From contig CACZXN010000015.1 of NCBI GenBank assembly GCA_902785075.1, positions 1 through 49,721 on the forward strand: a stretch of 49,721 nucleotides of DNA, written 5' to 3'. The notes under the pieces are model-generated. The model searched no databases, was not told the origin of the DNA, and saw nothing but the letters and a program-made list of their open reading frames with translations. This document shows, one piece after another, positions 1 through 49,721 of this stretch; position 1 is the first letter of the stretch; the number at the start of each line of letters is the position of its first letter. The position numbers and the translations under genes are program-made. The DNA comes from an uncultured Bacteroidales bacterium. GTDB taxonomy: Bacteria; Bacteroidota; Bacteroidia; Bacteroidales; Bacteroidaceae.

Positions 1-100
1 TAAAGAACATCTTCAATAGAACTATAATAAAGTTCTAATAAAACCAGTGTAAAGCTCCAATGTAACCTCGATGCAGCAAAGTAGCATCTTCTATACTTGC

Positions 101-170
101 CCGGTATATGTCCGGTACATGTCCGGTAAAGTACCGAACATGTATCGGGCTTCTACCGAAGGCATAGCGG
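101..170. repeat. 11-bp-phased YCGR array
   Basis: The tetramers CCGG, CCGG, CCGG, CCGA, TCGG and CCGA begin at 101, 112, 123, 134, 145 and 156, exactly 11 bp apart, and a weaker GCGG sits at 167. The seven-base spacers include TATATGT, TACATGT, TAAAGTA and ACATGTA, so each pair of neighbouring tetramers frames a partly palindromic 15-mer, such as CCGGTAAAGTACCGA. I see the exact spacing directly. A role as a multi-site protein-binding array is inferred. No clear Bacteroidetes promoter was found beside it. Confidence 0.7.
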
Positions 171-233
171 GTAAGTATATAAGGTACTACGGGGCAATAC
201 TATGGTTAATGTATAGGAAGATTGGAGGTGAAT

Positions 234-332
234 ATGAGAGGAATTAGTGAGGTATATGAGATGAACATGAGAAGAATTAGTGAGGTATATGAGATGAACA
301 TGAGAGGAATATGTCATGTTTATCATAAATGA
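234..332 (+). CDS. Possible 32-residue repeat peptide
   Basis: A 33-bp unit occurs at 234-266 and 267-299 with one difference, and a third partial copy starts at 300. Because 33 is a multiple of three, the repeat stays open in frame from the ATG at 234 to a TGA at 330-332. It encodes an 11-residue motif (MRGISEVYEMN) twice and then a short divergent tail ending HVYHK. A GGAGG lies five bases before the ATG, which is well placed, although ribosome binding sites of this kind matter little in Bacteroidetes. No promoter is evident. It may be only a non-coding tandem repeat; no known family is recognised. Confidence 0.25.
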   Translation: MRGISEVYEMNMRRISEVYEMNMRGICHVYHK

Positions 333-538
333 TTTAACTTCCGAAACTTCAAATTCTTATATTTAATTTCTATTCAATTTCAATATGTTTCTAATATAAT
401 TCCAATTATAGGAATTGGAGATGAACTAGAGATATCATATATGAAAACAGAGGGAATCAAAGGGGACGGTTTTCTTCGAGCGTGGGTTATGTGCGGATAA
501 TGATGGGTTATTGGGAAATAGTAATGGATAAAGCAGTG

Positions 539-751
539 AGAAAGTAAGAAAGTCGCTTAGTAACTTATGGACAGGAAGGTTTTGTTGTTGTACATGAAAC
601 AGTCGCAGGGTGTGTAATTTTTATAATATAATTATTATAATATAATAATATAATAATAAAGCTATTATTATTTCTCCCCTTTTTAATTAACTCGTATATT
701 ATTCTTGTCCATAAGTTACTTTCTGACTAAGCGACTAACTCATTACTTTTC
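539..751. repeat. Imperfect inverted-repeat element with AT-rich core
   Basis: The arm at 552-577 (GTCGCTTAG, then a stretch ending GGACAGGAA) reappears inverted at 702-735, interrupted there by an eight-base insertion TTCTGACT at 721-728. Weaker symmetry (GAAAGTAA against TTACTTTT) extends the arms to about 539 and 751. The core at 620-671 is almost only A and T and contains a perfect nine-base-pair hairpin (arms 650-658 and 663-671, loop AAGC) followed by a pyrimidine-rich tract. This resembles a small non-autonomous inverted-repeat element or a long structured terminator. No target-site duplication was seen. Confidence 0.5.
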
Positions 752-977
752 CATATATTTTTCAATGTGTTTTTCGTTTTTTCTCAACACCTAACACAGA
801 AAATACATAAGACACTCTCTATCAAGTACTTACGAGTAAAAAGTATACAAAAACGCAACTACAAATATCTACAAAGCCATTTTTAGGGTGTTTTATGTTA
901 GGTGTTTGCAAATTTCATATTATTCTGTCATTTTCATCGAATCATCCGAGGGATTTGATACATCGTATGTCGAAATG

Positions 978-1056
978 GTCCCACTCTGGGACTGTAACGG
1001 TCCCATATTGGGAATCAATCAGTCCCTTATTGGGACTCAAGAACAGTACAACTGTT
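978..1056. promoter_or_regulatory. 22-bp-phased GTCCC-N5-GGGAC palindromes upstream of promoter
   Basis: Three copies of GTCCCNNNNNGGGAC (the middle one ending GGGAA) start at 978, 1000 and 1022, exactly 22 bp apart. A fourth palindrome of different sequence, AACAGT-ACA-ACTGTT (1042-1056), is centred 20 bp further on. The last site ends about 30 bp before the TTTG box of the promoter at 1085. The spacing puts all GTCCC sites on one face of the helix, the layout expected for cooperative binding of a dimeric regulator. That role is inferred. Confidence 0.65.
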
Positions 1057-1084
1057 GCATCATTGTCGGATTTTATGTAAAACA

Positions 1085-1117
1085 TTTGGTAGTTTCAGAA
1101 TTATTCTCTAACTTTGC
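1085..1117 (+). promoter_or_regulatory. Bacteroidetes promoter of dockerin-fasciclin operon
   Basis: TTTG at 1085-1088, a 20-base gap, and TAACTTTGC at 1109-1117 match the Bacteroidetes -33/-7 consensus. Transcription should start near 1124, about 28 bases before the ATG at 1152, which supports that start over upstream codons. Bases 1085-1118 are repeated with one mismatch at 6051-6084. Confidence 0.85.
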
Positions 1118-1151
1118 AAAACGTATTATTAACAATCAAATTATAATTAAT

Positions 1152-2759
1152 ATGAAGAAAAGAATAATACTATTCAGTTTCCTCTTATTTTCATTGAGTT
1201 TGTTTATAAATGGGCAAAACGATCTCAACGGCCTTGGATACCAACTCCAATTTTTCCCATATAATTTCTACGAATGGAAAGAGGATGTCAACAAGGATTT
1301 TATTGTTGACACACAAGATGTCTTGCGTATTTATGAGTCAATTCAAGCAGCCGAGAGTAATGATTTTGGCCCTGATGTCAATTTAGACAAAGTGGTTGAC
1401 ACCCAGGACGTGCTTAAAGTTTACGATTATATCCAGTCAGAATCGTCACCAACATTGGTTGGGCCTGATGAAACGATGGATGTAATCACCAACGCCATTA
1501 ATTTGCTGGACTACTACGGTGCTGTTTTACGTTTCCCTGTTTGTCGTTTTAGCATAGTCGCACCCACAGACAATGGTCTTTTGACATACATCGACCCCGT
1601 ATCTATGGGACAACAGGAAACACGTATATGGAAATTCATGATGAATCCAACTCCTGATAATGGTAACATGTTCTCTCGTATCCAAGCAGTTGTCTACAAG
1701 GCAGAGAGACAGGCAGACGGTACATGGCTTCCGACCGACTCATTGACAACTTATGTAGGTAGTATGACAAACGACCGCGTATTTAATAGACTTCAAGACA
1801 TTTTAGAAAATTGTATAGTGCCAGAAGGTTTTGTTCAGGAAAAACATTACTACAAGACACTTTCCGGCAATTATATATATGTGAATCAAGATGGAGGTGA
1901 CCTTACCATCTCTGGCGGTTTCCAAATGGACTCCCAAAAGCAAGTGAAGGTCATCAAAACCGGAAACGTGATAAACGGTACAGCTTATCTTGTTGATAAC
2001 GCAGTCTATTCTTCCTATTGCTCTGTCAGCGATGTGCTGAGCGCAAATCCTGAATTCTCGGAGTTTTATAATCTGCTTCAAGCTTGTGGCGCCATCACTA
2101 CAATCGCAGGAAGGAAGGGACTGAATTGGTCTTCTGCTTCCAAAAATGGTAACTTGATTTATATTCCAGAGAACTATGATGAGAGTGTCGACTACCTATT
2201 GAATACTTATAACTATACTATCTATGTTCCAACCAATGAAGCTATGCACGAGGCGTACGCATTGGGTCTCCCAACGGTGAAGATGTTAGAAGATGCCATA
2301 GCTATCGACGAAAATGAAAATGAACAAGTCTGGGATTCTGCAGCCCATCTTCGCAAGGTGATGCTCGATTTCGTGAAGTATCATATCCAAGAAAAAGCAG
2401 TCGTGATTGATAATCAATATGAACTCAACAGATATGCGTCGATGAAACTGAACAAGAATTATGTTCCCTTTAAGATACAATTAGAATCATATGGTAATGA
2501 ACTATGGGTTCAAGGTGTTTGTTCAAGCAAACAGCCCATCAACAAGAGCCAGATGTATAATGTGATGGTGCGTGAGTATTGGCTGAATAATAAGAATGTA
2601 GAGTCTGCAGCCTTAATCGAAACATCCTCAAATGCTGTTTTGCATGCAATCGACCACCCGCTCCTTTACAATTACAAGGCAGATGCAGATTTGACAAAGC
2701 CTGAGAACAACCAGTTCATTTACGTTCCTCGTAAGTTATATTTTGAAATTGATTACTAA
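1152..2759 (+). CDS. Secreted fasciclin-like protein with N-terminal dockerin pair
   Basis: The 535-residue product begins with a signal peptide (about 1-21, ending FINGQ). Two dockerin-like calcium-binding repeats follow at about residues 45-65 and 75-95, each with D-x-N-x-D and then a VDTQDVL core. The rest resembles fasciclin (FAS1) folds: one region around 100-250 containing FSIVAPTDNG, and a clearer one around 330-530 with YTIYVPTNEAM, a long helical HL/KYH segment and a closing SSNAVLHAIDHPLLYN. FAS1 domains usually serve adhesion; dockerins bind cohesins, none of which is seen here. The ATG at 1152 is chosen for the signal peptide and the promoter just upstream. It is co-oriented with a second fasciclin-like gene 12 bases downstream and is probably co-transcribed with it. 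Confidence 0.8.
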   Translation: MKKRIILFSFLLFSLSLFINGQNDLNGLGYQLQFFPYNFYEWKEDVNKDFIVDTQDVLRIYESIQAAESNDFGPDVNLDKVVDTQDVLKVYDYIQSESSPTLVGPDETMDVITNAINLLDYYGAVLRFPVCRFSIVAPTDNGLLTYIDPVSMGQQETRIWKFMMNPTPDNGNMFSRIQAVVYKAERQADGTWLPTDSLTTYVGSMTNDRVFNRLQDILENCIVPEGFVQEKHYYKTLSGNYIYVNQDGGDLTISGGFQMDSQKQVKVIKTGNVINGTAYLVDNAVYSSYCSVSDVLSANPEFSEFYNLLQACGAITTIAGRKGLNWSSASKNGNLIYIPENYDESVDYLLNTYNYTIYVPTNEAMHEAYALGLPTVKMLEDAIAIDENENEQVWDSAAHLRKVMLDFVKYHIQEKAVVIDNQYELNRYASMKLNKNYVPFKIQLESYGNELWVQGVCSSKQPINKSQMYNVMVREYWLNNKNVESAALIETSSNAVLHAIDHPLLYNYKADADLTKPENNQFIYVPRKLYFEIDY

Positions 2760-2771
2760 TCATTACGTCCT

Positions 2772-5700
2772 ATGAAAGCTAAATATATATTCACATCGTT
2801 AATGATGTCGTTCATGGCAATAACTGACATGAATGCTCAGAACAATCTAGTTGTCGTAAAAAACGATGGTTCGCAGCAAACGTTCACTCTGAGCAAGAAG
2901 CCTTACATGCTGTTCACAGACGATAACATACAGATAGTTACACATGATAATCAAGCAGATATCAGCTATCTTGATTTTAACTATTTTTCCTATCAAGGCC
3001 AGCAACAGAGTCGGATGAACGCTATCGTCGAAACAACTGGTGGTATGACACTCCATGAGCTAGAGAACGACCAGAGAGTAATGTTAGGATATGCTTCAAA
3101 AGATATAGTAACTAACAGCTATTCTATGGAATTAGATGAAAAAGGCATTCCTGCCTTTACCAAGAGCTGTAATATCATGGCGAAACATTTGAACGAAGAC
3201 GATCCATATTACAATCGTTTACCTTTCAATTCGTATCTGGATGTGGAACCCACCTCAAGTGCTTCTCAAGCATATATTGCCTTTACTGTTCCTCCAATAG
3301 GTTCGGGAACCTACGATTTATACCTCGTCACCTTGCCTTTGACGTTCACAGACAACGTGAGCGAGGAAGAGGCATCCAAGCCATATCAGTTCCGCGTCAA
3401 CATGTTCTATCATACAAAAGATGGAGGATGGCCCAAAACTCGCAACGAGGTATTGAAGAATCCTGCCGATCCTACAGGCAAAGAACAAAATTACAACAGC
3501 AGCCCAACGGGGGTTGATACCATTTTCCTTGGTACCAAAACTTTTGATGCAGACATAACCCAAAGTCCAAGCATAATGGTTCAAGTTCAAAGCTACGTAC
3601 CGACATCAGAAACGAAGAATTATTCGCGTCGTATGTGCATCAGTGGCTTGATGATGAAGGCACACAATGAGGACTTCTCCGCAACGAAATTCCTCAAATT
3701 CAGCGAAACAATATGGTATTCTCGCAATGATTTGCAGCGAATCAGTTGCATGGATCAGCTGACATTCACCTCAGAGGTGGTTTCCAATGATATCTTATCT
3801 CCACAACTGAAGGTGAACCTGAATGGCACACCTTACTATGCGGATGTGGATTTCTATGGAACCATGCTTACTATAGATGAGAATGGAACAATTTGTATTC
3901 CATACATTCTGTTCCCTGGCTATGACTACATATACACACCATCCCTTTTCGTGGAAGGTACTCCATCCACAATCCGTGTTAAGGATGATACGAGCGGTCT
4001 TTTAGCAACATCCGCAACGATTGATAACGTAGATGTACATGTATCTGCCCAACTATTGGGTATGAAGTCTTTCTGGACTCAGTATGTTAAAGGTAAGCAC
4101 CTGAATGATATCCCATGCTATCGGGTAGGTATTGAGTTGAAGAACACGAAGACAGACAAAGTCTTTTCATATTATGACCCAAAAGAAATCCTTACACGGC
4201 CTGACCAAACCCCTAACTCACTCACTATAACTGATAACATGAAGTATGCTGTCGATTATAAAATATATGAATTAGGGTTCGGCCAAACCTATCAGTGCAG
4301 GGCTTTCTTGGAATATGGGAATTCAACCAATATCTATAGGATGTTGGAAAACAGTCCTCGTTGCTACGATAGCCATCCTGTTGAAATTACCACACCTACA
4401 AGAGAGGAATATGAGAAACAGTTCAAGAAAGAAAACTTGCCTCAGATTATGGCAAACGACGCTTCAATATCATTATTTAACCAAGCGATGGCAGCCACAC
4501 ACATGGGTGAACGTTTAGAGAAATATATTGATGAAACATATAGCCTTTCCGCAGACTCTGTCAATCAGTGGTTCTATTATTCAACAGGTTTGGAGTATGA
4601 TATCGTGGGGTATATGCAAACCCGCTATTTTGGCTACACTGGCTTTGTTGAGCCAAATGAGGTGTTTGCACAACATGGAATCAAAACACTCGATGACTTG
4701 CGTAACTATGCAAAACAGGTCTATGATGAGATGTATCCTGAGGATGCTGGTGTGAAAGACGAAACGGACAGCAGGAATTCGCTCAATCGATTTGTCGCTT
4801 ATCACTTCCTGCCCGAACGAATTGAATATGATAAGCTAACTGCAGATAACATTCTTTTGAGAACTTTCGACCGTAAACATTGGGATGTGGCAGAATGGTA
4901 TGAAACGATGATGCCTTATTCTATCATGAAGGTATCTTATCCTTCAGGTTCAAGCGAGGGTCGCTACGTCAATCGCCGTGGTGTCATGGATAGACCAGAC
5001 TGGAGAGGAGTTTTTGTTGCAGGCGCAAAGATTAAGTCTCCTTCTAAAGCTGATAAAGAATTGGTAGCCATCAATGGTGTGTACCATTATATTGATGATA
5101 TCATTGACTATGGTCGCAACACACAAGAAGTCGTACTCAATGAGCGAATGCGTATAGAAGCAACCACACTTTCACCTGACTTTATGACAAGTGGAGCCCG
5201 CGGACATGCAGTAGTTGGAGTAGGAGGCGTTTCTTCTTATCCTGGTCAATATGGAAGCCAAAGTAGCTCACCTGACCCTGATATGAACCCAAATCACTGT
5301 ATAGGATTTAAGCGTGGTGCTGCTACCAACTTTGCTTTCACACCAAATACCCACTTACATGTTCGTAACCGTAATCTTTGTTTCTGGTCATACCAAGGCG
5401 ACGAAGTATTAATCTCCGGCCATTTTGATGTCACCGTTAAGATACCGCCAGTACCAGCAGGCGTATATGAGCTCCGTATAGCAACCCTTTTAGGTTTTCC
5501 CAATAGGGGCATCGTTGCATTCTATCTGGATGGAAAGCCTTGCGGACTTCCTATAGATTTGAGAAAAGATGGTGTTGATCCGTCAATCGGTAACAAGCCA
5601 GACTCAGATCTTGGAGATGACGAAGCAATTGCTGCTTATGACAAGGCTTTGCATAACCGTGGCTGGATGAAAGGGCCTGCTTCCTATGGAAATATTAATC

Positions 5701-5915
5701 AGGACGGAACCGGTTCTCCATACTGGATGCGTAATGGTATGACCGAGATGCGCCGAGTTTTAACGACATTCATTTCTGATGGGGCAACGGATCACTATCT
5801 AAGAATTCAGCAGTTATTGGACATGGGGCCGAGTAGCGCGTTTGCATTTGATTACATAGAGCTTTGTCCTCGTAGTGTCTATGATAATGACCTATATCCA
5901 GAGGATAAATGGTGA
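2772..5915 (+). CDS. Large secreted fasciclin-like surface protein
   Basis: This 1047-residue protein has a signal peptide (about 1-23, ending NAQ) and a beta-rich N-terminal region beginning LVVVKNDGSQQTFTL, a style also seen in the secreted proteins at 9413 and 11404. A FAS1-like region lies at about residues 540-690 (YTGFVEPNEVFAQHGI, then SLNRFVAYHFLPE). The C-terminal third looks like a jelly-roll or carbohydrate-binding-type beta sandwich (VYELRIATLLG, YLRIQQ, FDYIELCP). Related Bacteroidales fasciclin proteins carry a C-terminal domain of this kind (DUF5108-like, from memory). It follows the dockerin-fasciclin gene by 12 bases and ends before a strong terminator, so the two form a two-gene operon. 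Surface adhesion or glycan contact is the likely role; this is inferred. Confidence 0.7.
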   Translation: MKAKYIFTSLMMSFMAITDMNAQNNLVVVKNDGSQQTFTLSKKPYMLFTDDNIQIVTHDNQADISYLDFNYFSYQGQQQSRMNAIVETTGGMTLHELENDQRVMLGYASKDIVTNSYSMELDEKGIPAFTKSCNIMAKHLNEDDPYYNRLPFNSYLDVEPTSSASQAYIAFTVPPIGSGTYDLYLVTLPLTFTDNVSEEEASKPYQFRVNMFYHTKDGGWPKTRNEVLKNPADPTGKEQNYNSSPTGVDTIFLGTKTFDADITQSPSIMVQVQSYVPTSETKNYSRRMCISGLMMKAHNEDFSATKFLKFSETIWYSRNDLQRISCMDQLTFTSEVVSNDILSPQLKVNLNGTPYYADVDFYGTMLTIDENGTICIPYILFPGYDYIYTPSLFVEGTPSTIRVKDDTSGLLATSATIDNVDVHVSAQLLGMKSFWTQYVKGKHLNDIPCYRVGIELKNTKTDKVFSYYDPKEILTRPDQTPNSLTITDNMKYAVDYKIYELGFGQTYQCRAFLEYGNSTNIYRMLENSPRCYDSHPVEITTPTREEYEKQFKKENLPQIMANDASISLFNQAMAATHMGERLEKYIDETYSLSADSVNQWFYYSTGLEYDIVGYMQTRYFGYTGFVEPNEVFAQHGIKTLDDLRNYAKQVYDEMYPEDAGVKDETDSRNSLNRFVAYHFLPERIEYDKLTADNILLRTFDRKHWDVAEWYETMMPYSIMKVSYPSGSSEGRYVNRRGVMDRPDWRGVFVAGAKIKSPSKADKELVAINGVYHYIDDIIDYGRNTQEVVLNERMRIEATTLSPDFMTSGARGHAVVGVGGVSSYPGQYGSQSSSPDPDMNPNHCIGFKRGAATNFAFTPNTHLHVRNRNLCFWSYQGDEVLISGHFDVTVKIPPVPAGVYELRIATLLGFPNRGIVAFYLDGKPCGLPIDLRKDGVDPSIGNKPDSDLGDDEAIAAYDKALHNRGWMKGPASYGNINQDGTGSPYWMRNGMTEMRRVLTTFISDGATDHYLRIQQLLDMGPSSAFAFDYIELCPRSVYDNDLYPEDKW

Positions 5916-5979
5916 TATAACCCGTGAGGGGCAATGGACAATACAAAATGTATAATGTAAAAAGCCGTAACACATAAAC

Positions 5980-6019
5980 AACACGGACAAGGAGCAATCC
6001 CTGTCCGTGTTCTGTTTTT
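5980..6019 (+). terminator. Intrinsic terminator after fasciclin operon
   Basis: AACACGGACA (5980-5989) pairs perfectly with TGTCCGTGTT (6002-6011) around a 12-base loop, followed by CTGTTTTTC. It separates the fasciclin pair from the promoter at 6051. Confidence 0.85.
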
Positions 6020-6050
6020 CTTTCCTTTCACAAATAATTTTATATTAATT

Positions 6051-6083
6051 TTTGGTAGTTTCAGAATTATTCTCTATCTTTGC
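6051..6083 (+). promoter_or_regulatory. Promoter of nucleotidyltransferase operon
   Basis: TTTG (6051-6054), 20 bases, TATCTTTGC (6075-6083). The sequence from 6051 to 6084 is the same as 1085-1118 at all but one position, including the spacer, which is far more than the consensus requires. Confidence 0.85.
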
Positions 6084-6115
6084 AGGCTGAAAACGAACAT
6101 TTAACTAATGAGAAT

Positions 6116-7024
6116 ATGAAACCAACTCTATTTTTGCTTGCTGCAGGTATGGGTAGCCGCTATGGTGGCTTGAAGCAGCTCGATGGTCTGGGACCTAATG
6201 GTGAGACTATCATGGATTATAGTATCTACGATGCTATTCGTGCGGGATTCGGGAAAATTGTATGGGTCATCCGTAAGGATTTCGAAGAGCAGTTCCGCAC
6301 TCAGATTTTATCGAAATATGAGGGTAAGGTGGCTTGCGAACTCTGTTTCCAGGCGCTCGATGCCCTGCCCGAAGGATTCAAGTGTCCTGAGGGACGTGTA
6401 AAGCCTTGGGGTACGAACCATGCCGTTTTGATGGGTAAGGATGTCATCAAAGAGCCATTCTGTGTCATCAATTGCGACGACTTCTACGGACGCGATGCAT
6501 TCGCAAGCATCGGTAAGTTCCTTAGCGAACTGCCTGAGGGTACGAAGAACAAATATGCAATGGTGGGATTCCGTGTTTGCAACACGCTGAGCGAGAACGG
6601 TTCTGTGGCTCGCGGCATTTGTGCGACGAACGAAAAGCATCATCTGACGGACGTCGTTGAACGTACAGAGATTCTGCGTGTTGACGGAAAAATCTGCTAC
6701 AAGGAAGGCGACGGATGGGTAGAGATTCCTGAGAATTCGCCTGTATCGATGAACATGTGGGGCTTCACTCCCGACTATTTCGAATACAGCGAAGAGTTCT
6801 TTAAGGTGTTCCTAAGCGACCCAAAGAACATGGAGAATCCAAAAGCAGAGTTCTTTATTCCATTAATGGTGAACAAACTCATCACCGAAGGAACGGCTAC
6901 TGTTGAGGTGCTCGACACTACTAGCAAATGGTTTGGTGTGACATATGCTGCTGATCGTCCAGACACCGTAGCACGCATCAAGTCGTTGATCGAAGCTGGC
7001 GAGTACCCAGAGAAATTGTGGTAA
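6116..7024 (+). CDS. Sugar-phosphate nucleotidyltransferase family protein
   Basis: A 302-residue cytoplasmic enzyme of the NTP_transferase fold. It opens with the nucleotide-binding signature LAAGMGSRYGGLKQLDGLGP (about residues 8-27), where the G-x-G-x-R and the following Lys bind NTP, and has NCDDFYG near residue 118 as the metal-binding Asp motif. Family members activate sugar 1-phosphates to NDP-sugars; the exact sugar cannot be read from the sequence. The ATG at 6116 is used because the transcript should begin near 6090 and the signature follows at once; upstream in-frame codons lie at or inside the promoter. The next gene begins only four bases after the stop. Confidence 0.85.
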   Translation: MKPTLFLLAAGMGSRYGGLKQLDGLGPNGETIMDYSIYDAIRAGFGKIVWVIRKDFEEQFRTQILSKYEGKVACELCFQALDALPEGFKCPEGRVKPWGTNHAVLMGKDVIKEPFCVINCDDFYGRDAFASIGKFLSELPEGTKNKYAMVGFRVCNTLSENGSVARGICATNEKHHLTDVVERTEILRVDGKICYKEGDGWVEIPENSPVSMNMWGFTPDYFEYSEEFFKVFLSDPKNMENPKAEFFIPLMVNKLITEGTATVEVLDTTSKWFGVTYAADRPDTVARIKSLIEAGEYPEKLW

Positions 7025-7028
7025 AAGC

Positions 7029-7991
7029 ATGCGGGAAGGAATCCTTCTCATCATATTAATATTGAGTATAGGACATGTGGAGGCTCAAGGGGTCTCCATC
7101 ATGTCCTATAATAGTGAAAACGCATTCGATACCCTGCACGACGAAGGATTCCAAGACGAGGAATACACTCCTGAGGGGAGCCGTCATTGGAGTCGTTACC
7201 GAATGATGCAGAAACTGAAGAACATCAGTAAGGTGATTGTGGCAGCAGACACGCAGCGCCCAGTTGACATCGTGTGTTTGGAAGAAGTGGAGAACGACAG
7301 CGTTCTCACATACCTCACCCGCCGTACCGCTCTCGCAACCTTAGGATACAAATACCTCATGACACATTCTGTCGATCATCGAGGTATCGACGTAGCACTA
7401 CTCTACTCGCCTTTCACTTTCCATCCTATCAGCCACAACTCCATCCGTGCCAACACAACTACTTCCACTCGAGATGTGCTCCACGTTTGCGGAACGACAG
7501 GCGGAAGTCGGCAGGACACACTCGACATCTATGTGGTACACCTTCCATCAAAACTCAACGGGAAAGAAAGCGAGCGTAACCGTCAAAAGGTTGTAGATGC
7601 TATCACAGCTTCGACCGATTCCATACAGAAAGAGCGGAAAGATGCCAAAATCATTATTCTGGGCGATTTCAACGACAGCCCCGATTCACCGCTTCTAAGC
7701 CTCAACTTCAAGGAGTTTACCAACCTGGCTTTGGCTTATCAAGATAAACACAGTGGGTCGTATAAGTATCAAGGAGGATGGGAAACGATTGATCAAATAT
7801 TGATTAGCAAAGCGCTCACTCAACTCGAAACGGAAGGGCTACGATACCATGATGCAAAGATTCTCAAACTGCCGTTCCTGCTCGAATCAGATACACAATA
7901 CGGAGGAGAGAAACCCAATCGCACCTTCGTAGGGTATCGATACAACGGAGGCTTCAGCGACCACCTGCCGGTAATCCTGTATCTGAAATAA
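7029..7991 (+). CDS. Secreted endonuclease/exonuclease/phosphatase-fold protein
   Basis: 320 residues with a signal peptide (ending VEAQ at about residue 20). The metal-dependent EEP fold is shown by SYNSENAF (about 26-33), CLEEVEND (about 82-89), LGDFNDSPDS with Asp213 and Asn215, and the final SDHLPV with Asp311-His312. Family members hydrolyse phosphodiester bonds in nucleic acids, phospholipids or inositol phosphates; substrate is not evident. An exported form could act in the periplasm or outside the cell. It sits four bases after the nucleotidyltransferase and is probably translated from the same mRNA. It ends just before a hairpin shared with the convergent gdhA. Confidence 0.85.
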   Translation: MREGILLIILILSIGHVEAQGVSIMSYNSENAFDTLHDEGFQDEEYTPEGSRHWSRYRMMQKLKNISKVIVAADTQRPVDIVCLEEVENDSVLTYLTRRTALATLGYKYLMTHSVDHRGIDVALLYSPFTFHPISHNSIRANTTTSTRDVLHVCGTTGGSRQDTLDIYVVHLPSKLNGKESERNRQKVVDAITASTDSIQKERKDAKIIILGDFNDSPDSPLLSLNFKEFTNLALAYQDKHSGSYKYQGGWETIDQILISKALTQLETEGLRYHDAKILKLPFLLESDTQYGGEKPNRTFVGYRYNGGFSDHLPVILYLK

Positions 7992-7994
7992 AAA

Positions 7995-8027
7995 GGAGCC
8001 TTCTCTGCTCACCAAGAGAAGGACTCC
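7995..8027. terminator. Hairpin terminator between convergent genes
   Basis: GGAGCCTTCTCT and AGAGAAGGACTCC pair with one bulged base around a short loop. On the minus strand the hairpin is followed by TTTTT (7990-7994), so it fits gdhA termination best; it may also stop the plus-strand operon. Confidence 0.7.
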
Positions 8028-8044
8028 CCAATTATAAGTTTACG

Positions 8045-9382
8045 CTACACAATGCCTTGAGCCAACATTGCTTTAGCTACCTTCATAAAACCGGCAATAT
8101 TTGCACCTTTAACATAGTTGACATATCCGTCGGGTTGCTTGCCATACTGAACACATTGTTCGTGTATGCCATGCATGATGTGGTGTAATCGCTCATCTAC
8201 TTCGTTTGCGCTCCAACTGATATGCATCGCATTCTGGCTCATCTCCAACCCAGAAGTAGCCACACCGCCTGCATTAACAGCCTTACCTGGAGCATAGAGC
8301 ATCTTATGTTCGATGAACAAGTCAATCGCCTCGGGTGTACATCCCATATTACTGATTTCGCCAATACAAGTTACGCCATTATCTATCAGCATCTTGGCAT
8401 CTTCACCGTTCAGTTCGTTCTGAGTGGCACAAGGAAGTGCAATATCACATTTCACTTCCCAAGGACGCTTGCCTTCATAGAATGTGCTACCAGGGAAACG
8501 ATCAGCGTAAGGAGCACAGACGTCATTACCACTCGCACGCAGTTCCAACAGATAGTCAATCTTCTCGCTATCAAGGCCAGAAGGGTCGTAGATGTAACCA
8601 TCAGGACCAGATATCGTAATCACCTTGGCACCCATCTGGGTAGCTTTCGTAGCTGCACCCCAAGCAACATTTCCAAAACCGGAAATCGCAACCGTCTTAC
8701 CCTTGATGTCAATCCCCTTATCCTGTAACATCTCACGCACGAAGTAAAGACCGCCAAATCCGGTAGCCTCTGGACGTACCAACGAGCCTCCGTATTCCAG
8801 ACCTTTACCTGTAAGCACTCCGCTCCAGTCGCGCGTCAGCTTCTTGTATTCGCCAAACATGTAACCTATCTCACGCGCTCCAACACCTATATCTCCTGCC
8901 GGAATATCAATCTCAGGGCCTATATAGCGATAGAGTTCGCTCATGAATGCCTGACAGAAACGCATGATTTCCGCATCGCTCTTTCCACGAGGCGAGAAGT
9001 CAGAACCACCCTTTCCGCCTCCCATCGGAAGCGTAGTGAGAGCATTCTTGAACGTCTGCTCAAAACCAAGGAACTTCAGAATACTAAGGTTCACAGATGC
9101 ATGGAAACGAAGTCCACCCTTATATGGACCTATTGCGCTGTTGAACTGCACACGATAGCCGAGATTCACCTGCACCTCACCTTTGTCATCCACCCAAGGA
9201 ACTCGGAAGGTGATAATGCGTTCTGGTTCTACGAGACGTTCAATCAATTTCACCCGTTCAAATTCAGGATGACGATTATAAATCTCCTCAATCGACAAAA
9301 GTACTTCCTTTACTGCCTGCAGATATTCTTTTTCTCCAGGATGCTTGGCTTCGAGTTGAGCCATAAGTTTATTAATATCCAT
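8045..9382 (-). CDS. gdhA: NADP-type glutamate dehydrogenase
   Basis: 445 residues, the usual length for the hexameric bacterial enzyme that interconverts 2-oxoglutarate plus ammonium and glutamate, the main ammonium-assimilating reaction in many Bacteroidales. Family signatures are present in order: GPYKGGLRFH, the catalytic-lysine region LPMGGGKGGSDF, and DIPAGDIGVGAREIGYM, followed by the Rossmann nucleotide-binding stretch VAISGFGNVAWGAA. The C-terminal part (NAGGVATSGLEMSQN) is intact. The start is the ATG at 9382. The metalloprotease-like gene upstream ends 30 bases before it, and no good promoter is visible in that gap, so gdhA may be read through from upstream or use a weak promoter. 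Confidence 0.97.
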   Translation of the reverse strand: MDINKLMAQLEAKHPGEKEYLQAVKEVLLSIEEIYNRHPEFERVKLIERLVEPERIITFRVPWVDDKGEVQVNLGYRVQFNSAIGPYKGGLRFHASVNLSILKFLGFEQTFKNALTTLPMGGGKGGSDFSPRGKSDAEIMRFCQAFMSELYRYIGPEIDIPAGDIGVGAREIGYMFGEYKKLTRDWSGVLTGKGLEYGGSLVRPEATGFGGLYFVREMLQDKGIDIKGKTVAISGFGNVAWGAATKATQMGAKVITISGPDGYIYDPSGLDSEKIDYLLELRASGNDVCAPYADRFPGSTFYEGKRPWEVKCDIALPCATQNELNGEDAKMLIDNGVTCIGEISNMGCTPEAIDLFIEHKMLYAPGKAVNAGGVATSGLEMSQNAMHISWSANEVDERLHHIMHGIHEQCVQYGKQPDGYVNYVKGANIAGFMKVAKAMLAQGIV

Positions 9383-9412
9383 AGTTGCTTGTTAATTAAG
9401 ATTATCAAAATT

Positions 9413-11401
9413 CTATTCTGTAATGGTCACTTTAATGATACATGTTGCATAATAAGACTTACCTTCTGGGTCGTCTGCAGGACGATAGCGGATTCCGATT
9501 GGAATCGTGAAAGTATCGCCTGGGCGAACGGCTTTGTTGTTAGCTATGATGTAGAAGCCTTTATAATATGCCAAGTGAGATGCGTAGATAACGATTTCGT
9601 CATCAGTTTCCGAGTAATCAACCACAGAACCGTCCGCATGGAAGCAATAGAGATTGCCATTGGTTCCCTCAACCATCGCTCCGTCCTTATTAATCGCAAA
9701 AACACAGAACTCATCTTCAGGATTATACTTTGCAGCCTTTACCTGATCAGCTTTTACTTTGAAAGCCTGACTCACGATGTCGTAGTTCAAAGGTACGATT
9801 GCGTAAAGCGTACCCGTCTCAACATATTTGATGCTCGCCTGCATCTGCAGGTCGATATTCTCAGGATTACCTGTAGCCACATAATAGCCACTACGATCGG
9901 TCTCTTCAAACTGTACCTGATAGGGCCATTGTTCATCATTCGAACTATCATCATCCCACGGATGGCGCCAATGCTCAGTTGGAGCACCACAAACCACGAG
10001 CCACAATTTCTGTACGTCATCAGGCATCGTAAATTCAGCCGTACCCTCCGACTCACGTTTCATTTCTCCATAAAAACGGGTGCCATCATTGCTGAGAGCC
10101 ACGAATCCATAGCGCCAACCAGCTTTCGCCACATTCACCTTACGATACCCATCAGCTCCCGCTATTCCCTTGAAATGTGCCTTCACCACCGTTCCTTTGG
10201 GACGAACCGTAAGGGGAATGGCATTGTAGCCATAGTTCTGCGGGCATTGTTCCTCTTCCACTTGCCATATCTTGTTTGTCGCGTCCACTAACTTCATCTC
10301 TGTGGTTTGCGTCATTTTGTTGGCTCCAAGCTCTCTGATGTCATCAATATCCCAAGTAACTGAGCGTGCCGCAAAATCATACATCTCATCATTGAAAGTA
10401 CTTTGGTCGATAGCTGTCAATCGTTTATAGGTTTCGACAGGGTCCTCTGGCTTGGTCGATTCGCGCCACATACGTCCGATAAATCGTACTCCATGCAACA
10501 TTGCCCAATAGTCCTGAATGAAATGGTTGTAGTAGCGCCATTCCTCGTTCAGAAGGTTCAGATGGAAGTATCTTGGTGAGAAATAGCTGCTGAATTTTTC
10601 TTTTGGATAGCATCGATAGGCTTGCCATTGGGCACAACTCTCCCACCAGCCACATCCTCCAGAAGCATTCGGTCCAAAGCCATAACGCCATCCATGAGAG
10701 GTGCCGAGATCGCAACTGACGATATACTGGAACGAATGTCCAATCTCATGAGCAAGGGTGGAAGCAGAGTTTACAGCACTATAGTTGCACCATAACGCCC
10801 CGATTCGATCGTCATAGCCCGATCCTGTTGCCAACCATGTAGCATCTGAATTGACATAAATCTCCAGCTTATAAGTATCAACCGTCTTGGAATCACCCAC
10901 AAAGGCAAAGCCCAGAGAGTCGGTATACATCTTAAAGAAATACTCTGCGTTATTCAGGAGGGAGGTCGGATTGAATCGTGCTGACCCGTTTCCTCTGTTC
11001 GGATCGGTTCCGAACCCACTATCCCAGAATACGATGAAATGTTCGGACTCGCGACTACGTTCCCAACACCACTTGCTCGAAGGGTTGTCGAAATCCATCG
11101 TATTCAACTCACGAGGTTTGTAAATAGCAAGTCCTGGGTCATGAAAAGTATAATAGTCGTACTTCGACGCATAGATGCGCGAAAATGTCGATCCGTCTTT
11201 TTGGTAGAAAGTCATCTTCATCTTCGAAAAGCATACGCTATCCACATTGCTCATATCGATAGCCTGATGTTCTCCAAAGCGGTCAGCGCTGTGCAACCAC
11301 AATGTCTGCTGAGCTGACGAAATACCAAATGTTCCAATTACGACACATAATAACAAGAATAACCTCTGTCGCATACCACTTATTGTTTTCGAGTTGAACA
11401 T
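9413..11401 (-). CDS. Secreted HExxH metalloprotease-like protein (DUF6055/DUF4859-like)
   Basis: 662 residues with an N-terminal signal peptide ending ISSAQ near residue 31; Met10 is an equally good start. A zinc-protease signature AHEIGHSFQYI lies at residues 217-227 (His218, Glu219, His222), with Glu254 in GCGWWESCAQW as a plausible third ligand. An N-terminal segment (VDSVCFSKMKMTFYQKDG) matches a style common in Prevotella secreted proteins. The C-terminal end (FTIPIGIRYRP to VTITE) looks like an Ig-like or DUF4859-type beta domain. I assign the DUF names from memory with moderate certainty. The small secreted gene upstream ends two bases before this start, so both are on one transcript. 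Extracellular proteolysis is inferred; no substrate is indicated. Confidence 0.75.
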   Translation of the reverse strand: MFNSKTISGMRQRLFLLLCVVIGTFGISSAQQTLWLHSADRFGEHQAIDMSNVDSVCFSKMKMTFYQKDGSTFSRIYASKYDYYTFHDPGLAIYKPRELNTMDFDNPSSKWCWERSRESEHFIVFWDSGFGTDPNRGNGSARFNPTSLLNNAEYFFKMYTDSLGFAFVGDSKTVDTYKLEIYVNSDATWLATGSGYDDRIGALWCNYSAVNSASTLAHEIGHSFQYIVSCDLGTSHGWRYGFGPNASGGCGWWESCAQWQAYRCYPKEKFSSYFSPRYFHLNLLNEEWRYYNHFIQDYWAMLHGVRFIGRMWRESTKPEDPVETYKRLTAIDQSTFNDEMYDFAARSVTWDIDDIRELGANKMTQTTEMKLVDATNKIWQVEEEQCPQNYGYNAIPLTVRPKGTVVKAHFKGIAGADGYRKVNVAKAGWRYGFVALSNDGTRFYGEMKRESEGTAEFTMPDDVQKLWLVVCGAPTEHWRHPWDDDSSNDEQWPYQVQFEETDRSGYYVATGNPENIDLQMQASIKYVETGTLYAIVPLNYDIVSQAFKVKADQVKAAKYNPEDEFCVFAINKDGAMVEGTNGNLYCFHADGSVVDYSETDDEIVIYASHLAYYKGFYIIANNKAVRPGDTFTIPIGIRYRPADDPEGKSYYATCIIKVTITE

Positions 11402-11403
11402 AC

Positions 11404-11850
11404 CTATTTCTTTGAGAACTTAAACGATGTCTTGCCAATCTTGACGATGTACACCCCTTTCACAAGGTCCTCTGTGTTGACCATCGTCACACCAGCCGAC
11501 TTGCTCATCTTCACCTTCATCCTCGTACCATTCACAGCATATACCTCAACCGCCTTATCTCCATCTACGACAAGGGTATTCCCCTCAAACTTTACCTTCC
11601 GTTCAGCCAACACAGCCTCTATACTGCTTGGGTCGTCTGTCTGAGAAATATAGAAATGGTCAACATCCTCGAAACTAAATGCCTGTGTGTCAATGAGCAC
11701 TTTTCCGTCCACCATCCGCAAGACTGGTTTATCGTCGAGCAGAAAATAGATTTTTGTGCTGTCGCTAAGCACCAGCACCAAACTCCTTGCATTTGCCGAC
11801 ATCTGTGTCAGCAACGCAAGCGTACAAATAAGGATTACTTTCTTAATCAT
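11404..11850 (-). CDS. Small secreted protein with T9SS-type C-terminal region
   Basis: 148 residues. A signal peptide (MIKKVILICTLALLTQMSANA) precedes a short beta-rich segment of the type that also opens the proteins at 2772 and 9413. The last 70 residues look like a type A T9SS sorting domain: VEVYAVNGTRMKV, then LVKGVYIVKIGKTSFKFSKK. Such tails direct secretion through the type IX system, whose PorU and PorV are encoded at 22992-27728. The protein is little more than a signal, a linker and this tail, so it may be a carrier or accessory to the metalloprotease-like protein encoded immediately after it. It is the first gene of this minus-strand unit and has a strong promoter at 11929-11960. 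Confidence 0.7.
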   Translation of the reverse strand: MIKKVILICTLALLTQMSANARSLVLVLSDSTKIYFLLDDKPVLRMVDGKVLIDTQAFSFEDVDHFYISQTDDPSSIEAVLAERKVKFEGNTLVVDGDKAVEVYAVNGTRMKVKMSKSAGVTMVNTEDLVKGVYIVKIGKTSFKFSKK

Positions 11851-11928
11851 TGCTTATTGATAGATGATAGTTATTAATACTCCAGATTAGTTATTGCTTC
11901 GACTTCTAAAGATTCATCGATTCGATGA

Positions 11929-11960
11929 CAAAGATATGAAAAAAAACGTATCGATGCAAA
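11929..11960 (-). promoter_or_regulatory. Promoter of the metalloprotease unit
   Basis: Read on the minus strand: TTTG (11957-11960), 20 bases, TATCTTTG (11929-11936). The start codon at 11850 lies about 70 bases downstream of the expected transcription start. Confidence 0.8.
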
Positions 11961-12015
11961 TAACTATATTTGTTTCTTGCCAAAAGGAAACTTTTTTGGC
12001 ACTTTTTGGACAAAT

Positions 12016-13047
12016 TCAGTTCTGTTTCGAGAAATTGCTGTCAATGATGGCTCTCACCAGCAATCTACCATTTACCTGATACCCATGACTCTTGTCCACT
12101 CCTGCATAATCCATCAGTACAATGCCTGTAGAACCTGACGGATGAGCAGTAAGGAATCGGAGGAAAGCTGCATGAGTATGGACAGCATTGTCGCGATAGC
12201 CATTACTGGTAGAGATTGAATGTCCAAACAACTTGAGGACCTTTGAATAGGCAGAAGCAAAATTCAGTACCCAGACGACGGAATTGCTGTCCGAAGCCTT
12301 GTGAGCGGAGCTAAACTCCAGCATACGTTCCACAGCAGCCACTTTCGTATTGATAGCCCCGGGGAAATAGGTTGACGAGAAGTCCTGCATGTACACTCGC
12401 CCACTCGTTCCACCTTTTCCAACAATACGTCCTCGTGTCTGACGATTCCAGTCGGCAGCTCCAGTCCAATTATAGAAGATACCACCCACAGGATTGTTTG
12501 AGTAGTTGTTGCGACTCAATATCAGGATTTTCCCACGCAACTCACCCACTCGCAAGTCGGGCTTGAAGTCTGCCAGATAGCCGAGATATTCCCTACGATG
12601 CAACACCTCGACCAACCGGCTTGCATAGTCGCCCTTCACCTTGTCACCATCGCCTGCATGAAGCAAATGAATGATGATGAACTCCGAAGGATTGGCTTTG
12701 AGCCATCCACACATCCTCGTAAGTACCTCTTCGAAACGCAAATCAGTAGCCACCATCCCATGATTCATGCTCATGTAGCGCTTATGCAAAGCAGGTCGCA
12801 GGTCAAAGGCACGCACACCAATATCCCATAGCTGCTGAATATTCAGGTCTTGAGTCTTTGCAAACTTATTGCCAATCAGCCCTTTCACCCCAGCCCATCC
12901 GCTACCTGTAGCAGCATCGTGCGCACCAGGGATGGAAACCTCAGCCACAAAAGCATCATCAGCTAGACGTCCCATCCAGTTCTCTGCCCTCACAACACAA
13001 GAGCAGCAAAGCCAACCAAGTATGCAAAACCACAGTTCTTTCTTCAT
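12016..13047 (-). CDS. Secreted phosphatidylinositol-specific phospholipase C-like protein
   Basis: 343 residues from the ATG at 13047. The PI-PLC X-box fold is indicated by SIPGAHDAATGSG (His43), RAFDLRPA (Asp82) and MSMNHGM (His96), the two histidines being the general base and acid in bacterial PI-PLCs such as that of Bacillus cereus. The N terminus is hydrophobic with three cysteines (WLCCSCVVRA), so it may be a lipoprotein or simply a secreted protein. The frame is open back to 13095, but the promoter at 13067-13098 covers that stretch, which fixes the start at 13047. Family members cleave phosphatidylinositol or GPI anchors. Since bacteria of this group have host-facing surfaces and make some inositol lipids, either a host or a self substrate is possible. 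Confidence 0.85.
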   Translation of the reverse strand: MKKELWFCILGWLCCSCVVRAENWMGRLADDAFVAEVSIPGAHDAATGSGWAGVKGLIGNKFAKTQDLNIQQLWDIGVRAFDLRPALHKRYMSMNHGMVATDLRFEEVLTRMCGWLKANPSEFIIIHLLHAGDGDKVKGDYASRLVEVLHRREYLGYLADFKPDLRVGELRGKILILSRNNYSNNPVGGIFYNWTGAADWNRQTRGRIVGKGGTSGRVYMQDFSSTYFPGAINTKVAAVERMLEFSSAHKASDSNSVVWVLNFASAYSKVLKLFGHSISTSNGYRDNAVHTHAAFLRFLTAHPSGSTGIVLMDYAGVDKSHGYQVNGRLLVRAIIDSNFSKQN

Positions 13048-13066
13048 CCGATTGCCATTTCTTGTT

Positions 13067-13098
13067 GCAAAGATACTATTTTTAGAGGAAGTCACAAA
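13067..13098 (-). promoter_or_regulatory. Promoter of PI-PLC-like gene
   Basis: Minus strand: TTTG (13095-13098), 19 bases, TATCTTTGC (13067-13075). Expected transcription start is near 13060, 13 bases before the ATG at 13047. Confidence 0.85.
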
Positions 13099-13160
13099 AG
13101 GATTTGACGAAAAGTTTATGCTTCACACCAAGTCTCGTCCATCAAACCAAAATTTTGCAG

Positions 13161-13195
13161 CCCCTAGGGGTAACAATATTTTCCCTTAGGGGGAA
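13161..13195. promoter_or_regulatory. Pair of phased CCCTAGGG-type palindromes
   Basis: CCCCTAGGGG (13161-13170) and TTCCCTTAGGGGGAA (13181-13195) have centres about 21.5 bp apart. The first is about 65 bp upstream of the PI-PLC -33 box and the second about 115 bp upstream of the transporter promoter, so they could act on both genes. The same motif class recurs at 40871-40927. Confidence 0.6.
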
Positions 13196-13307
13196 CGAAA
13201 AATTAGAATAAAAGGTGGACTAAAAAAGAGAACGAGCGTACAGTATTTAACAACTAAGGTCGTAACACACAAAAAACAGAAAGTAAACATCAATTAAGAA
13301 GAAAAAG

Positions 13308-13340
13308 TTTGGCAGATTAAGAATAATTGCGTAACTTTGC
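13308..13340 (+). promoter_or_regulatory. Promoter of FNT-type transporter
   Basis: TTTG (13308-13311), 20 bases, TAACTTTGC (13332-13340). The ATG at 13389 lies about 42 bases after the expected transcription start. Confidence 0.85.
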
Positions 13341-13388
13341 AGACGTATTCAACAACAATCAATTTCACTCACTTACCTTATAAACGAA

Positions 13389-14006
13389 ATGAAAGATTTT
13401 ATTGCAACTCTTCGCAGTAGTGTGCTGGCAGGTATCTGTATCGGCATCGCAGGTTTTGGTTATCTGATGAGCAAGGACATCATCGGCATCGTGCTCTTTA
13501 CCTTTGGTCTTTTGGCTGTAGTACATTATGGTTTCAAACTCTTCACAGGAACAGTAGGCTTTTGTGGAGGATGCAAGGGGTTGAAAGTGGGCGAGATACC
13601 CAAAGTGTTGCTTGGAAACATCATCGGTACATTGCTGGTTGCATTGCTGACATACAATTCTGCAGCAGACCTTCAGGGTGTTGCTCAAGGCATACTGGAG
13701 AGCCGACTGGCTAATGGTCCCCTCCGTTGCGGATTACTGGCGATTGGTTGCGGCTTCATCATGACGGCAAGTGTGAAGTTTGCCAAATACGAGAACAAAT
13801 GGTACCCCCTGCTCTACGGAGTTCCCATTTTCATTGTCTGCGGATTTCCTCACTGCATTGCTGACGCTTTCTACTATTTGGCTGTTCCAATTGACTTCTG
13901 GTCAGCTCACCTTATTGATATATTAATACTTTATGTCGCTATCGTTATTGGCAATACGATTGGCTGCAATTTGGTGAGAATCATCAATTTCGACAAGGAT
14001 TGCTAA
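13389..14006 (+). CDS. Formate/nitrite transporter-family membrane protein
   Basis: 205 residues made almost wholly of hydrophobic helices, about six. The segment LFTGTVGFCGGC resembles the conserved LFTGN loop of FNT channels, NIIGTLLVALL the following helix, and IVIGNTIGCNLV the terminal G-N-x-x-G signature. FNT proteins are pentameric channels for formate, nitrite or similar small anions in the cytoplasmic membrane. At 205 residues it is shorter than the usual 260-280, so loops are trimmed. It has its own promoter; the sigma-factor operon starts about 80 bases downstream. Confidence 0.75.
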   Translation: MKDFIATLRSSVLAGICIGIAGFGYLMSKDIIGIVLFTFGLLAVVHYGFKLFTGTVGFCGGCKGLKVGEIPKVLLGNIIGTLLVALLTYNSAADLQGVAQGILESRLANGPLRCGLLAIGCGFIMTASVKFAKYENKWYPLLYGVPIFIVCGFPHCIADAFYYLAVPIDFWSAHLIDILILYVAIVIGNTIGCNLVRIINFDKDC

Positions 14007-14084
14007 CAACCTTTTTTTCATCATATCAAAAAAACTTAGCTTTTGCAGGTTAAGTTTTTTTTGTTTGCTACGCATTATAGTTGC

Positions 14085-14591
14085 ATGACCCAAGCAGAGT
14101 TCGAACATATTGCCCAAGAGTTGCGCCCTTCGATGTGGAAGGTGGGCATGGACTTCTTTGGCTCTGCCGATGATGCTGAGGATGTGGCTCAGGAAGCGTT
14201 GGTTCAGTTGTGGGAATATGCAGAGAAACTGGACGCAACCCGAAACATAGGCGGACTTGCCATAAGGATTGCAAAGCATTGCTGCATCGATATGCAACGA
14301 AAAAGGCATACTAACGTTGTAGAACTGACATCCACCCACGAGCGAGCGATGAATATGGACCTGTCGCCCCACGAAAGAATGGAACAGGCAGAAGCATCCA
14401 GCTTATTGCAGACGCTGATTGAAAGGCTGAACCCACGAGAACGCGAACTGTTTGAGATGCGACAGATAGAAGGACTTTCGAACAATGAAATCGCACAGCA
14501 GACAGGCATTCCGAAAGCATCGATTGAAGTGATGGTATCGAGGGCAAGAAAGAAACTATTTGAAGAACTAAAAAAACAAATGAAAATATGA
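14085..14591 (+). CDS. ECF-type RNA polymerase sigma factor
   Basis: 168 residues. Region sigma2 is at about 1-75 (DAEDVAQEALVQLWEYAEKL), and region sigma4 at about 105-165 (LNPRERELFEMRQIEGLSNNEIAQQTGIP then VMVSRARKKLFEEL), with the helix-turn-helix at the end. The ATG at 14085 is chosen over a TTG at 14043 because homology to sigma2 begins just after it. The following gene overlaps its stop in an ATGA, and it encodes a membrane protein of anti-sigma type, so this is a sigma/anti-sigma pair. The likely signal is envelope-related, given the outer-membrane barrel at the end of the operon. No extra C-terminal domain is present. Confidence 0.95.
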   Translation: MTQAEFEHIAQELRPSMWKVGMDFFGSADDAEDVAQEALVQLWEYAEKLDATRNIGGLAIRIAKHCCIDMQRKRHTNVVELTSTHERAMNMDLSPHERMEQAEASSLLQTLIERLNPRERELFEMRQIEGLSNNEIAQQTGIPKASIEVMVSRARKKLFEELKKQMKI

Positions 14592-15025
14592 AACGAGAAG
14601 AAACAGAACGGCTCATCAGCAAGTACTTGGAAGGAGCAACCACACCCGAAGAGGAAGCACGGCTTGCCCAAGAGGTGAATCAGCCTGATGCCCCTTTAGA
14701 GTGGAAGGCTATCGCCACGATGCTGGGTCAGTTAACGCTTGACGAGGCAACCTACGACGAGGAAATGGCACACCGTCGAAGCCGCACTCGTTGGTCACAT
14801 CGCATTTGGGCAATAGCAGCCAGTATTGTAGTTGTGGCTGGAATAGGATTGTGGCTTTACAACCAACAAGAAACGCAAACGAACATGGCGATTGCTTACG
14901 TAGACGGTCAAACCATCACAGACGAAGATCGTGTGCTTGCGATAGCAGAAGATGCTGTGTGCGACATTTTCAGCAACAGTGATGCAGAAGAATCACTTTA
15001 CGAGATATTTAACCCTGAAGAATAA
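14588..15025 (+). CDS. Membrane anti-sigma factor candidate
   Basis: 145 residues. The acidic N-terminal part (MKREETERLISKYLEGATTP...) resembles the sigma-binding region of single-pass anti-sigma factors, with ISKYLEG as the usual opening. One transmembrane helix lies at about 72-91 (HRIWAIAASIVVVAGIGLWL), and the remaining 55 residues would be periplasmic. Its ATG overlaps the stop of the sigma gene (ATGA), implying coupled translation. No zinc-binding HxxxCxxC motif is present. The function is inferred from topology and position. Confidence 0.75.
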   Translation: MKREETERLISKYLEGATTPEEEARLAQEVNQPDAPLEWKAIATMLGQLTLDEATYDEEMAHRRSRTRWSHRIWAIAASIVVVAGIGLWLYNQQETQTNMAIAYVDGQTITDEDRVLAIAEDAVCDIFSNSDAEESLYEIFNPEE

Positions 15026-15033
15026 GAAAAAAT

Positions 15034-15549
15034 ATGAAACGATTACCAACATTCATCATCGCAGCTATCATCTCCGTGAGCACTTGGGCACAATCAGGAC
15101 TGAGCGTCGATTCGGTGTTCCGAGGACTGATTGTAGCAAAAAACACGCCCGGCTTCACAGAGACAAGCCTGAGCGGCGAGATGCTCAGGGCTTATCAACT
15201 TACAAAAATGCGAACCATCAACTTTCTCGCAACAGAAAAACAGCGTAACCATGTAGAGCGACTCGTGGAAGAGGATTATGAAGCCATCCAGAAAACCAGA
15301 ACAACACTTACAGACATCGACGGCGAGGAACGCGAGGACCGCAATGGACACATCTATTACATCATCTTCCGCACAGCCGACACTTATCGGTCGGATGCTG
15401 GTGTAAGGAAGCCCGTACATACATACGTATGCTACCAATGCAAACCAAAGGGAGCGCTACACGACATCACACTCGTCTATCTTGAAGGTCCTGCTAAATT
15501 TACCGACCTGATGAAGAATTTCAAACGTAAAAACAACAAAAACAAATAA
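15034..15549 (+). CDS. Secreted protein of the ECF sigma operon, function unknown
   Basis: 171 residues with a signal peptide ending WAQ (about residue 20). The middle is mixed alpha/beta (MRAYQLTKMRTINFLATEKQ region; YYIIFRTADTYRS), and the C terminus is strongly basic (KNFKRKNNKNK). Small secreted proteins of this kind commonly follow ECF sigma/anti-sigma pairs in Bacteroidales (possibly DUF6108, from memory). It starts eight bases after the anti-sigma stop and ends three bases before the barrel gene, so it belongs to the same operon. No catalytic motif is seen. Confidence 0.65.
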   Translation: MKRLPTFIIAAIISVSTWAQSGLSVDSVFRGLIVAKNTPGFTETSLSGEMLRAYQLTKMRTINFLATEKQRNHVERLVEEDYEAIQKTRTTLTDIDGEEREDRNGHIYYIIFRTADTYRSDAGVRKPVHTYVCYQCKPKGALHDITLVYLEGPAKFTDLMKNFKRKNNKNK

Positions 15550-15552
15550 ATT

Positions 15553-16362
15553 ATGAAAACTAAACTCTTTCTCATCGTTATGATGATAATCGCCACTACG
15601 TGTGGCATCAAGGCACAAAACGACTCGATAGCCCTAACAACAGGCCCACAGATCGATAGCAATTCTGAAGACCACCCAGGGGGATGGGATTTCAGCCTCC
15701 CATTCATGAATTCCAACCGCGAAAAGGAGCAAGCTAACAATTACAAATTACTTGAAAACGGCAGAAACCGTGCACCCTATCCACACTGTACTTCGTTCCA
15801 GTTCGGATTCATTTCGGGTGTGGACGAGGCTCCAGGTGTCAATATCGACATGGGGCAGTCGTTCGAACTCGAGCTACGCAACCTGGTGGCCTTCTCCTCT
15901 CGTTTAAGTAGCCATTCGTTCTTCAGCCTCGGATTCGGCCTATCTTGGCGCAACTATCGCATGACGGGACACAATCAGTTCCTACTTAACGACGACGGAA
16001 CCATCAACGTAGCGCCCTACCCCACAGGAGCCAATCCAAAGTTCAGCCGCATTCACACATTCAGCCTCGTTGTGCCGGTCCAAATCCACTTTGGACTTGG
16101 TCGCTCCTGGTACTTATCCTTCGGTCCCGAACTGTATTTCAACACCTACGCATCACTCAAGACACGCTACAGCCTCAATGGAGAGAGCCAGAAAATCGAA
16201 GCAAACAGGCTGCATCGTAACAAAGTGACCTACGGATTGATGTGCGACATTACCTACAGCCGTCTCGGGGTGTACTTCAAATACAGCCCGTGCAACGTGA
16301 TGCAAACCGAATTCGGACCCAAATTCAAAAGCATCACAGCAGGTGTGAGATTGGCATTCTGA
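15553..16362 (+). CDS. Outer-membrane beta-barrel protein
   Basis: 269 residues with a signal peptide ending IKAQ (about 22). From about residue 75 to the end alternating hydrophobic strands appear (FQFGFISG, FELELRNLV, FFSLGFGLSW, SLVVPVQIHFGLG, YLSFGPELYF, GVYFKYSP, SITAGVRLAF), and the last residue is Phe, as in many outer-membrane barrels. An eight- or ten-stranded porin-like barrel is plausible. It closes the sigma-factor operon and may be its target or sensor. It is followed by a strong terminator. Confidence 0.75.
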   Translation: MKTKLFLIVMMIIATTCGIKAQNDSIALTTGPQIDSNSEDHPGGWDFSLPFMNSNREKEQANNYKLLENGRNRAPYPHCTSFQFGFISGVDEAPGVNIDMGQSFELELRNLVAFSSRLSSHSFFSLGFGLSWRNYRMTGHNQFLLNDDGTINVAPYPTGANPKFSRIHTFSLVVPVQIHFGLGRSWYLSFGPELYFNTYASLKTRYSLNGESQKIEANRLHRNKVTYGLMCDITYSRLGVYFKYSPCNVMQTEFGPKFKSITAGVRLAF

Positions 16363-16423
16363 CATTGACAGAAAAAAGGAGCGCAAATCACTGCAAGACC
16401 AATTGGACAGGGATATCTGCTAC

Positions 16424-16451
16424 AAAAAAGGAGCGACACCGCTCCTTTTTT
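16424..16451. terminator. Symmetric bidirectional terminator
   Basis: AAAAAAGGAGCG (16424-16435), loop ACAC, CGCTCCTTTTTT (16440-16451): a perfect 12-base-pair stem including A and T tracts on both sides. A copy of the first arm also occurs at 16372-16383. Confidence 0.92.
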
Positions 16452-16482
16452 AGTGCGTTTTGCAAAAAAATGCAAATAGGAA

Positions 16483-16514
16483 TTGGTCGAATAACAAAAA
16501 ATGCGTATCTTTGC
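16483..16514 (+). promoter_or_regulatory. Promoter of the tsaB cluster
   Basis: TTGG (16483-16486), 19 bases, TATCTTTGC (16506-16514). It lies 20 bases before the tsaB start and is the only strong promoter I see ahead of the long cluster that runs to ispF. Confidence 0.8.
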
Positions 16515-16533
16515 ATTCTAAATAGGAAAGGCT

Positions 16534-17235
16534 ATGTCTTGTATACTACATATCGAAACATCGACCGACACTTGTTCTGTGGCTGTAAGCCAAGACGGGG
16601 CGAACATCTTCCATGAAGAAAGATTGGAAGGGTCGCAACATGCCCAAGTAGTTGGAGGATTAGTGGATGAAGCGATTTCATTCACAGATAGCCACGCTAT
16701 TCCCTTCGATGCAGTGGCCATCAGTTCAGGGCCAGGCAGCTATACTGGATTAAGAATCGGCACCAGCATCGCCAAAGGAATCTGCTATGGGCGCAACCTA
16801 AAACTGATATCCATCCCTACCCTTGAGCTGATGTGTGTGCCTATTTTGCTAAGGGACGAAGAACTGCCCGAGGATGCTTTGCTGTGTCCAATGATTGATG
16901 CTAGAAGAATGGAAGTGTACACTGCCCTCTACACCAGAGCGCTGAATAGTGTGAAAGAGACAGAAGCAAAGGTGATTGACCCAATGGCGTTTGCCGAGGA
17001 GTTAGATAAACATCCAATATACTTCTTCGGTAATGGCTCTGACAAATGCCGAGATACGATTACGCATCCCAATGCACACTTTGTCAGCGGCATTCAACCA
17101 TTAGCAAAATGGATGGGACCATTAGCTGAGAAAAAACACGCGAACGGAGTATTTGAAGACATTGCCTACTTTGAGCCTTTTTATTTAAAAGAATTTGTTG
17201 CAAAGAAAAGTAAAGATTTATTAAATGGACTATAA
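16534..17235 (+). CDS. tsaB: tRNA threonylcarbamoyladenosine biosynthesis protein TsaB
   Basis: 233 residues, usual length. The ASKHA-fold start ILHIETSTDTCSVAVSQDG and the SSGPGSYTGLRIG motif at about residues 65-78 are diagnostic. TsaB is the inactive paralogue of TsaD that supports threonylcarbamoyl transfer to A37 of ANN-decoding tRNAs. It overlaps the DUF4290 gene by 11 bases, so translation is probably coupled. Confidence 0.95.
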   Translation: MSCILHIETSTDTCSVAVSQDGANIFHEERLEGSQHAQVVGGLVDEAISFTDSHAIPFDAVAISSGPGSYTGLRIGTSIAKGICYGRNLKLISIPTLELMCVPILLRDEELPEDALLCPMIDARRMEVYTALYTRALNSVKETEAKVIDPMAFAEELDKHPIYFFGNGSDKCRDTITHPNAHFVSGIQPLAKWMGPLAEKKHANGVFEDIAYFEPFYLKEFVAKKSKDLLNGL

Positions 17236-17830
17236 TACACAAAGAGAAAAACTGAGACTGCCCGAATATGGCCGTTGCATTCAAGAAATGGTGAATTACG
17301 CAGTTGCGCTCGAAGACAAAAACGAACGCCAACGTTGCGCTTTTACAATTATCGACCTGATGGCGAATATGCAAACATTTACGGGCAATGCCGATGACTT
17401 CTACCAAAAACTATGGAACCATCTGGCTTTCATCTCAGACTACCAGCTCGACATCGATTATCCCGTAGAAATTCAACACATCAACGAGCAAGAAAAGCAG
17501 CGAGACAGAATACCCTATCCGCAAAAAAAGATTGCACGTCGTCACTATGGCTTAATCATTGAACAGCTGACAAAGAAACTGACAGAAATGGAACCTGGCA
17601 AAGAGCGTGACGAACTCACCTTACTCGTTGCCAACCAAATGAAGCGTGCGCTGGCCAACTGGAACAGCAATGCATTAGATGACGAGAAGATTTTGAGCGA
17701 CTTGGCCGAATACACAGACAAGAAAATCTCGCTCATGCCTTCAGAAATCACACTGATGACTAACAAGGAAGCTCTCGCAAGTGTTATGAATACCAACACT
17801 AACGGAGGCAAAAAGAAGAAAAAGAAGTAA
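17225..17830 (+). CDS. DUF4290 family protein
   Basis: 201 residues, soluble and helical, with no signal peptide. It opens DYNTQREKLRLPEYGRCIQ, the conserved start of DUF4290 proteins, which are restricted to Bacteroidetes and regularly sit directly before murA. The biochemical role is unknown. The C terminus is a run of lysines (GGKKKKKK), encoded by an A-rich stretch that ends at the murA start, so this DNA may also serve as the murA translation-initiation region. Confidence 0.9.
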   Translation: MDYNTQREKLRLPEYGRCIQEMVNYAVALEDKNERQRCAFTIIDLMANMQTFTGNADDFYQKLWNHLAFISDYQLDIDYPVEIQHINEQEKQRDRIPYPQKKIARRHYGLIIEQLTKKLTEMEPGKERDELTLLVANQMKRALANWNSNALDDEKILSDLAEYTDKKISLMPSEITLMTNKEALASVMNTNTNGGKKKKKK

Positions 17831-19138
17831 ATGGCTACATTCGTCATAGAAGGAGGACACTCGTTGAAAGGAGAGATAACGCCCCAAGGAGCCAAAAACG
17901 AAGCTCTTGAGGTGATTTGTGCAACCCTGCTAACCAACGAGCCTGTTACCATCAAGAACCTCCCGAATATACTTGATGTCAACAATCTCATCAACCTAAT
18001 GGAGAAGATGGGAGTAGGTGTACGTTGTTTAGGTAAACACACATGGACATTCCAAGCCAAAGAGCTTAACATGGGCTATCTGCAAAGCGATGAATTTGTC
18101 GACTTGTGTGCTTCCTTACGAGGCTCCATCCTGCTTCTTGGTCCGTTACTCGGTAGGTTTCACAAAGCATCGGTGGCAAAGCCTGGCGGCGACAAGATTG
18201 GCCGACGCCGACTTGACACTCACTTCTTAGGAATCAGCGAACTCGGTGCGGATTTCTCCTATAACGAGAAAAGAGGCATCTACGAAATCACAGCCAACAA
18301 GTTGACAGGGAAATACATGCTGTTGGATGAAGCGTCTGTGACAGGTACTGCCAACACCATCATGACAGCTGTACTAGCAGAAGGTACCACACAAATCTAC
18401 AATGCTGCGTGTGAGCCTTACATTCAACAACTCTGTAAGATGCTCAACAGGATGGGCGCTAAAATTAGCGGCATAGCGTCTAACCTGCTCACCATTGAAG
18501 GTGTAAAAGAGTTACACGGTACAGAACACACCGTACTGCCCGACATGATTGAAGTAGGTTCATTTATCGGTTTGGCAGCCATGACAAAAAGCGACATCAC
18601 CATCAAGGACGTGTCATACGAGAACTTAGGTATCATCCCTGACGTCTTCACAAAGCTCGGTATCACGGTTGAACGCAAAGGCGACGACATTCATATACCA
18701 CATCATGAGCACTACGAAGTAGGTAGCTTTATTGACGGAAGTATCATGTCATTCTCCGATGCCCCTTGGCCAGGCTTGACTCCCGACCTTCTCAGTGTGC
18801 TACTTGTAGTAGCCACTCAGGCAAAAGGATCAGTACTCATACACCAAAAGATGTTTGAGAGCCGCCTTTTCTTCGTTGACAAACTTATCGACATGGGTGC
18901 ACAAATCATCCTTTGCGACCCCCATCGCGCAGTTGTCGTAGGACATGATCACCGCTTCAAGCTTAAAGGAGCACGCATGTCATCGCCCGATATACGTGCA
19001 GGTATAGCGATGCTGATTGCTGCTATGAGTGCAGACGGAACTAGTCGGATTAGTAACATAGAACAGATCGACCGAGGCTACGAAAACATCGAAGGACGAT
19101 TGAATGCACTTGGTGCAAAAATCAGAAGAGCTGATTAA
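17831..19138 (+). CDS. murA: UDP-N-acetylglucosamine 1-carboxyvinyltransferase with Asp at the Cys position
   Basis: 435 residues, full length. MurA transfers enolpyruvate from PEP to UDP-GlcNAc in the first committed step of peptidoglycan synthesis. Lys22-Asn23 in PQGAKNEAL are the conserved PEP/UDP-GlcNAc contacts. In the catalytic loop the usual PGGC reads PGGD (AKPGGDKIGRRR), so Asp121 (codon GAC at 18191-18193) replaces the Cys that fosfomycin alkylates. Asp at this site is known from Mycobacterium tuberculosis, Chlamydia and Borrelia and keeps activity while giving fosfomycin insensitivity. The start directly follows the DUF4290 stop. Confidence 0.97.
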   Translation: MATFVIEGGHSLKGEITPQGAKNEALEVICATLLTNEPVTIKNLPNILDVNNLINLMEKMGVGVRCLGKHTWTFQAKELNMGYLQSDEFVDLCASLRGSILLLGPLLGRFHKASVAKPGGDKIGRRRLDTHFLGISELGADFSYNEKRGIYEITANKLTGKYMLLDEASVTGTANTIMTAVLAEGTTQIYNAACEPYIQQLCKMLNRMGAKISGIASNLLTIEGVKELHGTEHTVLPDMIEVGSFIGLAAMTKSDITIKDVSYENLGIIPDVFTKLGITVERKGDDIHIPHHEHYEVGSFIDGSIMSFSDAPWPGLTPDLLSVLLVVATQAKGSVLIHQKMFESRLFFVDKLIDMGAQIILCDPHRAVVVGHDHRFKLKGARMSSPDIRAGIAMLIAAMSADGTSRISNIEQIDRGYENIEGRLNALGAKIRRAD

Positions 19139-19152
19139 CATAACTGGTAATA

Positions 19153-19671
19153 ATGATAAGGAAAGAAGATACATATCCGATTGGTCGAATCACCAAAGCC
19201 CACGGGCTTCGTGGTGAAGTTGTTTTCGACTTTGAGGACGACATCTTTGACAGGGTTGAGTGTCCCTACCTCATTTGTGAGGTTGAAGGCATCTTGGTTC
19301 CTTTCTTTATTAAAGAGTACCGATTTAAAAACGACACTTCGGCATTGGTGAAGTTCGAAGACATAGATTCAGTAGAACAGGCGCAAAAACTGCTGGGTAG
19401 CAATGTATTCTTTGAAAATAAATTTATTGCCAGCGGAAATGAGGAAGAAGTGTCGCTCAACTATTTCATTGGGTTCGTGATTGCAGATACCGATGGGAAA
19501 CAAATAGGAACCATCATTGGCGTTGACGACATGACAGAGAATTGGCTCTTTGAGGTACAAACCCCTTCATCAGTCGTTTTGATCCCTGCCCATGAAGACC
19601 TCATTACAGATATCAACCATAAAAACAAAACTATACAAATGAACCTGCCAACAGGTTTATTAAATTTATGA
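19153..19671 (+). CDS. rimM: 16S rRNA processing protein RimM
   Basis: 172 residues. The N-terminal RimM domain begins TYPIGRITKAHGLRGEV, and the C-terminal PRC-barrel half includes DNWLFEVQTPSSVVLIPAHEDLI-type sequence (ENWLFEVQ, VLIPAHEDLI). RimM assists maturation of the 30S head with ribosomal protein S19. It lies in the cluster with dxr, whose ATG overlaps its stop by four bases. Confidence 0.95.
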   Translation: MIRKEDTYPIGRITKAHGLRGEVVFDFEDDIFDRVECPYLICEVEGILVPFFIKEYRFKNDTSALVKFEDIDSVEQAQKLLGSNVFFENKFIASGNEEEVSLNYFIGFVIADTDGKQIGTIIGVDDMTENWLFEVQTPSSVVLIPAHEDLITDINHKNKTIQMNLPTGLLNL

Positions 19672-20816
19672 ACGAAAAGAAAAAAATAGCAATATTAGGA
19701 TCAACAGGTTCTATTGGCACGCAAGCGTTAGAGGTGATTGAAGAACAGAGTCACCTGTATGAAGCATACGTACTGACAGCCAACAACAGCGTAGACTTGT
19801 TGATTGAGCAAGCACGCAAATACACCCCAGCGGCTGTGGTCATTGCAAATGAGACCCACTATCAGAAAGTAAAGGAAGCATTGAATGACTTGCCCATCAA
19901 AGTGTATGCAGGTGCAGAAGCGCTATGCCAAGTAGTACAAGATGAGAACGTAGATATCGTTTTAGCATCAATGGTTGGATTCGCAGGACTTCGTCCTACC
20001 ATAAGTGCCATCAAGGCAGGAAAGATGATAGCCCTTGCAAACAAAGAGACTTTGGTCGTTGCTGGAGAACTCATTAATCGGTTAATTACTGAGAACAAGG
20101 TGCCTTTGCTTCCTGTTGACAGCGAACATTCTGCTATATTCCAATGTATCGAGCCAGGAAATCGCATTGAGAAAATACTACTGACCTGTAGTGGTGGCCC
20201 CTTCAGAAAGATGTCCACCGAGGAGTTGAACAACGTAACAAAAGCACATGCATTAGCACATCCCACCTGGAACATGGGGGCCAAAATAACCATTGACTCA
20301 GCAACACTGATGAACAAAGGATTCGAAGTAATTGAAGCGAAATGGCTATTTGGAGTTAATCCAAACCAAATACAGGTGGTGATCCATCCACAGTCAGTCA
20401 TCCATTCAATGGTACAATTTGAGGATGGTGCAGTAAAAGCACAACTTGGAGTCCCCGATATGAGACTACCGATTCAATATGCCTTCAGCTATCCAAAACG
20501 TCTGAAAGCATCATTTGACCGAGTAGACTTCTTCAAGATGAAAGACCTGACATTTGAGCAACCGGATGTGAATCGTTTCCATTGTCTTGCCCTTGCATAC
20601 GAAGCATTGGACAAAGGAGGAAACATGCCATGTATCGTGAATGCAGCAAACGAAATAGCCAACCGTGCCTTCATCGAAGACAAGATATCATTCCACAAAA
20701 TTAGCGAAATCATCGAACAGTCAATGAATCATATCGCATTCTCAAAAGACTCTTCACTCGACACATATTTATTAACAGATAAAGAAACGCGAGCATACGC
20801 ACAAACCCTATTGTAA
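19668..20816 (+). CDS. dxr: 1-deoxy-D-xylulose 5-phosphate reductoisomerase
   Basis: 382 residues. NADPH-binding ILGSTGSIGTQALEVI at the N terminus, ANKETLVVAGE, the metal-binding VDSEHSAIFQC, SGGPFR, and the NMGAKITIDSATLMNKG segment are all intact. It makes 2-C-methyl-D-erythritol 4-phosphate, the committed step of the non-mevalonate isoprenoid pathway; ispF at 27741 is a later step. Start overlaps rimM by ATGA. Confidence 0.97.
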   Translation: MNEKKKIAILGSTGSIGTQALEVIEEQSHLYEAYVLTANNSVDLLIEQARKYTPAAVVIANETHYQKVKEALNDLPIKVYAGAEALCQVVQDENVDIVLASMVGFAGLRPTISAIKAGKMIALANKETLVVAGELINRLITENKVPLLPVDSEHSAIFQCIEPGNRIEKILLTCSGGPFRKMSTEELNNVTKAHALAHPTWNMGAKITIDSATLMNKGFEVIEAKWLFGVNPNQIQVVIHPQSVIHSMVQFEDGAVKAQLGVPDMRLPIQYAFSYPKRLKASFDRVDFFKMKDLTFEQPDVNRFHCLALAYEALDKGGNMPCIVNAANEIANRAFIEDKISFHKISEIIEQSMNHIAFSKDSSLDTYLLTDKETRAYAQTLL

Positions 20817-20822
20817 ACACCC

Positions 20823-22364
20823 ATGGATATAGTATTAATCAAAATAGCACAAGTAGTAGCAGCATTTAGCTTGCTAATCGTATTACATGAAGGAGGTCAC
20901 TTCCTTTTTGCAAAACTATTTAAGATACGCGTTGAGAAGTTCTATCTCTTCTTTGACTTTCCAATCATGACACCACGTCCTCAGTTTGCCTTCTTAACTT
21001 ATAGAAAGGGAAAAGTTTCGCTCTTGAAATACACAAAAATCACATCGGTAAAAACAGAATCTTCCAATCAGCCCGATTATAAAGTAAGTGCCTTTTCGGT
21101 TGTGAACTTTGATAAAGGAAAAGTTACATTTTGCAAGTGGGAACATGGTCTTGAACAAATTGCAGAGGAAGAAAGCAAGCAGCCCACTTATGCTACAGAA
21201 TACGGAATTGGATGGCTGCCATTGGGCGGCTATGTCAACATCTCTGGTATGATTGATGAATCAAAGCAGCAACTATCGGTCGAACCTAAACCTTGGGAAT
21301 TCCGCACAAAACCAGCATGGCAACGTCTGTTAGTGATGCTTGGAGGTATCATCGTAAACTTTATCACTGCGTTTGTGATTTATATGGCAGTTCTCTTTAC
21401 ATGGGGAGAAAGCTATGTAAAACCTACTGATATCACTAACGGTATGAAGTTCAGTGCTGCAGCAAAAGCAGACGGATTTATGGACGGAGATGTTATAGTC
21501 AAGACAGATGGAGAAGAAGTAAAGACTTGGAGTATCAATGTACTTCGTGACATCTCCAACTCGAAAGAAGTAACTGTGCTTCGAAAAGGACAAGAGGTTG
21601 CCATTAAGATGCCTGAGGATATGAATATGCTTGAAATGGCACAAAGTAATCCGCCTTATATGGACATTCTCATTCCTTTCAATATTGACAGCATTATACA
21701 AGACTCACCAGCAGAAACCGCAGGCCTGAAAGTCGGAGACATTATTACAGAACTGAATGGCGAGAAGTTGAATGACTTCAATGACCTCGTCTATCAATTA
21801 GCTGCCATGAAAGGTTCACTCACAGAGAATTCTACTGCTGCTGATAGTTTGAAAATGCGTAGTGTGACCTTTGTAGTTAACAATCAAGACACTCTGAAAG
21901 CAGTTTTGACCCCCGATTTCACTTTAGGATTCTCTAACCCTGCACCAAAATACAACATAACGACCCAAGAATATGGGCTATTAGAATGTATTCCAGCAGG
22001 ATTCTCGTCAGGATGGGAAAAGCTCTGCAATTACGTAAACGACCTGAAATATCTATTCTCTGCACAAGGAGCCAAAAGCGTTTCAGGTGTAATCGGTATT
22101 ACAAACATCTTCCCAGAAACATGGGATTGGCAGAAGTTCTGGTTGCTTACCGCATTGCTTTCCATCGCATTGGGAGTAATGAATGTCCTACCGATTCCAG
22201 CTCTTGATGGTGGACATGCAATTTTCGCCATCTATGAAATCGTAACTCGTCGAAAACCAAGTGACAAAGTGTTGGAAAAAGCACAATATGTAGGTTTTGC
22301 CATTCTCATTGGCTTACTGATTCTTGCCACATGGAATGATATCACAAGACTATTGGGATTATAA
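20823..22364 (+). CDS. rseP: RIP metalloprotease RseP (site-2 protease)
   Basis: 513 residues, longer than the roughly 450 of E. coli. The zinc motif HEGGH is at residues 22-26 in the first transmembrane helix, and the third ligand lies in VLPIPALDGGH near residue 460. PDZ-like regions occupy the middle (GDVIVKTDGEEVKTW; AETAGLKVGDIITELNGEKL). The extra length lies between the first helix and the GGYV motif (about residues 45-125), as in other Bacteroidetes. It cleaves membrane proteins such as anti-sigma factors and remnant signal peptides, so the anti-sigma candidate at 14588 is a possible substrate. Confidence 0.93.
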   Translation: MDIVLIKIAQVVAAFSLLIVLHEGGHFLFAKLFKIRVEKFYLFFDFPIMTPRPQFAFLTYRKGKVSLLKYTKITSVKTESSNQPDYKVSAFSVVNFDKGKVTFCKWEHGLEQIAEEESKQPTYATEYGIGWLPLGGYVNISGMIDESKQQLSVEPKPWEFRTKPAWQRLLVMLGGIIVNFITAFVIYMAVLFTWGESYVKPTDITNGMKFSAAAKADGFMDGDVIVKTDGEEVKTWSINVLRDISNSKEVTVLRKGQEVAIKMPEDMNMLEMAQSNPPYMDILIPFNIDSIIQDSPAETAGLKVGDIITELNGEKLNDFNDLVYQLAAMKGSLTENSTAADSLKMRSVTFVVNNQDTLKAVLTPDFTLGFSNPAPKYNITTQEYGLLECIPAGFSSGWEKLCNYVNDLKYLFSAQGAKSVSGVIGITNIFPETWDWQKFWLLTALLSIALGVMNVLPIPALDGGHAIFAIYEIVTRRKPSDKVLEKAQYVGFAILIGLLILATWNDITRLLGL

Positions 22365-22380
22365 ACTATTCGAACTCGAC

Positions 22381-22995
22381 ATGAAGATACTTGCAGTGGG
22401 CATGAATTATGCCGAACACAATAAAGAACTGAATCACACGTTATTATTACAGGATCCTGTGATTTTCTCAAAACCAGATTCTGCATTACTGAGTAAAGGA
22501 AAGCCTTTCTTCATTCCCAGTTTTGCGAAGCGATTTGATCACGAAATAGAAATTGTGGTAAAAATCAAACATCTTGGAAAGAATATCTCAGAACGATTCG
22601 CTCATCGCTATTATGACGAGGTGACCATCGGTATTGATTTTACGGCCCGCGACCTGCAAGAACAACTAACTTCCAAAGGGCTACCATGGGAGTTATGTAA
22701 GGGATTCGACAACTCTGCAGTTATTGGAAAGTTTGTCAGTAAAGACACGCTCCCTCCTATCCAAGAATTACATTTCAATCTTGACATCGACGGGCAAACC
22801 AAACAAATCGGCTATTCTGGTAATATGATTCACTCGATTGACAAGATTATTGCATTTGCCAGCCACTTCTTCACACTGAAAACAGGCGACCTAATCTTTA
22901 CAGGTACACCATCGGGAATTGGTCCTGTACATGAAGGTCAGCATCTGGAAGGCTTTCTTGAAGGTAACAAATTATTAGATTTCAATGTAAAATGA
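22381..22995 (+). CDS. Fumarylacetoacetase-fold (FAH) family enzyme
   Basis: 204 residues. The FAH C-terminal catalytic fold shows ILAVGMNYAEHNKE, the metal ligands in HEIEIVVKI (E-x-E) and the Asp in TIGIDFTARDLQ, then TGTPSGIGP near the end. Family members hydrolyse or decarboxylate oxo-acids such as acylpyruvates and oxaloacetate; the substrate here is not clear. The ATG at 22381 is preferred over an upstream frame beginning inside rseP because the conserved fold starts there. Its stop overlaps the ATG of porU. Confidence 0.9.
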   Translation: MKILAVGMNYAEHNKELNHTLLLQDPVIFSKPDSALLSKGKPFFIPSFAKRFDHEIEIVVKIKHLGKNISERFAHRYYDEVTIGIDFTARDLQEQLTSKGLPWELCKGFDNSAVIGKFVSKDTLPPIQELHFNLDIDGQTKQIGYSGNMIHSIDKIIAFASHFFTLKTGDLIFTGTPSGIGPVHEGQHLEGFLEGNKLLDFNVK

Positions 22996-25900
22996 CAACT
23001 ATGATAAAACGAATAATAACAATCATCTGTGTGTTTGCCTTAGCAGTACAGGCATTTTCACAAGGCAATGCAAACAGCAGATATGCAGCACATTCTGTAC
23101 TTGCATCAGGGAAATGGGTTAAGATTCGTGTTAAAAACGAAGGGGTATATGCTATCACCAAAAGCAAACTGCAACAGATGGGATTTAGCACCCCAGACAA
23201 AGTAAGCCTGTACGGCTATAACCTTCCTCTCCTTCCTGAAACATATATCGAGAATCTTAATGATGACTTGACAGAGATTCCTGTGTGGCGACGCGATGAT
23301 GGATCATTGCTATTCTATTCTCCCGGAACAATTAAATGGCAACGGAAACAAGGTTCGTCAACTGTTTTCACACGTCTAAACAACCCATATTCCTCATACA
23401 TTTACTTCTTCGTAACAGAGAAATCTGATGGACAACCAACGAAGATGGAGAAGAAGGATATCACTCTGCAAAACTCTCCAGAAGAGACAAACACATTCCC
23501 TGAGCATGTTATCATAGAGAAAGACGAAATCAGCCTTCTCAATTCAGGACGGACATTCTTTGGTAGCGAAAACTACCAAAACGGCAACAAAAAAAGCTAT
23601 ACACTACCAACAAAGGGGATTGCTGCTCCTTCCGTTAATCTTAATGTGCAGTTTGTTAGTACTAACGGCTCCAAACTGAACATCAAAGCTGATAGCACTG
23701 AATTTTCAACGATATCTATTAGGAATCTTGCAGAATACGAATTTGGAGTTCTTGTCAACCGCTCGTACACTTTCAATAAAAGCCTAACAGAGTCTGCTAC
23801 GATTACACTTACCCATACACGTGAGACTGGTATATCAGGATATTTAGATTACATCATTGCTTGTTATACCCGCAAATTGGATCTCTCAGGTAGCAATTAT
23901 CTAGCTTTCCGTTCGCAAGACAATTCAACCTCCAAAAAGTATGCTATTAGCGGTGCAAACGAGTACACACGAGTTTGGTGTGTATCGACTCCAAAGCTTA
24001 CTCACGAAATAGGAGGAACATTAGAGAATGGCAAGTATATCGTAAATACAGATCAAGATTCTCCAAAAAACGAATATGTTGCGGTTAATACAAATGCAAC
24101 TTTCCCCGAACCTGAAATCATTGGCAGCATAAAGAATCAAGACCTACATGCCCTTAGCAATATCGACCTTGTGTTAATCGTTCCAGCAAGTAACAAATTA
24201 ACTGCTCAGGCACAACGTCTTGCAGATGCACATACCAAATATGATAGTATTAGATGTGTTGTAGTTAGAGCAGATGAAATCTACAACGAATTCTCATCTG
24301 GAACTCCAGATGCTACTGCTTATCGACGTTTCATGAAGATGCTATACGACAAAGCAGAAAATCCTAATGACCGCCCCAAGAACCTCTGCCTTTTTGGTGA
24401 AGGAGTATGGGATAACAGAATGATAACAACGACCATGAGCAAGAATAATCCAGACGATTATCTTCTTTGCTACGAGTCGGAAAACTCGTTACATCATACT
24501 GACAGTTATGTTTTGGAAGAGTACTATACCTTATTGGCTGATGGCAAAGGTATTAAACCACTCAAAGACAAACCCGATTGTGGTGTAGGACGCATCCCCG
24601 TTACTACAGCAAACGAGGCTCGCAGTGTCGTTGATAAACTAATTGGGTATATCAATAACTCATATGCAGGTTCATGGAAAAACACTATTTGTTTCATGGC
24701 TGATGACGGGAACGCCAACACACACATGAAAGATGCTGATAGTGTAGCTAGACAAGTTGAAATACTATATCCAGATTACCGTCTGAGAAAAATATATTGG
24801 GATGCATATAACAGAGAAGAAAGCGGCGCAGGACATTCCTATCCAGATGCATACAAAGACATCTTGAACCAAATGGAAGAAGGTGCACTTATCATGAACT
24901 ACACAGGTCATGGATCGGCCAGAACCCTATCACACGAGCAAGTGTTAAAGCGTGCAGACTTTGAGGAATGGAGTTTTCCATATCTTCCTCTTTGGTTTAT
25001 TGCCGCATGCGACATCACCCCATTTGATATGAATATAGAAAATATCGCAAAGTCAGCATTAGTGAATAATAAAGGGGCAGCTGTTGGTATGGTAACAACA
25101 ACTAGAACGGTTTATGCAGCACAGAACAACAAAATAAACCTTGCCTTTATGAAACATGTCCTATCTCGCAACGAAGCTGGCAGACAATACACACTTGGCG
25201 AAGCACTTGCACAATCAAAATGTGATCTTATTGGAAAAGGGGCCATGTCACATCGCGACTCACTTAACAAGGTTCATTATGTGTTGATTGGTGATCCCGC
25301 AATATCATTACCCGTTCCAACATACAAGATACAGGTTGACAAAATCAATAATGTCAGTGTAAATGAGAATCACATAGAAACTATTAGCGCCGGCTCAATT
25401 GTTTCCGTTCAAGGTCATGTCGTTGATGAAGATGGTAAGGATGCTCCCGGGTTTAATGGACTCATCTCCCCAACAGTCTTTGATAACCTTGAATTAGTTA
25501 CTTGCAACAACAACGCTGGTGAAGATGTGACACCGTTCCAATTCTACGCCCGTACACGTACGCTGTTTGCTGGTAGCGATTCTATCAAAAACGGTCGATT
25601 CGATTTTACATTCCCCGTACCTCTTGACATCAACTACTCGGACGAAAATGGTTTGATGTGTCTTTATGCTATCAACTCCGACAAATCTATTGAAGCAAAT
25701 GGAGCATTTCATGAATTTGCTGTCGGTGGAACAGATAAGAATATCTCAAAGAACAAACAAGGCCCGGTATTGGTCGCATCCTTGAATGGGGAGAAGTTCT
25801 CGAATTCATCAGCTACTGACTCCATAATCAGTAATGTATTACAAACCTCTTCCGTACTGATGCACGAAACCCCTTATTTCATTGGAGTAATCCAAGATGA

Positions 25901-26456
25901 AAATGGAATTAATACTACTGGCAGTGGTATCGGACATGAGATTACAGTTATCGTAGACAACGACCCTAACATGACATTCGATTTAAATCGCACGTTCAAA
26001 TATGTAACAGGCACATGGACCACCGGATCTGTATATTGTTCGTTGCCAGAATTGTCAACAGGAAAGCATACTTTGTTATTCAGAGCGTGGGATATATTGA
26101 ATAATCCATCAACGCTTGAGGTTGAGTTTGATGTCTTTAAAGGTCTTAAACCAAATGTTCTCAGCTTACAGATTAAGGGACCTGTTCGTAACAACGAGTT
26201 AACCTTAATCATAGAAAATGACCGTCCTAACTCTACCCTGAATATCGACGTAAGAATATATGACATGGCAGGTAGAGAAGTCTGGAATGGAAAAGAAACT
26301 GGTGTCAGCGAATCCAGCTATTACACATATACATGTAACCTAAATGGAGCAAACGGACATCTTCAGCCTGGAGTGTATATCTGTAAAGCGAGCATTTCAA
26401 CAGGTAATGGCGCTCAGGCTTCAGATTCAAAAAAGTTTATGGTCGTCGCACAATAA
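22992..26456 (+). CDS. porU: Type IX secretion system sortase PorU
   Basis: 1154 residues, close to the usual length. Signal peptide at the N terminus (ending AFSQ near residue 24). The gingipain-like C25 peptidase core shows the catalytic His640 in NYTGHGSA and Cys673 in IAACDITPFD. The C-terminal region (VRIYDMAGREVWNGKE ... LQPGVYICKASI) is a CTD-like beta sandwich. PorU cleaves the sorting domain from T9SS cargo and links it to the surface glycolipid. It overlaps the FAH gene by four bases; a second Met three codons in is also possible. Confidence 0.95.
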   Translation: MTTMIKRIITIICVFALAVQAFSQGNANSRYAAHSVLASGKWVKIRVKNEGVYAITKSKLQQMGFSTPDKVSLYGYNLPLLPETYIENLNDDLTEIPVWRRDDGSLLFYSPGTIKWQRKQGSSTVFTRLNNPYSSYIYFFVTEKSDGQPTKMEKKDITLQNSPEETNTFPEHVIIEKDEISLLNSGRTFFGSENYQNGNKKSYTLPTKGIAAPSVNLNVQFVSTNGSKLNIKADSTEFSTISIRNLAEYEFGVLVNRSYTFNKSLTESATITLTHTRETGISGYLDYIIACYTRKLDLSGSNYLAFRSQDNSTSKKYAISGANEYTRVWCVSTPKLTHEIGGTLENGKYIVNTDQDSPKNEYVAVNTNATFPEPEIIGSIKNQDLHALSNIDLVLIVPASNKLTAQAQRLADAHTKYDSIRCVVVRADEIYNEFSSGTPDATAYRRFMKMLYDKAENPNDRPKNLCLFGEGVWDNRMITTTMSKNNPDDYLLCYESENSLHHTDSYVLEEYYTLLADGKGIKPLKDKPDCGVGRIPVTTANEARSVVDKLIGYINNSYAGSWKNTICFMADDGNANTHMKDADSVARQVEILYPDYRLRKIYWDAYNREESGAGHSYPDAYKDILNQMEEGALIMNYTGHGSARTLSHEQVLKRADFEEWSFPYLPLWFIAACDITPFDMNIENIAKSALVNNKGAAVGMVTTTRTVYAAQNNKINLAFMKHVLSRNEAGRQYTLGEALAQSKCDLIGKGAMSHRDSLNKVHYVLIGDPAISLPVPTYKIQVDKINNVSVNENHIETISAGSIVSVQGHVVDEDGKDAPGFNGLISPTVFDNLELVTCNNNAGEDVTPFQFYARTRTLFAGSDSIKNGRFDFTFPVPLDINYSDENGLMCLYAINSDKSIEANGAFHEFAVGGTDKNISKNKQGPVLVASLNGEKFSNSSATDSIISNVLQTSSVLMHETPYFIGVIQDENGINTTGSGIGHEITVIVDNDPNMTFDLNRTFKYVTGTWTTGSVYCSLPELSTGKHTLLFRAWDILNNPSTLEVEFDVFKGLKPNVLSLQIKGPVRNNELTLIIENDRPNSTLNIDVRIYDMAGREVWNGKETGVSESSYYTYTCNLNGANGHLQPGVYICKASISTGNGAQASDSKKFMVVAQ

Positions 26457-26537
26457 AAACAGACTATTTGAGTTATTATATATAATAGGTGTAGCTAAAC
26501 TCATCACGAAATAGCTAGAACAGAAAAAAACGAATAT

Positions 26538-27728
26538 ATGATTAAAAGACTATTCATTGCATTTAGCATCTTGAATGTTGCTTTTTGTGTTACAGCACAA
26601 GCACAGGATGCCAAGAATCAGTTCAATCCAGTATATCATGGCGTTACCTCATTAGCAATTGCCCCAGATGCACGTGCAGGAGGTTTGGGTGACGTCGGTG
26701 CTGCAACTGACCCAGATGTCAATTCACAGTACTGGAACCCTGCGAAATATCCATTCACGATTAGTCGCTCTGGAGTCTCCTTGAACTATACGCCTTGGTT
26801 AAGACAAATTGTAAACGATATTGATCTTGCCAACATAACAGGCTACTATCGTATCGGCAACTATGATGCGCTCAGTGGTTCGCTACGCTACTTCTCTTTA
26901 GGTGAAGTAACTGTATATGGAACTGAGGAGGTCCTAAAACCTTACGAAATGGCTGTAGATGTAGCATATTCTCGCATGTTGAGTGAGACATTCTCTGCTG
27001 CAGTTGGTTTGCGCTATATTTACTCTAACATGGGACAAATGGACGACTTAACTCCAGGTTCGGCATTTGCTGCCGATCTAGCGATGTATCACAACGGATA
27101 CTTGAACTTAGGGAATCGTGAATGCCAGTTGGGATGGGGAATAAATATCAATAACATAGGTAGTAAAATATCTTATGACGAAGGAACCACAAGTGAGTTT
27201 ATCCCTACCAATTTACGTTTAGGAGCCTCATTAATGATTCCTATCGATGAGTACAACACATTCAGCATCTGTGCCGATGCCAACAAACTATTGGTACCAA
27301 CTCGCCCAACGATGGATCAGTACATTAAAGAAACCGGAGCAGACGAACAAGACTATTCTGGTTATACCAGCTGGCTGATGGATGCCGGATATTACAATAT
27401 ATCTCCAATATCTGGAATCTTTAAGTCATTCAGTGATGCACCTGGAGGATTCAAGGAAGAGATGCAAGAGATTCAGTGGAGCGCAGGTTTAGAGTATTCC
27501 TATAATAACCAATTCTTCTTAAGAGCAGGTTACCATTACGAGCATCCAAACAAAGGTAATCGTAAATACTATACAATCGGAGCAGGTTTCAAGATGAATG
27601 TATTCTCTATTGATGCAGGCTACATTATCTCTGCATCACAAAGTAACCCACTTGATCAAACTCTGCGTTTCTCACTTGCTTTTGACATGGATGGTATTGG
27701 TGATATTTTAGGAAGGAAGAAAAGATAA
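26538..27728 (+). CDS. porV: Type IX secretion system outer-membrane protein PorV
   Basis: 396 residues, signal peptide ending AQAQ (about 22). The opening VTSLAIAPDARAGGLGDVGAAT and DVNSQYWNPAKYPF are typical of PorV (LptO), a FadL-type barrel that shuttles cargo from the translocon to PorU. Barrel strands run to the end (LRFSLAFDMDGIGD). It follows porU by 81 bases, in the same direction. The two genes adjacent to each other is the common T9SS arrangement. Confidence 0.95.
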   Translation: MIKRLFIAFSILNVAFCVTAQAQDAKNQFNPVYHGVTSLAIAPDARAGGLGDVGAATDPDVNSQYWNPAKYPFTISRSGVSLNYTPWLRQIVNDIDLANITGYYRIGNYDALSGSLRYFSLGEVTVYGTEEVLKPYEMAVDVAYSRMLSETFSAAVGLRYIYSNMGQMDDLTPGSAFAADLAMYHNGYLNLGNRECQLGWGININNIGSKISYDEGTTSEFIPTNLRLGASLMIPIDEYNTFSICADANKLLVPTRPTMDQYIKETGADEQDYSGYTSWLMDAGYYNISPISGIFKSFSDAPGGFKEEMQEIQWSAGLEYSYNNQFFLRAGYHYEHPNKGNRKYYTIGAGFKMNVFSIDAGYIISASQSNPLDQTLRFSLAFDMDGIGDILGRKKR

Positions 27729-27740
27729 ACACAAAGAGAG

Positions 27741-28226
27741 ATGAGTACATTTCGAATTGGAATGGGATATGATGTCCATCAATTGGTCGAAGGTAGAGAA
27801 CTCTGGATAGGTGGTGTCAAACTGGAGCATACTATGGGATTAGATGGACATAGTGATGCCGATGTCCTGATTCATGCCATCTGTGACGCATTGTTGGGAG
27901 CTGCCAATATGCGCGATATTGGCTATCACTTTCCCCCCATCAAGGGAAATGAGTTTGAAAACATCGACTCGAAAATTCTCTTAAGAAAGACCATAGCTAT
28001 CATTGCACAAAAAGGATACCACGTAGGTAATATCGATGCAACTATATGTGCAGAACGACCAAAAATGAATCCACATATTCCTGAGATGCAGACGGTCCTT
28101 GCCGAGTGCATGGGCATAGACGAGGATGACGTGAGCATCAAGGCAACGACAACCGAGAAGCTGGGCTTCACTGGTCGCGAGGAAGGTATTTCTGCCTACG
28201 CCGTCGTATTGCTTGAGAAGGAATAA
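27741..28226 (+). CDS. ispF: 2-C-methyl-D-erythritol 2,4-cyclodiphosphate synthase
   Basis: 161 residues, full length. Zinc-binding GMGYDVHQLVEGRELWIGGV (Asp9, His11 by position) and the LDGHSDADVLIHAICDALLGA motif are intact, as is KATTTEKLGFTGREEGI near the end. It forms the cyclic intermediate in the non-mevalonate isoprenoid pathway. It closes the cluster begun by tsaB, 12 bases after porV. A GC-rich palindromic repeat follows the stop. Confidence 0.97.
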   Translation: MSTFRIGMGYDVHQLVEGRELWIGGVKLEHTMGLDGHSDADVLIHAICDALLGAANMRDIGYHFPPIKGNEFENIDSKILLRKTIAIIAQKGYHVGNIDATICAERPKMNPHIPEMQTVLAECMGIDEDDVSIKATTTEKLGFTGREEGISAYAVVLLEKE

Positions 28227-28230
28227 TGAA

Positions 28231-28302
28231 GCCCCCTCCCAACCTCCCCAAGGGGAGGGGGAAGAAACCCCACTCACACATTTCCCTTCCCCACAGGGAA
28301 AC
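28231..28302. repeat. REP-like GC-rich palindromes
   Basis: CCTCCCCAAGGGGAGG (28243-28258) inside a longer C/G-rich stretch, followed by TTTCCC and GGGAAA (28281-28301) around a short loop. This type of sequence recurs in the region after 49560 and resembles dispersed Bacteroidales intergenic repeats. It could also stop transcription after ispF. Confidence 0.55.
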
Positions 28303-28344
28303 AGAAGAAAATCACACAATAAAATAACATATAACCATCACAAA

Positions 28345-28923
28345 ATGATTAAAAACATTATAACCCTTGTACTTACGATGTGTTCATTCACTTGTATGGG
28401 ACAAGTAAAGGACTATCTAAAAGCTGGAGAAACAATCAAGTTTGACAATGAGAACTACACACTTGGCTGGAGTTCACATCCTAATGACAGCTACTACATT
28501 CAGGAGTATTTTCCAAAGGGAGAGAAGCCTGAGACATTCAAGAAGATGTTCACAATCAACGTTTTCGTTGCCGACGGAGTCACTCCAGAACTTGCAGCTC
28601 AGGCAAAATGCATAGAGCTTGACAACAGGAAAAAGAAAGACAACTGCTGCCACTACAAGAAGTTTGAGAACAAGAAAAGCGGTGAATATATTATTGACTT
28701 TCTTGTAAGCGATGGAGAGCAAGGCAAAGAGCCAACGGTTGTTGAATTCAACCTCTACCGCTACAAGTCAATAAAGGTGAACGGCAAGAATGCCCTTCAA
28801 CTCATATTCTACAGCCGACGTGCTTACAACTCTGACGTATATAATCTTCTCTCAAAACTGAGCGACATACGCCCAGAAGCAATCAAGCAGATGGTGGACA
28901 CAGACGTGAAAGTCGGCCTGTAA
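28345..28923 (+). CDS. Small secreted protein, function unknown
   Basis: 192 residues. Signal peptide at 1-20 (ending CMGQ), then a globular alpha/beta region with GETIKFDNENYTLGWSSHP, VVEFNLYRYKSI and LQLIFYSRRAYN. No catalytic motif is recognised. The ATG at 28345 is chosen because the frame upstream, to a start at 28213 inside ispF, is encoded by the GC-rich repeat and is not protein-like. No clear promoter was found. A long hairpin follows the gene. Confidence 0.75.
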   Translation: MIKNIITLVLTMCSFTCMGQVKDYLKAGETIKFDNENYTLGWSSHPNDSYYIQEYFPKGEKPETFKKMFTINVFVADGVTPELAAQAKCIELDNRKKKDNCCHYKKFENKKSGEYIIDFLVSDGEQGKEPTVVEFNLYRYKSIKVNGKNALQLIFYSRRAYNSDVYNLLSKLSDIRPEAIKQMVDTDVKVGL

Positions 28924-28967
28924 GACTACATCAAACAGCGTTCAATCGCTGTTCAATCAGCATAAGA

Positions 28968-29030
28968 AAGGCGTTAAGCAACCCACAAAGCATGATGCAA
29001 AGGGTTGGTTAACGCCCTTCTTGTCTTCTT
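28968..29030 (+). terminator. Long hairpin terminator
   Basis: AAGGCGTTAAGCAACCC (28968-28984) pairs with GGGTTGGTTAACGCCCTT (29002-29019) with one bulge and one mismatch, followed by CTTGTCTTCTTTC. The loop contains GCAT and ATGC, which may pair further. Confidence 0.7.
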
Positions 29031-29085
29031 TCGGCATTAACATATAGCATAAGCATAATGCGGAACAATACGAAGGACACACACA

Positions 29086-29189
29086 AAATCGAGCTAGCTC
29101 GATTTAAAAAAGTCCTAGCTCGTTTTCAAAATGAGCTAGCTCGATTTAAAATTGACCTAGGACTTTTGAGCAATCGACCATGGCCGATT
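29086..29189. repeat. 21-bp-phased array of five CTAG-type palindromes
   Basis: Palindrome centres are at 29095.5, 29116.5, 29137.5, 29158.5 and 29180.5: three gaps of exactly 21 bp and one of 22. The sites are AAATCGAGCTAGCTCGATTT (perfect), a hybrid of AGTCCTAG and CTAGCTCG, ATGAGCTAGCTCGAT, TGACCTAGGAC, and ATCGACCATGGCCGAT. It lies between two convergent genes, after the terminator of the plus-strand gene and before the menA stop, not at a promoter. The right half CCTAGGACTTTT recurs at 40875. Confidence 0.8.
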
Positions 29190-29212
29190 TTTAATTCACC
29201 AAGGCAAATTGA

Positions 29213-30097
29213 TTAAGCCGCCACCATTGCTCCAGCCAGCAGCAATCCGTATAGGAATATGTTACGAGCTGTCTTGCCAAGAACTCCATTGAGAGCCTTA
29301 CCATCGAGGTGGCACATCTTGTACCACGTCATAATATTGAGCAGGAGGTAACCAAGCATGAACCAATATGGCTTGTCCATCATGTAGAGGGCAGTCATGC
29401 CAAGGATGGTGGCAATGATTCCGCACCAAAGGTAAGCCCTGAGACCAAACGTGCCGCCCATGCGCACGATGATAGTCTTCTTTCCGCTTATCGCATCCTG
29501 ATGTCTGTCACGATAGTTGTTTACGATAAGCAGGTTGTCCGTAGCAAGTCCCATTCCAATACCTGCTAAAGACAAAGGTAGCGTCCAACCACCAGTCATA
29601 ACATAATAAGTGAACCCTACTGGGACAATGCCAAAAAACAAGAGAACCAATATATCACCCAACCCCAGATATGAGAATTTGATGGTATAGAGAAAACACC
29701 CTAACACACAAGCAATGCCGACAATCAACAACTCCCATCGCTGGGAGACGAACAATATCACCAATCCTACCAAACAAGCAAAAATGGTACAAATGCCTAT
29801 TCCACACTGCATCGCCTTTGGGGTAATCCACCCTTGAGCACAAGCACGCTCCGGACCAAGACGATCTTCACGGTCTGTTCCTTTTTTGAAGTCGTAATAA
29901 TCGTTTACCAAATTAGCATCTATTTGCATAACAACAGCAAACAAAAGGCAGAGCATTCCGCTCCACCATGCATAAGAAGTTAGTTGAATACTATCGGTAT
30001 AAGCTAACATTCCTCCAACCAACACAGGTGCAACAGCTCCAGTCAATGTTTTGGGGCGTGCAGCCAACACCCAGGCTTTCAAACCATTAGTTTTCAT
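29213..30097 (-). CDS. menA: 1,4-dihydroxy-2-naphthoate polyprenyltransferase
   Basis: 294 residues. A UbiA-type membrane prenyltransferase with the first Asp-rich motif NDYYD at 65-69 followed by KKGTDREDRLGP, and the second in NNYRDRHQDAISGKKT. These bind the prenyl diphosphate through Mg. It prenylates 1,4-dihydroxy-2-naphthoate in menaquinone synthesis. About eight transmembrane helices cover the rest. The first 11 bases overlap the 3' end of the MORN gene, so the two are probably on one transcript. Confidence 0.93.
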   Translation of the reverse strand: MKTNGLKAWVLAARPKTLTGAVAPVLVGGMLAYTDSIQLTSYAWWSGMLCLLFAVVMQIDANLVNDYYDFKKGTDREDRLGPERACAQGWITPKAMQCGIGICTIFACLVGLVILFVSQRWELLIVGIACVLGCFLYTIKFSYLGLGDILVLLFFGIVPVGFTYYVMTGGWTLPLSLAGIGMGLATDNLLIVNNYRDRHQDAISGKKTIIVRMGGTFGLRAYLWCGIIATILGMTALYMMDKPYWFMLGYLLLNIMTWYKMCHLDGKALNGVLGKTARNIFLYGLLLAGAMVAA

Positions 30098-30725
30098 CGC
30101 TCACCCCATCCCAATATTGAATTGTCACGTTGTTGTTCTCTTGCTTAAATAACGCACCATATCCAAATTGTTTGTTATCTTTATATCTACCATAATAGTA
30201 GTTCCCATTGGAATAGAAATACAGACCATAACCCTCACGTTTGTTGTCACTCGTTTCTCCAACGTATTTGTCTCCATTGGGATAGGTCAACACTAAGAAC
30301 TTGTTCTTCTCTCGCATATCCGTAGATGGGTTATATTTCTGATTATTCTTCATTATATATACAGGATATCCAGTATGTAAATCATAGGCAACATAATGAT
30401 CGTTTGTACCAACTTTGGCGATCTCTGCACCTTTTTTGATGCCAAAAGCCAAATCTCCGTTTCTATAGAGTCCATATACTTCTCCATCCATATCCGTATA
30501 GAATGAGCCATAGCCATATATATTCCCCTCAGGGGACAACTGCCCAAAATATTGGCCGTACAAAGATTTTACGACACCCGATACATAATTAGTCACTTGA
30601 TCCACAAATGCAGACTCAAACTCTACAGGGATATCAGGATATTTCTCCAACCTCACAAACTGTGCAAAAGTATTTGGTGTGATAGCCCCAAACAACACAA
30701 TCAATACAATAAGATATTTTTTCAT
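30087..30725 (-). CDS. Secreted MORN-repeat protein
   Basis: 212 residues from the ATG at 30725 (an upstream TTG start is possible). Signal peptide at 1-21 (ending TFAQ). Two or three MORN-type repeats are visible in the C-terminal half: YPNGDKYVGETSDNKREGYG and FYSNGNYYYGRYKDNKQFGYG, with weaker units in GYGSFYTDMDGEVYGLY. MORN repeats form beta hairpins that bind lipids or proteins. Role unknown. A promoter lies at 30767-30799. Confidence 0.8.
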   Translation of the reverse strand: MKKYLIVLIVLFGAITPNTFAQFVRLEKYPDIPVEFESAFVDQVTNYVSGVVKSLYGQYFGQLSPEGNIYGYGSFYTDMDGEVYGLYRNGDLAFGIKKGAEIAKVGTNDHYVAYDLHTGYPVYIMKNNQKYNPSTDMREKNKFLVLTYPNGDKYVGETSDNKREGYGLYFYSNGNYYYGRYKDNKQFGYGALFKQENNNVTIQYWDGVSDEN

Positions 30726-30766
30726 ATTTTTGATGATCAATTACATGACAGGATTTAATTCCCACT

Positions 30767-30799
30767 GCAAAATTACGGATAATTACTGACTTAATCTAA
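30767..30799 (-). promoter_or_regulatory. Promoter of MORN/menA unit
   Basis: Minus strand: TTAG (30796-30799), 20 bases, TAATTTTGC (30767-30775). The -33 box is a weak match. Confidence 0.6.
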
Positions 30800-30869
30800 T
30801 GATTTCACCTAAAAGTTTATTTAAATGATAAAAATACTTAAATAATGCCGCTCTGTCCAAACTAATTTG

Positions 30870-30878
30870 TAACTTTGC
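30870..30878 (+). promoter_or_regulatory. -7 box of large barrel protein gene
   Basis: TAACTTTGC matches the Bacteroidetes -7 element, 76 bases before the start at 30954. No convincing -33 box lies at the expected distance. Confidence 0.55.
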
Positions 30879-30953
30879 ACTCAGTTTTTAGACACGTGTG
30901 CTCTACGAATCCAATAGGTTAAGGTAAAAAGAAAATTATTAAAAATAAGTATA

Positions 30954-33914
30954 ATGAAAAAATCAGTTTGGCTGATTGCCATGAACTTGCTGATATGTCT
31001 TAACGTGTCAGCTCAAAGCACATTCAACATTAGCGGTAATATCATAGAGAAAGAGACTGGTGAAGCTGTCATCTCTGCAACAATTCAATTATTGGCTCTT
31101 CCCGATAGTTCATTTGTAGAAGGAACCGTCACAGGAGAACAAGGAGACTTTACCTTTAAAAGCATCAAAAAGGGTAAATATGCAGTTAAGGTTTCTTATA
31201 TCGGTTTTATCACCCGATATGTTGATGTAGACCTCAATACACAAAAGAGTCGTAATGCCAATATCGGTTACATCACGATGGCATCAGATGCCATCCTTTT
31301 AAAAGCAACAGAAGTCACTGCTCATGCTTCTAAGGTTGCGGTATCTGGAGACTCACTCGTATACAACGCATCAGCATATCGTGTTCCTGAAGGTTCAACA
31401 CTAGAAGCCCTTGTCAAACAATTGCCTGGTGCTAAAGTAGACAGTGAAGGTAACATCACAATCAACGGAAAAACGGTCAACAAGATTCTTGTAGATGGTA
31501 AAGAGTTCTTCCTTAATGACAAGGAAGTCGCCATGAAAAACATCCCTACTGAGATGATTGAAAAACTCAAGACCTATGATAGAAAAAGTGATTTGGCACG
31601 TGTAACAGGTATTGATGACGGAGAAGAAGAAACTGTGCTCGACCTAACCGTTAAAAAGGGCATGAAAAATGGATGGTTTGGAAATGTCAATCTTGGCATA
31701 GGTACTAAAGACCGCTATGCAGAACGCTTTAATGTAAATCGCTTTAACGATGACTTCCAGGCAACGCTTCTTGGAAGTGCCAACAATATTGCCGACCAAG
31801 GTTATGGAGGCGGAGGAGGCCGTTGGGGCGGCTGGGGAGGAGGACTCCGAACCAGTAAGGAGATTGGTGCCAACTATGCTACAGACAAGCCCAAGTTGGA
31901 AAGTGGTGGTAGCATCCGTTATCGCTATGATGGTAGCGACAATCAGAACACATCATCTACGGAGAATTTCAACGCCACCAAAGGTAAATTCGGAGAGAGT
32001 TTCAATAAAAACCTTTCTAGTAACAACAGAGTATCCGGTAACTTCCGTTTTGAATGGAAGCCTGACACTATGACGAACATCATATTTCGTCCAAACTTTA
32101 CATACTCACGCAACAGAGGAATGTCAAACAGTCTTTCTGGCTCATACGATGACGATCCAAATCTATACAGCAATAATGCTTTAGGATATAACGATCAAAT
32201 AGCAGTGATTTCAAATGGTGGGACACTCAATCCTGCAGATGTTGTTTTGAATAATCTAATGGGTATTGTCACAAACACCAACACCAATTATGGGCAATCG
32301 TATAGCACTAATACAAACTTCAATGGAACATTGCAGTTCAACCGTAAGTTCAACAACGAAGGACGTAACCTCACTTTACGAATAAATGGAGGATTCAGTG
32401 AGGGAAGAAATAAGCAACTGTCTGCTGCTAATATTACCTATAACACATTAGGGACAACTCAGCAAAACAACCGCTATTACTACACTCCTTCGAATAGTCA
32501 CAACATTAACGCTCAGGTAACTTACAGCGAACCTATCGCAGATCGCACCTATCTACAATTTAGCTATCAATATCAGTATAGTTATAGCAAGAACGACAGA
32601 CGAGCACAGGTGTATGATTCACAGGCATATCAAAATCTTGCTCAAAGTCTGACAAACAATCGTTACGACATCAATTCTGTATTGAGATTTATGGAGGACA
32701 CAGGCTATCTGCTTCGTGACACTATTGCACTTAGCCAATACTCCGAATATCGTAACTATAACCAAACCATTAGCCTCAGTTTCCGTAAAGTACGCGATGA
32801 ATATAATTTCAGTGTAGGAATCGACCTACTTCCACAACGTAGCACACTCGACTATAAATACATGGGACACGAATATCCAGAGGTGACCCGTAATGTCTTT
32901 AATATTGCACCACGTGTTAACCTGCGTTGGAATTTCAACAAACAGACAAACTTGAACATTCGTTATAATGGCCGTACGCGCCAACCAAGCATGACGAACC
33001 TGCTTGACATCAAGGACGACTCTAACCCACTCAACATCACAAAGGGTAATCCTGAGCTAAAACCATCGTTCTCACACAACATCAATGCTAACTTCAATAC
33101 ATACAACACAGAACTACAGCGTGGTATATACTCTTGGTTGTGGTTCAACACCACTCGTAACAGCATTGATAATAAGATTACGTACGATTCGCAAGGTGTT
33201 CGCACTACGATGCCTATGAATATCAATGGTAACTGGAACGGTGGTGGAGGAGTCGGATTCAACACAGGATTGGGTAAGGAAAAAGCCTTTAATCTCGACA
33301 TCGACTTTGGAGGGAACTATTCTCACAACGTTGGATTCTACAATAATGTTCAGAACAACACCGACAATACCGACATTAAATCCATCACTAACTCGCTTGG
33401 GTTAGATACCGGATTGGAATTCTCATATCGTACTGAGAAGGTAAACATCGCCCTCAACGGTCGTTTAGATTACCAAAACTCCAAGAATAACATGAACACG
33501 ATGGCTAATCACAACACTTACGACTTCTCGTATGGTGCTGAGTTAGAGTGGACAGCTCCTTGGGGATCTACCATCAATACAGATATAGGCATGAATAGCC
33601 GTCGTGGATATGCCCAGCGCGAGATGAATACGAACGAATTATTATGGAATGCTCAACTCTCCCATTCATTCCTACAAGGAAAGGCTCTCACAGTCATGCT
33701 GGAAGTAAACGACATTCTTGGTCAGCAAACCAACATCAGCCGTAACATCTCTGCATTGATGCGTAGCGACTCTCGTTATAATGCCATCTATCAATACGGA
33801 ATGCTGCGTGTTGTCTATAAGTTCAGTATCTTTGCTGGAAAGAATGTGATGGGAACTGACGATGAACGCTCGGCAGGAGGTGGTCGTGGCGGATGGGGAG
33901 GCGGCTGGCGCTAA
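30954..33914 (+). CDS. TonB-dependent receptor-type outer-membrane protein
   Basis: 986 residues. Signal peptide ending VSAQ (about 21), then a carboxypeptidase-regulatory-like beta sandwich (ISGNIIEKETGEAVISATI, about 24-115). A plug-like region follows at about 120-240 (EALVKQLPGAKVDSEGNI, GKTVNKILVDGKEFF). The remainder is a large barrel of the OMP_b-brl_3 type, with many alternating strands. No TonB-box is obvious. Two glycine/tryptophan-rich segments occur, at about residues 284-297 (GGGGGRWGGWGGG) and at the very end (GGGRGGWGGGWR). These receptors import bulky ligands or act in surface-layer assembly; no SusD-like partner is adjacent, so it is not a typical glycan-uptake pair. The barrel lacks a terminal aromatic of the usual kind. 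Confidence 0.85.
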   Translation: MKKSVWLIAMNLLICLNVSAQSTFNISGNIIEKETGEAVISATIQLLALPDSSFVEGTVTGEQGDFTFKSIKKGKYAVKVSYIGFITRYVDVDLNTQKSRNANIGYITMASDAILLKATEVTAHASKVAVSGDSLVYNASAYRVPEGSTLEALVKQLPGAKVDSEGNITINGKTVNKILVDGKEFFLNDKEVAMKNIPTEMIEKLKTYDRKSDLARVTGIDDGEEETVLDLTVKKGMKNGWFGNVNLGIGTKDRYAERFNVNRFNDDFQATLLGSANNIADQGYGGGGGRWGGWGGGLRTSKEIGANYATDKPKLESGGSIRYRYDGSDNQNTSSTENFNATKGKFGESFNKNLSSNNRVSGNFRFEWKPDTMTNIIFRPNFTYSRNRGMSNSLSGSYDDDPNLYSNNALGYNDQIAVISNGGTLNPADVVLNNLMGIVTNTNTNYGQSYSTNTNFNGTLQFNRKFNNEGRNLTLRINGGFSEGRNKQLSAANITYNTLGTTQQNNRYYYTPSNSHNINAQVTYSEPIADRTYLQFSYQYQYSYSKNDRRAQVYDSQAYQNLAQSLTNNRYDINSVLRFMEDTGYLLRDTIALSQYSEYRNYNQTISLSFRKVRDEYNFSVGIDLLPQRSTLDYKYMGHEYPEVTRNVFNIAPRVNLRWNFNKQTNLNIRYNGRTRQPSMTNLLDIKDDSNPLNITKGNPELKPSFSHNINANFNTYNTELQRGIYSWLWFNTTRNSIDNKITYDSQGVRTTMPMNINGNWNGGGGVGFNTGLGKEKAFNLDIDFGGNYSHNVGFYNNVQNNTDNTDIKSITNSLGLDTGLEFSYRTEKVNIALNGRLDYQNSKNNMNTMANHNTYDFSYGAELEWTAPWGSTINTDIGMNSRRGYAQREMNTNELLWNAQLSHSFLQGKALTVMLEVNDILGQQTNISRNISALMRSDSRYNAIYQYGMLRVVYKFSIFAGKNVMGTDDERSAGGGRGGWGGGWR

Positions 33915-33920
33915 GCCTCA

Positions 33921-34304
33921 TCAAGTTTTACTGCTACGTTCAATAAGGGTGGTAATTGCAAAGGCAATTATCACTCCTATTGTATATGCCAAGATATCTG
34001 ACCAAAGAAAACCTTGACCTAATAAAAGGTGCCCTATCGTCGTTGAACGTATCGCAACAAGCCAGTTCCAATGAAGCAATTGTGAAAACTCTACTGCATA
34101 AGACGTCAATAAAGTCCATAATGCAATCTTACGCAAAAGTTCTTTACACCAAATGATGCGAAAGAGACAATAGAGGGCTATGGCCCAAAGGGCATCTCCT
34201 GTTTCGTTAGGGAGAAAACTAATCCGCCTTGACAGCAACCCGATTGCGATTACAGCCGCCAAAGCAATCAAATATCCCCAACGTCTTTGAGTTGTTTTTC
34301 TCAT
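33921..34304 (-). CDS. DUF2809 family membrane protein
   Basis: 127 residues with four predicted transmembrane segments, containing WAIALYCLFRI and VEFSQLLHWNWL, the conserved features of DUF2809 proteins. Function unknown. It is 13 bases downstream of rsmD on the same strand and ends near the stop of the convergent barrel gene. Confidence 0.85.
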   Translation of the reverse strand: MRKTTQRRWGYLIALAAVIAIGLLSRRISFLPNETGDALWAIALYCLFRIIWCKELLRKIALWTLLTSYAVEFSQLLHWNWLVAIRSTTIGHLLLGQGFLWSDILAYTIGVIIAFAITTLIERSSKT

Positions 34305-34317
34305 GAATTCATTTCGA

Positions 34318-34860
34318 CTATTGAAAGAAACTGAAATTTACAGAACCGTAGTTTCGGTGCTCTACATAATGTGGATGCGACGAAAAGTCGTAGTTGCGAC
34401 CATGCTCGAGGACAAAAATCCCATCAGGATTCAACAGAGGAGTCTCTGTATGGAAAATCAGATCAGGTAGGTCTTTTAAGTTTTCTAAAGCATAGGGAGG
34501 ATCTGCAAATATGAGATCATAAGTGGCTGCATGTCCTTTTATGAACTTGAATACATCTGCCATGATAGGATGCCAATTAGGGTCTTTCAATTCGCTACAT
34601 ATCCTTTTGATATATTGGTAGTGCTTAAAGTCTTTCTCTACAGACACTACAGGACAGCATCCTCGCGACAGGAGTTCGAGGGAGATACTACCTGTTCCAC
34701 AAAACAAATCAAGTGCGGAAGGTTGGTCAGAGAAGTTCACATAAACATTATGAAGAATGTTGAACAGCCCTTCCTTGGCAAAATCAGTAGTGGGACGTGC
34801 CTTGAATGTATGAGGCACGTCCCACCGTTTTCCTTTGTATTTACCTGCTACTACGCGCAT
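34318..34860 (-). CDS. rsmD: 16S rRNA (guanine(966)-N(2))-methyltransferase RsmD
   Basis: 180 residues. Starts MRVVAGKYKGKRWDVP, has the SAM-binding ALDLFCGTGSISLELLSRG and the catalytic IFADPPYALENL. It methylates G966 of 16S rRNA. Start is ATG at 34860; the gene upstream ends 18 bases away and may be co-transcribed. Confidence 0.95.
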   Translation of the reverse strand: MRVVAGKYKGKRWDVPHTFKARPTTDFAKEGLFNILHNVYVNFSDQPSALDLFCGTGSISLELLSRGCCPVVSVEKDFKHYQYIKRICSELKDPNWHPIMADVFKFIKGHAATYDLIFADPPYALENLKDLPDLIFHTETPLLNPDGIFVLEHGRNYDFSSHPHYVEHRNYGSVNFSFFQ

Positions 34861-34878
34861 GAATCGTTTAGCAGCGTA

Positions 34879-35565
34879 TTATTCCCAGTTACCCGACATC
34901 TTGTTCTGTGGGTCTTTCAGGTCACCAATTCGTAACCCATACCATTCACCCTCAAAGTCGTCAGCGTTATCCAGGAACAAATCTGCACGGTTCTTGCCAC
35001 GCTTCTTGAGATCTTGCTTCAACAGACGGATTTTCTTTTCGCTCAAACCGTCAAGATAGTCGTCGAGAGAAGCACGTACTTCACAAACCTTGTCAAACTC
35101 GTTAGATTTGAGGTTAAATGCCTCATGTTTGCGAAGCTGGAACACAGCTCCAGCCTTACCAATTGGCACATACTTCAATGAGTCAGGACATGTGATACCC
35201 AATTTTTCTGCAGCTGACTGCCATACTGTATCGCTGCGGAACTTGCCAGCATCGATTGCAGCACGCTTTGATTCAAAACTCTCTGCCAACTCATCGGTCC
35301 ATACATCCTCGTCAATCTTTACGACTGCCTTACCTTCCTTTACGAAGTCAATCAGTGAGTCGATGGTTCCACAAAACTCGCCATAATGACCTTTTCTGAA
35401 CTCTTCTTCCGCATCGCGAATCTGCATGAGGCGAGCGATGACTACTTTTTCTCTCTCAGACTTATCCTTGTCAAAAGCGATGTCTGTGTAAATGCTCATG
35501 AAACATGCACCTACAAGACCAAAAGCTGCCAAAATTAGCAAGCAAATAATAATTTTCTTCATCAT
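34879..35565 (-). CDS. Membrane-anchored protein, function unknown
   Basis: 228 residues from the ATG at 35565 (an upstream TTG at 35658 would add residues with no family support). One N-terminal transmembrane helix or signal anchor (KKIIICLLILAAFGLVGACF), then a charged alpha-helical domain with KDKSEREKVVIARLMQIRDAEEEF and, later, RKHEAFNLKSNEFDKVCEVRASLDDYLDGL. No known enzyme motif is seen. Similar proteins are encoded beside rsmD in related Bacteroidales, by memory only. It diverges from the helicase gene at 35665. Confidence 0.7.
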   Translation of the reverse strand: MMKKIIICLLILAAFGLVGACFMSIYTDIAFDKDKSEREKVVIARLMQIRDAEEEFRKGHYGEFCGTIDSLIDFVKEGKAVVKIDEDVWTDELAESFESKRAAIDAGKFRSDTVWQSAAEKLGITCPDSLKYVPIGKAGAVFQLRKHEAFNLKSNEFDKVCEVRASLDDYLDGLSEKKIRLLKQDLKKRGKNRADLFLDNADDFEGEWYGLRIGDLKDPQNKMSGNWE

Positions 35566-35664
35566 AATTTTTGTGATATAATAATTTTTTGTATATTCGT
35601 GGCACAAAAATAATGAATTAAAATGAATTAAGGACAATAAAGAAACATTTTTTTGCAAATTACG

Positions 35665-37152
35665 ATGATATTTGACTACTTTAGGGAGCTAATTTTAAAT
35701 AATTTCGGTCATAATCCGACTACTCAACAGCAAGAAGTCGTCGAAGCACTCGCTGAATTTATTTTGCGTGAAACCGATTCCGAAGCTTCGGCTGACAAAC
35801 AGAAATTGTCTGCACGAAATGCTGATGTTTTCATCCTTCGAGGTTATGCGGGAACAGGCAAAACGTCGCTCGTTTCTGCGTTGGTCAAAACGATGGAGCA
35901 GTTAGAACGCCATTGTGTGTTGATGGCTCCGACCGGACGAGCAGCAAAGGTCTTTTCGCTCTATTCCGGTCATGAGGCATTCACCATTCACAAACGCATT
36001 TATCGCCAGAAATCCATTGAGGACGACACCATATTCTCTATGGGTTATAATATGTTGAAGAACGCACTGTTCATCGTCGATGAAGCATCGATGATTTCCA
36101 ACGATGCATCCAATTCGATCTATGGAACAGGACGTCTGCTCGATGACCTCATTCAGTTTGTCTATTCCAGCGAGGGATGCCGACTCATTCTGTTGGGCGA
36201 TACGGCCCAGCTTCCTCCTGTTGGCGATACGAAGAGTCCTGCCCTTCAACCTGAGGTGCTCATGGGATATGGATTGAGTGTAGCTTGCATGACTCTCTCA
36301 CAAGTCGTACGTCAACGCGACCTCTCAGGCATTCTCCAGAATGCCACACTCCTTCGTGGTCTCATCAGCCAACCGATTCAATCAGCTATGTTCAATCCTC
36401 AATGGAAAGCTGATGTTCGAAACGTTCCAGGTAACGAACTGGTTGAGGAAATCTCCAACTGCTACCATCACTATGGTATCGATGACACAATCGTAGTATG
36501 TCGCTCCAACAAACGCGCTCATGTGTACAACATGGGTATTCGCAACCAGATACTCGATCGCGAGGAAGAGTTGGCTTCAGGCGACCTTATCATGATTGTG
36601 AAGAATAATTATTATTGGAAAGCAGATGCCCCCTTAGTGGAAGAGACGCCTGAAGGACAGAAGGGAACCTCTCTCTCTTTCATCGCGAATGGAGATATCG
36701 CCCAAGTGATGCGTGTACGAAATGAACGTGAGCTGTATGGTTTCCGCTTTGCCGACTGCGAATTGCGCTTTCCCGACTACGACAACATGGAACTCACAGC
36801 AACCGTTCTGCTCGACACACTCCATACCGAAGCACCAGCTTTGCCACATGAGATGAGCGAACAACTATGGAATCGGGTGCTTGAGGACTATGCCGACATC
36901 CCTTACAAGAAGGAGCGGATGAAGAAGATGAAGGAAGACCCCTACTACAATGCCCTGCAAATCAAGTATGCTTATGCGGTCACTTGCCATAAAGCTCAAG
37001 GCGGACAATGGTCGCAAGTGTTTATCGATCAAGGCTACATCACTCCTGAGATGATAGGGCTCGACTACTATCGATGGCTCTATACTGCATTCACCCGAGC
37101 TACAGATAATGTGTATTTGGTAAACTGGCCGAAGAAAGACAGCCAAGATTAG
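35665..37152 (+). CDS. ATP-dependent RecD-like DNA helicase
   Basis: 495 residues from the ATG at 35665. Superfamily 1 helicase: Walker A LRGYAGTGKTS at residues 58-68, Walker B FIVDEASMIS, motif III LLGDTAQLPPVGD, VVRQRD, and the C-terminal UvrD_C_2 segment TCHKAQGGQWSQVFID and YTAFTRATDNVYL. It lacks the long N-terminal extension of RecD2, so it is a compact form. These enzymes unwind DNA 5'-3' in repair. It ends near a 30-bp repeat (37182-37211) that recurs at 40127. Confidence 0.9.
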   Translation: MIFDYFRELILNNFGHNPTTQQQEVVEALAEFILRETDSEASADKQKLSARNADVFILRGYAGTGKTSLVSALVKTMEQLERHCVLMAPTGRAAKVFSLYSGHEAFTIHKRIYRQKSIEDDTIFSMGYNMLKNALFIVDEASMISNDASNSIYGTGRLLDDLIQFVYSSEGCRLILLGDTAQLPPVGDTKSPALQPEVLMGYGLSVACMTLSQVVRQRDLSGILQNATLLRGLISQPIQSAMFNPQWKADVRNVPGNELVEEISNCYHHYGIDDTIVVCRSNKRAHVYNMGIRNQILDREEELASGDLIMIVKNNYYWKADAPLVEETPEGQKGTSLSFIANGDIAQVMRVRNERELYGFRFADCELRFPDYDNMELTATVLLDTLHTEAPALPHEMSEQLWNRVLEDYADIPYKKERMKKMKEDPYYNALQIKYAYAVTCHKAQGGQWSQVFIDQGYITPEMIGLDYYRWLYTAFTRATDNVYLVNWPKKDSQD

Positions 37153-37181
37153 TAGAGTGACCAGCCCACCCTTCCTTTCTG

Positions 37182-37211
37182 ATAATACGCACAAAGCGGA
37201 AAATGTCAAGT
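37182..37211. repeat. 30-bp direct repeat, left copy
   Basis: Starts ATAATACGCACAAAGCGG and ends ATGTCAAGT. It is identical over 30 bases to 40127-40156, in the same orientation. The two copies bracket only the gene at 37256-40108. On the minus strand both contain TTGACA and a TATTAT-like hexamer with a 16-base gap, which may mean a promoter-like element. Confidence 0.9.
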
Positions 37212-37255
37212 ATATTTACGATTTTACGATTTCCTCCCCCTAGAAGGGGTCTCTT

Positions 37256-40108
37256 TCATTCTTTTACCAAGAATTGTCCGTATCGTGTAATACCTTCTGC
37301 TGATACATCAATGATGTTGCAGACGGAGTTGTTGTAGAACTCGATGGATGCCTGACCGGAATTATCTGTTGTCACATTCGGGTTCCAGTATAGCGTGCGG
37401 CGATAGTCCTTGATCTCCGGCAGTTTTGCCTTGCTGTAATCGGGGTTGTAGTACTCCACAGGTCGTGTAAAGCCTTGGAAGTTGTATTCGCGGCCTACCA
37501 TAAGTCGGGTCTTTTCTTCTGGAAGGGTGATGATATTGATATAGGAATCAATACCTGTGGTGATGGCTCCAGATGATTTATCCTGGACTCTGTCAAGATG
37601 TATATGCTCGTACGGCACAGGACGTCTTGGAGCATCGCTGACAACATAGATGCGATCGAGTGCTGGCAAGTATTCTATTAGAGCAACACGTTCCCAGAAG
37701 TCGTTCTTGTTCCAATTGATGCTGAAATGATGTGACTCATGATTATTTACCGAAGGTTTATACATGTGACGGACATACGAGTCAAGCATCATTAAGTTGG
37801 AATTCGTGAATGAGTCGGTAAAAGCAAACTCTTTGTAGTTTAATAGATAGTAGGGATTATAGAAACCCTGATCCCATAGGTCGTTCACAAAGTCCTGATA
37901 GTTCAGCTGCGCTACAGGCTTATCCTTCTGCAACTTGGCATGCGGTCGCTTCTTGGATTTGATGTTCACCTGCGGTATCCACTTTGTGGCATAGATATCT
38001 GCCTGATAGTCTTCCCAGGTCAGCTGTTTGTTCTTGGTTGTTTCAGGCTGATGGGTCTCATACCAGTCGTATGCCTTCAGCGATTGTGGATAGAAGTATT
38101 GTTTCCTCACGAATAGCTTCGGGTCATGACTCTGGAGGTACTCATCCTTCTTCTCTATCTTGTCCACATAGTTGGCACGAAGCGACAGACGCACATTCCC
38201 ATAGAAGGGTTCATACGCTATCTGGAAATGTCCCAACGAGTCTGCCTCAACAGCTCCCTTAAACAGATAGGTGTCACCTTCCTTCAGGTCATTGTTCAGG
38301 TTGAGGAGTGAGCACGATATCTGTATTTTACGCTTGTCTTTCTTGAACAGGTCTTTCAGCTCCTTTCGCAAAGGATATGCATCTCCATAGATGACCATCT
38401 TCTGCTCAGGCAGATAATCCAATACAAAAGTCTCTGGCTTCTCAATACTTTTCCAGTCATAGCGCCTCCATCCCTGCACCAGCATCAGCACGTCAAGTGC
38501 CTGACGGTGTTTCTCGTCGTCTGCCTCGAAATAATAGTCAGGATTCTCCACGAAGCCTTTCAGATCGGATTCCAGCAGCAGGTTGGTCATGATGTTGCCT
38601 GTAGTGAAAGTCGGGTCGAGTTGGGCTTCATCTCTCACAGACACAGAAAAGGTCTGGTTCTTCAGCGGATGTCCCTTCGGGTCTGTCGCAATCAGATTCA
38701 GCCGTATCTTCTCCAGAGGGCGGTAAGGACGGTTTGCAATCCCTCCCACCATTACCTTTGCCTGCGATTCGTAGCTTTTGTTAACGAAGAACAGACGGTC
38801 GGCATATACGTTGCCGGAGGTATCGCAGACAACGACTTGGTGGACTCCCTCATTCAGGTCTTCGTAAAAGACTTCGACAGGAGCCTCCAAATCGCCCTTG
38901 AAGGGAGGCTTGGTGAAGAGCTGCTTTCCTCTGCAATAGACCTTGAGTGTCAAGGGGAGGTTCTTTGGCAGTTCGCGCCTCAGTTGGAAAGTCACCCTAT
39001 CACTGTCCTGGCTCACATGGAGCCCGACTCCCTGTTCAAAGGGCTTAGGCAGGTCGAAGGTGAACTTGTCTTTTCCGAACTCGAAACGCACCTTGTATCT
39101 CCTGCCGTGCTTCACATTCAGCGTGATGAGTCCACGACCTGCATGAACAGGACGGACTGAGTCGATAGGCTCACCGTCTTCAAGCAGCACACCGCTCACA
39201 TTGAGACGCTCCAGCTGTTGGTTCATGACCTCCCATGCTACTCTGCATTTATGTCCTGCCAACAGATAGCCACCCTCTGGGTAGAACTTCACGTCAAACT
39301 CAGGAGTCTTCCACTTCACCTGATAGTCGCCTACCGTTATCTTCGTTGGCATCACCTTACGCATGTAGTGTTCAGCCGTATCTGGGCGGCTATAGACAGG
39401 AAGAACGCGTGAGAATAAGTTATGATAGTCTCGATAGTTCTTTTGGGATGCGAGCGAATCAATCGTAAACCCCAGATTGTACTCCGTATCGCTAATAATG
39501 GCGTAGTCTGGAGCACCATGTGCAAATGGGAGGTTGCAATCGCGAAGATCTGGTTTAGTGGAATCTGGATCGTTCAAAAAAATCGTAGCAGTAACTTTTG
39601 ATCCAGCCAACCATTTAGGTACAGGGATAGCAGGTTTGCTATCTTCCATTCTCCAAGGCATCAATCCCTGCTCTTCATCAAACTGTATCCAGGAATCTTG
39701 ATGCCACGACTCACAAGGCTCATATCCAAAGTTCAGCATCCATTTGGTATAGGCACGAACTTCGTAGTAGCCTGCAAAGGTTGTGTCAGAAATAGCGAAG
39801 CACCCGTCTGCCTGTCCCTGTTGGTTGATTCTCAGCTGCTGGCGTTCCACCAGGTAGCCCTGTTCGTTCAGCAGTTCCACATACAGGATGCGGCTCAACG
39901 GCTCAGGAGTGTTATCATCAGCCAGCACCACGTATGCCTTGTACCAGATGGTATCACCTAAGAAGTAGCAGTTATTGTCAAAATGTAGGTACACCTTCTC
40001 CTGTACCGGCAACACCTGCTTCGGCTTGTTGTCAGGCAAGGAGGCGAAGGCGGCTATCGTAAACAGCCAGCCTATCAGCAACAATATGTACTTTCTTCTC
40101 ATACGCAC
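37256..40108 (-). CDS. Large secreted beta-sandwich protein with MG2-like domain
   Basis: 950 residues. A signal peptide (ending AFAS near residue 25) leads into EKVYLHFDNNCYFLGDTIWYKAYVV, the start of an MG2-like macroglobulin domain (about 35-135). A second Ig-like region at about 445-520 begins ANRPYRPLEKIRLNLIATDPKG, and a central CarboxypepD-like region and a C-terminal domain with NSVCNIIDVSAEGITRYGQFLV follow. Proteins of this layout are common on Bacteroidetes surfaces, sometimes before TonB receptors. I see no thioester (GCGEQ) motif, so it is not a true alpha-2-macroglobulin. Start is ATG at 40108 or Met3. It stands alone, bracketed by direct repeats. Confidence 0.75.
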   Translation of the reverse strand: MRMRRKYILLLIGWLFTIAAFASLPDNKPKQVLPVQEKVYLHFDNNCYFLGDTIWYKAYVVLADDNTPEPLSRILYVELLNEQGYLVERQQLRINQQGQADGCFAISDTTFAGYYEVRAYTKWMLNFGYEPCESWHQDSWIQFDEEQGLMPWRMEDSKPAIPVPKWLAGSKVTATIFLNDPDSTKPDLRDCNLPFAHGAPDYAIISDTEYNLGFTIDSLASQKNYRDYHNLFSRVLPVYSRPDTAEHYMRKVMPTKITVGDYQVKWKTPEFDVKFYPEGGYLLAGHKCRVAWEVMNQQLERLNVSGVLLEDGEPIDSVRPVHAGRGLITLNVKHGRRYKVRFEFGKDKFTFDLPKPFEQGVGLHVSQDSDRVTFQLRRELPKNLPLTLKVYCRGKQLFTKPPFKGDLEAPVEVFYEDLNEGVHQVVVCDTSGNVYADRLFFVNKSYESQAKVMVGGIANRPYRPLEKIRLNLIATDPKGHPLKNQTFSVSVRDEAQLDPTFTTGNIMTNLLLESDLKGFVENPDYYFEADDEKHRQALDVLMLVQGWRRYDWKSIEKPETFVLDYLPEQKMVIYGDAYPLRKELKDLFKKDKRKIQISCSLLNLNNDLKEGDTYLFKGAVEADSLGHFQIAYEPFYGNVRLSLRANYVDKIEKKDEYLQSHDPKLFVRKQYFYPQSLKAYDWYETHQPETTKNKQLTWEDYQADIYATKWIPQVNIKSKKRPHAKLQKDKPVAQLNYQDFVNDLWDQGFYNPYYLLNYKEFAFTDSFTNSNLMMLDSYVRHMYKPSVNNHESHHFSINWNKNDFWERVALIEYLPALDRIYVVSDAPRRPVPYEHIHLDRVQDKSSGAITTGIDSYINIITLPEEKTRLMVGREYNFQGFTRPVEYYNPDYSKAKLPEIKDYRRTLYWNPNVTTDNSGQASIEFYNNSVCNIIDVSAEGITRYGQFLVKE

Positions 40109-40126
40109 AACGTGATACCTATTATT

Positions 40127-40156
40127 ATAATACGCACAAAGCGGAAAATGTCAAGT
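40127..40156. repeat. 30-bp direct repeat, right copy
   Basis: Exact copy of 37182-37211, 18 bases upstream of the start codon at 40108 on the minus strand, so here it lies where a promoter for that gene would be. The flanks differ on both sides. Confidence 0.9.
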
Positions 40157-40193
40157 GTAAATGGAGAAAAAAGATGCGAACTGGTCGTTTTTC

Positions 40194-40823
40194 TTAGTTC
40201 TCCAAACACCATACCTTATGCGGAGCTGTTCCTTTCGCCTTGATGGGACATGCTGGATCTGCCTCAAACGCCTTCAATTCGCGTGAAGCCATCGAGCGCG
40301 ACATGCTGTTCATGTTGGCATAATCGGTCAGCGTAATGAATCCGTGCTGCTCGATACGTTGGATGGCTTGAGCCATTCGCTCCTCCTGTGTGAACTGTTG
40401 TCGATGATGCTTCTGCACGCCAGCCTCCTGACGGACGAGGTCGGTTCTCGAACGCAGTTGCTTCACAAGTTCGACATCAGGACGGAACTTCACCGTCTTC
40501 ACTTCCACATGACGATAGCCCATACGGTCGGTTTCGTTCTGCATCTCATTTCCCTTCTCGTCCGAGAAACCCAGCGAGAGCGAAAGTGTGCCAAGACCGT
40601 CAATCTTCACTGTGTGACCGTTCGACAGCCAAACGACAGCTGCCTCCATCAAGGTGGTCACCACACCCTCGATGGTGCCCGCACTGAAGGGCGCTCCGTG
40701 TCCCCGAACATACTTCACAAGGTCGTCGAGCGACTTCTGCGAATAGGTTTCCAACTTCGGAAATACTTTCCGATTACCTTCATGATGCACATCAGGCATC
40801 TCTTTCAATACATAACTTGCCAT
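40194..40823 (-). CDS. HU-like DNA-binding protein with C-terminal winged helix
   Basis: 209 residues. The N-terminal 125 residues resemble the HU/IHF-like fold of Bacteroidales (FPKLETYSQKSLDDLVKYV; TVKIDGLGTLSLSLGF; VKTVKFRPDVELVKQL). The last 65 form a helix-turn-helix or winged helix (ERMAQAIQRIEQHGFITLTDYANMNSMSRSMASRELKAF). Fusion to a winged helix suggests sequence-specific binding beyond plain HU. It is preceded by a strong promoter and a seven-member palindrome array, an arrangement consistent with autoregulation. The biochemical role is inferred. Confidence 0.8.
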   Translation of the reverse strand: MASYVLKEMPDVHHEGNRKVFPKLETYSQKSLDDLVKYVRGHGAPFSAGTIEGVVTTLMEAAVVWLSNGHTVKIDGLGTLSLSLGFSDEKGNEMQNETDRMGYRHVEVKTVKFRPDVELVKQLRSRTDLVRQEAGVQKHHRQQFTQEERMAQAIQRIEQHGFITLTDYANMNSMSRSMASRELKAFEADPACPIKAKGTAPHKVWCLEN

Positions 40824-40870
40824 ATCAGATTTACGATTTATTGACTATTTGGTTTATTTACGATTTTTCT

Positions 40871-41013
40871 CCCCCCTAGGACTTTTTTTCCTTTCCCCTA
40901 AGGGAAATTGTTTTTTCCCCCAAGGGTATTTTATATTTCATACTATGAAACATACATTTCATACTTTGAAACGTACGTTTCATACTACGAAACTTACATT
41001 TCGTAGTATGAAA
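40871..41013. promoter_or_regulatory. Seven-member palindrome array, 21-22-bp pitch
   Basis: Centres lie at about 40878, 40900, 40922, 40943, 40964, 40985 and 41006. The first three are CCCCTAGG-type (CCTAGG, CCCCTAAGGG, CCCCCAAGGG). The last four are exactly 21 bp apart: TTTCATACTATGAAA (40936), TTTCATACTTTGAAA (40957), TTTCATACTACGAAA (40978), TTTCGTAGTATGAAA (40999), each with at most one mismatch between the arms. The six-base gaps are CATACA, CGTACG and CTTACA. The array starts about 9 bases after the likely transcription start of the HU-like gene. Confidence 0.85.
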
Positions 41014-41028
41014 CATAAATTTCCCCTT

Positions 41029-41061
41029 GCAAAGATAACAATTTCTCCTAACTCCTGCAAC
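41029..41061 (-). promoter_or_regulatory. Promoter of HU-like gene
   Basis: Minus strand: GTTG (41058-41061), 20 bases, TATCTTTGC (41029-41037). The palindrome array follows immediately downstream. Confidence 0.8.
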
Positions 41062-41132
41062 TTTTTTCCTTAAGTTCAGGAGAAAAAATGGTTAAAAAGG
41101 ATTATTTACCTGTAAATTGGTGGGGGAAGAGG

Positions 41133-41627
41133 TTAAGCATCAGCAAAGATGCGCCCATCATCGAGGGTAACCTGTAGTTTGGTGTATTCGCTGTGGAAAT
41201 CGTTTTCCAGACGATCGAGATAGCGAGCACTCTCCCACTTACACATCGGGAGGTCGTGAAGCAGATAGTTGCCACATGTCTCTGGCTCTGTAGCAGGAAC
41301 CTCTGTCTGGGTGAGAATCCAACGCAGACACTCGATGGTCAGACGCCTCATATCCTGAACGGTGTAAGTTCCTGTCATGATGATATACATACCTGTGAGA
41401 CAGCCCATCGGACCTACATAAACAACATCATCTTTCGCTTCGGAATTGCGAAACCAAGTAGCCATCAAGTGCTCCAAACTATGCATGGCAGCAGGAGCGA
41501 CAGCTGGTTCCTTATTGGGTTCGGTAATGCGTAAGTCGAAGGTGGTAAACCCTTTATCTACGCGCGACACATAGATGCCTGGCTTCAAGTGAGTGTGATC
41601 AATCGTAAAGCTTTGAATGACTTCCAT
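41133..41627 (-). CDS. luxS: S-ribosylhomocysteine lyase LuxS
   Basis: 164 residues. The metal ligands are His49 and His53 in HSLEHLMATW and Cys118 in ETCGNYLLHD; the catalytic Cys76 is in GPMGCLTGMY. It converts S-ribosylhomocysteine to homocysteine and DPD, the AI-2 precursor. Only 45 bases separate its start from the upstream DMT gene, and they are a run of 7-bp repeats. Confidence 0.97.
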   Translation of the reverse strand: MEVIQSFTIDHTHLKPGIYVSRVDKGFTTFDLRITEPNKEPAVAPAAMHSLEHLMATWFRNSEAKDDVVYVGPMGCLTGMYIIMTGTYTVQDMRRLTIECLRWILTQTEVPATEPETCGNYLLHDLPMCKWESARYLDRLENDFHSEYTKLQVTLDDGRIFADA

Positions 41628-41672
41628 AAGTTAGAGTTGAGAGTTGAGAGTTGAAAGTTGAAAGTTGAAAGT
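41628..41672. repeat. Heptamer repeat before luxS
   Basis: The gap between luxS and the EamA gene is almost entirely 7-base units (plus strand TTGAGAG twice, TTGAAAG three times, with partial units at each end). No room is left for a typical promoter, so luxS is probably read through from the upstream gene. Confidence 0.85.
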
Positions 41673-42590
41673 TTAGTTTAGAAAGAACAAGCTGACTCCA
41701 AGGACAGAAATAACTGCACCAAGAACAGCTTTCCAAGTGATTTTCTGATGGAACAACCAATATGAGGGCAGGATAATGATGATAGGAGTAAGCGCCATCA
41801 ATGTGGAAGCGATGCCTGCGCTGGTGTATTGTACAGCCATCAGCGAGAACCCAACTCCGACAAAAGGTCCGAAGATCGTAGTAGCTGTCGCTACAGTCAT
41901 ACCCTTACGGTCGTGAAGCGCTTCACGAAGAGGCTTCAACCCTGAACGGAAATAAAGCATCAAGCTGAAACCTATGAATCCTGCCACACATCTCAGGAAG
42001 TTTGCACTGAAAGGGATGAGCCAATCGGGAAGTGTCGAAGTGTCGTAATGATTCATACCTATTTTGCTCAGCACCAACCCGATTCCCTGACAGAGCGCAG
42101 CAGCTACAGCAAAAAGTACCCCGTTAAGCGGCAACTTCAGCGACACTTTGTGATGTTCACCACGCCCTAAAATCGAAATACAGATTCCGAAAAGGGTGAT
42201 AAACATAGCTACAATGCTCATGAACGTCATCTGCTGACCAAGCGTAACCCAAGCCATCAAAGCAGCAGCAAGAGGGGCTAACGTCATGAATAGCTGGCCG
42301 TATCGCGAACCAATAATGATGTAACACTGAAAAAGGCAAAAGTCGCCTATCACATATCCCACTACACCAGAAAGCAACATCCATCCACATGCTTCGAAAG
42401 AGCCAACTGGAGGAAAGGGTGTACCAGCAACAATCCAAAACAACACCAAAGAAAACAAGAGAGCTAACCCCATACGAAGCACATTCAGCGTCAGGTTTCC
42501 CAGACGCTTGCTTCCAAATTCACTCAATAGTGCAGTGGCTGTCCAAGAGAAAGCCACACCTATAGAAATCAGTTCTCCGATGTACGACAT
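41673..42590 (-). CDS. EamA/DMT-family transporter
   Basis: 305 residues with ten transmembrane segments in two EamA halves. Signature-like stretches are SYIGELISIGVAFSWTATALL, LLSGVVGYVIGDFCLFQCYIIIGSRYGQ (split by turns) and TPIIIILPSYWLF with VLGAVISVLGVSLFFL. It is a cytoplasmic-membrane exporter of small metabolites; substrate not known. It lies in a minus-strand row with luxS. Confidence 0.9.
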   Translation of the reverse strand: MSYIGELISIGVAFSWTATALLSEFGSKRLGNLTLNVLRMGLALLFSLVLFWIVAGTPFPPVGSFEACGWMLLSGVVGYVIGDFCLFQCYIIIGSRYGQLFMTLAPLAAALMAWVTLGQQMTFMSIVAMFITLFGICISILGRGEHHKVSLKLPLNGVLFAVAAALCQGIGLVLSKIGMNHYDTSTLPDWLIPFSANFLRCVAGFIGFSLMLYFRSGLKPLREALHDRKGMTVATATTIFGPFVGVGFSLMAVQYTSAGIASTLMALTPIIIILPSYWLFHQKITWKAVLGAVISVLGVSLFFLN

Positions 42591-42613
42591 AGGAAATTAC
42601 CAATCGTCGTCCA

Positions 42614-43546
42614 CTAGTAAAGCCCATTACCTGGCGTACCAGGTACAGAAGTACTGAAGCCGCGGTCAGTCAATCCTTCTTCGATTTTTATCTTTGAAGG
42701 ACGTTTCTTCATCTTGTATTTATGCAGTTTCAGCATCTGCTCAGCATAGCGATAGCCAAGTGTGCGCATACCTTCTGTGCTGAAATGGAACTGGTCGCCT
42801 GTGCTCTCGCAATCCTTTGCAGAGATAATATAGGAGTTAGGCAAAGTCTTAGGAAGGTTAGGAAGAATATCGACATTGAATCGCCAACAAACACCTCCCT
42901 GCTCCTGATGTTTCAACTCACCAGCCAGCAAAGGCACATCCTTTGGTTTGAGATTCAAGTCCTTGCAAAGATCGTTATAAATCTTCTTCACACGCTCTGG
43001 CCACTTCTGGTCGTCGGAGTTGGATTCTCCCTGATGGATGAGAATACCCTTAATCACTCCATCCTTCTGAGCGATACGAGCCATATCAACAAGTCGCTTA
43101 TAAGGATTTCCGTCGTATTGGTTCACGATGCCTTTCATCCAGTCGCGCTCATTGTCGATATACTCTTTGTAGTCGTCCTTATCCCAGAGTTCCATCTTGG
43201 CTCCAGCTACTGAAACATTGATGACTCCAATACGGTACTTATCATCGATGCTTTCAATCATCTTACGACCAAAAAAGTCCACAGGACCCATGTTGTTCCC
43301 CTCACGGCAGATAGGAGGAATGGCAGTGTACCACTTGCCCATCTCGCGCTGATAGCGAGGCATATTGACTGCAGCAAGGAACTGGAAACGAGGGTCGTTG
43401 AAGTCTTTGTCCTGTTCAGCAGGACGTGCACCAGCTTCCATGTTCGACTGCCCAAAGCAGAGGAAGATATGGAAGTTCTTGTCGGGTTTCTGAGCCTGAA
43501 CCATCATTGGCAGGCAAAGCAAAAGAAGAAATAGGATTCTTTTCAT
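42614..43546 (-). CDS. Secreted sialate O-acetylesterase/SGNH-type esterase
   Basis: 310 residues. Signal peptide ending VQAQ (about 19), then the serine motif FGQSNMEAG (Ser34 nucleophile), INVSVAGAKMELW, ILIHQGESNSDD and the C-terminal QFHFSTEGMRTLG with the likely catalytic His. This matches CE6/DUF303 carbohydrate acetylesterases, which remove acetyl groups from sialic acids or xylan. It is a single gene between the DMT transporter and alaS. Confidence 0.88.
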   Translation of the reverse strand: MKRILFLLLLCLPMMVQAQKPDKNFHIFLCFGQSNMEAGARPAEQDKDFNDPRFQFLAAVNMPRYQREMGKWYTAIPPICREGNNMGPVDFFGRKMIESIDDKYRIGVINVSVAGAKMELWDKDDYKEYIDNERDWMKGIVNQYDGNPYKRLVDMARIAQKDGVIKGILIHQGESNSDDQKWPERVKKIYNDLCKDLNLKPKDVPLLAGELKHQEQGGVCWRFNVDILPNLPKTLPNSYIISAKDCESTGDQFHFSTEGMRTLGYRYAEQMLKLHKYKMKKRPSKIKIEEGLTDRGFSTSVPGTPGNGLY

Positions 43547-43682
43547 ATCTTGTTAATTTTAGGGGACTTGAGGGTTAAGGGTTGAGGGTTGAGGTCTGTA
43601 ACTTCTTCCTTCTTCCCTCTTACATCTTCCCTCTTACATCTTACATCATACATCATACATCATACATCTTACATCATACATC
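43547..43682. repeat. Heptamer tandem repeats before alaS stop
   Basis: Bases 43634-43682 are seven perfect or near-perfect WTACATC units that end directly at the alaS stop codon. Bases 43565-43592 carry GGGTTGA-type units. The rest of this gap is similar repetitive sequence and shows no gene. Confidence 0.85.
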
Positions 43683-46298
43683 CTAAAGGTTCGCTAATTC
43701 TACAACTTTATCAACAGCAGCCTTCATGCCATCAGGGTTCTTACCACCTGCAGTTGCGAAGTGAGGTTGTCCACCTCCACCACCTTGCATGAGTTTAGCT
43801 GCCTCACGAACAAGTTGACCCGCATTCTTACCTGCCTTCACAAGGTCGTCTGAGAGACCTACTGTGAGAGTTGGTTTGCCTGTAGGAGCACATGCAATAG
43901 CTACAAGCAGCTGTTCTGGGAACTGTGTGCGAAGCTGGAACACCATATCTTTCACATTCTGCGGATCGGCAGGAATAACACCACAGATGACTTTCACGCC
44001 ATTGATGGTCTTTGCCTGTTCAATAAGCGATTTCTTGAACTCCATCGCCTTCTGAGCCTTGAACTCATCAACCTGAGCTTGAAGTTCCTTATTATCCGCA
44101 ATCGCTTTCTGGATAGTAGTCATGAGGTCTGGAGCATTGTTGAGCAAGCCACGAAGGTCAGCCATAAAGTCCTGAGCCTTATCGAGCATCTCCTCAACTT
44201 TCTTACCTGTGATAGCCTCAATACGACGCACACCTGCAGCAATACTACTTTCCGAAATGATACGAACCATTCCTAACTGTCCTGTTGCCTGAGCGTGACA
44301 TCCTCCACAGAACTCTACGCTTGTGCCGAACTTCACTACACGTACCTTATCGCCATATTTCTCACCAAAGAGCGCAATAGCACCCAACTTCTTAGCTTCC
44401 TCGATGGGTGTATCTCGGAATTCTTCCAATGGGATATTGGCACGAATCTTCTCGTTTACAATATGTTCGACCTCACGCAATTGTTCAGGAGTAACCTTTT
44501 CGAAGTGAGAGAAGTCAAATCGGAGCGAATCAGCTGTGACGAGCGAACCTTTCTGCTCGACATGAGTACCAAGTACTTCACGCAAAGCCTCATCGAGCAA
44601 GTGAGTACAAGTGTGGTTTGCCTCAATAGCACGACGGCGATCTACATCTACACAAGCCATAAACTCTGCTGTTGCATCTTGTGGCAACTTATCGACGATA
44701 TGGATTGACTGACCGTTCTCCTTCTTCGTATCTACTACATTGATGGTTTCGTTTTCATTGACCAGCACACCTGTGTCGCCTACTTCACCACCCATCTCTG
44801 CATAAAATGGAGTTTGATCGAGCACCACCTCGTACACTACCCCTTTCTTTTGCTTCACCTCACGATACTTCAAGACGTGACAGCTGTATTCTGTATAGTC
44901 GTAACCCACAAACTGGCTCTCACCTTCATTGAGAATGGTCCAATCGCCCATCTCTACCTGAGCAGCATTACGAGCACGTTCCTTCTGTTTGAGCATCTCT
45001 TGATTGAACCCTTCCTCGTCAACTGTCATGTTGTTCTCACGGCAAATCAATTCAGTCAGATCGAGCGGGAATCCGTATGTGTCAAACAGTTTGAATGCCT
45101 CCTCTCCTGGAATGACGCTCTTGCCTGCAGCCTTCACTTCATCCATCACATCACTCAGCAACTTGATACCATTAGCAAGGGTACGGAGGAAGGAATCTTC
45201 CTCTTCCTTCATCACTTTCATAATCAATTCCTTCTGTGCAGCTATCTCAGGGAAAGCCTCACCCATCTCTGCGATGAGAGTTGGAACCAACTTATAGATG
45301 AACGACTCTTTCTGTCCAAGGAACGTGTAACCATAACGAACAGCACGACGAAGAATGCGGCGAATGACATATCCCGCTTTTGCATTGCTTGGCAACTGAC
45401 CATCAGCAATTGAGAAAGCAATTGCACGCAGGTGGTCAGCCACAACACGCATAGCTACATCGGTCTTCTCATCCTCTCCATAACGCTTACCTGCCAAATC
45501 ACCAATCACCTTGATAATTGGCTGGAACACATCTGTATCGTAGTTGGATGTTTTGCCCTGAAGGGTACGAACCAGACGCTCAAATCCCATTCCTGTATCA
45601 ATTACCTTTGCAGGAAGTGGTTCGAGACTTCCGTCAGCCTTACGATTGTACTGCATGAACACAAGATTCCATATCTCTATAACCTGTGGATGGTCTTTAT
45701 TGACAAGTTCACGTCCAGGGAGTTTCGCTTTCTCCTCTGCTGGGCGCGAATCGACATGTAACTCAGAACAAGGTCCACAAGGACCTGTATCGCCCATTTC
45801 CCAGAAGTTATCATGTTTATTTCCATTGATGATATGGTCCTTAGGAAGGAACTGCTCCCAAATAGCAGCTGCTTCGTTATCTCGTTCCAATCCTTCCTCA
45901 GGCGAACCTTCAAACACGGTTGCATAGAGGTCGGCAGGATTGATTTTCAGCACATCAACGATATACTCCCACGCCCACGAGATGGCTTCCTTCTTGAAAT
46001 AGTCGCCAAATGACCAGTTGCCTAACATCTCGAACATCGTGTGGTGATAGGTATCATGTCCCACCTCTTCCAAGTCATTATGCTTACCGCTTACACGCAG
46101 ACATTTCTGCGAGTCGGCCATGCGACGGCTCTTAGGTTGCACGTTTCCAAGAATGATATCCTTGAACTGGTTCATACCTGCATTCGTGAACATCAGCGTA
46201 GGGTCGTCCTTCACAACCATTGGAGCTGAAGGCACGATAAGATGCTCCTTTGACTCAAAAAACTTCTTGTACGATTCACGTATCTCTTTTGCTGTCAT
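43683..46298 (-). CDS. alaS: Alanyl-tRNA synthetase
   Basis: 871 residues, full length. Class II synthetase core with [15 protein letters not shown], the editing domain with [20 protein letters not shown] and the zinc-binding CGGCHA, and the C-Ala domain with [19 protein letters not shown]. It charges tRNA-Ala and clears Ser/Gly mischarging. Start is ATG at 46298. A GCAAATTTA (-7 box on the minus strand) lies at 46335-46343. Confidence 0.98.
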
Positions 46299-46349
46299 AT
46301 TCCTTTGTTAACTTTTATTTATTATAAATTTGGTGCAAATTTAGCAAAT

Positions 46350-46395
46350 AATTATGAATTATGGATGATGAATTAAGAATTATTATTAAATTTGC
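46350..46395 (+). promoter_or_regulatory. AT-rich heptamers and -7 box before glycosyltransferase operon
   Basis: Units AATTATG, AATTATG, GATGATG, AATTAAG, AATTATT run from 46350 to 46384, followed by TAAATTTGC (46387-46395), a fair Bacteroidetes -7 element. No good -33 box is visible. Confidence 0.45.
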
Positions 46396-46418
46396 AACGA
46401 GAAAGAACAGATACCCCC

Positions 46419-47327
46419 ATGAAACTATCCGTCATCGTTCCCGTTTATCAAGTTGCAGATACACTCCATCGATGTGTTGACAGCATTGTGTCGCAGACGT
46501 TCTCCGACTGGGAATTGATACTTGTTGACGATGGTTCGCCTGACGATTGCGGGAAAATCTGTGATGAGTATGCGGCAAAAGACACCCGCATTAAGGTTAT
46601 TCACAAAACAAATGGAGGGTTGAGCGATGCTCGAAACGCCGGACTTCAAATTGCACAGGGAGAGTTTGTAACATTCGTTGATAGCGACGACTACATCCAT
46701 CAAGACACCTATGAGCATGTGATGGGATATGCAAAGGATAACAACGAAGTGGATATCATAGAATACCCTATCATCGTACATGCTGGGCATCGTAGTCAGA
46801 CGGAATTACGATTTGAGGAGGTTGTCTATCCCGATTCTCGCTCATATTGGCTTAACAGCAAGGCATATACCCATTCCTATGCTTGCAATAAAGTGTACAA
46901 ACGCCACCTTTTCCACAACACAGAATTTCCTAAAGGTTATAAGTTTGAGGATGTCTGGATGTTACCACAACTATTGCACCATGAACCGATTGTCATGACT
47001 GTTTCTCGGGGGTTGTATTATTATTGCTGGAACACGGAAGGGATTACAGTCAAGGCATCAGGGAATGACCTTCTTCAACTCCTCAACGCACATATCAAGG
47101 CCTCTGAATTGCTGAAGATTCCATTTGAGAGCAATGATGCCCAATCATGGTATCTGCATGTTCTGAACATACAACTCGATGTATGCAAATTGTGTCGCAC
47201 ACATCCTATTATCCCCTCTCGTAAGCTTTCTCTGACTACCGCAACGACAACTCATGAGCGGCTCAAAATCATCATCTTAAACACTCTCGGCCTACGTGCC
47301 TTATGTAAACTAAAGCAGCTATTATGA
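46419..47327 (+). CDS. Family 2 glycosyltransferase
   Basis: 302 residues. GT-A fold: SVIVPVYQVADTLHRCVDS, LVDDGSPDDCG, NGGLSDARNAGL and FVDSDDYI (the DxD-like metal site at about 90). It transfers a sugar from an NDP-sugar onto a surface polysaccharide; acceptor unknown. Starts at the ATG at 46419; overlaps the next gene by ATGA. Confidence 0.92.
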   Translation: MKLSVIVPVYQVADTLHRCVDSIVSQTFSDWELILVDDGSPDDCGKICDEYAAKDTRIKVIHKTNGGLSDARNAGLQIAQGEFVTFVDSDDYIHQDTYEHVMGYAKDNNEVDIIEYPIIVHAGHRSQTELRFEEVVYPDSRSYWLNSKAYTHSYACNKVYKRHLFHNTEFPKGYKFEDVWMLPQLLHHEPIVMTVSRGLYYYCWNTEGITVKASGNDLLQLLNAHIKASELLKIPFESNDAQSWYLHVLNIQLDVCKLCRTHPIIPSRKLSLTTATTTHERLKIIILNTLGLRALCKLKQLL

Positions 47328-48280
47328 ACAGCATAACAATCAGTTTCATCATACCCTACTACAATCTGCCGGTAATGATGCTTAGAGAGTGTCTCGACAG
47401 TATTTTATCACTTCCGCTTCAACCTGGTGAATGCGAAATCATCATCGTGGACGATGGTTCCGAATATAGTGTAGAGGCTGAATTGCAAATATATGCTGAC
47501 AGAATTCAATACATTCGCAAGGAGAACGAGGGGGTGAGTGTGGCACGCAACCTTGGATTACAAATGGCAAAAGGTGAATACATTCAATTCGTTGATGCTG
47601 ACGACAAATTGATTAATAAGCCTTACATCCATTGCATAGAACTTCTTCGGGAGAAAAATGCAGACATGCTCCTATTTGACTTTTCGACAAGTCTGTCACC
47701 TTCATCGTTTTATACGGACGAAGGTCCCACCAGGGGCGCAACAATCATGAGTAGTCGCAACATTCATGGTTCACCTTGGGGTTACATATTCCGCAAATCA
47801 ATCTGCCAAAACTGCCAATTTACACCAGGCGTAAACTATGGTGAAGATGAAGAATTTACATCTCTTTTGCTGTTGCAAGCAGAGTCAGTACTGATTACTG
47901 ATGCCAAAGCTTATTACTATCGGCAACATGGTAGCTCCGCTATCCACCAAACCTTTAGAAGCGAAAAACGACTTACAGACACTCAAGGCGTCATATCAAG
48001 GCTTCATCACACCGCAAACACGCTATCGGGCGAAAAACGCTATGCCCTCCAACGTCGTGTAGCACAACTTACGATGGATTACATCTATAACGTAATCCGA
48101 CTGACAAAGTCCGGAGAAATCTTAAACCAGAAATTAGACAACTTGCGTCACGAAGGCCTTTTCCCTTTACCCAATGAAGCATACACAAGCAAATACACAT
48201 GGTTCCGCCGTATGACCAACAGCGCTTTGGGACGTCGGTTGCTGCTATTTATCATCCCATTAACGAAGAAAGAACGATGA
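47324..48280 (+). CDS. Family 2 glycosyltransferase
   Basis: 318 residues. SFIIPYYNLPVMMLRECLDS, IIVDDGSEYSVEAE, NEGVSVARNLGLQMAKGEY and FVDADDKLI show the GT-A fold with a DADD metal site. It overlaps both neighbours by four bases (ATGA), so translation of the three glycosyltransferases is coupled. Confidence 0.92.
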   Translation: MNSITISFIIPYYNLPVMMLRECLDSILSLPLQPGECEIIIVDDGSEYSVEAELQIYADRIQYIRKENEGVSVARNLGLQMAKGEYIQFVDADDKLINKPYIHCIELLREKNADMLLFDFSTSLSPSSFYTDEGPTRGATIMSSRNIHGSPWGYIFRKSICQNCQFTPGVNYGEDEEFTSLLLLQAESVLITDAKAYYYRQHGSSAIHQTFRSEKRLTDTQGVISRLHHTANTLSGEKRYALQRRVAQLTMDYIYNVIRLTKSGEILNQKLDNLRHEGLFPLPNEAYTSKYTWFRRMTNSALGRRLLLFIIPLTKKER

Positions 48281-49377
48281 AGATATTGTTGTTAGGTGAA
48301 TACAGTAACGTGCATGCCACTCTTGCAGAGGGATTGCGAGCGTTGGGACATGAAGTAACGGTCATCTCCAATGGCGACTTCTGGAAGAACTATCCTCGTG
48401 ATATCGACGTCTCCAGACCTTCAGGAAAATTCGGCGGGCTTAGATTGATATCAAAACTCTATTGGCTGCTGCCAAAAATGAAGGGATATGATGTGGTTCA
48501 ACTCATCAATCCTATGTTCTTCGAGATTAAAGCCGAACGCCACTTCTTCTTTTACGATTACATCCGCAAGCACAACAAGAAAGTGTTTCTTGGGGCTTTC
48601 GGAATGGATTGGTTTTGGGTTTATTATTGCAGCGTCAAGAAGCCGCTCCGATATAGCGATTTCAACTTTGGCGATAAGGTCCGTACCGACGAGGAAGCCT
48701 TGAAAGAGCAAAAAGACTGGATAGGAACTACGAAGGAACGCCTTAATAAACATATAGCAGAGACATGCGACGGCATCATCACAGGTCTTTACGAATACTG
48801 GGCTTGCTATCATCGTGCCATTCCACGGAAAACAACATTTATCCCATTTCCGATTCGTTGCCCTCAAAATATCTCCATTTCATCGGCAATTCCAACAAAG
48901 GTCCGTATCTTTATCGGCATCAACAAAAACCGTTCTGTGTATAAAGGGACAGACATCATGCTCCGAGCTGCGCTAGATGTTCAAAGCAAGTATCCCGACA
49001 AGATGCAGCTGATCAAAGCAGAATCGGTTCCGTTTGCCCAGTATCAGCAAATGATGGACGGTAGTGATGCCATTCTCGACCAACTCTATGCCTACACTCC
49101 TTCGATGAATCCACTGCTAGCGATGTCGAAAGGCATTATCTGTATTGGAGGAGGAGAACCAGAGAATTACGAAATAATCAACGAAACAGAACTGCGTCCT
49201 ATCATCAACGTAGAGCCGAACTACGAGAGTGTCTATAAAGAAGTGGAACATCTGGTGCTCCACCCCGAACTTATTCCTACATTAAAACGCCAAAGTGTTG
49301 AATACGTTCGGAAACATCACGACTACCTAAAGGTAGCCCGTCAGTATCTTTCCTATTGGGAATCATGCGGCAACTAA
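48277..49377 (+). CDS. GT-B-type glycosyltransferase
   Basis: 366 residues. Opens KILLLGEYSNVHATLAEGLRALGHEV, as in GT-B (GT4-like) enzymes, and has a C-terminal NDP-sugar site region (GSDAILDQLYAYTPSMNPLLAMSKG then GGGEPENYE, where Glu contacts the donor). Donor and acceptor are unknown. It is the last gene of the three-gene overlap series; the polysaccharide locus may stop here or resume beyond the window. Confidence 0.8.
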   Translation: MKILLLGEYSNVHATLAEGLRALGHEVTVISNGDFWKNYPRDIDVSRPSGKFGGLRLISKLYWLLPKMKGYDVVQLINPMFFEIKAERHFFFYDYIRKHNKKVFLGAFGMDWFWVYYCSVKKPLRYSDFNFGDKVRTDEEALKEQKDWIGTTKERLNKHIAETCDGIITGLYEYWACYHRAIPRKTTFIPFPIRCPQNISISSAIPTKVRIFIGINKNRSVYKGTDIMLRAALDVQSKYPDKMQLIKAESVPFAQYQQMMDGSDAILDQLYAYTPSMNPLLAMSKGIICIGGGEPENYEIINETELRPIINVEPNYESVYKEVEHLVLHPELIPTLKRQSVEYVRKHHDYLKVARQYLSYWESCGN

Positions 49378-49721
49378 TCCAAGGTCAAATGACCAAGAGA
49401 CAAAAAAGGAGCTAGCTTCACAGCCCGCTCCAGGATATTCCGATTTGATTATTTATCGATTTTCTTAGCCCCAACGGGGCGAAATAATGTAGGATAGGGC
49501 CTATTTATTTACGATTTGACGATTGACCATTGACGATTGATTTATTTGACGATTTACATATTCTCACATTATACTCCCCGCCCTAGAGGGAGGGGTACGG
49601 GGGTGGGTCTGTTAGATCTTTACCCTATCCTTTGTTCTGTCACCCCTACGGGGTTCTTGAACCTTGAAACTACTCTGGAGGAGTGCGTCAATGGTGGAGG
49701 AATCTGCAAATATATGCAATA
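49378..49721. repeat. Repeat-rich 3' end, no gene seen
   Basis: GGTCA-AA-TGACC (49382-49393) follows the last gene. CCCCAACGGGG (49469-49479) and ATAGGGCCTAT (49494-49504), then TTGACGA-type heptamers (49516-49543), a G/C-rich palindromic stretch (49577-49605, CCCGCCCTAGAGGG-like) and CCCCTACGGGG (49645-49655) follow. These resemble dispersed intergenic repeats of Bacteroidales. I find no tRNA, rRNA or protein gene here. Confidence 0.65.

Follow-up and report, generated by a model that had tools for sequence, protein, structure and literature searches.

Phased palindrome arrays upstream of HU-winged-helix genes and their proposed role as private binding platforms

Introduction

Why do seven short palindromes stand at a pitch of 21–22 bp between the promoter and the start codon of a gene for an HU-like protein, and which protein would read them? 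The locus lies in a window, by which we mean the whole analysed stretch of 49,721 nucleotides, from an uncultured Bacteroidales bacterium whose genome is designated G000 here. The encoded protein is a member of the HU-HIG proteins with a C-terminal winged helix (HU-wHTH). To our knowledge, HU-HIG is an expanded and largely unstudied family in Bacteroidetes. Work by Burroughs et al. in 2017 on the clades of the HU superfamily reportedly predicted a role in mobile-element recognition for the Bacteroidetes expansion; compared with that role, the arrays described here lie on the chromosome of the host, among them those in the leaders of the HU-HIG genes themselves. No target site for the HU-HIG family was found among the matches listed in our literature searches.

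Architecture of the Window Array

The coordinates of the array, its promoter and its gene are collected in Table 1. The four 15-bp TTTC..GAAA palindromes, read directly, have their centres at 40943, 40964, 40985 and 41006 with a pitch of 21, 21 and 21 bp; one of the four is perfect about its central base, and a single arm pair is mismatched in each of the rest. The CCC-class sites, centred at about 40922, 40900 and 40878, follow at a pitch of ~21.5, 22 and 22 bp; none of them is a perfect palindrome, as one or two pairs are mismatched in each. The array is placed between the promoter and the start codon of the HU-wHTH gene, and it is flanked by genes for HU-HIG and luxS. On the minus strand, 20 nt separate the TTG from TATCTTTG, an arrangement which we take to be the Bacteroidetes promoter consensus, and the array would begin ~10–13 nt downstream of the likely transcription start.

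Table 1. Positions of the array, promoter and gene features within the window
Feature	Position	Strand	Basis
HU-wHTH gene, 209 aa, PF18291 HU-HIG + C-terminal winged helix	40194..40823	-	ORF, Pfam, model, Foldseek
Predicted promoter, -33-like TTG	41058..41060	-	sequence; consensus
Predicted promoter, -7-like TATCTTTG	41030..41037	-	sequence; also kept in G004
wHTH-class palindrome 1, promoter-proximal, TTTCGTAGTATGAAA	40999..41013	.	sequence
wHTH-class palindrome 2, TTTCATACTACGAAA	40978..40992	.	sequence
wHTH-class palindrome 3, TTTCATACTTTGAAA	40957..40971	.	sequence
wHTH-class palindrome 4, TTTCATACTATGAAA	40936..40950	.	sequence
CCC-class site CCCCCAAGGG, imperfect; proposed site of glycine-rich HU-HIG paralog	40917..40926	.	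sequence; class found in paralog's leader
CCC-class site CCCCTAAGGG	40895..40904	.	sequence
CCC-class site CCCCCCTAGGA, imperfect	40871..40881	.	sequence
Further CCC-class array, two sites at a 22-bp pitch	13161..13192	.	

The arrays were scored by a motif-blind detector, which combines three palindromes with the likeness of neighbouring units at spacings of 20–23 bp and for which 18 served as the working threshold. On re-reading, the seven centres of the preliminary description, the last four of them exactly 21 bp apart, were recovered with a score of 30.75, compared to a median of 9.0 for 450 overlapping window tiles, and none of 1800 dinucleotide-shuffled window tiles reached 18 or more.

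Other stretches of the window also scored. At 960–1040, three GTCCCATATTGGGA-type palindromes at a 22-bp pitch (score 24) lie upstream of the promoter-like TAACTTTG, and this is perhaps the array of another HU-HIG protein. At 29085–29215, about six palindromes at a 21-bp pitch, with GAGCTAGCTC, CCTAGG and CCATGG centres (score 23.25), are located between two convergent ORFs. Two AT-rich places, at ~618 and 46334, scored 18.0 and 19.5 without a convincing motif by eye and are likely to reflect low complexity.

The Encoded HU-wHTH Protein

The gene product reaches 53 bits for PF18291 HU-HIG in Pfam, above the cut-off of 26.2, and is therefore a member of that family; the NCBIfam model HU_rel TIGR01201 was not reached (57.6 bits vs a cut-off of 68.6). 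A structure model built with 44 homologues (mean pLDDT 88.4, pTM 0.56) has a winged helix C-terminal to an HU-type domain. The best Foldseek match of the model is 4fmr (BVU_2165 of Bacteroides vulgatus), the solved example of the HU-HIG proteins, followed by HU/IHF, and its C-terminal part matches winged-helix proteins such as CzrA. These results are in agreement with the HU-like fold joined to a winged helix that had been read from the sequence initially. Between the window gene and its orthologue in G004, dN/dS is 0.10 at a dS of 1.15.

Arrays Upstream of HU-wHTH Homologues

Forty-five HU-wHTH homologues of one GTDB family were compiled, 19 from one search and 26 among more than 100 matches listed. 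One gene cut by a contig end (L049) was left out throughout, and another (L086), whose upstream region is too short, was left out of the 43-gene comparison. In that comparison, a score of at least 18 was obtained for 37 of the 43 upstream regions and for no control region among 175 drawn from these loci (control maximum 16.5), where the 43 cases are not independent because several of the 45 homologues form near-identical pairs. When the spacing was left free between 15 and 28 bp, exactly 21+21 was chosen in 37/43 regions. Moreover, 40 of 44 upstream regions exceeded all of their own dinucleotide shuffles (60 each), the four others being L050, L083, L087 and L094; no array is present upstream of L087.

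The homologue leaders carry very different palindromes at the same pitch, for example GTTGCACGACCTGCAAC, TTCGTGGGCGACGAA, AATCCACACTGTGGATT and ATCCTTAGGTTAAGGAT. The leader motifs of paralogs differ from each other, and species of one genus have differing motif sets. Private sites at the protein's own promoter, as expected of an autoregulated protein, were thus found by sequence comparison, and the link between array and HU-wHTH gene, which had been proposed from the window together with a search of relatives for similarly preceded genes, is strongly supported by these upstream regions. The dispersal of the arrays through the genome, described below, had been considered as an argument against a link with the HU gene and was dropped once the leaders of the homologues showed arrays. 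In contrast to the HU-wHTH genes, all ten short HU genes that share the MSIRYRL... start scored under 18 (highest 17.2); three of them, in AT-rich sequence, score 16.5–17.2, above nearly all control regions.

The position of the array relative to the predicted −7 box was determined for the 40 genes with an array: it is downstream in 20, upstream in 18 and overlapping in one, and one gene has no called box. The preliminary description had assumed that binding would block elongation; such a roadblock cannot be general because 18 of 40 arrays are upstream of the predicted −7 box.

Motif and protein divergence were compared by Mantel tests with 2000 permutations for 40 genes with a scored motif. 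Motif distance tracks protein distance, with r values of 0.44 for HU, 0.37 for wHTH and 0.41 for the recognition helix, and for each protein part none of the 2000 permutations was as high. When only the 759 pairs that share less than 50% HU identity are considered, the highest r (0.27) is that of the recognition helix. The partial r is 0.29 for HU given wHTH vs 0.14 for wHTH given HU, and the winged helix is not singled out as the site-reading domain in these 40 genes. The correlation fits a matched evolution of motif and protein and is partly due to shared descent.

The CCC Class and Other HU-HIG Genes

The presence of two motif classes in one array, pointed out in the preliminary description, could be explained by a second HU-HIG paralog that has the CCC class in its leader. 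The hypothesis that a glycine-rich HU-HIG paralog owns the CCC class was set before the leaders were read, and the glycine-rich HU-HIG gene of the window's genome (G000:C47) was then found to carry CCCCTAGGGG and CCCCTTAAGGGG, 22 bp apart, after its promoter. A further HU-HIG gene of this genome, G000:C87, has an array of its own (score 20.2), and the leader of another, G000:C4, has none (12.0).

Among HU-HIG genes of other types, 5 of 17 score at least 18, so that the rule is weaker than for HU-wHTH. The motif AATCATACGTATGATT occurs at 22 bp before G004:C11 and G012:C2, and GAGAAACATAGTTTCGC at 22 bp before G007:C78, all of which encode proteins with glycine-rich tails; TACGATTAGTAATCGTA occurs at 23 bp before G065:C11, which encodes a 149-aa protein without such a tail. 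The strongest score of the five (36, pitch 23) is that of L229, which has no long tail, and a tail is therefore not needed for an array. In G004, one motif of the 22-bp arrays near gene ends that are described below, GAAATTACGTTTC, is recognisable by eye upstream of a glycine-rich HU-HIG gene, G004:C15, and also upstream of the related G012:C15; neither reaches the threshold (detector scores of 17.2, on other sites, and 13.5).

Copy number of glycine-rich genes is a separate observation. In G091, a glycine-rich HU-HIG gene is present in many similar copies, some of them shortened (L221–L227), with TCGACCATATGTTCGAG-like leader motifs in several. In the window's genome, similar pieces of such a gene are found at the contig ends of G000:C47, C56 and C29 (L162, L159 and L165), and the gene may be multi-copy there, breaking the assembly.

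Dispersed Arrays in the Genome of the Window

An array exclusive to the window gene was ruled out, since the genome has eight arrays of the same type, of which seven consist of four sites and the eighth of two. For the C50 paralog the motif gives 16 arrays and for the C23 paralog four, and for each of these wHTH types one array is the gene's own leader. Dispersal was searched for three of the four HU-wHTH paralogs (C96 was left out), and all three are dispersed. The CCC pair pattern, with up to two mismatches, matches 104 positions vs none in a reversed-pattern control, and all four motifs searched recur between genes. A strict pattern showed the array at 10 of 15 loci, and a later scan found it at all of them. 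Isolated single sites are also present: three have the motif of the window gene and one has that of C50.

The two motif classes are combined throughout this set. Each of the 28 wHTH-type arrays is accompanied by one or more CCC sites (up to one mismatch) at a fixed register, which is −18/−19 or −40/−41 on the left and +8/+9 or +30/+31 on the right, compared to 554 of 5600 shuffled flank pairs (9.9%) with a CCC site anywhere; in 13 of the 28, CCC sites occur on both sides. The fixed register means that the phase continues across the two motif classes. With respect to genes, 27 of the 28 lie outside ORFs of at least 150 aa, and by automatic ORF calls their neighbours are tandem in 12, convergent in seven and divergent in nine cases, the C7 array looking convergent by hand and being tandem by those calls. 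The initial local reading holds in its link of array and gene, but it was too narrow and missed this genome-wide set, a quarter of which (7/28) is placed between convergent genes.

Sister Species and Other Genomes

In the nearest orthologue, that of G004 with 80% identity, the promoter is retained and the four sites stand in register with scattered substitutions, and the CCC part of its leader has diverged. Loss of the array in a close relative that keeps the gene, which had been named at the outset as evidence against the proposal, is therefore not seen in this species. With the pair pattern at up to two mismatches, the only match in G004 is its own leader, and no dispersed copy of the window type was found, where more decayed copies would escape the pattern. 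Five element sites were compared, and at just one of them, C1, are both flanks found together in G004; no array is present there (68 bp vs 417 bp of unaligned sequence). G004 has other 22-bp arrays, close to gene ends whose homologous counterparts adjoin window-type arrays.

Of 17 genomes of the genus and 399 of the family, that of the window was in both sets the single one with the exact pair pattern, and a widely shared motif was thus rejected; viral contigs contained none. Four loci came from a species collection in which the records of the window itself may be absent. At L043 (~5214–5461, yak MAG RGIG9956), a four-site 21-bp array precedes a stretch which, by eye, resembles the beginning of an HU-HIG gene and then runs into stops, and we regard the locus as a relative with its array before a gene remnant. 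At L041 the match falls within the first part of an ORF and appears to be a chance hit, L040 has no HU gene among its listed ORFs, and L042, the fourth locus, was read by eye.

A leader-motif pair pattern that fits several leaders, with up to two mismatches, was run on eight genomes. It matched 37 positions in G107, 37 in G133, 10 in G001, 9 in G146, 8 in G022, 1 in G004 and 22 in G000, with no match in the reversed control of each, and 13 positions in G399 vs 11 in its reversed control, a count that does not rise above background in that genome. Dispersed arrays are present in three genera other than that of the window (G107, G133/G146 and G022), and a leader array is among the listed places in G022, G133, G146 and G004. 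Two of the 37 positions in G107 were read, and they are a dispersed array (L237) and a leader (L243). In G133, nine dispersed arrays and the leader were oriented on the third site; all have a TTCCAAA-like site there and most have TTCTTTA at the left edge, which suggests that they are copies of one module. In addition, a stretch of approximately GTTAACGATTTTAGTTGACTACTTTT was noticed beside arrays in two genera, at L247, L249, L250 and L252 (G133) and at L206 (G004).

Proposed Mechanism and Alternatives

The array, its register, the motif of each gene, the dispersal and the composite order are read from the sequences themselves. Our preferred reading, with a probability of about three in four, is that the window array serves as a private platform for binding the HU-wHTH protein of the adjacent downstream gene, beside sites of a second HU-HIG paralog, and self-binding of the protein to its own array is well supported by comparison. 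A homodimer, with an HU body and two winged helices, would read one 15-bp palindrome, and successive dimers 21 bp apart would fall on the same face of the helix as a short phased row, which the glycine-rich HU-HIG protein would extend at 22 bp. In the leader, such a row would limit the expression of its own gene, which amounts to negative autoregulation. Where arrays with this motif stand between other genes, the proteins would bind as well, and such arrays would most likely act as chromosome-structuring or insulating nodes. More broadly, and as a tentative proposal to which we would give somewhat less than even odds, HU-HIG proteins could be site-specific nucleoid proteins, many with a private address that consists of an own-promoter array and dispersed arrays, and the composite rows in fixed register could form a combinatorial chromosome code that is rewritten between species.

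Part of the same evidence could be read differently. An HU-wHTH protein that acts as a transcription factor, for which the dispersed arrays are ordinary operators regulating the neighbouring genes, would account for the array at its own promoter, for the near absence of arrays from ORFs of at least 150 aa (27/28 outside) and for the 9 divergent and 12 tandem placements given by automatic ORF calls. However, the 7 convergent placements are roughly what promoter-blind placement would give, by a rough and uncomputed expectation, and the flanking ORFs are functionally mixed by eye, so that we regard this explanation as unlikely. A structured RNA in the leader, either an attenuator or a stability element, in place of protein-DNA sites would agree with a folding energy of −64.1 kcal/mol vs a shuffle mean of −30.95 (z −8.9), but strong folding is expected from neighbouring palindromes, dispersed copies occur in any gene orientation, and no Rfam family reached its gathering score in the window. 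The placement of 18 of 40 homologue arrays upstream of the predicted −7 box and the 21-bp pitch, which corresponds to two helix turns and is retained with unrelated motifs, also count against an RNA-only reading, and it appears very improbable.

It is also conceivable, albeit rather improbable in our estimate, that the arrays are mobile or selfish repeats which spread through the genome, using or tolerating HU-HIG promoters, and whose dispersed copies are useless to the host. The common third site and, mostly, the common edge of the G133 arrays are what module copies would show; the C1 site without an array in G004 and the variation of motif sets among species of one genus point in the same direction. 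On the other hand, the linked gene encodes an HU-fold protein whose Pfam scan, run for this gene only, is without a transposase; the 21/22-bp phase is exact and two motif classes keep a fixed register; and the leader array is retained in G004, where no dispersed copy of its type was found. Spread and a binding function are compatible with each other.

Relation to Known Systems and Perspectives

REP and REPIN elements are 20–40-bp hairpins, and the associated RAYT protein is a Y1 (HUH) transposase, whereas the sites described here are 15-bp palindromes in phased arrays of mostly three or four, and the protein is an HU fold with a winged helix for which the Pfam scan gives HU-HIG only and no Y1 transposase. 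Plasmid iterons are direct repeats bound by winged-helix Rep proteins; they resemble the present arrays in a pitch of ~21–22 bp and in the gene for a winged-helix protein adjoining the repeats, but the repeats here are palindromes dispersed over chromosomal contigs, and no replication initiator is beside them. The parS sites of ParB are dispersed palindromic chromosome sites. They share with our arrays the palindromes, the presence of several per genome and a chromosome-organising protein, which is the proposed reader here, but the present sites form phased arrays instead of single sites, their motif varies by species and paralog, and the linked gene is HU-HIG and not ParB. Unlike in a CRISPR array, the repeats vary and the spacers are 6 bp. 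The arrangement of REP/REPIN and RAYT, a gene beside its private palindromic repeat with copies dispersed between genes, as described in PMC2817692, PMC3116915 and PMC3733652, is shared by the present system. REP sequences have GTAG or CGTC tags (PMC3733652), expected at one end of the hairpin, and no such constant tag was noticed when our arrays were read by eye. Passages of PMC5771137 concern other repeats.

No description of such arrays was found among the literature matches listed, from a search outside of which preprints and most subscription papers lie, and the earlier statement that no published description of this architecture was known agrees with those matches. The single parts belong to known kinds, namely self-operators, helix-phased sites and dispersed palindromes, and we are aware of no system in which they are combined like this. 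None of the known kinds considered accommodates the system as a whole.

These findings propose DNA targets for HU-HIG proteins gene by gene, so that their function becomes directly testable, with each gene predicting its own sites. They also provide a natural series in which DNA-reading proteins are paired with their sites and changes of specificity can be studied, and they account for one type of short palindromic repeat found between genes in these genomes. Collectively, most of the examined HU-wHTH genes carry their own palindrome code by the promoter and the same code recurs between genes in several species, which suggests that these gut bacteria may possess a self-controlled, address-like system that organises or regulates the chromosome.
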